From IMG/VR virus record IMGVR_UViG_3300028920_000107, positions 1 to 46,171 of that record: a stretch of 46,171 nucleotides of DNA; one strand, 5' to 3'. The position numbers were made by a program, and so were the translations under genes. The stretch's first letter is position 1. Each line of letters starts with the position of its first letter. The stretch is from a virus. Below the pieces are notes generated by a model. It was given only the letters and a program-made list of their open reading frames with translations, was not told the DNA's origin and did no database searches. This document shows, in pieces, positions 1-46,171 of this stretch.

Positions 1-131
1 TGTGGTCCCGGTGGGAACGTCGGTCGCGTCCTTGATGCCTGCGGTCAGCGTGGTAACGCCGGTCACGGCCAAGGTTCCGCCAACTGTTGCGTTCGTGCCA
101 ACAGCGAGAGTGGAAACCAGGGAGAGCGAGT
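1..131. repeat. terminal direct repeat, left copy
   Basis: Bases 1-131 match 46041-46171 at 130 of 131 positions; the only difference is c at 127 against g at 46167. The repeat lies inside an open reading frame that continues smoothly across the join, so the two ends are the same locus seen twice. This indicates a circular assembly, from a circularly permuted or circular molecule of about 46,040 bp, rather than a biological end within a gene. Confidence 0.95.
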
Positions 132-552
132 CGGCATTCATGTCGCCACCAACGTCAATCTGGGCACCGGAGGCACCGCCAATTGCGAAGTGAATACAGT
201 CTGCCGCACGCGCAAAACCCACCACCTGGCGGGTGTTGGTTGTCGGCTCTGTGCTGGTCACTCCGCCTGCCGTGTCGGACAGGTATTGCTTTGCGCCAAT
301 GGTCAGGCCGGTGTAGCCACGGATGTCCGCGATGCGAACGGGCGACACCTGCTGGTCTGCCAGGGCGTTTTGCACCATCACGCCAAGCGCGTCAAGGCGA
401 GTCGTTGCTGTATTGGCAACCTGGTCGGCCTTCTGCCATGCACCATTGCTGTCCATGTAGACAAGGTCGCCAATGGACAATGCAGCGCCAGCAGCTCCAC
501 TCGGGAGCACGTTCGAAGGCGTATAGTCGCATCTGTCAACATAATAAGCCAT
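1..552 (-). CDS. head fibre / capsid decoration-like protein, N-terminal part (continues at 46040)
   Basis: ATG at 552, with the tail of an AAGGA-type ribosome site just upstream. The 184 codons here join in frame to 46040-45747, giving a protein of 281 residues. The first ~125 residues resemble small phage capsid-decoration domains: a short opening strand, the phrase IGDLVYMDSNG, then GVMVQNA and a glycine-rich beta pattern. The middle (from about residue 130) has alternating V-G-T repeats like a fibre shaft. It lies between the scaffold gene and the capsid gene region, which suits an outer capsid component. The assignment to head fibre proteins is inference from pattern and position; a tail-fibre-like role is less likely here. 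Confidence 0.7.
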   Translation of the reverse strand, partial: MAYYVDRCDYTPSNVLPSGAAGAALSIGDLVYMDSNGAWQKADQVANTATTRLDALGVMVQNALADQQVSPVRIADIRGYTGLTIGAKQYLSDTAGGVTSTEPTTNTRQVVGFARAADCIHFAIGGASGAQIDVGGDMNADSLSLVSTLAVGTNATVGGTLAVTGVTTLTAGIKDATDVPTGTT

Positions 553-564
553 GTTGATCCTTCC

Positions 565-1287
565 TTATTGCTTCGACAGTCCGCGAAGGGCGGGGAAACT
601 TGATTCCAGGCGCTTTCGCTCCTGCTCCCCGTCGCCTGCTTTCCGTCGATGATTGTTACTGAGATTCGGTGTATAGCTCTGGCTTCCGTCTTCTGTCGCA
701 AAAAAGAATGCGTTGTCCTTTTTGAAGGCTTCGACAATTGAATCAACCGGCTCGACTTCATGCTCCAGCTTTTCCTCGTCAACCCATGAGAATTCGACCT
801 TGGAAAGATCGAACAGCCTCAAGGCTTTCGGAAGGTTTTCTTTGGAGCATCCGGCAGCGAGTAGAGCGGTTTTGACCTCCGATTTGATGGCGCTGGCCTT
901 TATGGAATCGCGCAATGCCTTTTTTTCCTGCTCCATTTTTTCGGCTCTCTCCTGGTTCTCTTTGAGCAGCTTTTCGTATTCGCCCTTGGCCTCGGCGTCT
1001 TTGCGATCTTTGTCGGCTTTGGCAGCTTCGGCTTCCTTGACCTTTTTTTCCAATTCAGCCTTTTCTTGGGCGAGCTTCTCGCGCTTTTCCTTTTCCTTGG
1101 CCAGCCGCTTTTTCATTTCGGCGGTCAGGTCTTTGTCGTCGCCATCATCGTCATTGTCCGGATCAGGCTTCTCGGCCTCTTTGGTCGGAAGCGTGTTGAT
1201 CAGGACGTATGCGTTTACCTGTTCGTCGCTCAGGTCAACCCCAAGCTCCTTGGCTTTCGCCTGTACTTCTTCTTTTGAAATTGGCAT
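565..1287 (-). CDS. capsid scaffolding-like protein (coiled coil)
   Basis: A 240-residue charged protein. After a short N-terminal helix and an acidic linker of about ten D/E residues (near residues 40-53), residues ~55-130 are an almost pure Lys/Glu/Ala coiled coil, followed by a helical segment and a basic C-terminus. This composition is typical of phage scaffold proteins of the DUF4355/GP20 kind, which organise capsid assembly and are then removed. It sits downstream of the portal and MuF-type genes and upstream of the capsid genes, the expected place. No protease gene is recognisable nearby, so how the scaffold is removed is unclear. Confidence 0.75.
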   Translation of the reverse strand: MPISKEEVQAKAKELGVDLSDEQVNAYVLINTLPTKEAEKPDPDNDDDGDDKDLTAEMKKRLAKEKEKREKLAQEKAELEKKVKEAEAAKADKDRKDAEAKGEYEKLLKENQERAEKMEQEKKALRDSIKASAIKSEVKTALLAAGCSKENLPKALRLFDLSKVEFSWVDEEKLEHEVEPVDSIVEAFKKDNAFFFATEDGSQSYTPNLSNNHRRKAGDGEQERKRLESSFPALRGLSKQ

Positions 1288-1325
1288 CTGGCTTCCCTTT
1301 CTACGCTGTTACGGGTGCGATCCGA

Positions 1326-1610
1326 TTAGGGGTTTTCGTCTTCTGGCTCAGGGCTTATATCTGCATCAACGGCAGGCTCAGTTTCCTGGCCTGCAGCGTC
1401 TACGTCGTCGTTTTTTACAGGGTTGAATTCGGTGTCGGGAACATGCTTCTCGACCGGCTCCTGAATTTTCGCGCCTTCCGGCCAACAATCTGGACAGGCA
1501 TCATAGCAATTGCGCATTACGTTGACGTGTCCACCATGGCACGTCATGCAGTCGGGGTTTGGTGGCACAATTTCTTTGGTTCGCAGGAATTCCATTCTTT
1601 TTTCGTCCAC
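1326..1610 (-). CDS. small cysteine-rich, acidic-tailed protein
   Basis: A 94-residue protein that I do not recognise. The start is GTG at 1610, preceded by AAGGAG at a 6-base spacing. The N-terminal half has C21-x2-C24-H25 and C35-x3-C39-x2-C42, which suits a zinc-binding knuckle. The C-terminal ~45 residues are acidic and proline-rich and probably disordered. There is no signal peptide or membrane segment, so the CxxCH string is unlikely to bind haem. It lies within the head operon between small unknown genes and the scaffold gene. A minor morphogenesis role is possible but unproven. Confidence 0.65.
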   Translation of the reverse strand: MDEKRMEFLRTKEIVPPNPDCMTCHGGHVNVMRNCYDACPDCWPEGAKIQEPVEKHVPDTEFNPVKNDDVDAAGQETEPAVDADISPEPEDENP

Positions 1611-1622
1611 TTCTGACTCCTT

Positions 1623-1847
1623 TCAATCCTCTCGGACCTTGTGATCCATATTGTGTTTGCCGGTGTTGATCTGTCTACCTGATGGCAGCTCAACGATCCT
1701 GTCTCCGACTTCCTCTATCAAGTCCCTGCCGTCAAATGCGAAGTGGATTACCAGCTCCGCATTAAAATCAATTTCAGGGTTGCATTCGCAATCGAGCCCG
1801 CTCAAATCATGCTCGAAAACATCGTTGAGCGGGTAGATGTGCGTCAT
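1623..1847 (-). CDS. small conserved-type phage head-operon protein
   Basis: A 74-residue protein starting at ATG 1847, where the start overlaps the stop of the preceding gene in the ATGA manner (stop 1846-1844). A longer frame to 1883 exists, but the coupled start is more credible. The opening THIYPLNDVFEHDLSG, followed by a C-x-C pair and ELVIHFAFDGRDLIEE, is a pattern I associate with small proteins found next to portal/MuF genes in many phages. Their function is unknown. It is soluble, has no membrane segment, and is probably translated with its neighbours. Confidence 0.7.
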   Translation of the reverse strand: MTHIYPLNDVFEHDLSGLDCECNPEIDFNAELVIHFAFDGRDLIEEVGDRIVELPSGRQINTGKHNMDHKVRED

Positions 1848-2038
1848 CCTTCGGGCCTCACCAGGTCTTCCCGCTGAACCCAACGCTTTTGCATTCTGGA
1901 CAGCTTCATTTTGCCGTTCGAGCCAACGTCCAGAATATACGCCCCGCGCTGCAAGTCGTAATGCTGGAGCATTTGGGCCAACTCCTGTTGGGTGAATTCG
2001 TCTTGGCTCGGCTTTCCGATTTCTCTGTCGCTTGCCAT
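1844..2038 (-). CDS. small hypothetical head-operon protein
   Basis: A 64-residue soluble protein of unknown function. ATG at 2038 is chosen over TTG at 2044 because the AAAGGAG ribosome site has an 8-base spacing to the ATG and only 2 bases to the TTG. The protein is mixed-charge and helical in the first half, with a basic C-terminal segment (KMKLSRMQKRWVQR). It follows the MuF-type gene by 15 bases and overlaps the next gene by four, so the three are likely translated together. Confidence 0.65.
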   Translation of the reverse strand: MASDREIGKPSQDEFTQQELAQMLQHYDLQRGAYILDVGSNGKMKLSRMQKRWVQREDLVRPEG

Positions 2039-2053
2039 TTTCAAGGCTCCTTT

Positions 2054-3085
2054 CTAAGCAGCTTTTCTGACTTCTTGCGTCACCATTTTATTCGTAGCTT
2101 CGTACATTTTCCAGGCAGCATTGAGCTGGCCCGGAGTCATTTTCTTGCCAGCAAAAACCGACAGAGCCTCTTCCTTGCTCGGGTTCTGGAACACCGGCTC
2201 CTCTTTGGGCTGGCTCCATTCCTGCGGCTTCCGGAACACGTCGGTCATAAAGCATAGCCCGCTCGGGTGGTCAATCGGTGCGTAGAGTGCCGGAAATACC
2301 CCTGTGCCCATCCCGTAGGAATCACCGAATGCCCACACGTCGCAAATGTCAGGTATCTTGTGGGCGGCAGACAGGTTCCATTTTACGCCTTTTACCATCG
2401 GGCTGTTTTCGTTCGACTGGATCAAAGCCTCGCGGTAGCTGTTGTTGATCTCTGTCCGGGCCAGGCGCAGGGCGTTGTGGTGGATTGTGCCGTTTCCGGT
2501 TTTCGATTTCTTGATTGCCGTTGTCCAGGATACTCCGGGCGTGATCCTCGGGTCGATCAAAAATGCGCGGATGTCTTTGCTCATATTGACCGCCGACTGG
2601 CCCCTTGCGACGCCGGCCGTAACGATGTTCCGAATGCTGTCCTTTGCGTAGCGATCCATTCGCCAGAGCCGATCCGAGAAGTTGCGGTTGTCGGGCCACA
2701 CCCTCCGGATCACCGAGTCCACGGCAGCAACCGGGATCGCGGCGAACGATTCTTCCCATTCATGGCTGAATCCGACCGACCGGGCGTATTCTGCCGACAC
2801 GTCAGCATATCCCCTGGCCGTGTTTCTGGCTGCGTAATTCATGCCGGCCACAGCGTTGAGCCCCAGGCCTTTCGACATGGCGCTGATCGCTTGGTCGATT
2901 TGGGCCTTCTTCGCTGCATACACCGAATATGACACGTACTTTTCAGGGGTGGATCTCAAAATGGCCTCCAGGTCGTCAGCCGCGGTTTGCAGGACGGCAA
3001 GCGCCCGGCGCTCGGCTACGTCCATGGCCTTTGTCGTATTCGTCCGCAGGCCAAAAAGCCGCTTCTGGTATTCCGACTGGTTCAC
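2054..3085 (-). CDS. MuF-like minor head protein (SPP1 gp7 type)
   Basis: A 343-residue protein starting at GTG 3085, with GGGGAGG eight bases upstream inside the end of the portal gene. The N-terminal ~200 residues are helical; the C-terminal third carries the MuF signature, including an ARTEINNSYREA helix, a HKIPDICDVW strand and a DHPSGLCFMTDV segment with the conserved His/Cys region. Proteins of this family sit inside the procapsid near the portal and help assembly or DNA delivery. Its position directly after the portal gene is the standard order. No extra toxin or enzyme domain is fused to it. Confidence 0.9.
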   Translation of the reverse strand: MNQSEYQKRLFGLRTNTTKAMDVAERRALAVLQTAADDLEAILRSTPEKYVSYSVYAAKKAQIDQAISAMSKGLGLNAVAGMNYAARNTARGYADVSAEYARSVGFSHEWEESFAAIPVAAVDSVIRRVWPDNRNFSDRLWRMDRYAKDSIRNIVTAGVARGQSAVNMSKDIRAFLIDPRITPGVSWTTAIKKSKTGNGTIHHNALRLARTEINNSYREALIQSNENSPMVKGVKWNLSAAHKIPDICDVWAFGDSYGMGTGVFPALYAPIDHPSGLCFMTDVFRKPQEWSQPKEEPVFQNPSKEEALSVFAGKKMTPGQLNAAWKMYEATNKMVTQEVRKAA

Positions 3086-4762
3086 TTACAGGGCCTCCCC
3101 GTTATTGACTGTCCGGTTGAAATCGAATAACTGCCTGTTTGCCTCGGATTCCTGCTCGCGCTGTTCTGCCTGGCGTTTTTTGACCCTTTCCACATCCAGC
3201 GACCAGCCCCGGTCTTTCAGGTATTCCAGGGCCGTTTCGCCGTCAGCGACAGTTTTTAGGATAGCAGCTTCTTCCAGCTCGGCCTTTCCGTCGCTTGGGA
3301 GCAGGTCGCCGAACCGGATAAACAGGTCGTATTTGTTGTCTCCGCTGAAAAGCGGCTTGGCCTCTTCGTCTCCGAAAAGCCCGAACATGGTCTGCACCTG
3401 GTAAAAAAGGTTCGAGTAAGCCTGCTGCCTGCGGTCGCGCATCGGCAGGACCTTGTCCATCAGCGGTTGGAGCAGGATGGCCAGGGCGACGCCGCTTGGG
3501 GCCTCGGAGGGCTTCATCAGTCCGGCGCCGATCTCCGTTATCTCGGACAGGCGGATCAGGTCGTTCCGGTACTTTTCCTCTGTTTTAAGGAGCGCGTCCT
3601 GCATTTTCGAGTTGTCAAGGATCGTCACCTCGCCATCGTCGCCGATATGGTATAGCGTGTTTGGCTGGATCGACACCGGGATCGGTGCCTTTGTGCCGGC
3701 ATCGCGTTTCAACCTGATGCCTTTTCCGGTCGCGATAAGCGTGGCCCCGCCAAGATGCTCGGAGTTGTTGGCAATATCCGTGTCCGTGTTCATCATTGAA
3801 TCGAACAGCGGCAGGAGCCCATGCAGGTTGGATTTTCCGAATGGCTGGCCAGGGGCAGATACGTTCGGGAGCCAAACAGCAGGAACGAAATCAAAGCCGA
3901 GCGCGTCCCAGGAACCGTCCTGCGCTTCGTCCCACAAGTCCATCTCTGGGTCTAAGTCCAGAATCGTCTTTTCGTCCTTTTCCCCGATTTTGAAGTAGGC
4001 CTTTTGGCGGTAGCAGGCGAGCTTGTTTCCGACCACTCTGAGTTCGTAAACGTCACGCCAAACCTTGATTTCTTCCGAATTTGACCATTCCTCCCATGCG
4101 ACCACAAACCGATCCTGGCACAGCACTTCCGGGTTTTCCCACGATGCGTCGTTGCAGTCGTAATACGGAAAACAGAAGCCCGGGTCCTCCACTTTGACCT
4201 TGACGGTCTTGTTGCGGTCATCCCAATATGGGATCAGGACAGCGTCGCCAAGGTAGCTGGTGAGCGTCTCGGCTTCGTCGATTTGCAGGTAGATCATTTG
4301 GTCGGAAAACCAATCGCGCAGGAATTCTTCGCGCATGGTCGTGATGGCTTCGATTTCTGCCAGCTTGGACAGCCGGTCTTCCAGGGCTTTGCGGAGGGCC
4401 TGGTCCTCGGTTTTGGCGAGACGGCTCTCAATTTCACCAACGCTGCCAAACCGCTTCGGGATCGGCATATACACGTCGACCTCGCCACCGAGCACCTTGT
4501 TGCGCATCTTGTCGCACAGCCAGGCCGGGTTTCTCATTTCGATTACGTCGTCATTGTTGCCTGCGTCGCCTGACTCTGCACCCATCCTGAAATCGCGTGA
4601 GTAGCAGTTGTAATACGCCTCTAAAATCTCGTAAGCCTCAAGCCGCCTCAAATGCAAAGAAGGCGCCCAACTGGCGCCGCTCGATACCCCTGCCCGTTTC
4701 AGCGATGTGACGCCCTTTTTGTAATTCAGGATCGGCGCCCACAGATCGTACTGTTTACCCAT
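3086..4762 (-). CDS. portal protein
   Basis: A 558-residue protein, a typical length for siphovirus portals. It follows the large terminase gene and precedes the MuF-type gene. The sequence has the alternating strand/helix layout of SPP1 gp6-like portals, with a long central helix region around SEITEIGAGLMKPSEAPSG and LLQPLMDKVLPM and a charged C-terminal region. As a dodecamer the portal forms the DNA entry channel at one capsid vertex and docks the terminase. The start is ATG 4762, with a GAGGT site six bases upstream. The C-terminal ~40 residues are Gln/Glu/Arg rich. Confidence 0.93.
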   Translation of the reverse strand: MGKQYDLWAPILNYKKGVTSLKRAGVSSGASWAPSLHLRRLEAYEILEAYYNCYSRDFRMGAESGDAGNNDDVIEMRNPAWLCDKMRNKVLGGEVDVYMPIPKRFGSVGEIESRLAKTEDQALRKALEDRLSKLAEIEAITTMREEFLRDWFSDQMIYLQIDEAETLTSYLGDAVLIPYWDDRNKTVKVKVEDPGFCFPYYDCNDASWENPEVLCQDRFVVAWEEWSNSEEIKVWRDVYELRVVGNKLACYRQKAYFKIGEKDEKTILDLDPEMDLWDEAQDGSWDALGFDFVPAVWLPNVSAPGQPFGKSNLHGLLPLFDSMMNTDTDIANNSEHLGGATLIATGKGIRLKRDAGTKAPIPVSIQPNTLYHIGDDGEVTILDNSKMQDALLKTEEKYRNDLIRLSEITEIGAGLMKPSEAPSGVALAILLQPLMDKVLPMRDRRQQAYSNLFYQVQTMFGLFGDEEAKPLFSGDNKYDLFIRFGDLLPSDGKAELEEAAILKTVADGETALEYLKDRGWSLDVERVKKRQAEQREQESEANRQLFDFNRTVNNGEAL

Positions 4763-4842
4763 TGCTACCTCGCGGTTATTCGTTCAATTTCAAAATTCAT
4801 ATACTTTCAAGCGATTGAAAAACGCAGCCATTCGCGAACGTC

Positions 4843-5016
4843 CTATCTTCGACCGAAACGACCCTTGAACTGATGCTTCATTGCTTGCTCGATTTCCCAT
4901 TCTTCGATCCTGCGCTTTTCCCAATCGGTGGGCTTCTGGTCAACGAATTCGTTATCGTCGCGCTTGCCTTTTAACCTTTTATCGCCGGGCAAAGGATGCT
5001 TTTCCGTAAACTTCAA
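4843..5016 (-). CDS. small basic/acidic protein overlapping the terminase end
   Basis: A 57-residue open frame starting at TTG 5016, preceded by a near-perfect GGGAGG five bases upstream inside the large terminase gene, and ending at TAG 4843-4845. It overlaps the terminase by 38 bases in another frame. The protein is highly charged, with a central DWEKRRIEEWEIEQ helix and a basic GRFGRR end. Nothing in it is recognisable. The strong ribosome site, the coding-like composition and its exact fit into the terminase-portal gap support it as a real gene. The remaining ~80 bases before the portal gene hold nothing clear. Confidence 0.65.
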   Translation of the reverse strand: MKFTEKHPLPGDKRLKGKRDDNEFVDQKPTDWEKRRIEEWEIEQAMKHQFKGRFGRR

Positions 5017-6334
5017 TCTCGCCTCCCATCGCTTCGCATTTTATCGTGTAGACCAGGTATCTCGCGCCGTCGATCGAGTGATCGTTCTCCTTGACCGGCA
5101 CGTCGTTTTTGCCCCACTTGTAAAGCCCGGCTTCCTCCTGCATACACGTCGGCCGGCCGTCTTCGACAAGGATCGGGTCTTTCTCGATCAGCCCGTACCA
5201 AAAGCCATTTGTCTCTGACCAGTCGTCATTGAAAATGTAGAATCCCGGAGCGTTGCCGTGGGCCGCATTCAGAAACACTTCTTGAAGGGCCTGTATTCCT
5301 GCAGCAACATCCTTCCTGGCCGCTATGGTGCCGATCCAGTCCTGCTCGAATTGCGCCCGGTTCTCCGCATCGTGGTCAGCGACAATATCCTCGATCTTCT
5401 CGCCTGTCTGCAAACACATCTGCTTGGCAATGGCAATGGCGTCTCTGACCAGCGTGCGTGTCTTGTAGAATTGCCGGTACAGGTAGAAGGTGCCGCTTTT
5501 GGGGTCACGCGCAACCCATCCCATGACCATCGGGTTGTCGTATCCGAAATCCACAAACATATATTTTGGCCACTCATACGGAATCTTGAACGGCTTTATG
5601 ACGTGGATCTTCGGGTCGAAGCTGTCAAGGATCAGACCCTTGAATGCGACCCATTGGCCAAGCACGTACCTGGCGTAATACTGCGTCCCTTCCCATTTGC
5701 GCAGCCGCTCGAAATACGCTTCCGGGTTGTGGATGTTCTCAAAGCTGTCGGTCGAAAAGTAGGCATAATCGTTGTCGCGTTCCGCCTCCGGCTTTTCGGC
5801 GTTCTGGACAAACTTCTCGTACAAAAAGCCTGCGGGTGGGCCAGGGTTGCAGACGCAGACCATGGCCGGCCGCGGGAACACCTTGCCGCGCAACCGGCCT
5901 TGCAGCATGATGAAGTCCGGCTCCTCCAGCTCCGTCGCCTCGTCGATCAGGATCACGTCGAACCGGAGCGAGCCCTTTGCGGCAAAGTTGTCGATCCCGA
6001 AAAAGTGGGCATACGACCCGTTCAGCGACCATATCTCCAGCGTCGATCGTTGGCTTTTCAGGATGTATTCTGGCGGGATTACCTCATCCGTGAACGTCTT
6101 GTATGTAGTGTCGTAAACGCCGACCCGCGTTTTGCGGAAGACGCCGATCTCGATTCCCGGGTAGGCCAACATCAGCTCCCAGGCCAGCTCCCCGATCAGC
6201 CGGGTCTTGCCGGAGCCAAAGCCGCCAGAGTACAGGTAGTTGAGCGCCTGCATCGACTCCAGGGATTTCAGCACCTTCCATTGGGTCGGAAGGTAGGAAA
6301 ACGAGTAGCAGCCATTTACGATGTCGCGACTCAT
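4979..6334 (-). CDS. terL: terminase large subunit
   Basis: A 451-residue packaging motor. The ATPase domain has Walker A SGGFGSGKT (residues 36-44), Walker B VILIDE (127-132) and a CNPG coupling segment near 162. The C-terminal RNase H-like nuclease has its first acidic residue in FVDFGYDNP (D262), a second in IVADHD (D320/D322) and a third in SIDGARY (D422). It cuts concatemeric DNA and pumps it into the prohead. ATG 6334 overlaps the stop of the small subunit (ATGA), so the two are translationally coupled. The packaging mode cannot be read from this sequence alone. Confidence 0.96.
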   Translation of the reverse strand: MSRDIVNGCYSFSYLPTQWKVLKSLESMQALNYLYSGGFGSGKTRLIGELAWELMLAYPGIEIGVFRKTRVGVYDTTYKTFTDEVIPPEYILKSQRSTLEIWSLNGSYAHFFGIDNFAAKGSLRFDVILIDEATELEEPDFIMLQGRLRGKVFPRPAMVCVCNPGPPAGFLYEKFVQNAEKPEAERDNDYAYFSTDSFENIHNPEAYFERLRKWEGTQYYARYVLGQWVAFKGLILDSFDPKIHVIKPFKIPYEWPKYMFVDFGYDNPMVMGWVARDPKSGTFYLYRQFYKTRTLVRDAIAIAKQMCLQTGEKIEDIVADHDAENRAQFEQDWIGTIAARKDVAAGIQALQEVFLNAAHGNAPGFYIFNDDWSETNGFWYGLIEKDPILVEDGRPTCMQEEAGLYKWGKNDVPVKENDHSIDGARYLVYTIKCEAMGGEIEVYGKASFARR

Positions 6335-6903
6335 TTCTCTCTAATCTCTCTGTCCTTTTTGGGGGCTTTGGCTTTTTTTGCGGTTTTTGTGGATTTTGGC
6401 TCGTTTCCATCTCTATCATCTTTTTGCTTTTTGGGCTTTTCCGGCTTTGGCTTGGCCTTCATATTGCTGACGACCGGGATTTGCCTCTGCTCGCTCGGGA
6501 AGTCGATCTTCCAGGCGTTTTTCCATCTGCCCTTGGACCGGTTGGTCAGGTAGTAGAATATCGCCGCGTCCGATGGCTCAACGTGCTTTGTGACCACCTT
6601 TGTCGTAACCTGGGCCTGGCCTGCAGCGTTCAGCCTGCGCTCGGTGTGCTTTTCGTCGTAGCTTCGGCCAAGGCAGCGCGTGAGCAGCGCGTTTTCGACT
6701 TTGGCCAGGTTATCGTCCAGCCCGGATTCTGACCCTTTTTTAAGGTACTGGTCAAACGCGGCCCTATGCCTCTGGAGAGTCTTGGGGCTGATCCCAAGCA
6801 CTTTGGCGATTTCTTTGTGATTTAAGCCCTTTTGTGCTGCCTTCTGGGCGATCTCGAAGTGCTTTTGCGTGGGCTCAAACTTTTTGCCTACCCGTTTCCT
6901 CAT
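6331..6903 (-). CDS. terS: terminase small subunit
   Basis: A 190-residue protein. Residues ~15-50 form a helix-turn-helix (KGLNHKEIAKVLGISPKTLQRHR), as expected for DNA recognition at the packaging site. The middle is helical, for oligomerisation, and the C-terminal ~45 residues are a Lys/Pro-rich disordered tail. The gene overlaps terL by four bases and follows the ParB-like gene with a TAATG overlap. Small terminases bind the packaging site and hand DNA to the large subunit. The basic tail is longer than in many relatives. Confidence 0.88.
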   Translation of the reverse strand: MRKRVGKKFEPTQKHFEIAQKAAQKGLNHKEIAKVLGISPKTLQRHRAAFDQYLKKGSESGLDDNLAKVENALLTRCLGRSYDEKHTERRLNAAGQAQVTTKVVTKHVEPSDAAIFYYLTNRSKGRWKNAWKIDFPSEQRQIPVVSNMKAKPKPEKPKKQKDDRDGNEPKSTKTAKKAKAPKKDREIREK

Positions 6904-7826
6904 TAGGCCCCTGCGACATAGTCAGCGGACAACAGCTCGATGGCTTGCCAGGCATTCTTCTTTTTCAGGACTCCATCGTCGATCATCTTGTCAACCGCTC
7001 TTTTGACTATGGCTGCGGCCTTTGCGGGGATTTTGGACGTGCCGAGAATCGACGAGAGCGGAACCCAGTTGTTGTGTAGGGCCTCACCGTTTTCGTCGAG
7101 ATAGCCGGCCTGTAACGCGCTTTTGTGGGTATTGTAGATGGATAGTAGGAGCATCAGGGAAGTGGCCATATTCTTAATCTGGTATGCAGAGCCCACTTCG
7201 TCAAGTCCATCAACGAATCTGTCGTAATCGGAGAACCGGGCGATCCATGCCTCGTCGCAGTTTTTGGCCGATTCCCGTATGGTTTCGACCATGGCCCGGG
7301 TGGCATCCAGTTCGTCCGGCGTGAAGATAAGGCTCAAAATCTGGTATTTCAGCCCGACCTCGCCAATGCTCTCAATTCTGACCTTTTCGAGCATTTCGAG
7401 CGTTTTGTCGTCCAGCCCGGCGTAGAGCTTCATGTCCACGTCGTCAATTCCCTCATACAACTCTTTCAGGATCGCGTAGTCGTCCTCCCCGGCGATGCTG
7501 TTGTGGCTAAGCTGGATTCCCATCTTGTGGGCCGGGTCGAGCTTTTCGTCCGTGGCCAGGACGTGGACTTTCGTCAACCCTGCGGCAATTGAGGCCTTTA
7601 CCCGGTGGTTTCCGGACACCACTTCGTATTTGCCTTCGTTTGGCCCCTCAAAAATCTTGGCTGCGAACGGAACGGACGTGAGGCAACCGTCGTGCTTAAC
7701 GTTTTCCACAAGCCGCTGGTATTGCTCATGCTTCATGAACCGGGCATTGACTTCGAGCAGAACAAGGTCGTTTGGGTCAACCTCTATGATCTTGGCGGTT
7801 ACTTTTGGGCGTGCTTTTTCTTCCAT
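6903..7826 (-). CDS. ParB/Srx-fold nuclease-like protein
   Basis: A 307-residue protein. Its N-terminal ~100 residues have the ParB fold pattern: an opening strand with DPNDLVLLEVNAR, then YEVVSGNHRVKASIAAG (residues 67-83), which corresponds to the conserved ParB box, then a strand and IQLSHNSIAGEDDYA. The C-terminal two-thirds are helical and unassigned. Such proteins are known in phages as DNA-binding or nucleotide-hydrolysing partners of DNA-modification genes rather than as partition proteins. It starts at ATG 7826, 28 bases inside the preceding modification-like gene, and ends on the start of terS, so these genes are tightly coupled. Confidence 0.82.
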   Translation of the reverse strand: MEEKARPKVTAKIIEVDPNDLVLLEVNARFMKHEQYQRLVENVKHDGCLTSVPFAAKIFEGPNEGKYEVVSGNHRVKASIAAGLTKVHVLATDEKLDPAHKMGIQLSHNSIAGEDDYAILKELYEGIDDVDMKLYAGLDDKTLEMLEKVRIESIGEVGLKYQILSLIFTPDELDATRAMVETIRESAKNCDEAWIARFSDYDRFVDGLDEVGSAYQIKNMATSLMLLLSIYNTHKSALQAGYLDENGEALHNNWVPLSSILGTSKIPAKAAAIVKRAVDKMIDDGVLKKKNAWQAIELLSADYVAGA

Positions 7827-9175
7827 AGCTCCAGAGCCTCCTTCATCGTCATTTGACCAAGCAGGGCGCCATAGTTGATCATGTAGCCCTGGCTATAATA
7901 TCGGTTCACGTCGTCGGAGGCGCCGGCAATCTTCTTCTGGATTTGCGATCTGTCCATCAGCTCGTACACGCCCCGGTATTTCATGGAAACCGGCTTTTTT
8001 GAGAACGCGGTCGTAATCAGGCTGTTCACCCGTTTCTTCGAAACCCGCTCTATCAAAATCCGCGCCTCTTTTGTCAGGGTGGCGTAGAGCACCAGTTTTG
8101 ACAGCCGCTTGTATTTGGACGGGGCAACCGGGAAATCCGACAGTATGTAGACCGCTGGATCTTCGAGTCCCTGCTTTCGGCCAGGGCCTTGTCCGCCGCC
8201 GAGAGCGAAACAGCCGACCATCCGATCATCAACCATGACCGCGAAGCTCGCAAAGGCCTGCCCGGGGCAAATGTTTGCGTTCATGTATTCGGATCGCAGG
8301 GTTGCGAATTCTGCGTAATTTAGCTGCTTTATCCACATTTTGTCGCCGATCTCCTGGTCTTTTGCCAGCCTGGGGATCAGGACGGGGGCGGTCTTTTGGT
8401 TTGGCACTACAACCCGCTTGCCCTTCATCGCGTTCGAATAAATGTAGATCGACACCCCGCGGTTGGTCGTTTTGGCCATTCCGGACAGATATGGCTCGAG
8501 TTGCGGGAACCGGACGTGCAGGCCGACCATCCACTTTTTGCGATCCATCAGCTTTTCCAAAAACTCCAGCTTGCGCGGCTCGTTGAATTCTTCGTATGGT
8601 ACCGCCTGCCAGGTAAACAGCTTCTCCAGCTTGGCGAATTGATTGGCGTAGTCGTTGGCGAAAAACGGCGGGTAGCAGATTACCGGGTCTTCCGGCTTCG
8701 CGCGATCAACCCAATAAAACACGTCCTCCGCGTGGAAGCTGGCGAGCTTCATCTTTACGTTGGCCAGCTTTTCGACTGTCTTTGCGTGCACGTTTTCAAA
8801 CTGGCTCTCGTATTGCTTGACCAGCTTGTCGTAATACGGATTCATTCGCCCAACAGCAAACATCAGCCTGGTGCACAGCATCATGCACGCCACCCGGCCG
8901 GTCGGCGTCTCCATGTATTTCTCCATCCAGGCGAAGTGGGGGTATTCGTGCGAATTCAGCTCCAGCTCGATCGGGTTACCGGCCAACAGGTTGCCGATCA
9001 TGCAACTGTAAATGGTCACGTCGTTGCTGTGGATATTGGGGATTCCTGCTGATTGCAGGACGCGCTCAATCGTGAAATTGCCGGAGCAGCCGACGTAAAC
9101 GTCCTTTTCCTTCCAGTCCTTTACCGTGTCGAGCACGATGGCCTGAACGTCTGCCGGTACCGATCCGTGAAACAT
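7799..9175 (-). CDS. methyltransferase-like / GNAT (Mom-like) fusion, candidate DNA-modification enzyme
   Basis: A 458-residue protein with two apparent domains. Residues 1-200 look like a Rossmann DNA methyltransferase of the D12 kind: YVGCSGNF (27-34) at the SAM-loop position, SNDV (50-53), and VICYPPFF (165-172) in place of the catalytic DPPY, with the aspartate replaced by cysteine. Residues ~280-410 have the layout of GNAT acetyltransferases and recall phage Mu Mom: a strand with FAVMVDDRMVGCFALGG, then LSKLVLYAT, a helix, and a YRGVYEL end strand. The substituted catalytic motif suggests the first domain may bind DNA or SAM without simple methylation. RBS GAGGT precedes ATG 9175. The modification role is inference. 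Confidence 0.7.
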   Translation of the reverse strand: MFHGSVPADVQAIVLDTVKDWKEKDVYVGCSGNFTIERVLQSAGIPNIHSNDVTIYSCMIGNLLAGNPIELELNSHEYPHFAWMEKYMETPTGRVACMMLCTRLMFAVGRMNPYYDKLVKQYESQFENVHAKTVEKLANVKMKLASFHAEDVFYWVDRAKPEDPVICYPPFFANDYANQFAKLEKLFTWQAVPYEEFNEPRKLEFLEKLMDRKKWMVGLHVRFPQLEPYLSGMAKTTNRGVSIYIYSNAMKGKRVVVPNQKTAPVLIPRLAKDQEIGDKMWIKQLNYAEFATLRSEYMNANICPGQAFASFAVMVDDRMVGCFALGGGQGPGRKQGLEDPAVYILSDFPVAPSKYKRLSKLVLYATLTKEARILIERVSKKRVNSLITTAFSKKPVSMKYRGVYELMDRSQIQKKIAGASDDVNRYYSQGYMINYGALLGQMTMKEALELWKKKHAQK

Positions 9176-9353
9176 GCGACCTCGAAAAGTGGAGCGGTGA
9201 CCTGGTACTACCCCAAGTTCTCCCGGCTGGTGGCCGGGCGCATTAATTTCATGCTCTCACCGCGTCAATTTGGCTGGCTTCTGGCTTCTGGCTTCTGGCA
9301 ATTGGTTCGCTACGGGGGCTCCGGAACCTACCCTTTGGCTACTCTCAGCTCCG

Positions 9354-9533
9354 TCAACGCCCCTTTCCACCATTTCTATCCCGACATTTATGGATCAGAC
9401 CGTCCGGTGCGCTTACCGTCAAGTCCGATCCTGGCCGGGCGTAGCGCGTTTCAAAAATAAAAAGGAGTGAGTTGTCCCTCTCTCGCTCTCCCGCAAGTTC
9501 GTGCCCCAAAAGGCAAGGAACAGAGTTTTTCAC
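9354..9533 (-). CDS. possible small protein (uncertain)
   Basis: A 59-residue open frame from GTG 9533, with AAGGAG nine bases upstream, ending at TGA 9354-9356. The protein is mixed in composition, with one short hydrophobic stretch (SLLFIFE), and resembles nothing I know. Its ribosome site is also one arm of the inverted repeat 9462-9470/9540-9548, so folding of the transcript could hide the start. It may be a chance frame in a regulatory region. Confidence 0.3.
   Translation of the reverse strand: MKNSVPCLLGHELAGERERDNSLLFIFETRYARPGSDLTVSAPDGLIHKCRDRNGGKGR
9394..9422 (-). promoter_or_regulatory. candidate sigma70-like late promoter (weak)
   Basis: On the minus strand TTGACG (9417-9422) is followed, after 17 bases, by TCTGAT (9394-9399). 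The -35 matches five of six consensus bases and the -10 four of six. It is the best match I found in the only sizeable gap upstream of the modification, packaging and structural genes. It lacks the GTATCA motif of the early promoters. Confidence 0.3.
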
Positions 9534-9553
9534 CAGCGGTCACTCCTTGGCAT

Positions 9554-9748
9554 TCAGTTCGCTTTCAAAGACGCGATCTCGGATTCAAGCTGCGCGATCT
9601 GCGTGGCCAGGGCCGATATGCGCGTAAGGTCGGTCTGGTCTTGCAGTCCGACCTGCCGCGATTCCAATTCCAATCTGGCCTTTTCGCCGCGCCGGTTTTC
9701 CAACACCTGCGTCTTTTCGTCTATAATTCTTTGAATGTCTTCGGTCAT
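9554..9748 (-). CDS. small coiled-coil protein
   Basis: A 64-residue protein that is almost entirely helical and charged, with heptad-like hydrophobic spacing through IQRIIDEKTQVLENRR and again through ISALATQIAQLESEIASL, so a short coiled coil is likely. ATG 9748 has a GTGAG ribosome site six bases upstream, 12 bases after the stop of the DUF488-like gene. It is the last secure gene of the early block. Function unknown; small coiled coils of this type often act as oligomeric adaptors. Confidence 0.7.
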   Translation of the reverse strand: MTEDIQRIIDEKTQVLENRRGEKARLELESRQVGLQDQTDLTRISALATQIAQLESEIASLKAN

Positions 9749-9760
9749 TTTGTACTCACT

Positions 9761-10144
9761 TTAAAAAAGGTCGAGCTGGGCTTCCGGCTCTTTTGGCGGC
9801 TCTGGCTTTGGCGCAGGCATCAGTTCGTCGATCTCGATGCCAGCCTCTCGCATCCATTCAGCTACAAGCTGCCGGTGACAGAATTTTCCTGCCGCTTCCC
9901 AACACAAAAGGATCGCATCCTCGCCAACCAGTTCGGCTATTTGTGTCGGGTCGAATTTTGACAGCACGTCCCGGACGTAGACCTCTTTGTACTGTTCAGG
10001 GGTTGCGTCGCTTTTCACCAACTCCCAAGGTGGCGCCAACCGCGCCAGGCTTTTCCCTTTGTACCAATATGGGGCCTTTGCTGCGATTGACACCGCTTTG
10101 GGGTCGGAGCCGTGTTTTGCGAAGTTGGAAGTGTGTAACCTCAT
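9761..10144 (-). CDS. DUF488-like protein
   Basis: A 127-residue protein starting at ATG 10144, which overlaps the stop of the preceding gene (ATGA). The longer frame to 10279 is rejected for that reason. The pattern fits the DUF488 family: an N-terminal strand with HTSNFAKHG, a central YVRDVLSKFD, and the family's hallmark cysteine-bearing strand LLCWE followed by KFCHRQLVAEWM. The C-terminal ~25 residues are proline-rich and end LDLF. The biochemical role of DUF488 is not established. Phage members commonly occur among early genes, as here. Confidence 0.75.
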   Translation of the reverse strand: MRLHTSNFAKHGSDPKAVSIAAKAPYWYKGKSLARLAPPWELVKSDATPEQYKEVYVRDVLSKFDPTQIAELVGEDAILLCWEAAGKFCHRQLVAEWMREAGIEIDELMPAPKPEPPKEPEAQLDLF

Positions 10145-10362
10145 GCCACGGGCTCGATTTTCTTCAACTCGTCGTTGAGCCTTGCGACAGCACGCACCAC
10201 GTAGGTATTCATCGACATTCCGTGCTTTTGCGCCATCTTTTTTGCTGCGTTGTGGATGGCCTTTGGCGTTCTGAGACACACCCCGACTTCGTCTTTTTGT
10301 TTTTTCATGGTATCAATATATATTGTTTTGTCGCTGCTGTCAAGTATTTGATTTTGTTTCAT
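10141..10362 (-). CDS. ribbon-helix-helix DNA-binding protein
   Basis: A 73-residue frame starting at ATG 10362, which overlaps the clamp gene's stop (ATGA). An alternative start at ATG 10308 gives 55 residues and lies six bases after a strong -10 box, so a leaderless shorter form is possible. Residues ~24-65 match Arc/MetJ-type ribbon-helix-helix proteins: a short strand (EVGVCLRTP), helix AIHNAAKKMAQKHG, turn MSMNTYV, helix VRAVARLNDELKK. Such proteins bind operators as dimers. Because a promoter lies within the gene's first codons, self-control is plausible. Confidence 0.72.
   Translation of the reverse strand: MKQNQILDSSDKTIYIDTMKKQKDEVGVCLRTPKAIHNAAKKMAQKHGMSMNTYVVRAVARLNDELKKIEPVA
10315..10343 (-). 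promoter_or_regulatory. promoter P1 (TTGACA-17-TATATT)
   Basis: Minus-strand TTGACA (10338-10343), 17-base spacer, TATATT (10315-10320). The -10 lies in a perfect 12-base palindrome CAATATATATTG and is followed at once by TTGATACC (GTATCA family). It sits inside the ribbon-helix-helix frame, with ATG 10308 at the predicted transcription start. It would serve the ribbon-helix-helix, DUF488-like and coiled-coil genes. Confidence 0.75.
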
Positions 10363-11843
10363 ATCATCCCCATTCTCGATAGAACGTCCTGCTCTTTTTT
10401 AAGGATAGGGCGCTGCTCCAAAACCTGCACGTTGAGCCCCTCCAGATTCTCCGCAAGGTGAAGCATGACAGCGGCTTGCGGAGACTTTTCGCCAGGGGTC
10501 ACGGCAAAGCACGTTTTCACCTTTGACCCATTTACGCCGATCTCGCAGATGGTAAGGTATGTTTCTGCCCCGTTCGCGGCCTGTGGGGGCTGTATGTGGC
10601 TTGTGTTCGCTTTTGCGGCCTTGGTTGGTTGTGGGGTTTGCACTTCTTCGTGTTTCCCCCAATCGCACTCTCCCCGCTGCTCGCTCATAATGCGCAAAGG
10701 CATCAAAAGGGTTTTCGACCAAGGGCCTTGCGTTGTGAATACGACCGGCTCCAGCGCACTCCTTCCGAAACTCAAATCTCCCTGCCGGTTGTCTGTCAGG
10801 ATTTCCCGCAGGTAGTCGCCATTGAAGCCGATTTCAAACATCGGGGTTTCGGCAAAATCGTCTTTGGCCAGGGCAATATTGTCTCTCCATTCCCCGCGTC
10901 CACCGCATTCTGTGCACCTGGCCCGGTATAGCTGCGCTGCCGTATTGTATTCCGCTTTGAGCTGGTGGGCACAATACAGCGAAGCATTTCTCGCTGTCGT
11001 GATCGCCTTCGGCATGAAGGTGCCGGGCGCTTTCACCTTCCACCATTTTTCGATGTCAGAAGATGCGCAATAAAGCCAGTTTTGCCTTAAAATGACCTGC
11101 CTCGTTTTTTTGCTCTGGTAGACCGGTTTCAGAACATCCAGGCACTTTATCAGGCCGCTCCGCGTTTCCTCGCTGATGTAGGCCGGGTTGCCGTTTTTGG
11201 GGATCACATTCATGTAGTTCGGGTACGGCCCTTCGATCAGCTTTACTATCAGCCGCCAGTTCTGCCCTACGAATTGCATGTGCCGGTGGTGCGTCGTCTT
11301 TTTGCCCGGCTCGCCTTCCTCGTCAACGAATATCTGCGCACTCGCTATTTCGTTCTGAACAAGGGCCAACAGCTTTGCAGCTCTGATCGGCAGAATGAAT
11401 CCTCTGGTGAACCCTTTCCATTCAACCATTCTCAGCCTGTGCCCGTCTGTCGCCACCGCGTAGCCGCGTTCCGCGTCAAAGTAAATCCCGTTGAGAGTCA
11501 ATCGGGTATCGTCATAGCTCGCATACTTGGCCAGCGTGTTTAGGTCGATCCCGTCGAACACGTATTTGGATACCGGGATTTCACCCTTGTTGGGTGTCGG
11601 CAGGCTTGGGAATTCGTCGACGTCCACATTCTTTGTCTTGGCCATCTCCAGAGAATTTGTCTTGCGGTACAAGGCAGCATCGATGGCGCCAGTAAAAGTG
11701 GTCCCGGTCGAATAGACAAAATACTGATCCAGATTTGTCGCGCGAAGAACGCCTGTCTCGACCATGGCCTGCTTCAAAATCATCAGCCTTGAATTGTTTG
11801 GGACTACCATGCCCAACACCCTCATTGCGGTTTTCTGGTCCAT
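10359..11843 (-). CDS. DNA sliding clamp (DnaN/beta-like)
   Basis: A 494-residue protein; start ATG 11843 overlaps the stop of the preceding gene (TGATG). The middle shows clamp features: a strand with LNGIYFDAERGYAVATDGHRL (residues ~117-137), whose ATDGHR motif is diagnostic of bacterial beta clamps, then FILPIRAAKLL, and a later domain with MFEIGFNGDYLREIL. It is longer than the usual ~370 residues; an insert with a C-x2-C-G-G-x-G knuckle and a Thr/Pro/Gln-rich linker precede the C-terminus. No phage polymerase or clamp loader was found, so it probably works with host replication proteins. Confidence 0.85.
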   Translation of the reverse strand: MDQKTAMRVLGMVVPNNSRLMILKQAMVETGVLRATNLDQYFVYSTGTTFTGAIDAALYRKTNSLEMAKTKNVDVDEFPSLPTPNKGEIPVSKYVFDGIDLNTLAKYASYDDTRLTLNGIYFDAERGYAVATDGHRLRMVEWKGFTRGFILPIRAAKLLALVQNEIASAQIFVDEEGEPGKKTTHHRHMQFVGQNWRLIVKLIEGPYPNYMNVIPKNGNPAYISEETRSGLIKCLDVLKPVYQSKKTRQVILRQNWLYCASSDIEKWWKVKAPGTFMPKAITTARNASLYCAHQLKAEYNTAAQLYRARCTECGGRGEWRDNIALAKDDFAETPMFEIGFNGDYLREILTDNRQGDLSFGRSALEPVVFTTQGPWSKTLLMPLRIMSEQRGECDWGKHEEVQTPQPTKAAKANTSHIQPPQAANGAETYLTICEIGVNGSKVKTCFAVTPGEKSPQAAVMLHLAENLEGLNVQVLEQRPILKKEQDVLSRMGMI

Positions 11844-12346
11844 CAGCTTAGCTCCTTCATCAGTTTGAGAACGTCCAGCTCGACCATGAAATCTTCTTCC
11901 ATCGCCCACTTTGCGACGTGCTTCCGCTTAAATTCTTGGTAACACTTGAGCGCCATTTGCTTACCCATGAAGGTCAGCAGGATGCCGAGCGCCAGTTGTG
12001 CCGGGCCGCTTCCGCTGTACCCCCAGGCAAACCCGTCCGGCGAATGGTTGAAAACTTTCTGGCTTTCGGCGGGGTCGAGCTCCTTGCAATTCACGAAAAC
12101 CCGCCTGCTGCCAGCTTCCCCGCGGATCAGCAGCTTTACCGGCCCTTCTTTCTTTTCTTCTTCGTAATTGTGGAGAGCCATGCGAAACACGGCGGCGCCG
12201 TTAATTTCCATATAGTCCGCATAGTGGGCCACGTCACAAATAAGGTCGATCAGGTCGGTTTCCAGCTCGTCGCTACCGCCGATTCTGCTGTCGTTGTAGG
12301 CCTTAAGCGCAATAATAACAGGCAAAAACTCTTGTGTCTTAGCCAT
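11843..12346 (-). CDS. DUF6166-like protein
   Basis: A 167-residue protein starting at ATG 12346 (TGATG overlap with the RadC-like gene). The central phrase PDGFAWGYSGSGPAQLALGILL is the hallmark of DUF6166-type proteins, preceded by a strand region (LLIRGEAGSRRVFVNC) and followed by a helix ending in QEFKRKHVAKW. The N-terminal ~60 residues form an extra helical segment that smaller family members lack. Function is unknown. It lies in an early block between a RadC/JAMM protein and the sliding clamp, so a DNA-metabolism link is possible. Confidence 0.75.
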   Translation of the reverse strand: MAKTQEFLPVIIALKAYNDSRIGGSDELETDLIDLICDVAHYADYMEINGAAVFRMALHNYEEEKKEGPVKLLIRGEAGSRRVFVNCKELDPAESQKVFNHSPDGFAWGYSGSGPAQLALGILLTFMGKQMALKCYQEFKRKHVAKWAMEEDFMVELDVLKLMKELS

Positions 12347-12777
12347 CAGAAATCCCCCTCCCCTTTCATTGAATAAAACCTGTCCTCGGTTACGATTACG
12401 TGATCGAGCAGCTTGATCCCCATCAGCTCGCCTGCTTTGGCCAGTCGCTTCGTGATCGCTTTATCGGCCTGGCTCGGGGCCGGGTCGCCGCTCGGGTGGT
12501 TGTGCGCAACGATGATCGACGCCGCACCTGCAATGATCGCAGGCCGAAACACTTCTCTCGGGTGGATGATCGCCGCGTCCAGAGAGCCAACGAAAAGGAC
12601 GGAACAGGAGTGCATTTCGTTGCGGCCATTCAGAATCATCAGGCAAACCTGCTCCTGCTCCCTGTCCATGTCGATTGAAAGCCGGGCCATTGCCGCAACG
12701 TCGTTCGGGTTCGTGAATTTGCGGTCAGGCTCCTCTCTCAACAGGCTCCGCTTTATGTGGTATTCGTAGATTTTCAT
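12346..12777 (-). CDS. radC: RadC-like JAMM-domain protein
   Basis: A 143-residue protein with the JAMM metalloprotease-like motif H92-N-H94-P-S-G-D followed by D105, preceded by SIIVA. This is the RadC (JAB/MPN) domain alone; the N-terminal helix-hairpin-helix of full-length RadC is absent. Despite the name, RadC has no firmly established repair role, and JAMM domains elsewhere remove ubiquitin-like tags. Start ATG 12777 has an AGAAAGG site nine bases upstream. It lies between a small unknown gene and the DUF6166-like gene in the early operon. Confidence 0.88.
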   Translation of the reverse strand: MKIYEYHIKRSLLREEPDRKFTNPNDVAAMARLSIDMDREQEQVCLMILNGRNEMHSCSVLFVGSLDAAIIHPREVFRPAIIAGAASIIVAHNHPSGDPAPSQADKAITKRLAKAGELMGIKLLDHVIVTEDRFYSMKGEGDF

Positions 12778-12795
12778 ACTGGCATGCCTTTCTGG

Positions 12796-13152
12796 CTATT
12801 TGTAATCGCATTCGTGTTCGCGCGAGCATCCTTCGCAGTCGCGCCCCATGGTTTCGCATACCTGCAGATCGAGATTTTTCAGCCGTTCCCGCAGGTCGTG
12901 AATCTTGTCAATGCTGCGCCTGATCACGCCCCATGAAAACAGCTTCACGAATTTGGCGTCGTCGCGCTTTATCCATTTGAAGTTTCCGTCTTTGGCGCGA
13001 ACCTCGATCTCGAACACGCTCATTTTCAGGTCGTCTTCGTTTTTCCCGGACTTCAACTCGTCGTTGATATGGATCAGACGGTCTTTGAAGCTGACGGTTC
13101 TCGCGATTTTTTTCACAAGATCCTCTCTGGCTATTTGCGTTGCTACTGGCAT
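12796..13152 (-). CDS. hypothetical protein with cysteine-rich C-terminus
   Basis: A 118-residue protein of unknown function. ATG 13152 follows AAGGAG at a 6-base spacing. The body is mixed helix/strand with strong charge; a long helix (SIDKIHDLRERLKNLDL) leads to a C-terminal cysteine group (C-x5-C-x2-C-x5-C) that could bind zinc or a metal cluster. It sits between the DUF932 and RadC-like genes, with a 60-base gap upstream. No membrane segment. Confidence 0.65.
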   Translation of the reverse strand: MPVATQIAREDLVKKIARTVSFKDRLIHINDELKSGKNEDDLKMSVFEIEVRAKDGNFKWIKRDDAKFVKLFSWGVIRRSIDKIHDLRERLKNLDLQVCETMGRDCEGCSREHECDYK

Positions 13153-13212
13153 CTGGCACTCCTTTTGTTAGGGTTGGACGGGGAGAGCTCGCAAGCTCCC
13201 CCCATTCGGCCC

Positions 13213-14181
13213 TTACAGAGATTTCAGGCAGAGCTTCATGGCCTTCTGCTTGGTTCCCGCAGACGTTCCGCTTACGATAGCGTTGAACCGCTTGTCCGCC
13301 GCACCTTTTACGACGGTCGCTTCGTGGTCCGCGTATTGGGCGACTGCATTGTAGAAAGCCCACATCGTTCCCTTGATCCCGGCGAGTTGCTGCTTCGGGT
13401 CGTTCTCGAACATATTCTTGGTCTTTTCTGCGTTCTCGAACGCCGTGCTATGCTTCGGGTCCTTGCCTTCCGTCTGGAAAATTTCGGCAAGCATGTCGTC
13501 TACCATCTTGGCGCCGACCTGCTTTGCGACCAGGCGGTCAACAATGTTCTGGAATTCGTCGTAGTAGCGGTGCGCAAGCCCGAGAGCGTCCTGTGCGTCT
13601 TTGATGCGCTTTTCGACGTTGCCCCGGTGGTAGATGGCGATGGAGTCGCTGCTGTTCGCGTCGCGCAGGGATGCGTTCAGCGTATTGTTGCACACAACTC
13701 TGACCGGAGTGTAGTACATCCGCAGGGCCAGGCTTCCGTCATGGCCGTTGATCAGCGTCAGGTACTTTTGGGTCACATCGTCCTTGGTGGCGCGAATCTC
13801 GCCGGGCAGTTTTGCGGTCAGAAAAATCCGGCGTCCGCCAAAAATGCTACCGGCAGTTTCGTAAATGGCCTGCCCGGTACCGACCACGCTGTCGAAAAAC
13901 CCGAAGGCTTCCGCGTTCTGGATCGGCTGGTACCATTGAGTCATTACGCCGAAAACGTCTTTGTTGTCGTCGCGCACGATTGCGCGGTGATTCGGCAGGT
14001 CGATCCCGTCTGCCGTGATGATCTCGCGCTGCGAAACAGTCCAGTTCAGGTTCGCGGCCGTGATCGCTTCCTCTGCCGTGGCCGGCTTGTCGAGTTTTTG
14101 ACCGAGCCCGTGCCAGGGCTTCTGCCCGACATACATCATTTCGTACTGGCCGCTTTGGTTTTTGGTGAGTTCGTGAGCCAT
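13213..14181 (-). CDS. DUF932 / phage-plasmid-like protein
   Basis: A 322-residue protein matching the DUF932 (TIGR03299, phage/plasmid-like) family: the opening MMYVGQKPWHGLGQKL, then TAEEAITAANLNW, GVMTQWYQPIQNAEAFGFFD and VRVVCNNTL at the expected spacing, with a helical C-terminal half. The family is widespread on phages and plasmids; its function is not known. Start ATG 14181 has AAAGGGGG upstream. The gene follows a 65-residue early gene and is among the first served by promoter P2. Confidence 0.9.
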   Translation of the reverse strand: MAHELTKNQSGQYEMMYVGQKPWHGLGQKLDKPATAEEAITAANLNWTVSQREIITADGIDLPNHRAIVRDDNKDVFGVMTQWYQPIQNAEAFGFFDSVVGTGQAIYETAGSIFGGRRIFLTAKLPGEIRATKDDVTQKYLTLINGHDGSLALRMYYTPVRVVCNNTLNASLRDANSSDSIAIYHRGNVEKRIKDAQDALGLAHRYYDEFQNIVDRLVAKQVGAKMVDDMLAEIFQTEGKDPKHSTAFENAEKTKNMFENDPKQQLAGIKGTMWAFYNAVAQYADHEATVVKGAADKRFNAIVSGTSAGTKQKAMKLCLKSL

Positions 14182-14200
14182 TCGTGGCCCCCTTTCTTGG

Positions 14201-14398
14201 TTAAGTGAGATACGTTTCGCCTGTGATGATATTGACCATTTTGACGCCCTTGCCGTGAGCAGCGCGGGCCATCATGCGTTCTTCTTCGACTTGTTCTGGC
14301 GTGCGGCTTGCCTGCGCCTGGCAATACCGGTCGATGACCTGTTCGTCGCGCACCCGCTTGATTGCGGCTTTTGCGATTTGCTGATTGGTTCTGGGCAT
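14201..14398 (-). CDS. small basic early protein
   Basis: A 65-residue protein starting at ATG 14398, preceded by AGGGAG at good spacing. A longer frame to 14512 crosses the P2 promoter and is rejected. It is the first gene downstream of P2. The N-terminal part is basic and helical (NQQIAKAAIKRVRDEQV), the centre is Glu/Arg-rich and the end is a short strand. Unrecognised; its size and position fit a small early regulatory or host-interaction protein. Confidence 0.68.
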   Translation of the reverse strand: MPRTNQQIAKAAIKRVRDEQVIDRYCQAQASRTPEQVEEERMMARAAHGKGVKMVNIITGETYLT

Positions 14399-14442
14399 TC
14401 GTCGTCTCCCTTCGCTTGGGTTTAGTGATATGTTATGATACC

Positions 14443-14471
14443 AATCTAATATAAAAAGATAGGTCGCGCAA
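14443..14471 (-). promoter_or_regulatory. promoter P2 (TTGCGC-17-TAGATT)
   Basis: Minus-strand TTGCGC (14466-14471), 17-base spacer, TAGATT (14443-14448). GGTATCAT, a member of the GTATCA motif family, starts on the base beside the -10. The box match is poorer than at P1, P3 and P5, but the spacing, AT-rich spacer and position upstream of a well-placed ribosome site support it. Confidence 0.6.
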
Positions 14472-14499
14472 GTGTTTTTTTGCGTTTCCTGCGTTTTTT

Positions 14500-14637
14500 T
14501 TACCGCTCCCATTCACGCCATTCGTGACCGCATTCCGGGCATTGCCAGTCCGTCCACCTGCCGGGTTGCGTGGCAAGGCAGATCGCCTCCTCCCCGCATT
14601 CCTCACATTCGGTCGTTGGGATTCGTTCCTCATTCAT
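14500..14637 (-). CDS. small zinc-ribbon protein
   Basis: A 45-residue frame starting at ATG 14637, overlapping the end of the preceding gene by eight bases, and ending at TAA 14500-14502. It has C11-x2-C14 and C33-x2-C36-x-H38, the classic spacing of a small zinc ribbon, with tryptophan-rich ends. It is too short for most gene finders, but the paired CxxC motifs and coding-like composition make it convincing. The stop is followed by A-runs leading into P2; no clear terminator hairpin is seen. Confidence 0.65.
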   Translation of the reverse strand: MNEERIPTTECEECGEEAICLATQPGRWTDWQCPECGHEWREWER

Positions 14638-14878
14638 TTTCCGGCCCCTTCCCTGTTACTGCCTCTAAACAGCCAAGGCACAGTCGAACATGGCCGGCTG
14701 CGCCGTTTGCGTCAACGATCTGCCCATCTCCATTCAATTCCACCGGCAATGACCAGCTTTTGCACATCTGGCATTGTTCCGGGGCCATCAGTCCGCCATC
14801 GTCGCCGCATTGGTCGTATTTTGCGATGAAGCGTTCCGCCGCCTCCCGATCCTCAAACATCATGCTATCGTCTGCCAT
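14630..14878 (-). CDS. small zinc-ribbon-like protein
   Basis: An 82-residue protein with C36-x2-C39 and C67-x2-C70, consistent with one zinc site, and an acidic N-terminus containing a short helix (REAAERFIAKYDQ). ATG 14878 lies four bases after the stop of the next upstream gene, with GAGGA nearby. Function unknown. It is one of several small cysteine-pair proteins encoded in a row here, which may be host-takeover or transcription-related factors. Confidence 0.68.
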   Translation of the reverse strand: MADDSMMFEDREAAERFIAKYDQCGDDGGLMAPEQCQMCKSWSLPVELNGDGQIVDANGAAGHVRLCLGCLEAVTGKGPENE

Positions 14879-14882
14879 AATC

Positions 14883-15080
14883 TCATTCCTCTCCGCCGTC
14901 GTAGTGCATGCAAACCCACCGCTGGCCTACGTAGGTTTCTTCGACTGTCAGGTTTTCCGGATCGCCACGGTACGGGCATTCGGAATCATACGGAAGGCAA
15001 CCAGAGCAAATGTCCTGCTCCTCGTATTCCTCTGCCGTCTGCGGTTCTTTCGGTAGCTTTTGCATTCTCCATCCAGGCAT
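14883..15080 (-). CDS. small cysteine-rich protein
   Basis: A 65-residue protein with C-S-G-C and further spaced cysteines (total of four, C25, C28, C35, C57) in an acidic sequence, so metal binding is likely. ATG 15080 follows a GGAAGG ribosome site. Nothing identifies a family. It belongs to the row of short cysteine-containing genes between 14.5 and 15.1 kb. Confidence 0.62.
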   Translation of the reverse strand: MPGWRMQKLPKEPQTAEEYEEQDICSGCLPYDSECPYRGDPENLTVEETYVGQRWVCMHYDGGEE

Positions 15081-15093
15081 TTAGCACCTTCCT

Positions 15094-15276
15094 TTAAAAA
15101 ATTGGCAAGTCTTCCAGATACCGCTTCATTTCCGATCCGATCCGCGAATCAATTTCCGCTTCGATCTGCTCTTTGATTTCGCGGGAAACTTTTTCTTCGT
15201 GGTTGCGAATTAGCGCAACCGTCTGTGGCGCCGTTACGCCTTTTTCCCTGATCCACGCCTGTGTCTGCCATCTCAT
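15094..15276 (-). CDS. small helical protein
   Basis: A 60-residue, almost wholly helical protein; the region NHEEKVSREIKEQIEAEIDSR is a strong amphipathic helix. The start ATG 15276 overlaps the preceding stop (ATGA), and GGGGGAGG lies upstream inside that gene. The opening RWQTQAWIREKGVTAPQTVALIRNH could form a small helical DNA- or protein-binding unit. Function unknown. Confidence 0.65.
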   Translation of the reverse strand: MRWQTQAWIREKGVTAPQTVALIRNHEEKVSREIKEQIEAEIDSRIGSEMKRYLEDLPIF

Positions 15277-15428
15277 TTCGTCACCACCTCCCCCTTGTTT
15301 TCGCTCAGCATGTATTCCATGATGCTGACGCCCTTCATTTTTGCGCGTCGGCCAATTTCGTCTTTTTGGATTTTGCTCATTAAGCCGTATTCTTTGAAGG
15401 CCTGCAAGATTCTTTCCTTTTCGCTCAT
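15273..15428 (-). CDS. small helical early protein
   Basis: A 51-residue frame from ATG 15428, with GGGAGG four bases upstream, ending in TGA that overlaps the next start (ATGA). The protein is basic and helical, with a methionine-rich second half (MKGVSIMEYMLSENKG). The pattern EYGLMSKIQKDEIGRRAKMKG hints at a small helix-turn-helix, but no family is certain. The excellent ribosome site and the overlapping stop/start make it a confident gene despite its size. Confidence 0.7.
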   Translation of the reverse strand: MSEKERILQAFKEYGLMSKIQKDEIGRRAKMKGVSIMEYMLSENKGEVVTK

Positions 15429-15442
15429 GATTCCTCCCTGCC

Positions 15443-16030
15443 CTACTGGGCGATTAGCCTGCCGGAGTCTCTTTTCCCGGCGACGATTTCTTCAAGGTCA
15501 ACGTTGAATTTGCGCATTTTTTTGCCCTTGTACCCACATAGAGGGCAGTAGTACCGCCGATCTTCCTTGGAGTAGGATAAGGTATTGTCGCAGCCAGCGG
15601 TCGGGCATTTTGGCTCCTCTTTCGTGTAAGGGTAGGCGGTGTGCATGAAGCCGTACATATAGCCGTTGAGCTTCGCCATGACCTCGGCCTTTTTGGCGAA
15701 ATAGATCAGCTTGACTGCTTCCAGCGCCTTCTGGTAGACTTCCCATTCTGTCGGGGTTGCGTTGACGAAAATCACGCCGCTGTCTTTTTTCAGGTGGCGC
15801 ATTTCGAGCCCAAGGGAAAACCCGACATGGTTCGCCCACCGCTTCATTTCCCGGGTGTAGCAAACGCGGTAGTCTTTGCGGTCTTCTGCGTCGAAGGCGT
15901 CGGCATCCATTCCGTATTTGTCGATCAGCGAATCGAACAGCCTTTTGGCATTTTCAGATTCCGGCCCGGTGGCCCGTTCTGCCATCACGCGGAGCTTTTG
16001 CAGCTTGCGAACGATATCTTGGTTGCTCAT
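15443..16030 (-). CDS. DUF2786-like protein with zinc ribbon
   Basis: A 195-residue protein. Residues ~5-42 match the DUF2786 pattern (IVRKLQKLRVMAERATGPE then NAKRLFDSLIDKYGMD). The middle is helical, and a C-terminal zinc ribbon is formed by C142-x3-C146 and C162-x2-C165. DUF2786 occurs in phage and bacterial proteins of unknown role. ATG 16030 overlaps the stop of the preceding gene by one base (TGATG). The combination suggests a nucleic-acid-binding protein; this is inference. Confidence 0.75.
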   Translation of the reverse strand: MSNQDIVRKLQKLRVMAERATGPESENAKRLFDSLIDKYGMDADAFDAEDRKDYRVCYTREMKRWANHVGFSLGLEMRHLKKDSGVIFVNATPTEWEVYQKALEAVKLIYFAKKAEVMAKLNGYMYGFMHTAYPYTKEEPKCPTAGCDNTLSYSKEDRRYYCPLCGYKGKKMRKFNVDLEEIVAGKRDSGRLIAQ

Positions 16031-16401
16031 CAGTTGGCCTCCTTCGCGGATTCAAGTTCTCGGATTGCGTTCTGGCGCAGCTCGATCTCGTATTTCAGCC
16101 CGGCCACTTCTTCGTCAATCGCGTCGTTTTTCGTCTTCGCTTTCTCCGTCGTCCAATGGTCGTAAACGTGAACCTTCTGGTCGTCACGGTCATATTCGGC
16201 ACAGTAATACGACTTGGTAAATTGGACCAATTTCACGTTCCCGCCAACCTTCTTCGCAACGCCGATCGCCTCCTCGAACATTTCGTAACGCTTGGCCTCG
16301 TCTGGGCGCTTCACCCATGAGCAAAACGCGTATTTAGCCCTTGGGAGACGGTACAGGTATTTTGTTCCTTTGACGACAAGATATGCCAGCTTCTTTTCCA
16401 T
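16030..16401 (-). CDS. hypothetical early protein
   Basis: A 123-residue soluble protein of unknown function. The first half alternates basic strands and helices (KKLAYLVVKGTKYLYRLPRAKYAF); the last ~35 residues form a charged helix (AIDEEVAGLKYEIELRQNAIRELESAKE), likely a coiled coil. ATG 16401 has AGGGGG upstream. It is the second gene after promoter P3. Confidence 0.68.
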   Translation of the reverse strand: MEKKLAYLVVKGTKYLYRLPRAKYAFCSWVKRPDEAKRYEMFEEAIGVAKKVGGNVKLVQFTKSYYCAEYDRDDQKVHVYDHWTTEKAKTKNDAIDEEVAGLKYEIELRQNAIRELESAKEAN

Positions 16402-16411
16402 TTCATCCCCC

Positions 16412-16534
16412 TTACGAAATTTGAAGGCCGTTGATAAAAAGGCGCGTCCAGCGTTGACCGTGGAACCCGACCACCCGGTATTTCGTGATTTTGAGGCCGA
16501 GAATCTTGAAGGTCTTTTCGCTTTTGATCGTCAT
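16412..16534 (-). CDS. 40-residue early protein
   Basis: Starts at ATG 16534, eight bases after AAGGAG; a longer frame to 16606 would cross the P3 promoter. It is the first gene after P3. The protein is basic with alternating hydrophobic residues (TFKILGLKITKYRVVGF), suggesting a small beta-structure. Unknown function. Ribosome site and position support it more than sequence does. Confidence 0.6.
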   Translation of the reverse strand: MTIKSEKTFKILGLKITKYRVVGFHGQRWTRLFINGLQIS

Positions 16535-16577
16535 TCGGCTGGCTCCTTGGTTTGGTTTGTTGTTTGTTGTTGATACT

Positions 16578-16606
16578 AATATAGTATGAAATGATACTAC
16601 TGTCAA
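16578..16606 (-). promoter_or_regulatory. promoter P3 (TTGACA-17-TATATT)
   Basis: Minus-strand TTGACA (16601-16606), 17-base spacer, TATATT (16578-16583): consensus -35 and a strong -10. AGTATCAT lies in the spacer (16591-16598) and AGTATCAA just downstream (16570-16577), two copies of the GTATCA motif flanking the -10. The rest of the gap to 16695 is AT-rich, with no gene. Confidence 0.82.
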
Positions 16607-16695
16607 TAGGGCACAGCAATTTTATTTCGTTTAGTGGTAATCTGTTACGATTTTTTTTTAACGGGCGGGATTTTTGTGCGTGTTTTTTGGGGCTT

Positions 16696-17004
16696 TTACT
16701 GGTCGGATCGCGGGGGTTGGCTTCTCGCCATGATTAGCTTCGTTGCGTCAGATACGGCGACTCGCCATTCTTTTCTGAGCTTGATCGCGCGAACGCGGCC
16801 GCGCTTGCATAGCACCTGTATAAACCGTGGTGACACGTCGAGCATTTCGGCGATTGCCTTCACGCCGATGGCCTGCTCCGTGAACGGGATCTGCACATCC
16901 CATTGGCCCTTGATCATCCTGGCGCCGAGTTCGCCGCGGTGGACGGCATCGAGCGCCCTTCGATATGAAATACGTAAGGTCTTTGCTGCCTGCTTCAATG
17001 TCAT
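16696..17004 (-). CDS. tandem helix-turn-helix protein (excisionase/MerR-like)
   Basis: A 102-residue protein starting at ATG 17004, which overlaps the previous stop (ATGA). It has two similar winged-helix-like units: MTLKQAAKTLRISYRRALDAVHRGELGA near the N-terminus, and GVKAIAEMLDVSPRFIQVLCKRGRVRA then KLRKEWRVAVSDATK. Such helix-turn-helix units are typical of excisionase/MerR-like DNA binders. No recombinase was found, so a regulatory role is more likely than excision. It is a candidate reader of the GTATCA motif. It is the last gene before the P3 gap. Confidence 0.78.
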   Translation of the reverse strand: MTLKQAAKTLRISYRRALDAVHRGELGARMIKGQWDVQIPFTEQAIGVKAIAEMLDVSPRFIQVLCKRGRVRAIKLRKEWRVAVSDATKLIMARSQPPRSDQ

Positions 17005-17444
17005 GTCTTTTTTGTCTCCTTTTTCCATTCCTGGACAACCTTTACGAATTCCATGAAGCTCCTGACTACGACCGTGCCGAGAACCTTCTGCATTCGTTTT
17101 TGCCCGTCGCTCAATTTGCCCATGTTCGACTTTAGCTCTATCGCCAGGTACCGTCCGTGGCCAGGGATCGGCTCGTCTTCAAACAAAATCAAATCTGGCC
17201 AGTCCTTCATGTAGCTTCGCAGGAACCGCTTGATCCATTCCGGCGTTTTTGACCCGTACCCAAAAACCCAATTCATCAAAAGGTCGGGGAGCCTGAAAAA
17301 CGGCAGGTGGTTCCATTCCAACCACTCCTCTGCCTGGGCCTGAATCCTGCTCTCCGGGACGGCAACGCGCCGGCCAGAAGGCCCCTTGCGCTTAGAACGC
17401 TTGGGGCCGTATTTCTTCTGGTAGTCCACCGGCATATCAGACAT
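17001..17444 (-). CDS. VRR-NUC-like nuclease
   Basis: A 147-residue protein. The core has P83-D84 (DWPDLILF) and E103-L-K105 (AIELKSN), followed by a helix with LSDGQKRMQKVLG and the strand VVVRS, the order seen in VRR-NUC and related PD-(D/E)XK nucleases. The N-terminus is basic (KKYGPKRSKRKGPSGRR). Start ATG 17444 follows the ASCH gene's stop by 11 bases; its ribosome site is weak. Family members process branched or flapped DNA, so a role in phage recombination or DNA repair is plausible. Confidence 0.78.
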   Translation of the reverse strand: MSDMPVDYQKKYGPKRSKRKGPSGRRVAVPESRIQAQAEEWLEWNHLPFFRLPDLLMNWVFGYGSKTPEWIKRFLRSYMKDWPDLILFEDEPIPGHGRYLAIELKSNMGKLSDGQKRMQKVLGTVVVRSFMEFVKVVQEWKKETKKT

Positions 17445-17455
17445 GCGGTATCTGC

Positions 17456-17845
17456 TCACGCAAACACCGGCTTGAAAAACTTTAACTGACCCCGGCAAGG
17501 CATAGGCTCTGGCAGCGCTCGGTATCCCTGCAGCACGAATCCGAACGGCCCAAAGAACCAAGGGCTAAACGATTCTGTCACGCAGTCCACGATCTCAATT
17601 GATCCGATTATGGCGCCGACCGGCAAACCTTCTGGTGCTGCCGGAATATCGGGCATTCTCTCTCTTAGCTCTTGGAAGTTGACGTATGCGGCAGGGTCAT
17701 TCGTTTTTGACACGTGTAGGCCGACTCTCCCACGGAACCCGGTTTCCCAATCCCGGTTTTCGATGTCCTTCCCGCCTTCCGCGATCGCCCAGGCCCACGG
17801 CTGTCTGACGCTCAAACAATATGTGAAGTCAAAATTCTTGCTCAT
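17456..17845 (-). CDS. ASCH-domain protein
   Basis: A 129-residue protein with the ASCH pattern at its N-terminus: CLSVRQPWAWAIAEGGKDIENRDW (residues 10-33), then RGRVGLHVSK. The later strand GAIIGSIEIVDCV also fits. ASCH domains resemble RNA-binding PUA folds and some members act on modified nucleosides. Start ATG 17845 overlaps the preceding stop (ATGA). The ORF carries an extra C-terminal extension after the core strands. Function in the phage is unknown. Confidence 0.85.
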   Translation of the reverse strand: MSKNFDFTYCLSVRQPWAWAIAEGGKDIENRDWETGFRGRVGLHVSKTNDPAAYVNFQELRERMPDIPAAPEGLPVGAIIGSIEIVDCVTESFSPWFFGPFGFVLQGYRALPEPMPCRGQLKFFKPVFA

Positions 17846-18360
17846 TTCTTCCACAACCTCCCAACTCCAGGCCATTCATCAAACAGCTCCGTTTCCTTAA
17901 CTTGGTCAGATACGCTATACGAAAACTCTAGAAAAACAACACGCAGATACGGGTGCCTGTTGTGGTGTAGGTCGTCCATGACCAAAACGCCACCACTACC
18001 AAGCAGCCTCCAGCACAGCCGTAAGTCTGCCTTGGCTCCCCAATACGAGTGGTCGCCATCAACCAGGGCCATGTCAAACGGCCCGGTCAGAAGCGGAAGC
18101 ACTTCTTCGCTGTTCCCGGAGTGGATCGCCGTCACCTCATCGACTCCGAGCATTTCAATTGTTTGCCTGATTCTTTCCCTGTCGTTTGCTCCGGTGCCTC
18201 CAGAGTGCAGGCCCCAATTGTCAACCAGCTCGATCTTTTCTGGAACATGGCCAAGCAAAACCGAGAGAAGCGAGTGCCCTTCACGGACACCCACTTCCAG
18301 GTAGCTTTTCGGTTTCACCTTCTTAGCCGTATCCATCAGAACACGGTATAGTTGGTGCAT
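17842..18360 (-). CDS. class I SAM-dependent methyltransferase (Methyltransf_24-like)
   Basis: A 172-residue protein starting at ATG 18360, eight bases after GGGGAGG; the much longer frame to 18675 is rejected. It has motif I YLEVGVREGHS (residues 20-30), an acidic loop ELVDNWG, the VDGDHSYWGAKADL segment and GSGGVLVMDDLHHN, the standard layout of Methyltransf_24 enzymes that act on small molecules or sugars rather than DNA. It could supply a methyl group to a glycan, matching the fused methyltransferase near the capsid gene. The substrate is unknown. Confidence 0.85.
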   Translation of the reverse strand: MHQLYRVLMDTAKKVKPKSYLEVGVREGHSLLSVLLGHVPEKIELVDNWGLHSGGTGANDRERIRQTIEMLGVDEVTAIHSGNSEEVLPLLTGPFDMALVDGDHSYWGAKADLRLCWRLLGSGGVLVMDDLHHNRHPYLRVVFLEFSYSVSDQVKETELFDEWPGVGRLWKK

Positions 18361-18518
18361 TACCACGACCTCCCCTCTGCCATGGCCTTCTTCCAGCTTC
18401 GCGGCTTTTTCATCCTGTCGCGGCGAAACGCTTCCGGCTTTAGCTCCCAGGGGGTGTGGCCTTTCTTTTTTTCCTCCGGCACCAATACCGGAAGGTTTAG
18501 GATGTGGCCCAAATTCAT
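18360..18518 (-). CDS. small basic protein
   Basis: A 52-residue frame starting at ATG 18518, with an ATGA overlap with the previous stop, and ending TAATG onto the methyltransferase start, so it fits exactly between its neighbours. The N-terminal part is hydrophobic (NLGHILNLPVLVPEE), followed by a basic tail with PWELKPEAFRRDRMKKPRSW. Not recognised. The stop/start overlaps at both ends are the main evidence. Confidence 0.68.
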   Translation of the reverse strand: MNLGHILNLPVLVPEEKKKGHTPWELKPEAFRRDRMKKPRSWKKAMAEGRSW

Positions 18519-18871
18519 TCTGCGGCCTTTTCTTCGCCTTCCGGACTGTCCGCTCCTGCCGCTTCCTGTGCGTCAGCATCTTTTGCGTCCTGGTTGGCTT
18601 CGGGCTTCGACTCCGGCTGCTGTTCGACAGCTTCGGCTTTTGGGTTGGGAACATTGTCAGGATGCCCCATTCCACGCGCCCACACGATGAATGCCGGGAT
18701 CGGGTCGCCAGGCATTGTCATCATGTTGATCGAAATGATGTCACTTTCCGAATGGCCGTGGCCGACAAGAAGTCTGTCCACGTTTTGCGCAATCGTGTCG
18801 AAATTGATCGGAACTTTGCCGTCAATCGCGATCGTTTTGGGCGGGCTTGGTTTGAATACGTATCCCCTCAT
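18515..18871 (-). CDS. hypothetical early protein with disordered tail
   Basis: A 118-residue protein starting at ATG 18871 (ATGA overlap; AAGGAG eight bases upstream). The first ~75 residues look folded (RGYVFKPSPPKTIAIDG, then NVDRLLVGHGHSESDIISI and PAFIVWARG); the last ~40 are Glu/Ala/Gln-rich and disordered. Unknown function. The longer frame to 19207 runs through the preceding gene and is a shadow. Confidence 0.65.
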   Translation of the reverse strand: MRGYVFKPSPPKTIAIDGKVPINFDTIAQNVDRLLVGHGHSESDIISINMMTMPGDPIPAFIVWARGMGHPDNVPNPKAEAVEQQPESKPEANQDAKDADAQEAAGADSPEGEEKAAE

Positions 18872-19359
18872 AGGGTCTTCTCCTTCCCCTGCTTCGCAGG
18901 TTTTTTGGTTATACCCGATCTCCGCAACGCGGAGACCATCATCAGAATCTCTGATCTTTTGCTTGACTTGAACGGCGGGCAACCCCACGCGTATTGCTTG
19001 TGCATTTCCGGGCCGACGACGACCTCTATTTTCTTTTTCTTTCCGTGGCACCATAGCAGCCCCCACTTCGATTCGGCCACTTCTTCCGGTTGGATCATGC
19101 CTCTCGGACACAGGTAAAACCTCCACTCGCCGAGCCCGTCGCGAACATCCAGCCGTCGCCAGCATTTCTGCTTGTCCTTGATAAAATCTCGTCTTGACGC
19201 CTTGCATTCAACCAAGACAGAATGCGATCCGCTCCAGCCGATTGCGTCAGGGGTTTCGCCTGCCGCTGTAACCATTTCCTCAAAAACGATGGAGCAGCCA
19301 ATCGACCGCAGCCAGCTTCCGGCCTTTTTTACGAGCGCATCATGCAGGAGCGACGGCAT
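18868..19359 (-). CDS. PD-(D/E)XK-like nuclease/DNA-repair protein
   Basis: A 163-residue protein with the restriction-fold core T-P37-D38-AIGW followed by VLVE51-C-K53-ASRRDF, then YLCPRGMI and WGLLWC. This matches small phage proteins related to MmcB-type repair factors. ATG 19359 is preferred over 19368 because GGGGAGG directly abuts the earlier ATG but has a 9-base spacing to the later one. It overlaps the radical SAM gene by 20 bases. DNA is the likely substrate. Confidence 0.75.
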   Translation of the reverse strand: MPSLLHDALVKKAGSWLRSIGCSIVFEEMVTAAGETPDAIGWSGSHSVLVECKASRRDFIKDKQKCWRRLDVRDGLGEWRFYLCPRGMIQPEEVAESKWGLLWCHGKKKKIEVVVGPEMHKQYAWGCPPFKSSKRSEILMMVSALRRSGITKKPAKQGKEKTL

Positions 19360-20107
19360 TGTTTCCATCCTCCCCGGCTTTCACCAAAAGCTCTTTTTTG
19401 AGATAATACCGTTCTGGCGGAAGCTCTTTTCTAATGTCGTCCACAAACGAGCGCCAGTCCACCCCGTCAATGGCCGCTTTGTTGTAATTCAGCGGCCCGA
19501 TTTTCCACAAATTAACGTGTGATTTTATGGTTTTGATTATGGTAATCGCGGCAGCGGGATCTATTACCGGCTCCAGGCTCACAAAGGTATCAATCCCGGC
19601 GTTATGGGCCTTAATTATCGTTGCCATTCTTTCAGCCGGTTGAGCAGCCAACGGCTCGCATTCAGCCGCTTTGTCTGAGTCTCCATATACCAATGTGACC
19701 CCGAGACTCCACCCATTCATCATGAATAGCGGAAGATCGCCTAAAACCGCTTTCCCTCCTTTTGTCAGGACGGCAACCTTCATGCCGTGTTCTGCCAATA
19801 CCTCCAAAGCCTCCCTGGTGATCTTGTGAAGGTCTGGCCGGTTGTTCGGGTACGGGTCACACGTGAAGCACATCAGAATTTTTCGGTCCTCGCCTGCATC
19901 CTTCAGCTTCGCGCAATCCTTCCGTATCCGCTCAATGATGTTCTTTCGCGGGGTGACGGAATCGTGAAACCTTTTCCTGTCAATATGTCTGGCGAGTGGC
20001 GCATAACAGTAGGTACATCCGTGAGGGCACCCATCAAACAAATTCAGCGCCAGCGGAGAATACTCCAGAGCCTTCCCTTTTGGCTCGTAGATAACGTCTG
20101 TCTTCAT
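19340..20107 (-). CDS. radical SAM protein (SplB-like)
   Basis: A 255-residue protein starting at ATG 20107 (ATGA overlap; AAGGAG nine bases upstream). Residues 26-36 hold the radical SAM cluster motif C27-x3-C31-x2-C34 in GCPHGCTYCYAP, preceded by GKALEYSPLALNLFDG as in the spore-photoproduct-lyase-like group. CFTCDPYPN, AVLTKGG and FVSLEPVIDP follow in the expected order. Such enzymes bind a 4Fe-4S cluster and cleave SAM to make a radical. DNA photoproduct repair or nucleic-acid modification is possible; the substrate cannot be told. Confidence 0.85.
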   Translation of the reverse strand: MKTDVIYEPKGKALEYSPLALNLFDGCPHGCTYCYAPLARHIDRKRFHDSVTPRKNIIERIRKDCAKLKDAGEDRKILMCFTCDPYPNNRPDLHKITREALEVLAEHGMKVAVLTKGGKAVLGDLPLFMMNGWSLGVTLVYGDSDKAAECEPLAAQPAERMATIIKAHNAGIDTFVSLEPVIDPAAAITIIKTIKSHVNLWKIGPLNYNKAAIDGVDWRSFVDDIRKELPPERYYLKKELLVKAGEDGNNAVAPA

Positions 20108-20469
20108 GGCTTCTTGCTCCTTACGTGTTTGACCAGATTGAAAACCCCGCGTCCGCGACCCTGCTTCCTGTCGATCCACTTCCCGGTACCAGGCCAGAAA
20201 TCAATCAGGCCATTCGGCCCTGTCACGATCAAATGCCTGCCGGAATTGTGCGACGTGAACTGAACCCTTTTTGATCTTAGCAGCTTTGTCGAGTTCGTGC
20301 GGTTGCCTGTGTTTTTTTCCGGCAGCTCTAAAACGTATCTGCCTGCGTCCGCGTGATCCTCGCCTTTACATGAGCGGCACCGCCTTGGATACCCGTCTCC
20401 ATCTCCGATAAAAACACCACACGTTTCGCATAGCGTCCCTTCGAGCATCATTTCTGCAACATCACCCAT
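20104..20469 (-). CDS. zinc-finger early protein
   Basis: A 121-residue protein starting at ATG 20469 (TGATG overlap with the previous stop; AGGAGG upstream). The N-terminus holds a compact zinc site, C-E-T-C ... C-R-S-C, in the pattern LEGTLCETCGVFIGDGDGYP that I associate with small phage proteins. The C-terminal part is basic (SKRVQFTSHNSGRH then KWIDRKQGRGRG). DNA or RNA binding is likely; nothing more specific can be said. Confidence 0.7.
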   Translation of the reverse strand: MGDVAEMMLEGTLCETCGVFIGDGDGYPRRCRSCKGEDHADAGRYVLELPEKNTGNRTNSTKLLRSKRVQFTSHNSGRHLIVTGPNGLIDFWPGTGKWIDRKQGRGRGVFNLVKHVRSKKP

Positions 20470-20825
20470 CAAACCCTCCTCCTCAAAAACTCCGTTCTGT
20501 TGTTGGCTGATTTTGTGGGGCTCGATCTGTGGTCAGACCAAACCTTCTTGTACCCATAGCTTTGCGCCTTTGACCAGAGGGCGCCCCACCAGCTCGGGTG
20601 GTACGGCTGCACGGCCAACACAGCGTAAAGTTGTGACGGCCACCACTCGTTTCGCGTCAGCACGATTTCCATCGTGTCGCTCATCCAAGAATCTTTTTCG
20701 CTTGGGTCGGCCGTTCGCTTATCAAAGAGGCTTTGTTGCAGGTGGTTTTCGCGCTCAACCTTGGAATCTATCACGCGCAACCGCCTGCCATTTGAAACCG
20801 GTATTGTCGCCAAAACCTGATTCAT
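20469..20825 (-). CDS. hypothetical early protein
   Basis: A 118-residue protein starting at ATG 20825, which overlaps the preceding stop (ATGA) and has GGAGG four bases upstream. The middle is tryptophan-rich (NEWWPSQLYAVLAVQPYHPSWW) and the end is strongly basic (NNRTEFLRRRV). No known domain is recognised. It is translated with its neighbours on both sides. Confidence 0.66.
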   Translation of the reverse strand: MNQVLATIPVSNGRRLRVIDSKVERENHLQQSLFDKRTADPSEKDSWMSDTMEIVLTRNEWWPSQLYAVLAVQPYHPSWWGALWSKAQSYGYKKVWSDHRSSPTKSANNRTEFLRRRV

Positions 20826-21055
20826 TTGTCCTCCAAGAAAATTTTCATCACGCGCAAGTGGTCTTGATCGTAATCCGGCCTGGCCTTCATGTTCAGCGTC
20901 GCGCTTTCCCCGCAAACCATTCCGTGCTTGATAAATCCAGCTGACACCGGAGTGCCAGGAAGCGACTTCGCAACATCGTCGTGGTTTATGTGGGGCGTAA
21001 AAATGACCATGCTTTCCAGAGCGTTTTCTGTTCTCGTTACCACGTATTTAAGCAT
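20822..21055 (-). CDS. small conserved-type early protein
   Basis: A 77-residue protein starting at ATG 21055 behind an AAAAAGGA site. The sequence is mostly strands: LKYVVTRTENALESMVIF, then PGTPVSAGFI, then GESATLNMKARPDYDQDHLRVMKIF. Similar small proteins occur in many phages without known function. The start lies a few bases downstream of the tRNA-like gene. Confidence 0.68.
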   Translation of the reverse strand: MLKYVVTRTENALESMVIFTPHINHDDVAKSLPGTPVSAGFIKHGMVCGESATLNMKARPDYDQDHLRVMKIFLEDK

Positions 21056-21260
21056 CCTTTTTTCCTTTTTGGGCAACAGGGGCGGGATTCGAACCCGCAG
21101 TCTCCGGTGAATGACTCCGGCGTTTGACCATTAAACTGCCCTGCGCCACGTCAATAATTTTACCGATTAGCTGCTCCAGCTCGACTCGGCCCATGGTTTT
21201 CAGGCAGTCCCTTATCGCGCTTTCAAGGAACAACTTGTCCATGTAGCTTATTCGAGCCAT
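21048..21260 (-). CDS. dubious frame running through the tRNA-like gene
   Basis: A 70-codon frame from ATG 21260. The first ~38 residues (SYMDKLFLESAIRDCLKTMG and ELEQLIGKIIDVAQ) are coding-like and helical. The rest translates the tRNA, giving the familiar artefact phrase ETAGSNPAPV. Either a short protein gene truly overlaps the tRNA, or the coding part is decayed and the frame stays open by chance. No good ribosome site is seen. Confidence 0.35.
   Translation of the reverse strand: MARISYMDKLFLESAIRDCLKTMGRVELEQLIGKIIDVAQGSLMVKRRSHSPETAGSNPAPVAQKGKKDA
21074..21145 (-). tRNA. tRNA-like gene, anticodon CAU
   Basis: The 72 bases fold as a cloverleaf on the minus strand: D-arm GTTT/AAAC with GG in the loop, a four-pair anticodon stem CCGG/CCGG, a five-pair T-stem GCGGG/CCCGC with loop TTCGAAT, and acceptor CGCAGGG against CCCTGTT. 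The centred anticodon is CAU. Flaws are a C-T mismatch at the first acceptor pair, a G-T second pair, an A-A pair closing the anticodon stem, C at position 8, and no encoded CCA (GCCC follows). It may be a real, divergent phage tRNA or a decaying one. Confidence 0.6.
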
Positions 21261-21466
21261 TCAGCCACCACAGCCATAAAACCATCTCGCTTTACCTGAC
21301 AGAAACCTCTGGACCCTTCGGTGATCCCGCGCAGATGTACTTGCGTTTCACCGACTTCCATAATTTCGTAGCAGGCGTTTTTTGTGCCGGGTGCGCGGAA
21401 TTTGCGCCCCTTCTCTATCCTCGCATCTTTGCGGTCTGCGACTTGATCACCTTGATCCCCGGCCAT
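21248..21466 (-). CDS. small early protein overlapping the coiled-coil gene
   Basis: A 72-residue protein starting at ATG 21466, preceded by AAAGGGG at a 7-base spacing; it overlaps the upstream gene by 52 bases in another frame. The folded part looks like a small beta-barrel (KFRAPGTKNACYEIMEVG, VHLRGITEGSRGF, GFMAVVAEWL). No family recognised. The overlap is large but the ribosome site is good. Confidence 0.58.
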   Translation of the reverse strand: MAGDQGDQVADRKDARIEKGRKFRAPGTKNACYEIMEVGETQVHLRGITEGSRGFCQVKRDGFMAVVAEWLE

Positions 21467-22212
21467 TGACGCGCCCCTTTCGTATTTGCGGCTTCCTTGT
21501 TCAGTAGAGATTCGTTCACGATCAGGTATTCCCACATTTCCGTTTTGACGACCCATTCGATGAACTTTTTTGCGTCCTGCACCTTGACCTCGAATTTGTC
21601 AACGGTGTAGACGCCTGCCTTTTTCAAAGGCTTCTGTTTTGTTGGCGCGACAACTGTTTCGGCGATTGACTCCTGGGCGTCGGCGGCGGCGGATGCTTTT
21701 TCTGCCTCCTGCCGTTTTTTCTCGGCCAGTCTTTCGAGCCTCTCGCGCTCTTTCGCGTCCTCAGCCTCCATGGCTTCCCTTCTGGCTTTTTCTTCTTCCT
21801 CTCTGGCCTGTTCTTCCTTGCGTCGCTTCTCTCTGGCTGCTGCCTCTATCCGTTCGCGTTCCTTCCTGATTTCCTCGTTGCGCAACCGCTGTTCCTCGAT
21901 CCGCTTGCGTTCCTGCTCTGCCGCGTATGTGGCACAGGTGTTTTTGATGCCAGTCTCGAATTGGGTGAGCTTTTCGATCAGCGGCTTGAACATTGCGTTA
22001 ATCTTGGAAACCGAATCGTTGATCGGCTTCACAATCGACTTGCGCATCTCCTCCATCTCTTTTGCTTTGGATTTGACTGCCTTTGCAACAGTCACGGCAT
22101 GGGCGTATTGTTCCGGGGTTTCGACTCGAACGACTATCGAGCCTGAAATGAATCTGTCAATTTCCGTCGACTTTTCTTCGACCTGTTGTTGGGCCTGTAC
22201 GACCTCTTCCAT
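21415..22212 (-). CDS. coiled-coil recombination-associated protein
   Basis: A 265-residue protein. After a short N-terminal region with YAHAVTVAKAVKSKAKEME, residues ~90-185 are a long Glu/Arg/Lys coiled coil, and a small folded end (VEVK-type strand, FIEWVVKTEMWEYL, ARQWPGIKVIK) follows. Proteins with this layout accompany phage annealing protein/nuclease pairs, although their role is not defined. It follows the nuclease gene by two bases and shares its operon. ATG 22212 has AAAGGTGG upstream. Confidence 0.72.
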   Translation of the reverse strand: MEEVVQAQQQVEEKSTEIDRFISGSIVVRVETPEQYAHAVTVAKAVKSKAKEMEEMRKSIVKPINDSVSKINAMFKPLIEKLTQFETGIKNTCATYAAEQERKRIEEQRLRNEEIRKERERIEAAAREKRRKEEQAREEEEKARREAMEAEDAKERERLERLAEKKRQEAEKASAAADAQESIAETVVAPTKQKPLKKAGVYTVDKFEVKVQDAKKFIEWVVKTEMWEYLIVNESLLNKEAANTKGARQWPGIKVIKSQTAKMRG

Positions 22213-22214
22213 TC

Positions 22215-22796
22215 CTATCCACCTTTCTTCCAGTTGTAAACGTTGAGCATCGACACAAACACATTGAAGTCAGCCTGCCATGTGTTCGGTGATGCGTATA
22301 TTTTGTAATCTCCGGTCTTCAAGAGCTGCACCGCCTCCCTTTCGGTGCCTCGCTTCATTTTGGGTTGATAGATTCGGTCAACGGTTCCAGCGTAGCCGTA
22401 TATTTTAGAGTAATATCTTTTTTCGATTATCGGCTCGCATGACTTTTCCGCTTCCCTGTAAAGATTTTCGTAAGCCGCCATTTGCGGGTACCAGGATTTC
22501 GAGAACGCGCCGCTTTTAATGTCCACGACGAGCAGGCCGTGGCGCCGGTTTTCCAGATCCATCAGGTACCTTTTCCAAGCCTTCATCCACGGCCCAAGCG
22601 CCGGATCGTATGTGTCCAGTTCGCCAAGATCGTGAAGTTGGGTTGTCTTGTGCAGGACGCGGCCAAATTCCGCCGCCCTTTCGACGTTTGCGTCGTGCCA
22701 TGGAAACGGGCAAGCGTCCTCTATGACTTGAGTCACGGACGGCACCTTTTGCCCTTCCCATAGATACGTGTGAGTTTCGGGAATGAATTCGAGCAT
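22215..22796 (-). CDS. PD-(D/E)XK exonuclease-like protein with reordered core
   Basis: A 193-residue protein. Its opening (FIPETHTYLWEGQKVPSVT) and end (REAVQLLKTGDYKIY, then FVSMLNVYNWKKG) match phage RecB/Cas4-like nucleases that act with annealing proteins. In that family YAGTVDRI normally comes before VVDIKSG and PQMAAYENL. Here VVDIKSG (90-96) and PQMAAY (104-109) come first and YAGTVDRI (135-142) after. The two blocks (about residues 83-118 and 119-148) appear exchanged while the reading frame is intact. Expected metal ligands are D92, K94 and D140. It may be active with changed strand connections, inactive, or mis-assembled. Confidence 0.78.
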   Translation of the reverse strand: MLEFIPETHTYLWEGQKVPSVTQVIEDACPFPWHDANVERAAEFGRVLHKTTQLHDLGELDTYDPALGPWMKAWKRYLMDLENRRHGLLVVDIKSGAFSKSWYPQMAAYENLYREAEKSCEPIIEKRYYSKIYGYAGTVDRIYQPKMKRGTEREAVQLLKTGDYKIYASPNTWQADFNVFVSMLNVYNWKKGG

Positions 22797-22798
22797 TC

Positions 22799-23857
22799 CT
22801 ACGCCTCGCCCATCATGTCTTTGAGGCGCCTCAATATTTTGTCGTACTGGTCTTGATTGGCCTTCATTGGGTCGGCGTTGAATCCACCCTTGACCAGCTC
22901 GAATTCGTATTGGTCTTTTGTAATGCCATATTCCTGCAGGCGCGACATAACGCCCGAGATTCCCTTCGCGAATTCGGCTTCTGTCATTGGCTTTTCTTCC
23001 TTCGGCTCCGGCTCTTTGTTGGTTGCTGCTACATCTGGCTTTTCCGTATCTTTTTTCGGTTTAGCCGCTGCCTTGCCTTTGGCTTTGCGTGTTGGCTCCT
23101 CAACCTCTGGCTTTGCGTTTTTGGACGGCTTTGTTCCGAATATTTCTTTGGCGGTCGCGCTACCTTCATCAATTGCATTCAGCAGCCCTTGGAGTGTTCC
23201 GACCCTATCCACGTCCATATCGTTTACAGATCGAACGCTTACCAAGTCGCAGATTTCCTCCCTTGTACCTCCGAGCGAGATCAACCTCTCGACTATGGCT
23301 TTGCGCGTTTCCGCAAACGCCCTTTCTTCACCCATACCGACCTTTTTCACCTTGTCCATTATCTGCTTAAACAAGGCGCCTGGCACCACCTTGAACACAG
23401 CGTTGCGTAAAGCAATCGAGCAGCCGGCGTTCGTTGTGACGATGATCATGTCGTCGGAAAACCTTTTGCCATTTTTGTCAACAATCCTGCGTTCTACTTC
23501 CGTGCTGATCGCAACATTGTTTTCTAGATCGTGACAAACAGCTTGACACCTGACCGTGGTTGGAGTAATCCCAATCGGCCTGGCCGCTGCCCTGAGATTC
23601 TGGTAGCTGCAAGCAACGATCTCTGCCAGGCGAATGCTTGGCCCCTCGATCACCTTCCCGGCTCTCGGCAGGGCGTACCAGCATTTTTCGGCGGTTTCTT
23701 TGTCGGAAGCGGCCAAGGCAAAAATCCTTTCCCTGACCTGACTCAATACTCGCGGAAATTGTTTTGCGGTCAACACCTGCGCGTTGATCTCACCTGCTGC
23801 CATTTGAGCCAATGCCATTGGCTCCATTACCGTGACCGGCTGATTGTCTGCACCCAT
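22799..23857 (-). CDS. candidate single-strand annealing protein
   Basis: A 352-residue protein, the first gene after promoter P4, with AGGAGG seven bases before ATG 23857. Residues 1-220 hold a conserved-looking domain with WYALPRAGKVIEGPSIRLAEI, then strands CQAVCHDLENNVAIS and DDMIIVTTNAGCSIALRNAVFKVVPGAL. A Lys/Pro/Glu-rich linker (~250-300) leads to a small helical end. I cannot place it in RecT, Erf or Rad52 by motif. The pairing with a nuclease and a coiled-coil gene suggests a phage recombinase of a less known group. Confidence 0.6.
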   Translation of the reverse strand: MGADNQPVTVMEPMALAQMAAGEINAQVLTAKQFPRVLSQVRERIFALAASDKETAEKCWYALPRAGKVIEGPSIRLAEIVACSYQNLRAAARPIGITPTTVRCQAVCHDLENNVAISTEVERRIVDKNGKRFSDDMIIVTTNAGCSIALRNAVFKVVPGALFKQIMDKVKKVGMGEERAFAETRKAIVERLISLGGTREEICDLVSVRSVNDMDVDRVGTLQGLLNAIDEGSATAKEIFGTKPSKNAKPEVEEPTRKAKGKAAAKPKKDTEKPDVAATNKEPEPKEEKPMTEAEFAKGISGVMSRLQEYGITKDQYEFELVKGGFNADPMKANQDQYDKILRRLKDMMGEA

Positions 23858-23886
23858 AACGTTCCCTCCTGTTTTGGGTTTGTTGT

Positions 23887-23915
23887 AGTATAATATGTTT
23901 TGGTATCAAATGCAA
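23887..23915 (-). promoter_or_regulatory. promoter P4 (TTGCAT-17-TATACT)
   Basis: Minus-strand TTGCAT (23910-23915), 17-base spacer, TATACT (23887-23892). The spacer begins with TTGATACC (GGTATCAA on the plus strand, 23902-23909), the same octamer as at P1. A perfect AGGAGG ribosome site and ATG follow. It drives the recombination genes. Confidence 0.75.
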
Positions 23916-23920
23916 GCGTT

Positions 23921-24325
23921 TTAGTTGGCTACCTCCTTTGCTGCCTTGCCGGTGCCGCTCTTTATATAACCGTTACATTTTGTAACTTTACCCGAATAAG
24001 TGACGCATCCAATTTCACAATCATCACAAAGGCATGGCTCCTGTGCCGTGGGGCGGGTGGCCTGTGTAATAACCTTTTTGGCAAAATGGATACCGCCCTC
24101 AACAAACCGTTTTTCGTAGCGATCCAGAGACTTCGCCTGTCTCTCCATGATCGGCAATTCACGCTTGATATACTCCACCGCTTCCCCCTGCTCAGTGTGG
24201 GCCTTGATGCCTGCCTCCCACCCCTTCATTGCCCACTCACATTGGTACCCCCTAACTTTTGGGTCATCTGAAAGATTTTCATCTTGGGTGTTGATCCACT
24301 CCTGGTACATACTTATTCCGTCCAT
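23921..24325 (-). CDS. hypothetical early protein with cysteine-rich end
   Basis: A 134-residue protein starting at ATG 24325, directly after the initiator's stop and behind GGAGGGGGAG. The first ~95 residues are helical (MYQEWINTQDENLSD, AVEYIKRELPIMERQAKSL). The end holds a metal-like group C-L-C-D-D-C-x3-C ... C. Unknown function; it may work with the initiator encoded just upstream. Confidence 0.66.
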   Translation of the reverse strand: MDGISMYQEWINTQDENLSDDPKVRGYQCEWAMKGWEAGIKAHTEQGEAVEYIKRELPIMERQAKSLDRYEKRFVEGGIHFAKKVITQATRPTAQEPCLCDDCEIGCVTYSGKVTKCNGYIKSGTGKAAKEVAN

Positions 24326-24326
24326 C

Positions 24327-25292
24327 CTACTCCCCCTCCTTTGCTGCCTTGTTTTTTTCCAAGCACTCGCCCATATTTGCTTTGAGTAAATCGCCCATAC
24401 TTGACGGATCGCCGCCCCTTCCAACCATTTTTCCAAGGTTCAATATTTCGCGTGCTGCACCTGGACCCATAAGCTCTGTCCATTGGTGCGGCCCGTCATG
24501 CCCATATTTGAGCTGGCATTGCCACCTTCGGCCATCTTCTTCCTTCATCCTGTTGCAGTCAGGGACCACTTCCTTCTTTTTCACCGGCTGTCTCTTTAAC
24601 CAGTCAGGATATTGGTTCGGGTTTGACCTGCGCCAATTCTGGACAGCCAATACCCAATTGGCGTACTTGTTCCCGCGGTTGCTGCTGGCGCCGGCCTGAC
24701 CGTACCAGTATTCTTTCTCGCCATCCGACCATTCCTTCGGGCAGTCGGCAAAAAATGCCGCCCTGTCAAAATGCCTCGAAGCCTCAAACGGTTGGGTACG
24801 CTTCCCCTTCTTCTTTCCAGCCGCAGGCTGTTTTGGGGGTGTGTTTTGCCCTTCTTCTTCTTCGGTTTCGGATTCGGATTCGGATTCGGATTCTAGGAAG
24901 GACACGTGCGAGTTGTCGGTCAAGTCGCTGACAGGTTGACCGTCAACTTGCCTGCCAGGGAATTTATGGCGCATTTGGCGTAATCTTTGCCCAAAAGACT
25001 GAATTTCCAGATACGGGATTCCCTTCGATTGATACAATATCACCAACGGCTGCGGTTCATCCTTGACAGGTCCCGGGGATGCACATTCAACCAGCCATTT
25101 TGCAACCTCCCCCTCTGTTACCTTGTCGAGCTGTGTCGGAAACAGGTTGGCCCTCAGAATGGCCGGGTGGGCGTAATACTTGCCGTAGTCGTCAGCTTTC
25201 ATTATCAGCCGGGTAAAAAATCTCTCTGCGAGCGGCGATAGATCGTTTACCCGGCGTGAATCAGTCCAGTCACGTATTGTTCTATTCGGCAT
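24327..25292 (-). CDS. replication initiator-like protein
   Basis: A 321-residue protein. The N-terminus (RTIRDWTDSRRVNDLSPLAE, then FFTRLIMKADDYGKYYAHP) is the familiar opening of phage replication/replisome organiser proteins with a winged-helix fold. An acidic Ser-Glu repeat (residues ~132-147) and a Lys-rich linker separate it from a C-terminal region with W-rich segments and a C/H cluster (PDCNRMKEE to YGHDGPHQW). It overlaps the HTH gene by 11 bases. A tandem GGATTC repeat (24870-24893) encodes the Ser-Glu run and could also be part of an origin. Confidence 0.72.
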   Translation of the reverse strand: MPNRTIRDWTDSRRVNDLSPLAERFFTRLIMKADDYGKYYAHPAILRANLFPTQLDKVTEGEVAKWLVECASPGPVKDEPQPLVILYQSKGIPYLEIQSFGQRLRQMRHKFPGRQVDGQPVSDLTDNSHVSFLESESESESETEEEEGQNTPPKQPAAGKKKGKRTQPFEASRHFDRAAFFADCPKEWSDGEKEYWYGQAGASSNRGNKYANWVLAVQNWRRSNPNQYPDWLKRQPVKKKEVVPDCNRMKEEDGRRWQCQLKYGHDGPHQWTELMGPGAAREILNLGKMVGRGGDPSSMGDLLKANMGECLEKNKAAKEGE

Positions 25293-25476
25293 CCGCGACC
25301 TCCCCTTTCACGGATATGGTTTCGAGTATTTTAGCAGACTCCTCGTCAGTAAACGGGTAGTAGCCATTCAATTTGCTGTTCAGCGTGCCATACGGCATAC
25401 CAATGGCCTTGGCAACCTCGAGACGCGACATGCCGCTCCTCTCCAGAGCCGCTTTAATTTCTGCCGTGTTCTGCAC
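25282..25476 (-). CDS. Cro/XRE-like helix-turn-helix protein
   Basis: A 64-residue protein starting at GTG 25476, preceded by AAGGGGG at a 5-base spacing. Residues ~15-45 form a helix-turn-helix (SRLEVAKAIGMPYGTLNSKLNG). It is the first gene of the early operon after P5, the place where small phage regulators usually sit. It is a good candidate for the protein that recognises the GTATCA motif at P1-P4. P5 itself lacks that motif, so it may not control itself. Confidence 0.82.
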   Translation of the reverse strand: MQNTAEIKAALERSGMSRLEVAKAIGMPYGTLNSKLNGYYPFTDEESAKILETISVKGEVADAE

Positions 25477-25513
25477 TTTATCCCCCTTTCGTGGTGGTGG
25501 TTGTGGTGGTGGT

Positions 25514-25542
25514 AATATACAATATCCTTTAAATCCTGTCAA
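25514..25542 (-). promoter_or_regulatory. promoter P5 (TTGACA-17-TATATT), main early promoter
   Basis: Minus-strand TTGACA (25537-25542), 17-base spacer, TATATT (25514-25519): the strongest match together with P3. The downstream leader is rich in ACC/CCA repeats before the GTG start. It lacks the GTATCA motif seen at P1-P4, fitting an unregulated immediate-early promoter. The gap 25543-25691 upstream holds nothing else clear. Confidence 0.82.
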
Positions 25543-25691
25543 GTCGAATATTCGGCCCGTTTTAGGGTTTGGGTTTCGCCTGGAACCAAGGCAGGAACGG
25601 CAGGAAACACGTGCTGGCGCTGTTTATAGCCCGGTGTTTGGGTGGTGAGAGGGGTCAAATAATTTTTAAGGGTTTAAACAAGGGTCGGAAC

Positions 25692-25721
25692 AAAAAAGCG
25701 CCAACCCTTTCGAGCTGGCGC
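25692..25721 (-). terminator. rho-independent terminator of the structural/lysis operon
   Basis: On the minus strand GCGCCAGC pairs with GTTGGCGC (eight pairs, one G-T) around an eight-base loop, followed by six T residues (25692-25697). It lies 27 bases after the last gene's stop. A further small palindrome GTTTCA/TGAAAC (25723-25736) lies just upstream. It closes the transcription circle before P5. Confidence 0.9.
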
Positions 25722-25748
25722 CGTTTCACATGAAACATGACGTTACGG

Positions 25749-25949
25749 TCAGTCGTTGTCCGGGATGTCCAGGGCTTCCCGTATGAATTTACAAAGCGGC
25801 AACACCGTTGCGTCGTCGAATTTCGTTTCCGTTCCCGCGACGGCATCCTCGATCTTGTCCAGCATGGCGTCGATCCCGCTTTTGATGATCGTGGCCGGCA
25901 GGGCCTTGATCAGCAGGTTTACGAGCTTCTCAATCAAAACAGCCTTCAT
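25749..25949 (-). CDS. small helical protein, end of the lysis-like cassette
   Basis: A 66-residue protein starting at ATG 25949 (GGAGG, 8-base spacing; an earlier GTG is too close to the site). The N-terminal ~30 residues are an amphipathic-to-hydrophobic helix (LIEKLVNLLIKALPATII), followed by a soluble acidic end. It could associate with the membrane, but it has no clean transmembrane span. It is the last gene before the terminator; function unknown. Confidence 0.66.
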   Translation of the reverse strand: MKAVLIEKLVNLLIKALPATIIKSGIDAMLDKIEDAVAGTETKFDDATVLPLCKFIREALDIPDND

Positions 25950-25967
25950 GCGTCTCACCTCCCTTCG

Positions 25968-26381
25968 TCAGTAGCAGATATATTCGGACCTGACTGGCGG
26001 TACGATTTTCAAATTGAATTTGTTCCCGGGAACCCTTGATTTCAGCTCCGAAAAGGCCTTCCTGCTTTCTTGGATCGCCCAAAGGTCGGAGCCCAATGGC
26101 TCATATTTTTCACCAACCGCTATGCAGCCGAGAAGCTGGCTGGTCATGTTTGCCACTTCGATTTGGATCCCCGTTCGGCCAGGCACATGCTGAAAGTCAA
26201 ATGCCTCGTCGTTGTCGAGCTGGGCAACGGAGTAAACTCCCTCCGGGATGCACGAAATATTGGTTTCGTTGTCTCGCCACGGAAGTTCCAGGGTAACACA
26301 AAACGGAATACCTGCGTCGAGCAATACGCCAAAGGTGGCGTGGTTCGTGTGGCTGACTCGCTTCAAAATGATCGTTTTCAT
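25968..26381 (-). CDS. DUF5675-like protein
   Basis: A 137-residue protein starting at ATG 26381, five bases after GGGAG. It has the DUF5675 pattern: ATFGVLLDAG, then FCVTLELPWRDNETNISCIPEGVY, FQHVPGRTGIQIEVAN and LLGCIAVG. The conserved Cys/His-type residues resemble a transpeptidase- or hydrolase-like active site, but activity is not established. Its place in the cassette after a membrane protein suggests a role at cell-wall lysis. No other lysozyme or amidase was recognised in this genome. Confidence 0.78.
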   Translation of the reverse strand: MKTIILKRVSHTNHATFGVLLDAGIPFCVTLELPWRDNETNISCIPEGVYSVAQLDNDEAFDFQHVPGRTGIQIEVANMTSQLLGCIAVGEKYEPLGSDLWAIQESRKAFSELKSRVPGNKFNLKIVPPVRSEYICY

Positions 26382-26390
26382 AATCACTCC

Positions 26391-26744
26391 CTATTCGTAA
26401 AGCCCCATTGGGCCAGGATCGCCGCCTTGTTTTTCGACAAGCCAGATAAGGCACTTTTCGATTCTGCCAAACCTTTTTTGGCCGCTTTCCATTTTGACGA
26501 CGAAGTTTCTTTCTGCTTCCGCTGCGCTTTTGGCCATCAGCTCCGCGCATTCCGTGTTGTTGTCAACTTCTTTACCGATCCGCTTCCGAAACTCGACACA
26601 GTCCTTCACGTCACGCTTTTTTTCAAGCGCCTTGGTGAAGCCGTTGCGTTTAATGTCGAGCCTATTCAGGATCATCGACGCGATTGCCACGACCGCAACC
26701 ATCATCGTCCAGAACGTCCCGCTCATCATCGCCTTTTCTATCAT
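26391..26744 (-). CDS. membrane-anchored protein, possible holin/spanin-like
   Basis: A 117-residue protein starting at ATG 26744 behind AAGGAG. Residues ~8-26 (SGTFWTMMVAVVAIASMIL) form one transmembrane segment close to the N-terminus. The remainder is a charged helix with coiled-coil character (ECAELMAKSAAEAERNFV), ending in a short Gly/Pro tail. The topology and position next to a DUF5675 gene suggest a lysis function such as a holin-like or accessory membrane protein. This is inference only. Confidence 0.65.
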   Translation of the reverse strand: MIEKAMMSGTFWTMMVAVVAIASMILNRLDIKRNGFTKALEKKRDVKDCVEFRKRIGKEVDNNTECAELMAKSAAEAERNFVVKMESGQKRFGRIEKCLIWLVEKQGGDPGPMGLYE

Positions 26745-26955
26745 CACCCTTCTCCTTTGGTGCAAATTCCTGCTTCTCGAAATCAATTTCATACGGGCCA
26801 GAAAGACCCAACGCCGACAAGGCGCCGGCAACAAAATTCGACAAGTCTCTGCGCGAATCGTCTATCACCATCTGGATTTCAAGGATGCGCTTAAAAGCGC
26901 CACCTGGTATGGGCACGCATTCGCGTTTTTTTGGCTCATTCTTCCCGCTATCCAA
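26662..26955 (-). CDS. hypothetical protein overlapping both neighbours
   Basis: A 97-residue protein starting at TTG 26955, behind AAAGGAGG located in the end of the previous gene (overlap 8 bases). A start at ATG 26988 is possible but has a poorer site. The middle (PIPGGAFKRILEIQMVIDDSR, then LSNFVAGALSALGLSGPYEID) looks folded and mildly hydrophobic; the end is acidic. It overlaps the following membrane-protein gene by 83 bases. Unknown function. Confidence 0.58.
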   Translation of the reverse strand: MDSGKNEPKKRECVPIPGGAFKRILEIQMVIDDSRRDLSNFVAGALSALGLSGPYEIDFEKQEFAPKEKGDDRKGDDERDVLDDDGCGRGNRVDDPE

Positions 26956-27181
26956 CCTCTCCTCCTTTGGCTTGAAAACTGATTTCATGCGATTTGTATC
27001 CAGGCACGGATTCCACGGCCGTTGAAATCTCAACCTGCAGAGCGTTGAGCATCGACTGAGATACCGGGAGCGTCAACGGGCCGACGTGCATCTCTTTTGC
27101 TTCCACGTCGATGTCGATGTGCAGGTTTTCGAGTGAAAATTCTACATCCTTGGCTGGTTCCGTGATCACAATTTTATTCAT
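26948..27181 (-). CDS. small hypothetical protein
   Basis: A 77-residue protein, mainly beta strands (KIVITEPAKDVEF, HIDIDVEAKEMHVGPLTLPVS), starting at ATG 27181 behind AGGGGG. It lies directly after the fibre-like gene. It could be a small virion or chaperone component, but nothing is recognised. Confidence 0.65.
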   Translation of the reverse strand: MNKIVITEPAKDVEFSLENLHIDIDVEAKEMHVGPLTLPVSQSMLNALQVEISTAVESVPGYKSHEISFQAKGGEVG

Positions 27182-27189
27182 TGTTCCCC

Positions 27190-28173
27190 CTATGCTGCTT
27201 CAATGATTGTAACGCTTACTGTATCGCTAGTTGTTGCGCCCGGGTTTGGCCATGTGATTTGACAATTAGTTGCTGATGTTAAAAGGCACCGTGTCGCATA
27301 ACCGTGCGCCCAATCACGGTAAGCATAAACATACGGGGTGCTTTGATCATAAAACACGGCTGAAACCATACGGACAGCCGCAAGCGTAACCGCCGTTATT
27401 GTGAGATTGACCGTCTTTGCTGTAACCTCTCCGGCCGTGAGCGTGTGGGTGTAGGTATAAATTTTGATGAATTCGCCGCCACCAACCTTTAGCTTGCTGT
27501 TGATATTGACGCTGCGACCCCTGAATATGTACTCTCCCGTGTCGGAAGATTCTCCCCAATAAACATCTTTTCCCGTTTCATAGTTGTAAACACAGGCAAC
27601 ACCTGCGGAATTTGCTATATGGGAAAAGCGCGGGTATTGAGACGTGTCCCGATATTTGACTGTCGCATCGCAATTTGTGAAATCACCAGAGCCCCCCGTA
27701 ACTGCATGGTAGATGTCAAGCATTGCCGCTGGGGCGGTTGCGCTCCCTATCGTCGTGGCTTTTGATAGCCAGCCGCTTCCATTCGCTCTCAAATAAACAC
27801 CCAATGTAGCGGCATCAGACCGGTACATTTCTATCTGCGCGTTATTGCTAACAGCCTTTAATATGATCACGCCGGCATTTGACGCGTCAACAGGCCTGAT
27901 GCCAAGCGTTCCTACTATGTCCCCTTCCCATGAAGGCGTTGAAGACGCGCCAGCCTTAAATCTCCTGAGAACAGCCGTGCCGTCACCGTCGATGTAGTAC
28001 GTCCGGCCACGTATCGTAATTCGCCTGGCCGTGGCGAGCTGCTGCCCTGCTCCGGTAGTCTGCTTGTATTGCACGCCGACCTGCTCAATCCGGCGTTTTT
28101 GCCGCATCTGCTCGATCCGAATTTCTGCAATCTCAGACTGCAGCCTGCTAATCGTTTTTGTTGGGTCAGGCAT
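27190..28173 (-). CDS. tail fibre / receptor-binding-like protein
   Basis: A 327-residue protein. Residues ~6-35 form a coiled coil (ISRLQSEIAEIRIEQMRQKRR) typical of trimeric fibres. The rest is Gly/Thr/Ala-rich beta structure with repeated short strands (TVKYRDTSQYPRF, DTGEYIFRGRSVNINSKLKVGGG), ending in a compact beta domain. It follows Tal with an 8-base overlap, the usual position for host-recognition proteins. No enzymatic motif is visible. Receptor binding is inferred from position and composition. Confidence 0.72.
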   Translation of the reverse strand: MPDPTKTISRLQSEIAEIRIEQMRQKRRIEQVGVQYKQTTGAGQQLATARRITIRGRTYYIDGDGTAVLRRFKAGASSTPSWEGDIVGTLGIRPVDASNAGVIILKAVSNNAQIEMYRSDAATLGVYLRANGSGWLSKATTIGSATAPAAMLDIYHAVTGGSGDFTNCDATVKYRDTSQYPRFSHIANSAGVACVYNYETGKDVYWGESSDTGEYIFRGRSVNINSKLKVGGGEFIKIYTYTHTLTAGEVTAKTVNLTITAVTLAAVRMVSAVFYDQSTPYVYAYRDWAHGYATRCLLTSATNCQITWPNPGATTSDTVSVTIIEAA

Positions 28174-29884
28174 TAGAAATCACACTTTCCAGCTTTTCAG
28201 GCTCGAACACGTTGTCGCGCTGTTCGACCACCTTCACGCTTACGTTTATATCCAGCTCATCGTCAACGATCGTCACGGTATCGCCAAGTCCAATTTCGCT
28301 GAACGGATAAGAGGCCGGGTCGATTCGGTACAGGTCGGCAAATTGGCAGGAATACGTCACCCTTGCATCAGCAACGCTTTGCAGCTTGTCGAACGATTCG
28401 TTCCAGAGTTGCTTTTTTTCACACACGTTCGCGAATCTCTGCGGCTCAACCGTCTTCGTGACCTGCACGCTGTCAACGTAAAAGTCGCTGCTCGCTGTTG
28501 CCGACAACAGGTAAACGTCGATGTCGCTGTCCGTGACGTAGATGTTTTCAAGCACCAGCGTTACCCACCCGGTAGCATCGGACGCGGCAACATACCCGGT
28601 ATCCTCATCCTCCTGGATCGCGAGAGCGACAGAGCCCGACGTAATATAAACGGTCGCAACGATTGACCAGGTTTGGTTCGCGACCCCGTGGTTTACGTTT
28701 TGCGTGATGCCCTCGGTTAAAGACGATGTTTGGATGCGCTGCGACTTCTGGCCGTATTTGATGTATGCGGCGTTGGTGTTTTCGTCAATAGTCGGGGAGC
28801 CAACCTTTGTCCAGTCCGCGCACAAGTCGCTCCCACCTCCGCCAGCATACGTCCCGTCGAGAGCCGGGGTCTTCACGTAGTTCGACACATTTTGCAGCTC
28901 CCCATTGGAGTGCACGCCCTCGAAGGTGGCCGCATCCTTTCCGACAAAATCGACCTCGACGCCACCAGTAGTCTCTATTACAAAAACGTCTCTTGCCGTA
29001 GCAGTCGACATATCTCCAGCCGTGGTGATCGTATCGTTTGTGGTGCCATGCACGCAATCCGTTATGGTGAATGTCGAGTTGGCCAGGGCGCCATTCTTGA
29101 AGCGGATCTGGTAGTTCGTATTCCAAAAGTCGTTTTCTGGTACCACCTTGTTTCCGGCGCACGTAATCACCGTGGCCGTAGCTGACGAAACCGAATGGAA
29201 TGCCCCGGCAATCGTTGTCGGGGGCTCCCCGCCGCCGACGCCGTAAATCTTGTTCAAAACCTCACCATTGAAAAGTGAACGTGACAGGCTTTTCAAGTTG
29301 TGGCCGGCCTCCACCCTGACGCCGTTATCCGCGCCCATGTTTGCCCCGACCAAAAGGTCTACCTCTGAATTCGCGAAATCAAAATCCCAATAACAAGAAC
29401 ATGCCTCGGCCAGCCTGCGGATCGCAGATAGCACGGATTCGTAATTCACAGTCAAATCAACGGCAATGGTCGGGTTGCAGGTTCCGGCAGAATAGGACGA
29501 ATACCCCATAATCGCTGCGAGTATATTTGTTGGGGTTTCGCCCTTGAAATCCAGGAAGGCGTTGACCACTTCTCTGCTCATGTTGACAATCGCGATATTG
29601 AGGGCCTTGCATTGAACCGACACGGCCCCGGACGGCCTGATCGTTTTCGTCACTTCCGTGATCTTGAAGTCCGAATAGTCTGTCGCGTCGTCTTCCTCTC
29701 TGACGCGAACCTGCATGTCTTCGACCAAGAATTCCGACTTGTTTGTCGGGTTGTTTGGATTGTAAACGTACTCGAAATCCAGAACCCAAAGCGCATTGAG
29801 CTGGCGCGTGATGATTGCCGTGGCCTCGGTTTTGTCGAAAATCGCGACCGGCGCAGAAGCGTCATAAACAAGAATCTGTCTCAA
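28166..29884 (-). CDS. tail-associated baseplate hub protein (Tal-like) with inserted binding module
   Basis: A 572-residue protein starting at TTG 29884, overlapping the Dit stop (TTGA) with AGGGAG upstream. The N-terminal ~230 residues have the hub pattern of prophage-tail/gp27-like proteins (ILVYDASAPVAIFDKTEA, VRVREEDDATDYSDFKITEV). The C-terminal end (GLGDTVTIVDDELDINVSVKVVEQ) is also typical. Between them, about residues 350-490, is a jelly-roll-like module with a carbohydrate-binding flavour (QTWSIVATVYITSGSV, WVTLVLENIYVTD). It forms the tail tip and may contact surface sugars. No peptidase motif is obvious. Confidence 0.82.
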   Translation of the reverse strand: MRQILVYDASAPVAIFDKTEATAIITRQLNALWVLDFEYVYNPNNPTNKSEFLVEDMQVRVREEDDATDYSDFKITEVTKTIRPSGAVSVQCKALNIAIVNMSREVVNAFLDFKGETPTNILAAIMGYSSYSAGTCNPTIAVDLTVNYESVLSAIRRLAEACSCYWDFDFANSEVDLLVGANMGADNGVRVEAGHNLKSLSRSLFNGEVLNKIYGVGGGEPPTTIAGAFHSVSSATATVITCAGNKVVPENDFWNTNYQIRFKNGALANSTFTITDCVHGTTNDTITTAGDMSTATARDVFVIETTGGVEVDFVGKDAATFEGVHSNGELQNVSNYVKTPALDGTYAGGGGSDLCADWTKVGSPTIDENTNAAYIKYGQKSQRIQTSSLTEGITQNVNHGVANQTWSIVATVYITSGSVALAIQEDEDTGYVAASDATGWVTLVLENIYVTDSDIDVYLLSATASSDFYVDSVQVTKTVEPQRFANVCEKKQLWNESFDKLQSVADARVTYSCQFADLYRIDPASYPFSEIGLGDTVTIVDDELDINVSVKVVEQRDNVFEPEKLESVISNA

Positions 29885-31731
29885 ATCTTGCGCTCCCTGT
29901 ATTTTGTAATCAGCGTGAAGGCGGACCCGCGTTCCTCTGGTGTTGAATCCGACACTCTTGCCGTGTTCACGATAAGCGTGTTTGCCCCAGGCAAAAGCTC
30001 CAGAAAGCTCCCAGTAAATTGCCCCATCGTGTTACGCACGATATGGGTGGTGTCGTATGAATACACGGCCTGCTTATGTCTGGCGTCGATCAAAATTTTG
30101 TCCTCTGCCAGCGTGTTGAATGTTGGGTACAATGCAAACGACTTTTTGCGGTACGGTTCGTAAGCTGTGGCAGCGTCCGCGAGCTCAATCTGGATTTCGG
30201 TGAGCATAAGGGTGTCCCATGTTGCGCCCGCATTATCGTAAAACCGCAGGGCAACATACGTGACGCCGTAAGGGACGGTAAAAGTCTCCTCGAACGTCGT
30301 CCACGCCTCGTCTCCGGTCAAAGCCGTGCTGACGAGCTGACCGTCAAAATAGGTCGTGTCCCATGTTCCAGCGTCGATCTTTGCTGCCGTGTTTTCGCCG
30401 ATGCAAACAATTTTTGCGTAAATGGCTCCAGTCGTAAGATACCGATGCTTAAAGCTCAGCGTGTATTCCCCGGGATCGAGCCGGAAATGCTTTGTTGAGA
30501 GCCAGTAGTTCGAGCCTTCGCCGTTATTGAACAGGACTGGTCGACCAACATCCTCGTCGTAAATGATCTTGCTTTCGCTTGATCCAGAATCCCAATTGTC
30601 AATATCGAGATCCTTGGCGCCGGCCGGGCACAGGTTTTTGCCTGTCACCGCAGCCTCCAGGCCCCCGCACCCATAGGTCGTTCCGCTGTCGCCGTCGTCA
30701 GTGTATGGGCCAGGCAAAAAGTCGTCGTCGGCGTATTCTGCGGCTGTGATCTGCTCCAGCATCACCCCATCAAAATAGAAGTCGTTGTTGTTTTGCTCTG
30801 CGATGATCTCAAGATACGCATACGTGAAGCCAATATGGTCAGCCCCATTAATCTTGACAAACGACCTGCCAATGCAAGCGTTTGATCCAAGGTTCGACCC
30901 CGCATCTGTTTGCACGTCTGATCTTAGCTGCACCTTGAATTGTGTGTTTGCAGGGCTTCCGATTGGGCGGATATAGGCGCTCAACACATAATATTCGTCG
31001 GTTTGGATTGTGGCAACCACGTCCTGGTATGCGCTAAAATCCGATCCTCCGGCTGTTCTTTGGACCCGGATCGAATTCGTGCCATAGATGCACGGAACAA
31101 CTGCTGCGCCAGCGTATGTTGAAAGCGTTCCGTTGCTGTTCGACCAGCCGCCGTGCGCATCGCATTGGCCACTAAAAAGGTTCAGCGATGGTTTTGGCCT
31201 TACCTCCAGGCTAAGCGGGGTCGGCGCGTTCCCGGCATTTACTATCGAAATCATTTTACCGCATTGCACTTCATTCGTTGCGGTTGTCGACGTGGCCTTT
31301 TCTGCCCAGGGTTGCGACGTGCGCAGCATCATGTTGAAGGTGGCTTCTCTGGTGTTGTACCATAGCGACCTTTTGTTGATTGTGAAAGAAACGAGCCTGG
31401 CGCTGTATTCGTATCCGGTTCTGTCCTGCAGCTCAACAGGGACACCTTCCCCGTCGAACCGGAGCCGCACAAGGGATTTGAGTGCGTCAAGGTACGTCAG
31501 AAGGTCGGCGTGGGTGTCGGCTATTATCGAGCCAGAAATATTAAGATTTTTGCCGCCGTAGGTGTTCGTGATGTCAATTGATCCGTGCCTGCGCGGTATC
31601 ACTTCCTCTGCCGACCTTACTTCCGGCATTCCGTCGCTGATCGATTCAATCAGCATCCCGTAGGTTTTAACGTCCGTGCCGTTAATTTTTAGAACGGCTG
31701 TTGCTCCAGACAAAACAGCAGGTGCGCTCAT
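29881..31731 (-). CDS. distal tail protein (evolved Dit) with two carbohydrate-binding-like inserts
   Basis: A 616-residue protein. Residues 1-155 match the N-terminal Dit ring domain (INGTDVKTYGMLIESISDG, then TREATFNMMLRTSQPW). The C-terminal ~75 residues return to the Dit end (TMGQFTGSFLELLPGANTLIV). Between them are two galactose-binding-like modules, about 185-345 (LFSGQCDAHGGWSNSNG to FDGVMLEQI) and 365-525 (NYWLSTKHFRLDPGEYTLS to DTLMLTEIQIEL). Such evolved Dits are known to aid adsorption. Start ATG 31731 overlaps the tape measure stop (TAATG). Confidence 0.88.
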   Translation of the reverse strand: MSAPAVLSGATAVLKINGTDVKTYGMLIESISDGMPEVRSAEEVIPRRHGSIDITNTYGGKNLNISGSIIADTHADLLTYLDALKSLVRLRFDGEGVPVELQDRTGYEYSARLVSFTINKRSLWYNTREATFNMMLRTSQPWAEKATSTTATNEVQCGKMISIVNAGNAPTPLSLEVRPKPSLNLFSGQCDAHGGWSNSNGTLSTYAGAAVVPCIYGTNSIRVQRTAGGSDFSAYQDVVATIQTDEYYVLSAYIRPIGSPANTQFKVQLRSDVQTDAGSNLGSNACIGRSFVKINGADHIGFTYAYLEIIAEQNNNDFYFDGVMLEQITAAEYADDDFLPGPYTDDGDSGTTYGCGGLEAAVTGKNLCPAGAKDLDIDNWDSGSSESKIIYDEDVGRPVLFNNGEGSNYWLSTKHFRLDPGEYTLSFKHRYLTTGAIYAKIVCIGENTAAKIDAGTWDTTYFDGQLVSTALTGDEAWTTFEETFTVPYGVTYVALRFYDNAGATWDTLMLTEIQIELADAATAYEPYRKKSFALYPTFNTLAEDKILIDARHKQAVYSYDTTHIVRNTMGQFTGSFLELLPGANTLIVNTARVSDSTPEERGSAFTLITKYRERKI

Positions 31732-34700
31732 TACACTACCCCCCTGGCATTCATCTCGACCTTGATAGACTCGCCGAGAATGTTGCCGATTATTGTTGCT
31801 GCTTCCGGGTTGATGTTTGCGCCCTGGTCGCCAAGATTCACGTTCACGTCGAGCGTCATGGTTTCTGGAAGCAGGCCACCAGAAGACGACATTGAGCTCA
31901 TTTGGTTTACGGCAGACAGTATTCCGTTCCCATCACCCTGAGAAGCGACAAAGCCAGGCAAAAGGTCTATCCTGACTTGGCCACCATACATATTTGTCGA
32001 AAGACCGCCTGTTCCAGAAGTCGCCATAGTGGTGTCTCCACCCATACCCCTGTACCCGTTGCCGGTAGTTGACTGGAGCGCCTTTGACGCCTTCCCCATC
32101 AGGTTTTTGGCTTCCTGCCGGAGATCGAGCGAAACCGACTGTGGCACCATTGGGTCATTCGCAACAGCCTCCATCGTTTCGGCCAGGCTTCTCATTTTCG
32201 CAACGTACTCAAAAACACCGATGTCGCCAAGGTCGAGTTGCTGGTCGTAAATGTGAGCAGAATTTTTCAAGAAGTCCAGCATTGCAGACCCGCGCTTCTT
32301 TTTGGCCGGGGCGTAGCTTGTTACGGACGACCCGGACGACCCGGACGACCCACTGTTCGTCCCGACCGGGGTAAAGTCCGGTATCAAGTCAGATCCAGAG
32401 CTTATGTCTGCCCCGTAACCGTCCCTTCCCAGAGCCATCGTATCCGAAAATTCTGACGGGCTCATCGACTTCCAATGCTTCCTTGCCATGGCCTTTAAGG
32501 CATTATCTCCCTGCTCCCTTGTGTAGACACCAAGGGAAACCTTCTGCTCAACAATGGATTTTGCGCCGGCCCAGGTAGTGGCCGTGTTTTCGTCAGGCAA
32601 TGCCGCCCCGGTATCACTGGCCGTAGCAAACGCTTCCCGCGTTGACATCTCTCCGCGTATCTGGCCCATCCTTTGAGTAGCCCATTCCCTGATCCTTCTT
32701 CCTTCCTCTGTGTCGTTTGAAACGTTTGCGTTGTAAACGTCGAGCGTGTCGCTGTATAAGTCGCCAAGCTCGAACAGCGATAGGGTTGTAAGGTCTTCCT
32801 GACCCTGCGCTTTAACGAATGCGTTTGCCGCCTTCATTGCTTCTTTGGCTGCTTCCCTGTTTGCCCTTGCAGCCTCTTTGGCTGCATCGCCGCTGTCCTT
32901 TATCGCCCTGCCAATTGTTATCAGGCCTGTTAGCGCAGCACCTATCACGTCGCCACTTAGCGCCTTGCCGATCGCGTTTGCCATTCCGTTCATGGCCTGC
33001 TCTGCCGCTGGTGGAACGTCGTCAAATAATCCGACAATATCGGACACGTACCCGGCCATTTCTTTGACTTTTTGCTCTGTCCTCTGCCTCTCAAACTCTA
33101 CCGACAGCTTTTGGATGATCTCAAATTGCGCTGTGGTTTCAGCTTCCCACGTTGCGTCAATCTCTCCTTTTTTGGCCTCATACCACTTGGCGAGTTCCTC
33201 CAAGCGATCCATGTCCTTCCCGGCAGCAAGTGTCTTTCTTTCCATTTCGAGATCGAGCATTTCTATTTCCTGTTGCTGCTGAACAAATGCCAGCTCTGCT
33301 CGCTTTCTCGCCACGGCCTTCGCAGATTCGACCCGTTCCTTGTCGTTTCTTTGTGCCGTTGACCCACGCAACTCTTCCAGTTTAATCTCTGATGTGAGCG
33401 CAGTCACCCTTGCTGTGTGGATGGATTCAATGGTTTCGTTTTCGATGCGAAGCCGCTCTTTTGCAACAGCTCTTGGGTCCTTGTTTTTGCCTGCCATGAA
33501 CGAATCCACGTATTCGCGCATCTTGCGCATCCGCTCCAACCATTCCTGGTAGCTGCGCTCTTCTTCCTTGCTCTGCTCTTTGGTGTCGGTAGTCAAGCCT
33601 TTATAGTTGTCGTGCATGATCTTCTGGATTTTCAGAAGCTCGCCCATTCGCTCTTTGTTTTTGGTCGCCGCGGCAGACAGGAAATCTATTGACCACGCAA
33701 CATCGGAAATCGCCCTGCTGATTTTTGAACCAATCCACCGCTTTGCCGTGTTAAGCATTTGCCTGAAACGATCCCCGGCCAGGTACGACGACGCAGCCAT
33801 TTTCAAAAAGGCTTCTTGGGATGCTCCAGCCTTTTCGTTGGCCATCTTCATCCCTTTTTGGAATTCGTTGGCCCCCTCGCCTGCAAGCACTAGGCCGGCA
33901 CCAACTGATTCGACCCTTGGGATCAGCTTGGTCATTACGTCGATGCTGCCCCCGGTCTTTTGCGCTACCTGGTCCATGAATTTAGCAAAGCCGCCTGCGG
34001 CCTTCATGCCGTTCGTCGACCACTCCAAGTTCAGCTCTTTGGCTGCTTTTTTTGCGTCGTCCGTTGGCTTCAACATGCTGGCCAAAATTCCGCGTAGGGC
34101 CGTGACGGCCTCCGCTGTTGACAAGCCGCTTTTCGTCAGGGTAGCCACGGCCATATTCATTTCGTCGAACGTGAGCCCCGCAGATGATGCCAGGGGGGCG
34201 ACCCGGCCGATTACGGACGACAGCTCCTCCATTGTGGTCTTGCCGAATTTGATGGCCGTAAACAGGGAGTCGGATACCGCCGTTGCGTCGTCTGCTTCAA
34301 GCCCAAAAGAGTTGACGATCGTGGTCAGAGCATCGACAGCCGTGGTCGTGTCCGTCACTCCTCCGATTGCCGACCTTGTTGCCACGTCAAGGAATTTGAG
34401 TGCGTCGCCAGCGTCAATGCCTGCCGACACCGTCTGGTATAGAGCTTTGGCCAGGCCGTCAGCGTCTTGTCCGTATTTTCTGGATAGCTGAGATACGCCT
34501 TTTTCCATCACCCGCATGTTGACCACGTTTGTGTCCACAAGCGTGCTGACCTCATTCATGGCCTTCTGGAATGATTGAAACTGCTTTACGGAATCGACAA
34601 CCGTGCCGGTGATCGCGCGAATGGCCATGTTGAGCCCTTGGGCTCCGAGCATGCCCGCGGCCGTTCCCATTGCTGCACCGCCAAAGCTGTGCAGACTTTT

Positions 34701-34781
34701 TTTGGCCAGCGATATTCCCTGCTGCCACCCGGTCGTTTTGAGCGTCAATACGCCTTCGGCTGTTCCAACTCTCTCGCCCAT
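31731..34781 (-). CDS. tail tape measure protein
   Basis: A 1016-residue protein. ATG 34781 is preferred over TTG 34793 because GGAGGG lies four to five bases upstream. Residues ~60-350 match the TP901-type tail core (FQSFQKAMNEVSTLVDTN, GLAKALYQTVSAGIDAG, GLSTAEAVTALRGILASML). The centre is a long Lys/Glu coiled coil (~400-560), and the rest is mixed helix with Gly/Ser linkers. Its length suggests a tail near 150 nm using the usual 1.5 angstrom per residue. No lytic domain was seen in it. Confidence 0.95.
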   Translation of the reverse strand: MGERVGTAEGVLTLKTTGWQQGISLAKKSLHSFGGAAMGTAAGMLGAQGLNMAIRAITGTVVDSVKQFQSFQKAMNEVSTLVDTNVVNMRVMEKGVSQLSRKYGQDADGLAKALYQTVSAGIDAGDALKFLDVATRSAIGGVTDTTTAVDALTTIVNSFGLEADDATAVSDSLFTAIKFGKTTMEELSSVIGRVAPLASSAGLTFDEMNMAVATLTKSGLSTAEAVTALRGILASMLKPTDDAKKAAKELNLEWSTNGMKAAGGFAKFMDQVAQKTGGSIDVMTKLIPRVESVGAGLVLAGEGANEFQKGMKMANEKAGASQEAFLKMAASSYLAGDRFRQMLNTAKRWIGSKISRAISDVAWSIDFLSAAATKNKERMGELLKIQKIMHDNYKGLTTDTKEQSKEEERSYQEWLERMRKMREYVDSFMAGKNKDPRAVAKERLRIENETIESIHTARVTALTSEIKLEELRGSTAQRNDKERVESAKAVARKRAELAFVQQQQEIEMLDLEMERKTLAAGKDMDRLEELAKWYEAKKGEIDATWEAETTAQFEIIQKLSVEFERQRTEQKVKEMAGYVSDIVGLFDDVPPAAEQAMNGMANAIGKALSGDVIGAALTGLITIGRAIKDSGDAAKEAARANREAAKEAMKAANAFVKAQGQEDLTTLSLFELGDLYSDTLDVYNANVSNDTEEGRRIREWATQRMGQIRGEMSTREAFATASDTGAALPDENTATTWAGAKSIVEQKVSLGVYTREQGDNALKAMARKHWKSMSPSEFSDTMALGRDGYGADISSGSDLIPDFTPVGTNSGSSGSSGSSVTSYAPAKKKRGSAMLDFLKNSAHIYDQQLDLGDIGVFEYVAKMRSLAETMEAVANDPMVPQSVSLDLRQEAKNLMGKASKALQSTTGNGYRGMGGDTTMATSGTGGLSTNMYGGQVRIDLLPGFVASQGDGNGILSAVNQMSSMSSSGGLLPETMTLDVNVNLGDQGANINPEAATIIGNILGESIKVEMNARGVV

Positions 34782-34782
34782 G

Positions 34783-35477
34783 TTACCCTCCAAAGAATCT
34801 GTCTGCCTGGGCTTTGCCCATAGGCTTCGGCCTTTTGCTGACCAGATCGTTGATGTACGACGCTGTTCTCGCGTACTGAATCATGTAAACGTCGTAGATC
34901 GGCATCTCTCTCAATTCCTCCGGCCTGATCCGGAATTCGTTCAGAAACATCAGGTACATTTCGGCCTCACTCCAAGGCACCGCACGTCGCTCTACTTCTC
35001 TGATGAAGTGATCGCTTCGAGTGAGGCGAATAAGTTTTTTAGTGGCGCCAGGTTTTCGTTGAGCAAATACGTCAGCGCGTTTGCAACCTCCGAAAACTGC
35101 ATGTCGTCGATCAGCTCCTTCGAGATCGTTCCCATCGAAACCTTTGTCAGCAACTCCGACAGCATCCCGTATAGCTTGTATTCCAAAATCTTTTTGAGCA
35201 TCACCTCAATGCCCCTCGACAGCGCGTCGTATGCCTTCGGGTCTGCCCCCTTGGCTGACCGCTCGTATCCCATGGCCACAACCTGCACGGCGCTTGCCGC
35301 GTCCTGGCTCATTGCGCTGGAAATTACCCGGATTACTTCCTCGCCAACCTTGAAGCTGAGTCGCGGAACCTCGATCTTTTTTTCGGTCGATCCAAGCCTC
35401 ATCATAAATCCGCCCGACACCCGAAAACTGACCGCCTCTATCTTGTCGCTTCCTGCTCCTACTGGTACCTGATTCAT
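34783..35477 (-). CDS. tail assembly chaperone, -1 frameshift product (G-T type)
   Basis: A -1 slip at A-AAA-AAC (codons 147-148) joins the first 148 residues to an 83-residue extension ending at 34783, giving 231 residues. The extension (LIRLTRSDHFIREVERRA, then PWSEAEMYLMFLNEF, to KAQADRFFGG) is in the -1 frame and open through the unshifted stop. It has a GTG at 34980 but no convincing ribosome site of its own. This is the standard arrangement in siphoviruses, where the ratio of the two forms matters for tail assembly. Confidence 0.88.
34992..35477 (-). CDS. tail assembly chaperone, unshifted form
   Basis: A 161-residue protein starting at ATG 35477 (ATGA overlap with the glycosyltransferase stop). 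It opens with strands (AVSFRVSGGFMMRLG) then is mostly helical (VIRVISSAMSQDAAS, DALSRGIEVMLKKILEYKLYG, MQFSEVANALTYLL), as in phage tail chaperones of the gpG type. It lies immediately before the tape measure gene. The slippery heptamer at 35034-35040 allows a longer form. It binds and keeps the tape measure in order during tail assembly. Confidence 0.85.
   Translation of the reverse strand: MNQVPVGAGSDKIEAVSFRVSGGFMMRLGSTEKKIEVPRLSFKVGEEVIRVISSAMSQDAASAVQVVAMGYERSAKGADPKAYDALSRGIEVMLKKILEYKLYGMLSELLTKVSMGTISKELIDDMQFSEVANALTYLLNENLAPLKNLFASLEAITSSEK
35034..35040 (-). promoter_or_regulatory. programmed -1 ribosomal frameshift site (A AAA AAC)
   Basis: The minus strand reads CT-A-AAA-AAC with the heptamer A AAA AAC exactly in the zero frame (CTA AAA AAC). 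After a -1 slip the reading continues CTT ATT CGC with no stop until the end of the chaperone extension. The unshifted stop is 40 bases further on. No downstream structure was worked out. Confidence 0.88.
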
Positions 35478-36757
35478 TTTGCCTTCCTTTTTATTATGGC
35501 TTCCAGCTCTGGCTCAATAGCCTCGAACTCATTTTTGATCCTTTCCATCGTCCAACAAGACCTTGCGTATGTGTGCGCCTTGTCGCCTATTCTTTTCGCC
35601 TCCGTTCTGTTGTGGTAACACCATAGCATTTGCTTTTTCAGGCTTTCTTTAGAAACCCATGCATCTTTGCCGGGGTCCTCGAAAACAAACTGCCTGCGCT
35701 TCCTTCTTTTGTCTACAAACAGGCCAAGCCTCCGCTGCATATTTGACAGCGCGTTGACCGCCTTGTTGACGGCAACGTGGCGCCGGCCCATTTTCCGCTT
35801 GACCACGGACGGGAGCCCGGGGATTTTTACTGGCTCACGACTGCAGCTTCGTAGCTGTATTGGGTGCTTTGGCATGAAAAAAATCTCGCGCGACAGGCCA
35901 CCGAAATTGAGCGCCATGCCATTTAGCGAAATGTGCAAGGATCGGTGCGTCCAGGCAATCTGTGACCTTTTTAGCTCATAATCGACCGGCACAAAACACC
36001 CTTCTTGCAGGTACGGCATCGACCAGTCCGGCACAATTACCGGCTTACCCATTGCCATCTGCTCAAGCGGGATCAGGCCAAAGCCCTCTCCGTGTGTCGG
36101 GTTTAGGCAGCAGTCCGTCATTTCGTAGAGCCCAATCACGTCTTTCCATTCCATCACGCCATGGTGGTAGATAATGCCGTGCCCCGTATCCACCCCAAGG
36201 TTAAAATCCCCGTCCTTCATCGGCTTCGTTTTTACGATTAGCCTGGCATCGTCACCGAGCCTTCCTTCTTCCTGCAGCTCCTTGAACGCATCGACAGCCA
36301 GGTCGTAGCCTTTTCGGCCCCCCCGGTCGTGCGCCACGCCCTGCCACATAAACACGTAGAGTCCTTCCATTTTACGCTTCTGCACCCTGGAGAACACGGT
36401 CGGGTCGTACCCAAGGTGCACCACGAAAATCGGCACCTTTACGCCCGACAAGCGAAACACGACCTCATTCCATTCTGACGGAACTATGATCGCATCCACG
36501 TTCGTGTTCAGAAACCGCACCCAACCCTTGGGCAGTCTGGTCGTCTCAAACATCGTATAATACACGAGCGGGAGCCCTTGGCAGAGCCCCTTGGCGTCAT
36601 GGTGCCATGGCAGGTTGCAGTACATACGGGCGACCGGCCCGTCGTCTTTCGACGTAACGAGCCGATCCCCGATTGCGCGATTTAGGAGGGAAACCGCGTG
36701 ATTGTATCCCACGTAGTCAACCTGCCCCTTCGCTTCCGAAAAGAGCAATTTCAGCAT
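35474..36757 (-). CDS. GT4-family glycosyltransferase
   Basis: A 427-residue protein with the GT-B layout. The donor-side motif HGEGFGLIPLE (residues 222-232), followed by QMAMGKPVIVPDW, is the E-x7-E signature of GT4 retaining glycosyltransferases. Upstream are NVDAIIVPSEWNE, VVHLGYDPTVF and a VGVDTGHGIIYHHG-like loop. The C-terminal ~130 residues are an extra Arg/Lys-rich region. It sits between the tail tube and tail chaperone genes, overlapping the latter by four bases, which is unusual. It may decorate virion proteins or host glycans; the sugar is unknown. Confidence 0.9.
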   Translation of the reverse strand: MLKLLFSEAKGQVDYVGYNHAVSLLNRAIGDRLVTSKDDGPVARMYCNLPWHHDAKGLCQGLPLVYYTMFETTRLPKGWVRFLNTNVDAIIVPSEWNEVVFRLSGVKVPIFVVHLGYDPTVFSRVQKRKMEGLYVFMWQGVAHDRGGRKGYDLAVDAFKELQEEGRLGDDARLIVKTKPMKDGDFNLGVDTGHGIIYHHGVMEWKDVIGLYEMTDCCLNPTHGEGFGLIPLEQMAMGKPVIVPDWSMPYLQEGCFVPVDYELKRSQIAWTHRSLHISLNGMALNFGGLSREIFFMPKHPIQLRSCSREPVKIPGLPSVVKRKMGRRHVAVNKAVNALSNMQRRLGLFVDKRRKRRQFVFEDPGKDAWVSKESLKKQMLWCYHNRTEAKRIGDKAHTYARSCWTMERIKNEFEAIEPELEAIIKRKAK

Positions 36758-36771
36758 ATTTGCCTTTGCTG

Positions 36772-37302
36772 CTATGCCGAAATGGTTGCGTCTACGATTG
36801 AACCGAACGTCCCGGAGCTGTTGATCAGCGCCTCGAACGTCACAGGAACAACCAGCTTTGTGCCCCGATAAAACGTGGCGCCAGTCGATCCGACGCGCAC
36901 AACCTTATTCAAGGTCACGGTGCGGTTGAGTGCGTTGTTTGTCGCGCTCATTCCGGTGAAAATCAACTGGTGTTCGAGCGTTTCCGAAACCGGCGTCAGG
37001 TTCAAAACCTTCGACGACGTGCCGGACAGCACGGAGCTTGACGGGATGCCGTAAGCAATCGCGATGTTCTCCAGGCCGGTTTGTTCCAGCTCGGTTGAAA
37101 AAGTTACTGTTACCGCGCCCATTTTGGTTGCGCGAATGCGTCCGCGAACGTGGTCTGATTCGGTGTAAACCGTATTCTCGGCCCAGGTCATAACCAGGCC
37201 ACCCTGGTAAGCCCCAAGCACGACCCCGTCCACCGACACGTTTCCTGCCCCTTCAAGGATCAGGGTCGAATCTTTTGTCAGGGTATCATTTACTGTGGAC
37301 AT
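36772..37302 (-). CDS. major tail tube protein
   Basis: A 176-residue protein, mainly beta strands with Gly/Thr/Val-rich loops (GAGNVSVDGVVLGAYQGG, RGRIRATKMGAVTVTF, LEHQLIFTGMSATNN, RVGSTGATFYRGTKLVVPVTF), consistent with the tube-forming beta-sandwich of siphoviruses. It lies before the chaperone/tape measure genes and after the tail completion genes, as expected. ATG 37302 has AAGGGGG upstream. The position of the glycosyltransferase directly downstream makes it a candidate glycosylation target. Confidence 0.85.
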   Translation of the reverse strand: MSTVNDTLTKDSTLILEGAGNVSVDGVVLGAYQGGLVMTWAENTVYTESDHVRGRIRATKMGAVTVTFSTELEQTGLENIAIAYGIPSSSVLSGTSSKVLNLTPVSETLEHQLIFTGMSATNNALNRTVTLNKVVRVGSTGATFYRGTKLVVPVTFEALINSSGTFGSIVDATISA

Positions 37303-37362
37303 CTACATCCCCCTTCGGGATTTGAGTAAAGGAACATTTGACAGGCATCTCGCAATTTCCTC

Positions 37363-37815
37363 CTATGACGTGGGGTCAACGCGCACTTCAAGACGTAAAA
37401 CAGCGTGTGCCTTGTCCAGCGTGTCCGATTCGTCATAATATGCCGGTATTATGCCGAGCGACACCATTGGGCGGCAGTTCGCATTTGTCACGGTCAGGAT
37501 TCGGTCATTTAAAATCTGCTCGCATCTCTCGACGATTTTGTTGCAGTTGGACGGTATTTGCCCGTTGGAGAGCAGGTCGCAATACGCGTGAACCCGCACT
37601 TCGTAGTCATACGTCTGCGACATCGAGACGGTTGCTGGCGGGTTGAGCTCGATCAGGAGCAGGTTTGCCGCGTCAGTCCGCGGTACCCGCCCGGTAAAAA
37701 TCCGCAAGCTGGAACTGTTGAGGTACGACGACCCCTGCAGCGTAGAGTCGGCCGCGAGCGGTGTCCGCACTCCGTTGAGAACGTCGTCGGGGTTGAGATA
37801 AAACCGGATCGCCAT
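37363..37815 (-). CDS. tail terminator-like protein
   Basis: A 150-residue protein starting at ATG 37815, one base into the preceding stop (TAATG); the longer frame to 37857 is rejected. It mixes strands and helices (TVSMSQTYDYEVRVHAYCD, NKIVERCEQILNDRIL, AHAVLRLEVRV), like the tail terminators that cap the tube and join it to the head. The position just before the tail tube gene is the usual one. The assignment rests on position more than motif. Confidence 0.68.
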   Translation of the reverse strand: MAIRFYLNPDDVLNGVRTPLAADSTLQGSSYLNSSSLRIFTGRVPRTDAANLLLIELNPPATVSMSQTYDYEVRVHAYCDLLSNGQIPSNCNKIVERCEQILNDRILTVTNANCRPMVSLGIIPAYYDESDTLDKAHAVLRLEVRVDPTS

Positions 37816-38255
37816 TATATCTGCCCTCTTACTGCTTCGGCCAGCAGGCCGAGCCATTTGTCGTGGTATTTTTTGAATGCCCCGCCGATCACGTAATGGC
37901 CAGGCCGCATTTCGACGTAGATCGAATATTCCATCCCTGCAAAGATCACGCCCTTGAATGTGCCGCGCTCGTAGCCGATTGTAACTTCCGGGCTCGAAGG
38001 CAGCGACAGCTTGCTTTTGCTCGCCTTGGTGATTTTGACCGCGCTTTCATTTGGGGCCACATTGATCGAATTGCGCAGGTTTGTGGTCTGATCCTTGAAG
38101 CCGCCAGGGTCCTGCCGCGCATCGTTGGCGATCAGGCGACACACGTACTCGAAGGCGTTTTTGATTTTCTCGAACTGCCTTCCGGTGAACGCGTCCAGGC
38201 CAACAGAGAGCCTTTGCATTCCGTGCAGCTCGAACGTTACTCCGTCCTGCATCAT
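37815..38255 (-). CDS. HK97 gp10-like tail completion protein
   Basis: A 146-residue protein with the HK97 gp10-type pattern: an N-terminal helix region (FEKIKNAFEYVCRLIANDAR), then TTNLRNSINVAPNE, a strand rich in K/S, and a YSIYVEMRPGHYVIGGAF strand near the end. These proteins join the tail to the head connector. The start ATG 38255 overlaps the previous stop (ATGA). Confidence 0.82.
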   Translation of the reverse strand: MMQDGVTFELHGMQRLSVGLDAFTGRQFEKIKNAFEYVCRLIANDARQDPGGFKDQTTNLRNSINVAPNESAVKITKASKSKLSLPSSPEVTIGYERGTFKGVIFAGMEYSIYVEMRPGHYVIGGAFKKYHDKWLGLLAEAVRGQI

Positions 38256-38635
38256 GGCTGGCTCAGTTTCCGCAGGTAGATTTCCTGCATGTCAGAATAA
38301 TCGTGGTAATATTCGAGACGGTACGTGTTGGTCGAGTCCAGAACCTTCATGCCCCTGACCAGGTTCGTAAGCGTCTTGTGCGGGTAGAACACATAAAGCG
38401 TATCCCACTCACTCAGGCCGCGCCGCTCGATCTGGCGCTCGCTTTCGACATGCAGGTCGCCGGCCACATCCTCATGCACTAGGGTTTCCAATGTCGCGCC
38501 ATTCAGGGTCGTCTCGACCGCGTAAAACGACATGACCCCTGCGTCTGTCGGGTGCGTAGCCACAATCGTAACTTCGCTTGCCCGGATCAGGCCAAAGCTC
38601 AAAATCTCGATTGCCGTCCCAACCGCCAAAGGCAT
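38252..38635 (-). CDS. head closure / head-tail joining-like protein
   Basis: A 127-residue, mostly beta protein (AIEILSFGLIRASEVTIVATH, GVMSFYAVETTLNGATLE, LYVFYPHKTLTNLVRG). Position between the adaptor and tail completion genes suits a head-closure or stopper protein; sequence alone does not identify a family. It starts at ATG 38635, overlapping the repeat-protein stop (TAATG). Confidence 0.6.
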   Translation of the reverse strand: MPLAVGTAIEILSFGLIRASEVTIVATHPTDAGVMSFYAVETTLNGATLETLVHEDVAGDLHVESERQIERRGLSEWDTLYVFYPHKTLTNLVRGMKVLDSTNTYRLEYYHDYSDMQEIYLRKLSQP

Positions 38636-39864
38636 TAGGCCACCGTCCTTCCGGTCGTGCTGATCGTGTGCGTGTAAAGCGCATTCCCGCTCTGATCTTT
38701 GTAGGTGATCGTGCCTGCAACCAAATCCACGACCGCCGTACCGTTGAAAATCGAGAGCATAGTTTTAAACAGCGTCGCGTAGGTTACAGAGCCGTCCACG
38801 GTGTCGGTTGTCGATATCCCGGCTGACGGGACTTGCTCAAGCGCGTTTGACGTAAGTCTGTAAACAGCCCCGTCGATTTCAACCATTGTCTCGAGCTTGT
38901 CGGTCACTACCTTAATGGCTCCAACTTCCGTATCTACGTAGCCAGCAATTGTGGTAAGCAGGTCATCGGTCGTGGAATGAAGCCCTGCTGCCGTTCCTGC
39001 TTCATCTGGTACAATGCCTCCAACCGTACTAATGTCTCCATTGATGTCTCCGTTTATGTCATAACCACCACCGGCCCCGACTGCTTCAATACCGTCGCCT
39101 GCTGTTATTGCCTCTGCGTGAATACCATCACCAGAAGTGCTGCCTCCGCGTGCTTCAATTCCGTGACCTGTCCCGCCAGCCTCACTCTTAATGCCGCTTG
39201 CTGTTCCGTTTCCTATTGCGTTGATCCCTGGATGGTTTGCTGCACCAACTGACACCATGCCGGGGCCTTCAAGCGCCTCAGCCCTAATGCCCGGCTTGCT
39301 ATCTCCTCGGCCATAGCCTTGAATGCCGTAACCTTCCCCGTCTGCTTCTGCCTGGATTCCTTGGCCGCTTGACGAGCCGCCCTTCGCCTTTAACCCGTGG
39401 CCCGTGTCCCCGCCAGTCCCTTCAACCCCGCTACCGCTTCCATTCCCGCTTGCCTTCAAGCCGCTTCCGTTTGACCCCGTTGAGCTGGCAACAATAGCAT
39501 CGCCAGAATCGTTGACGATGTTGAGCTTTTTCAGGTTAAGCGTCGCATTGTTTCCGTTTGTTGCCAGGCCGTCTATTTTTACAAGATTGATCTGCGGGGC
39601 GGCATCGTCTGCGGTAAACTTGCATGGCACATATCTGTCGGCATCACTCAGGCCAACAGCCGCGTCGCTATCGAGATCAATCACGCCGAGCATGGTTTCA
39701 GATGGTGAGTAAGAAAACGTATACCAGCCGCCGCCCAAATCTGTAAAAGCCGGTGGACTGTCTTCTGCCCCTCCGCCATCACGCTGCACCAGAGATTCCC
39801 AGGCGAGAACAAGGCCTGCCGTTCCCACCCCGGCATTTGATGCGAAAACTTCGTAAGCTGCCAT
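38635..39864 (-). CDS. repeat protein, beta-helix-like adhesin/fibre
   Basis: A 409-residue protein. Residues 1-125 form a beta domain (YEVFASNAGVGTAGL, WYTFSYSPSETML). Residues ~131-265 are about eleven imperfect repeats of 11-12 residues of the form G-x-G-[I/L/V]-x-A-x-[G/A] (GHGLKAKGG, GYGIQGYG, SGIKSEAG, GDGIEAVG), which suggests a beta-helix or collagen-like fibre. A coiled coil (DLLTTIAGYVDTEVGAIK) and a C-terminal beta domain follow. It lies inside the connector gene cluster, so it may be a virion appendage. Start ATG 39864 overlaps the previous stop (TAATG). Confidence 0.68.
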   Translation of the reverse strand: MAAYEVFASNAGVGTAGLVLAWESLVQRDGGGAEDSPPAFTDLGGGWYTFSYSPSETMLGVIDLDSDAAVGLSDADRYVPCKFTADDAAPQINLVKIDGLATNGNNATLNLKKLNIVNDSGDAIVASSTGSNGSGLKASGNGSGSGVEGTGGDTGHGLKAKGGSSSGQGIQAEADGEGYGIQGYGRGDSKPGIRAEALEGPGMVSVGAANHPGINAIGNGTASGIKSEAGGTGHGIEARGGSTSGDGIHAEAITAGDGIEAVGAGGGYDINGDINGDISTVGGIVPDEAGTAAGLHSTTDDLLTTIAGYVDTEVGAIKVVTDKLETMVEIDGAVYRLTSNALEQVPSAGISTTDTVDGSVTYATLFKTMLSIFNGTAVVDLVAGTITYKDQSGNALYTHTISTTGRTVA

Positions 39865-42368
39865 TATCGTATTCCCCTTTTCACTCCGAGAATTTCACCC
39901 ATTGACGATCTTGAAAAACCTCTGCCGTGTATTGATCTCTTTACACCAATTATTTCACCAAGTCTTGAGCGCGTGCCTGTGCTTGTTACCAATGAAATCC
40001 ACTCCCCGCAACTCAAAAAACTGTCGGGGTCATTTTGGTTATCGAATTCCGTTTTGGCCCATCCCAACGAGAGCGATGCTAATGCGATCCTGTGCTCGTC
40101 AAACCACACGTCCGCATTGGCGTTTGCCCCGACAACATAGGAGGAACCCGAATCAAGGAATTGAGAATTAACAGGCGTATTTGAGAAGGAACCTGATGGC
40201 TGTGTCCCGTCAATAAAAACCTTCAACTTGTCCGCATCTGTCGCTCCTGCTCCATCAAAAACGTAATGAAAAAGATGCCATTGGTTGTCTGTCAATACGC
40301 CACTTGTGGCAAAAGTCCACCTTCCATAATTTCCATCATCTCGCAAAGCTGCATAGAGGTTCCCGCCGTATGTGTATAAATCAATCCTTGATGTGCTGCC
40401 TGCGTAGATTGATGACAGGTAGCAATATTTATACTGGTTGACCTGGCCCTTCATCCACCCAGTAAGGCTCACGTTTGGTTCGTCATAAACAATCGTCGGA
40501 GCGCCAGTCCTAAGGGTCTGTGTTGACGCAGCCACCAAATAACTACTTCCAATTATTCCAGATGCTCCATGCCCACTTGCTGCTCCTTGTGGTACAAAAC
40601 TCAAATACCCCGGAGTTCTGGAATTTGCCAGATCCCCGCTTGATTCATCCATGTGCGCTACGACCCCATACCCTGCATTCATCCAGACAGGCGTGTCGTT
40701 TTGGCGGGTAGCACTTTCAACTCGGATGTAGAAAGTATTGTCAGCGGAACTCGACAAGGAAGGCACACGCACCCACAATTGAAGTAGCTTAGAACCTTCA
40801 TTGAACGTCACGATCTCCCGATCATACTCAAGCGTTTCCGCTTCATTCCTTACCTTGATACATTGGCTACCGCCTGCTGCTGTGACTGCTGCCCAAAAAT
40901 CATCTGGTATATCAGATACGCGACTGTCAATCAAAACAGGGAAATCAGAATGTGCTCCGCTTGTCACAGAACCACTGGGAACAGTCACAAGGAATTTGCC
41001 TCTGACTGTTGATGCGGGATTCAGTTCCCAGCGCCCAAGGCAGGGTGCCGATGGTCTATTCCCGCCACCATTTGCACCTTCTGTATTGTCTGCAAGTTGA
41101 GCGGTTGCGCCTGCTCCATCCAGTTTACCACCGGGGGCAGGAACATAGTAACGCGACTTCCCGTATGTGGTGCTCTGGAAATCTCCGTTCACAATTCCAG
41201 TAATCTTTGTGTCGTCGCCAGTTCCAAACCCGATTGTCGTTGCGTGTCCGGTTCCGCAATTATAACCGGCTGAATTCCCAGGCAAATACCAATCTCTTGT
41301 GGCTACCGTGCTATTCCCCCAACAGTTGCGAAACGTCAACACCTTATTGTCAATGTAGAAAGTGTAAAGGTTTGCAGCCCCACCGACATTCTCAATGACG
41401 CTATTAGCGTTTGCTGCCAACACACCAAACGCCACGTTGTTTGAGTTTATCAGTAGGCCATTTGAAAAATAGACGACAGGGGTGGCGCCATTTAGCACCA
41501 AGGCACGGTTGATTGATGCGCCTGCATTGCAGTTCCCTAAATAATTTACGATCCTAATTGTGCACGCAGTAGAAACATCGTTTACTTGCATGATGGATCT
41601 GCCGCCTATCGCTGCCAACGTCTGTTGGATGTCCAAATTCTTTAACCAAATAGTGCCCGGCCCCTCCGTGGTCACAAGAACTGCATAGCTATTGTAATAA
41701 TTGCTCAGCACATACCCGCCATTAAACACGCCACGACTCGGCAACAGGTTATCAATTATGCATTCTTGTGAGTTCAGAGAATGCGAAAAAGACGCTGTTG
41801 CTGTTCCTGTCACGTGGCCGTTTTGGTTTCCGCGCAGGGTGCCTGTTTGAGTGGTACAATCTCCTGCTAAGTTGGACAACAGCGGGTAGTCGCCAGTTGG
41901 ACCAAAAGTATAGGTTCCGCTTGCAATTGCTGCCCTGTCCGGCAAAGCCAAAGGTGTTGGCGGTTTCAACGGGTCGTATGTTTTGAATATCTTTTCGTCG
42001 GCGGTCGATATTGCCGTTGCGTCCACGCTTGCCATTAGCTCACCATTCAACAGCTTCGTGCTGTCAATCGCAGTCACCTTTGCGAGCTCGTCGAAATCGA
42101 TGATGCTTTTGGTCAAAGAGAGCATTTTTGACTGATCTTTTGAGTCGTTTACCGGAGCACATTGCGCCTTGCACCAATCTTCTTGGCTGTCATCGTAGAC
42201 CATGAAAAGGTACGCCTTGCGACCCATCTGGTAATAATTCTTGGCGTGCATCTCGTCGAGCTGCTCTTGCGTTGCCTTGAAATATCCGCAACATTGGCCG
42301 TGGACATAACGCAACTTGCCCGGTATCCTGTCCGGTTCTGCGCGTTTATATGTCATTACAATGGGCAT
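39864..42368 (-). CDS. large adhesin-like protein with DUF2341 and LamG/lectin-like domains
   Basis: An 834-residue protein. The N-terminal ~100 residues have clustered cysteines (YVHGQCCGYFKATQEQ) and an acidic linker. Residues ~130-430 are a beta-solenoid-like region rich in N/G/T. Residues ~455-545 match DUF2341 (KFLVTVPSGSV, DFPVLIDSRVSDIPDDFW, LEYDREIVTFNEG), and ~560-780 a LamG/concanavalin-like domain (YGVVAHMDESSGDLAN, NQWHLFHYVFDGAG). The end has two near-copies of GEI-[I/L]-GVKR. Such proteins bind sugars. A virion appendage is likely. Confidence 0.75.
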   Translation of the reverse strand: MPIVMTYKRAEPDRIPGKLRYVHGQCCGYFKATQEQLDEMHAKNYYQMGRKAYLFMVYDDSQEDWCKAQCAPVNDSKDQSKMLSLTKSIIDFDELAKVTAIDSTKLLNGELMASVDATAISTADEKIFKTYDPLKPPTPLALPDRAAIASGTYTFGPTGDYPLLSNLAGDCTTQTGTLRGNQNGHVTGTATASFSHSLNSQECIIDNLLPSRGVFNGGYVLSNYYNSYAVLVTTEGPGTIWLKNLDIQQTLAAIGGRSIMQVNDVSTACTIRIVNYLGNCNAGASINRALVLNGATPVVYFSNGLLINSNNVAFGVLAANANSVIENVGGAANLYTFYIDNKVLTFRNCWGNSTVATRDWYLPGNSAGYNCGTGHATTIGFGTGDDTKITGIVNGDFQSTTYGKSRYYVPAPGGKLDGAGATAQLADNTEGANGGGNRPSAPCLGRWELNPASTVRGKFLVTVPSGSVTSGAHSDFPVLIDSRVSDIPDDFWAAVTAAGGSQCIKVRNEAETLEYDREIVTFNEGSKLLQLWVRVPSLSSSADNTFYIRVESATRQNDTPVWMNAGYGVVAHMDESSGDLANSRTPGYLSFVPQGAASGHGASGIIGSSYLVAASTQTLRTGAPTIVYDEPNVSLTGWMKGQVNQYKYCYLSSIYAGSTSRIDLYTYGGNLYAALRDDGNYGRWTFATSGVLTDNQWHLFHYVFDGAGATDADKLKVFIDGTQPSGSFSNTPVNSQFLDSGSSYVVGANANADVWFDEHRIALASLSLGWAKTEFDNQNDPDSFLSCGEWISLVTSTGTRSRLGEIIGVKRSIHGRGFSRSSMGEILGVKRGIR

Positions 42369-42538
42369 TATCGCATCAGCTCCGTTTGCTTCTGTTCCTC
42401 TGTCGCGATCTTTTCCAGCGCCAGCACGCCGCGCTCAAAAAGATTTTGGGCCGGCCGCACTCCATCGAGCGCGACCAGGCCCGCTATAAAAATGGCTGCG
42501 GCAATCGCACAGCCTATTGTCAGCTTGAACCATGCCAT
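42368..42538 (-). CDS. small single-span membrane protein
   Basis: A 56-residue frame starting at ATG 42538, seven bases after GGGAGG, ending in TAA that overlaps the next start (TAATG). Residues 5-22 (KLTIGCAIAAAIFIAGLV) form a transmembrane segment, followed by a helical tail (RGVLALEKIATEEQKQ). Its role is unknown. A tail-tip membrane factor, a signal-anchor peptide or a minor lysis factor are possible. The strong ribosome site and both overlaps make it a real gene. Confidence 0.75.
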   Translation of the reverse strand: MAWFKLTIGCAIAAAIFIAGLVALDGVRPAQNLFERGVLALEKIATEEQKQTELMR

Positions 42539-42539
42539 G

Positions 42540-42896
42540 CTACCGCCTCCCTATGTCCGACCGGACCAGGCTTGCCCCTTCAAAGCCTTCGTATTCGGCC
42601 AGGTACGGCTTCAAAATCTGCTGCGCAATCGGGGGCATTGATTCCATGAAGGTCTTTTGCACTTTGCCCTTCGTGATGGCTTTCAGACCTGTTGGATTGT
42701 CGGCCATCCAGTCGAAAATTGCCACCAGGGCCGTATTGTACGCCGTCGAGTAGCCCGGCCGAGATTCGTCCAGCTCAAGCGAATCCAGCATAGTCTCTGC
42801 CATGCTCTGATAGAGCAGGATCTTGTCGTCAGACCAGTTCGGGACGGCAGGAACGCTGGTATAGTCTTTCAGTTGATCGGCTGTATAGGTGGCCAC
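42540..42896 (-). CDS. head-tail adaptor (gp6-like)
   Basis: A 118-residue helical protein starting at GTG 42896, nine bases after AAGGAG. The pattern YTADQLKDYTSVPAVPNWSDDKI, then helices with LYQSMAETMLDSLEL and YNTALVAIFDWMA, fits the small helical adaptors that sit on the portal ring. It follows the capsid and zinc-ribbon genes, the usual place. A short C-terminal extension is basic. Confidence 0.78.
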   Translation of the reverse strand: MATYTADQLKDYTSVPAVPNWSDDKILLYQSMAETMLDSLELDESRPGYSTAYNTALVAIFDWMADNPTGLKAITKGKVQKTFMESMPPIAQQILKPYLAEYEGFEGASLVRSDIGRR

Positions 42897-42902
42897 GATC
42901 TG

Positions 42903-43229
42903 TTACTCCTTGTCTGCCTTTTTGCCCTTCTTTGGACCGCTATCTGCCAGCGCGTCCACAAGCAGGCCGAGCTTTTCTTCAATGCTCACCAGCATGATCA
43001 GCACGGCTTTTTCCATCGTGAGCTTCGGCGATGTCTGGTAAAGCCGAGCCAGGAAATCTTTCACGGTATCCTGTTCCTTGGCCTTGCCTTCCTCGCCGGC
43101 TTCTGCTTTTCCAAGTGGGTACTGCATAACCCCTTTACATCTTCCGCAGATCACCTTGCCGCTGAATCCTTCCGGAAGGGATGCTGGAATTTGAGGGTCG
43201 CCGCATTGGCAAATTTTCGTTTCCGTCAT
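42903..43229 (-). CDS. zinc-ribbon protein in the head operon
   Basis: A 108-residue protein starting at ATG 43229, seven bases after AAGGAG. The N-terminus has C-x-C ... C-x2-C (KICQCGDPQI, VICGRCKGVMQYP), a small zinc site. The rest is a helix with LARLYQTSPKLTMEKAVLIMLVSIEEKLGLLV and a Lys-rich end. It lies between the capsid and adaptor genes. It may be a minor head protein; no known family. Confidence 0.68.
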   Translation of the reverse strand: MTETKICQCGDPQIPASLPEGFSGKVICGRCKGVMQYPLGKAEAGEEGKAKEQDTVKDFLARLYQTSPKLTMEKAVLIMLVSIEEKLGLLVDALADSGPKKGKKADKE

Positions 43230-43299
43230 GCTCTTGCTCCTTCGAAATCGGTGGACGGGGAGTTGCACCCCGCCCACCAGTTATGGTTGACCGGCCTAC

Positions 43300-44421
43300 T
43301 TATGAGAAGCTGGGCTCGTCCCATGAAGTGTCACCAACATACAGGCAGGCACCCATGCTGCGTTCGTTCACTCCCAGACCGAGATACCGGCGATATTGCG
43401 CGTCGGCACCAATGATCGGGTTGTTTCCGGACTCAGAAACGAGCATCAGCCCGGGGAACTGCGGATGCGTGCGGAACGCAAGCGGGTTCGACGGGTGATT
43501 CTCGCCATGGTACATGGTGGCCAGGATGTAGTCAGCCGGAAGGTCGGGCGTTTCGATCACGACCGCTTCCTTCCAGGTTCCCACGGCCTTGACGTTGTAG
43601 CCCATTACCTTCGTGCCGTTGATCAAAGCCTGCACAAACCCGGAGTTGTTGTACTCAGGGTTGACCGCACCAAGGATCGCCGAAATCTCCTTGATCGGCT
43701 TGAAGGCCGTATCCGCTTTGATCAGGTTGATTGTGGCACCCGTGCAAGCCCACAGCAACACTTGGCCATTGGCGCCTTCGTGTTCCGTGACCCTTGAGAT
43801 CAGGGTGTCCAGCTCTGCACCACTGTTCAGGTTGTCTTTCGTGGCCACAGCAAGGTAATGATCATGGTCGCCGTCAAACGTGATCTGGCCGTTCGGACGC
43901 GGGGTGTCCATGCTGCCCTCGTTGTTCCAGAACGCTTTCGGGGTTGCAGCTATGTGCGTCAGAGCGTCCACGCGGGAGCTCGGAGCCTTCGTTGCCATTG
44001 CCGAAAACATTTCCTTCACAATGAGCTTTTGGTCAGCAACAAACTTTGCGTTCGCCCATTCCGTGATCTGCTTTGAGGTCATCTGCACGATAGTTTCACG
44101 GTGGAGCTTCGTGGCCGCGCCAAAGCGCCGAATCGGCACAGGGCGATTCCACGAATCAAACTGGTTCCGGTTGGCCGGCACTTCGATCTCGGACAGCTCC
44201 GTGAATTCGTCGCTGGCAAACATTTTTTTGGTGTTTGCGTTTTTGTCCTCGAAGTCATACGCAAACAGGGACTTCAGGGCGCTTGTCCGGCTGTTGTATT
44301 CAGCGATGCCCGGGAAAATCTCCTGCTCAAGCAGGTCTTTGAGGTAGATATTGTCGGTCGTTTTGAGCTGCAAAAATTCATTGCTCAAAACACCAAATAC
44401 GAATGAATATTTCTCTGCCAT
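43300..44421 (-). CDS. major capsid protein
   Basis: A 373-residue protein of the HK97-like size and placement, after the scaffold and before the adaptor gene. It is a mix of helices and strands (NEFLQLKTTDNIYLKDLLEQEIFPG, then HRETIVQMTSKQITEWANAK, and a long C-terminal part with SNPLAFRTHPQFPGLM), typical of capsid proteins of this kind although no single short motif is diagnostic. No N-terminal protease-cleaved domain is obvious, which fits a separate scaffold. The ribosome site AAGGAG lies about ten bases before ATG 44421. Confidence 0.82.
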   Translation of the reverse strand: MAEKYSFVFGVLSNEFLQLKTTDNIYLKDLLEQEIFPGIAEYNSRTSALKSLFAYDFEDKNANTKKMFASDEFTELSEIEVPANRNQFDSWNRPVPIRRFGAATKLHRETIVQMTSKQITEWANAKFVADQKLIVKEMFSAMATKAPSSRVDALTHIAATPKAFWNNEGSMDTPRPNGQITFDGDHDHYLAVATKDNLNSGAELDTLISRVTEHEGANGQVLLWACTGATINLIKADTAFKPIKEISAILGAVNPEYNNSGFVQALINGTKVMGYNVKAVGTWKEAVVIETPDLPADYILATMYHGENHPSNPLAFRTHPQFPGLMLVSESGNNPIIGADAQYRRYLGLGVNERSMGACLYVGDTSWDEPSFS

Positions 44422-44446
44422 GGTTTGGCATCTCCTTCAAAAAGGG

Positions 44447-45745
44447 TTATTGCGCTAACGCCTTTTGCTGTTGCTTCACAACGCCAACACCTGTCGATTT
44501 GTGGTATCCGACTATCTGGTATGGGCTGCACCATCTGTCCAGAATGGCCTTGACGTATGCGTCGTCCGCATCATGAAAAACCACTTTCTCGGCCCTGGGA
44601 ATCCAGAGCTGCGAACCCATGCGCTGGCCCTTGTTGTATCTCGGCGGGCCGTCACAGAAGAACATTGCGTAACGGCTGTCGCCAAGATCAGCGTCGTACC
44701 AGGCAAAGGTTCCATGGTCTTTGAGTGGAGCGCATTTCAAATCGACATTCGTAACGCCAAAACCTTCAAGCAGCGTTTTTGTTCTCTGGTACCATTCGAT
44801 ATCGTTGTCATAGCTCGTCACCAAATGGTTCGGGTTGGCCGTTGCCATAAGCAGCGTGCTCAGCCCGGTTCCAGATTCCAAGATCGGCCCGTTGGCCTCT
44901 CTGGCCATCTGTATGATTGTGGCGTAAACGTCGGCGTCGCCAGAGTAGGGGATGTTCCCCCACTCCTGCAGCGCATCAGCAATAAGCGCGTATGTCTCTG
45001 ACTTTGTTTTTATTGCTTCAAGCAGGGTTGCAACGGCAATGCCGTTTTTCCTACGCAAGAACGATGCCAGCCTGCCATGCCAAACACTTTCCCCGGCGTG
45101 ATCGAACGTGAATTCTGGATCGACAAAAATTTGCCCACCCATTTCGCGCCATTTCAAACAGAACCCGTAATCACCCGACCAGCGCGTCTCATTTCTGAAT
45201 AGGCGCTCGAAGATAATTGGGATTTTGGTTCTGCCCGGATCATCCTTTCTGGAATTGTGCTTTTGCGCTTTCTCTGCGAGCTTTTCCAGAACGTGGCGCT
45301 TGATCTTCATAAACCCGGTCGGGATGCCGTTGGCTTCAAGGAGCCCGTCAGGTGTTCCGATGGCCTTTTCGCCTATCAGTCTGACCGGGAATTCCTCGTT
45401 TTTCTGTTTCAGCGGATATGTGCCCCCAACGACATCTCTGTCGTGACGGATCAGCTTTATCAGGTCGACGGCATCGAATCCAACGTCGGAGTCGATGAAA
45501 ACAAGCTGCTCGCAATCCCCTTCCAGAAATTCGCGGACGCACAGATTTCTCGCGTCGTCCACATGGCAATTCCCGGAGAGGATGAAGAAATCGGCCGCGA
45601 TGTTAGCTGCCTGGATTGCTGTTTGTGCTGCCCAAAGAGAGCTTACGCAGCAAGCCTTAATATCCCCGTAAGTGGGGATGGCAATAAACACCTTGGCGGT
45701 GGCTCCTGGCTTTTCTGACTTCTCATTCTTGTATAGGATAGACAT
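44447..45745 (-). CDS. glycosyltransferase-methyltransferase fusion
   Basis: A 432-residue protein. Residues 1-235 are a GT-A glycosyltransferase: AKVFIAIPTYGD opening, the LVFIDSDVGFDAVDL nucleotide-sugar motif (D85-S-D87), GVPTGFMKI-like loop (IPTGFMKIK), and SGDYGFCLKWREMGG (190-204). Residues ~255-425 are a class I methyltransferase: PILESGTGLSTLL (287-299), VTSYDNDIEWY, a distinct FFCDGPPR (362-369) and a final VVFHDADD strand. The two domains are joined by a short linker. It lies between the head-fibre and capsid genes, suggesting glycosylation and methylation of virion sugars. The substrate is unknown. Confidence 0.85.
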   Translation of the reverse strand: MSILYKNEKSEKPGATAKVFIAIPTYGDIKACCVSSLWAAQTAIQAANIAADFFILSGNCHVDDARNLCVREFLEGDCEQLVFIDSDVGFDAVDLIKLIRHDRDVVGGTYPLKQKNEEFPVRLIGEKAIGTPDGLLEANGIPTGFMKIKRHVLEKLAEKAQKHNSRKDDPGRTKIPIIFERLFRNETRWSGDYGFCLKWREMGGQIFVDPEFTFDHAGESVWHGRLASFLRRKNGIAVATLLEAIKTKSETYALIADALQEWGNIPYSGDADVYATIIQMAREANGPILESGTGLSTLLMATANPNHLVTSYDNDIEWYQRTKTLLEGFGVTNVDLKCAPLKDHGTFAWYDADLGDSRYAMFFCDGPPRYNKGQRMGSQLWIPRAEKVVFHDADDAYVKAILDRWCSPYQIVGYHKSTGVGVVKQQQKALAQ

Positions 45746-45746
45746 C

Positions 45747-46171
45747 TTACGCAGATCCCTTTATGATTCCTGTCGTGACCAGTTCCGAGCGGAGCTGGTT
45801 GATCAGGGTTTCGGTAGCCGCCATGTCGACGACGAGCTGATTCACTCGCGCGACGATTGCGTCTGCCTGTGTTCCTGTTGCGAATCCGTGCGCGGCCGTG
45901 GTCAGGGATGCGGTGGTCAAAACAGCCGTCACAGCCGTTTTGGTCAACGCTGCCTGGCTTGCGCTTGCAGGCTGCACCACGGCGGTCGCACCCCAAAAAC
46001 CGAGCTTTTCGCTCGCAGCGGTTGCGATGATCGTACCGGTTGTGGTCCCGGTGGGAACGTCGGTCGCGTCCTTGATGCCTGCGGTCAGCGTGGTAACGCC
46101 GGTCACGGCCAAGGTTCCGCCAACTGTTGCGTTCGTGCCAACAGCGAGAGTGGAAACCAGGGAGAGGGAGT
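45747..46171 (-). CDS. head fibre / capsid decoration-like protein, C-terminal part (continues at 552)
   Basis: The second part of the gene described at 1-552, here including the repeat copy 46041-46171. Over the end region it has FWGATAVVQPAS, then repeated T/A segments (LTKTAVTAVLTTASLTTAAHG) and a helical end (ADAIVARVNQLVVDMAATETLINQLRSEL), resembling the C-termini of phage head-fibre proteins. Stop TAA at 45747-45749 is one base before the fusion glycosyltransferase start. Read as one gene it is 281 residues. Confidence 0.72.
   Translation of the reverse strand, partial: SLSLVSTLAVGTNATVGGTLAVTGVTTLTAGIKDATDVPTGTTTGTIIATAASEKLGFWGATAVVQPASASQAALTKTAVTAVLTTASLTTAAHGFATGTQADAIVARVNQLVVDMAATETLINQLRSELVTTGIIKGSA
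46041..46171. repeat. terminal direct repeat, right copy
   Basis: Second copy of the end repeat. The mismatch at 46167 falls in the third base of a serine codon of the head-fibre-like gene (TCG against TCC on the minus strand), so it changes no amino acid. That is more typical of population variation than of random error, although it lies only four bases from the contig end. Confidence 0.95.

Follow-up and report, generated by a model that had tools for sequence, protein, structure and literature searches.

Several described systems resemble the locus reported here in one part or another. Phage thymine hypermodification pathways attach amino acids or polyamines, and amino-acid-derived groups are thus carried on phage DNA bases, as proposed here, but those pathways employ other enzymes, have no tRNA donor and act on 5-hydroxymethyluracil. 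Aminoacyl-tRNA-dependent transferases of the FemXAB and LFTR types have a GNAT-like catalytic fold without the CoA loop, and staphylococcal FemXAB is served by a dedicated non-translational tRNA-Gly; our locus shares these features and differs in that the acceptor of FemXAB and LFTR is peptidoglycan or protein and that they are accompanied by neither a Dam-like domain nor ParB. ParB has the fold of a nucleotide-dependent clamp. The D12-class adenine methylases, such as Dam, offer a further comparison for one half of our enzyme, and phage Mu Mom (PF25680), which also has a GNAT-like fold with no visible canonical CoA loop, offers one for the other half. The product of Mu Mom is alpha-N-(deoxyribofuranosylpurin-6-yl)glycinamide, a glycinamide derivative of deoxyadenosine, according to the title of Swinton 1983 as cited in PMC3874153, and glycyl-CoA has been suggested as the Mom donor (PMC7824862). 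Fusions of a ParB fold with methyltransferase and acetyltransferase domains have also been reported (PMC12704722).

The window, that is, the whole stretch of DNA analysed, comprises the 46,171 bases of a virus record. A first-pass annotation had described the gene at 7799-9175 as a D12-like methyltransferase fold joined to a GNAT-like domain, overlapped by a ParB-like gene and followed by terS, and this arrangement was confirmed. The features of the region are as follows.

4979..6334 (-): terL, terminase large subunit (PF04466), a neighbour
6331..6903 (-): terS, terminase small subunit (phrog_309), a neighbour and not an obligatory part
6903..7826 (-): ParB-like gene, 307 aa (phrog_7405, ParB_N-like), overlapping the DAM-GNAT gene by 28 nt
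7799..9175 (-): DAM-GNAT fusion gene, 458 aa (phrog_7858)
7811..8344 (-): GNAT-like domain, PF22559 GNAT-phage-like, residues 278-455 (Pfam E 7e-47)
8093..8113 (-): YKRLSKL loop, residues 355-361, at the site of [QR]xxGx[GA] in CoA-binding GNATs
8369..9172 (-): Dam-like Rossmann methylase domain, PF22555 DAM-like-phage1, residues 2-269 (Pfam E 3.5e-84)
8663..8674 (-): YPPF at the motif IV position, residues 168-171
9062..9091 (-): motif I GCSGNFTIER, a putative AdoMet-binding loop, nearly invariant among 56 aligned members
9190..9263 (-): tRNA-Gly(ACC)-like gene between the upstream gene and the DAM-GNAT ATG, ending 14 nt before the ATG
9761..10279 (-): DUF488-like gene (phrog_2450), a recurrent upstream neighbour (24/132 loci)

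Both halves of the fusion protein belong to their Pfam families, with scores of 282.8 bits (PF22555) and 159.7 bits (PF22559) against a curated cut-off of 27, and the whole protein corresponds to phrog_7858, whose PHROG function label is "unknown". A PHROG match also points to an amidoligase-GNAT link (phrog_2443). AlphaFold2 folded both halves confidently (pLDDT 92.1, pTM 0.84, with 56 sequences), and a Foldseek search of the PDB with this model returned Escherichia coli Dam (4rtm, E 9.7e-4) as well as GNATs, phage Mu Mom among them (8bv8, E 1.8e-4). The structure predictions suggested in the first-pass annotation as a check against D12 methyltransferases and Mom thus recovered both folds, and the predicted model relates the protein in fold to Dam and Mom. 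Searches by sequence gave a different picture for Mom: the protein did not match the Mom profile PF25680 at E<=1 (Mu Mom itself, 2.4e-75), and hhalign of the GNAT half gave a weak match to eight Moms (54% over 27 columns) and 0.6% with Mu Mom alone. The description of the GNAT domain as Mom-like therefore holds for the fold but not for a match to the Mom family profile. No match was found in NCBIfam, nor to the FemXAB/LFTR-type families in the Pfam search, and the PDB sequence search returned chance matches only. A scan of viral sequences with the single protein gave 0 matches, the divergence being too high, and the relatives described below came from profile scans.

The tRNA gene was absent from the earlier account of the locus, and it changes the likely chemistry, from an acyl group of acyl-CoA to the amino acid of an aminoacyl-tRNA. 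It reads GCGGTGA-GA-GCAT-GAAATTA-ATGC-G-CCCGG-CCACCAG-CCGGG-AGAA-CTTGG-GGTAGTA-CCAGG-TCACCGC-T-CCA, with the acceptor stem GCGGTGA/TCACCGC, U73, an encoded CCA and the anticodon ACC in a 7-nt loop. A cloverleaf search of both strands of the 46 kb ranked it best (score 56, 0 mismatches), and after dinucleotide shuffling of the upstream 400 nt, repeated 2000 times, the score never exceeded 43. Folding by minimum energy also gives the cloverleaf (z -3.7), and the element scored 53.7 bits (E 6.8e-10) with R1, a covariance model built from the tRNAs of 23 relatives with the window left out; R1 was derived from Gly-type tRNAs, yet scores other tRNAs too. The window tRNA is real. ARAGORN did not find it at 9263..9190, and Rfam at E<=10 also missed it, returning only sub-threshold chance matches such as AdoCbl-II. 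The identity elements of glycyl-tRNA synthetase (GlyRS) are U73, G1:C72, C2:G71, G3:C70, C35 and C36, and all of them are present within the cloverleaf. Features of an elongator tRNA are missing, as the T-loop is GGTAGTA (no TTC) and the D-loop is GAAATTA (no GG).

We examined whether relatives of the window enzyme, hereafter the first subfamily, have the same tRNA. Among the 127 first-subfamily loci with enough upstream sequence, 80 have a tRNA-Gly-like gene on the same strand within 1 kb upstream (median distance, 89 nt), and in other loci the tRNA lies farther upstream, or downstream. ARAGORN alone, applied to the same strand within 1 kb upstream, reported 64 tRNA-Gly and five tRNAs whose anticodon loop is abnormal, and none of any other isotype; it found no tRNA on the opposite strand within this distance. 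Cloverleaf and R1 searches recovered more cryptic copies in ARAGORN-negative loci, including those of Gordonia phages. In an alignment of 23 tRNAs (window excluded), 97.9% of the cells were paired and 16 of the 21 pairs had double changes, with 112 double-change cells versus 26.6 in shuffled alignments (0/500). The G1C2G3/C70C71C72 pairs were invariant and C35C36 was kept, although such frequencies are partly selected, since only elements that began with GC and had both U73 and an anticodon loop with CC passed the cloverleaf scan (the unselected check is the ARAGORN list). Position 34 varies (T in 38, A in 11 and C in 10 of the distinct tRNAs with a 7-nt anticodon loop), 24 of the 67 tRNAs lack a 7-nt TTC T-loop, and the anticodon loop also varies in length, with 6- and 8-nt loops in the set, which also includes ACC anticodons. 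Such a pattern would be expected if the tRNA must still be glycylated but has no need for decoding or EF-Tu binding. In a clade of Streptomyces elements (L049, L050, L057, L130 and their relatives) and in some others, no tRNA was detected with the enzyme, which may use a host Gly-tRNA there. The possibility that the tRNA is an integration (att) site was ruled out by the same strand in all first-subfamily cases and the same adjoining gene, and also by the degenerate anticodon loops and the occurrence in unrelated elements.

A divergent sister subfamily, exemplified by Faecalibacterium phage FP_Brigit and Microbacterium phage ValentiniPuff, was recovered from 65 viral loci. R1 detected a tRNA in 57 of 63 sister loci, and ARAGORN or the cloverleaf scan detected two more. 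Members of the Brigit clade have tRNA-Lys(CTT) upstream, the basal lineages have tRNA-Arg (TCG, CCG, TCT), and one clade has a CCGG-type tRNA-Gly whose T-loops are very unusual. When the isotype was mapped onto a tree of 93 enzymes, 24 label changes were needed, compared with 51 after shuffling of the labels (0/200); the enzymes with the CCGG-Gly type make up a single clade with full support, nested among those of the Lys type. Because the isotype tracks the enzyme clade, neither a chance association nor a merely translational tRNA is expected. The partnership of the enzyme with a conserved cognate tRNA carrying synthetase identity elements, as is characteristic of aminoacyl-tRNA-dependent transferases, is thus shown by the comparison of genomes.

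The second partner is ParB. The ParB-like protein of the window matched phrog_7405 (8e-65) and the ParB-like phrog_620 (4e-12), indicating a ParB N-terminal domain, with ParB_N itself under the Pfam cut-off (19.5 versus 26.3 bits). A ParB gene is found downstream of the DAM-GNAT gene in 132/132 loci of the first set and, directly downstream, in 61/62 loci of the sister subfamily; judging from gene order, this linkage is far above chance. The relatives come from Gordonia and Mycobacterium phages, from plasmids and prophages of Streptomyces, Streptomonospora, Peribacillus and Salmonella, and from 118 viral and genome contigs. Of the 132 loci, 71 had a detected TerL and 7 had RadC, and the terminase of Mycobacterium phage Jeon is far removed from the module. 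Because TerL accompanies only 71/132 loci and the Jeon module lies away from the terminase, the conserved unit, as far as synteny tells, is tRNA, DAM-GNAT and ParB, and not the packaging genes. The proposal that the module acts shortly before packaging fits the adjoining terS and terL of the window and is weaker for the family as a whole, and terminase adjacency as the key link was ruled out by phage Jeon.

We also found the tRNA beside Mom genes. A tRNA-Gly, a Mom-like gene and ParB are immediate neighbours in Microbacterium phage Antuna and Arthrobacter phage Wyborn, and the tRNA is unannotated in Wyborn. Mom loci were gathered with two narrower Mom query sets. Among 80 ParB-linked Mom-type loci, in 66 of which ParB is adjacent, R1 detected a tRNA-Gly-like element at 42; the element starts between -40 and +60 nt from the mom 3' end at 39 of these, and this zone makes up 0.95% of the bases searched. 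The Mom-linked elements read GCG...CGC-T and mostly have xCC anticodons. Among 65 other Mom loci, 10 have an R1 element adjacent to mom, and many Mom loci, including that of phage Mu, have no adjacent tRNA. Thus, the window enzyme shares with the Mom family the linkage of relatives to ParB and an adjacent tRNA-Gly, but it differs from Mu Mom in its Dam-like domain, in its failure to match the Mom profile and in that most Mom genes are without an adjacent tRNA.

Taken together, we consider that the tRNA, the fusion enzyme and ParB form a three-part module for an aminoacyl-tRNA-dependent, ParB-assisted modification of phage DNA, probably serving anti-restriction, and we put the probability of this reading at roughly 0.7. 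The host glycyl-tRNA synthetase would charge the phage tRNA-Gly, which would have kept its identity elements while drifting from ribosomal use. The GNAT-like half would take glycine off the charged tRNA, rather than an acyl group off CoA, and the Dam-like half would bind the phage DNA and flip a base, most likely adenine. Glycine would then be moved onto the base, and ParB would serve as a nucleotide-dependent clamp or loader on DNA; in the sister clades, lysine or arginine would take the place of glycine. The modification may yield an N-glycyl base or, through rearrangement, the isomeric N6-carbamoylmethyl-adenine, the base of the glycinamide nucleoside of Mu, and on chemical reasoning a Smiles-type rearrangement could connect the isomers N6-glycyl-adenine and N6-carbamoylmethyl-adenine. 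The purpose would most likely be the protection of phage DNA from restriction. The candidate DNA-modification and anti-restriction module of the first-pass annotation is therefore retained on the grounds of fold, family and synteny (Mom-like GNAT, ParB, altered methylase), without its link to packaging and its catalytic cysteine.

An aminoacyl-tRNA-dependent transferase could also act on a protein (terminase, capsid, ParB or a host protein) or another molecule instead of DNA. The known aminoacyl-tRNA transferases of GNAT-like fold (Fem/LFTR) do act on proteins or peptidoglycan, and DNA as the substrate here is what we infer from the neighbourhood and the fold. Nevertheless, every member has a Dam-like domain, ParB is the partner, and the same tRNA pairing is seen beside Mom, a known DNA modifier, and we regard a non-DNA acceptor as unlikely.

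The source of the transferred group leads to a second alternative, a Mom-like enzyme with an acyl-CoA donor, such as the glycyl-CoA that PMC7824862 proposes for Mom; the tRNA would then take part in normal translation or be there by coincidence. The GNAT fold itself, with Mom (8bv8) and CoA-dependent GNATs as the top fold matches, is compatible with this alternative. However, the canonical CoA pyrophosphate loop [QR]xxGx[GA] was found in 0/56 members, which have a YKRLSKL-like sequence instead. Moreover, the ACC anticodons, the 6- or 8-nt anticodon loops and the non-TTC T-loops are unsuited to decoding, the isotype tracks the enzyme clade, and the same tRNA partner occurs beside Mom genes. Consequently, an acyl-CoA donor seems distinctly unlikely, and for Mom as well, glycyl-tRNA appears to fit the product and the genomic evidence better than glycyl-CoA.

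The tRNA might instead be a substrate or decoy, with the GNAT half acetylating aminoacyl-tRNA in the manner of the TacT/AtaT toxins, and the module would then be a toxin or a means of takeover. Glycyl-tRNA is among the aminoacyl-tRNAs that GNAT toxins are reported to acetylate (PMC9177977, PMC9241777), but the missing canonical CoA loop motif, the constant fusion to a Dam-like domain, the ParB partner and the tRNA that also accompanies Mom make such a system highly improbable.

The Dam-like half shares with the D12-class methylases (Dam) the Rossmann methyltransferase fold (4rtm), motif I (GCSGNF) and D52 in the AdoMet-ribose position, the last of which is nearly invariant among the 56 aligned members; it differs in having an aromatic residue where motif IV carries D/N, in the GNAT fusion and in the tRNA partner. 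The catalytic motif IV [DNS]PP[YFW] was not found in either subfamily, which have [FY]PP (the 56 members of the first subfamily) or NPPT (the sister subfamily). The D/N position is Y168 in the window protein and F (47) or Y (9) across 56/56 members, and N was seen there only in the sister subfamily. In the first-pass annotation, the cysteine of CYPPFF was taken to replace the aspartate of DPPY, but the alignment places C167 one residue upstream, with Y168 as the aligned residue, and the 56 aligned members rule out cysteine as the catalytic replacement; the altered role proposed for this domain nevertheless agrees with the F/Y in every member. Motif I is strongly kept while motif IV is not, and AdoMet may play a role outside the proposed model. 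A reading of the protein as an ordinary Dam-like adenine methyltransferase that serves anti-restriction, its GNAT part being an accessory, can draw on the Dam-like fold of PF22555, the conserved motif I and D52, and an AdoMet synthetase gene near 9/65 sister-subfamily loci, but is scarcely credible given the replaced D/N of motif IV in all 56 members, the invariant GNAT residues (D347, T388, S397, K399, Y400 and R401 in the aligned members) and a tRNA that it leaves unexplained.

Returning to the aminoacyl-tRNA-dependent modification of DNA, we think it rather probable that a charged tRNA is the general donor for a class of DNA modifications, in which Dam-GNAT and Mom-family enzymes would put glycine (lysine or arginine in the sister clades) on bases. 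We found no DNA modification with an aminoacyl-tRNA donor in the open-access PMC literature searched. If true, this reading would identify the donor behind Mu momylation, giving a testable answer to the origin of the glycinamide of Mu Mom, and would link the machinery of the genetic code directly to DNA modification. It would represent a new DNA chemistry, with lysyl and arginyl DNA bases predicted in nature, and would explain the cryptic, non-decoding tRNAs of these phages, a class of functional phage tRNAs that tRNA finders miss.

Two to three tRNA-Gly-like elements stand in tandem upstream of one DAM-GNAT gene in the compared loci L168, L178 and L021, as in the following arrangement:

L168 4560-4630, 4637-4704 and 4830-4899, tandem tRNA-Gly-like elements upstream of the single DAM-GNAT gene

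A tRNA was undetected in the fetched stretches of L049, L050-L058, L060, L061, L066, L084, L086 and L130, which form a Streptomyces-type clade with both DAM-GNAT and ParB genes and whose contigs are often about 20 kb. In the plasmid of Streptomyces sp. NBC_01201 (L008), two in-frame stops break the DAM-GNAT gene (6001-7353, annotated as three hypothetical proteins), and the upstream tRNA-Gly is retained. In L013 and further sister-subfamily loci, another gene lies near the module on its 5' side:

L013 1515-2693, AdoMet synthetase gene shortly upstream of the tRNA-Lys/DAM-GNAT/ParB module

The window phage carries the following additional features:

21141..21078, minus strand, weaker second tRNA-like element (covariance model R1 and cloverleaf scan)
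19340-20179, minus strand, radical SAM protein
17842-18675, minus strand, Methyltransf_24-like protein
10359-11909, minus strand, 516-aa phage protein resembling the DNA polymerase III beta clamp, extended by a long additional C-terminal part

The tRNA-like element (R1, 24.3 bits; cloverleaf score 45, two mismatches), which has the T-loop TTCGAAT and a CAT-like anticodon loop and received no call from ARAGORN, is possibly a degenerate tRNA-Met-like gene. The radical SAM and Methyltransf_24-like genes are possible additional modification genes.

A tRNA-Gly also adjoins Mom-like genes accompanied by ParB, in Microbacterium phage Antuna (L199) and in Arthrobacter phage Wyborn (L201; 3044-3115), where the unannotated tRNA and the Mom-like ORF overlap at the 3' end of the latter. 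The GNAT half of the window protein (residues 286-408) also matched phrog_2443, a PHROG of amidoligase proteins, suggesting that an amidoligase-GNAT fusion exists elsewhere, and this fusion may have a tRNA partnership too.
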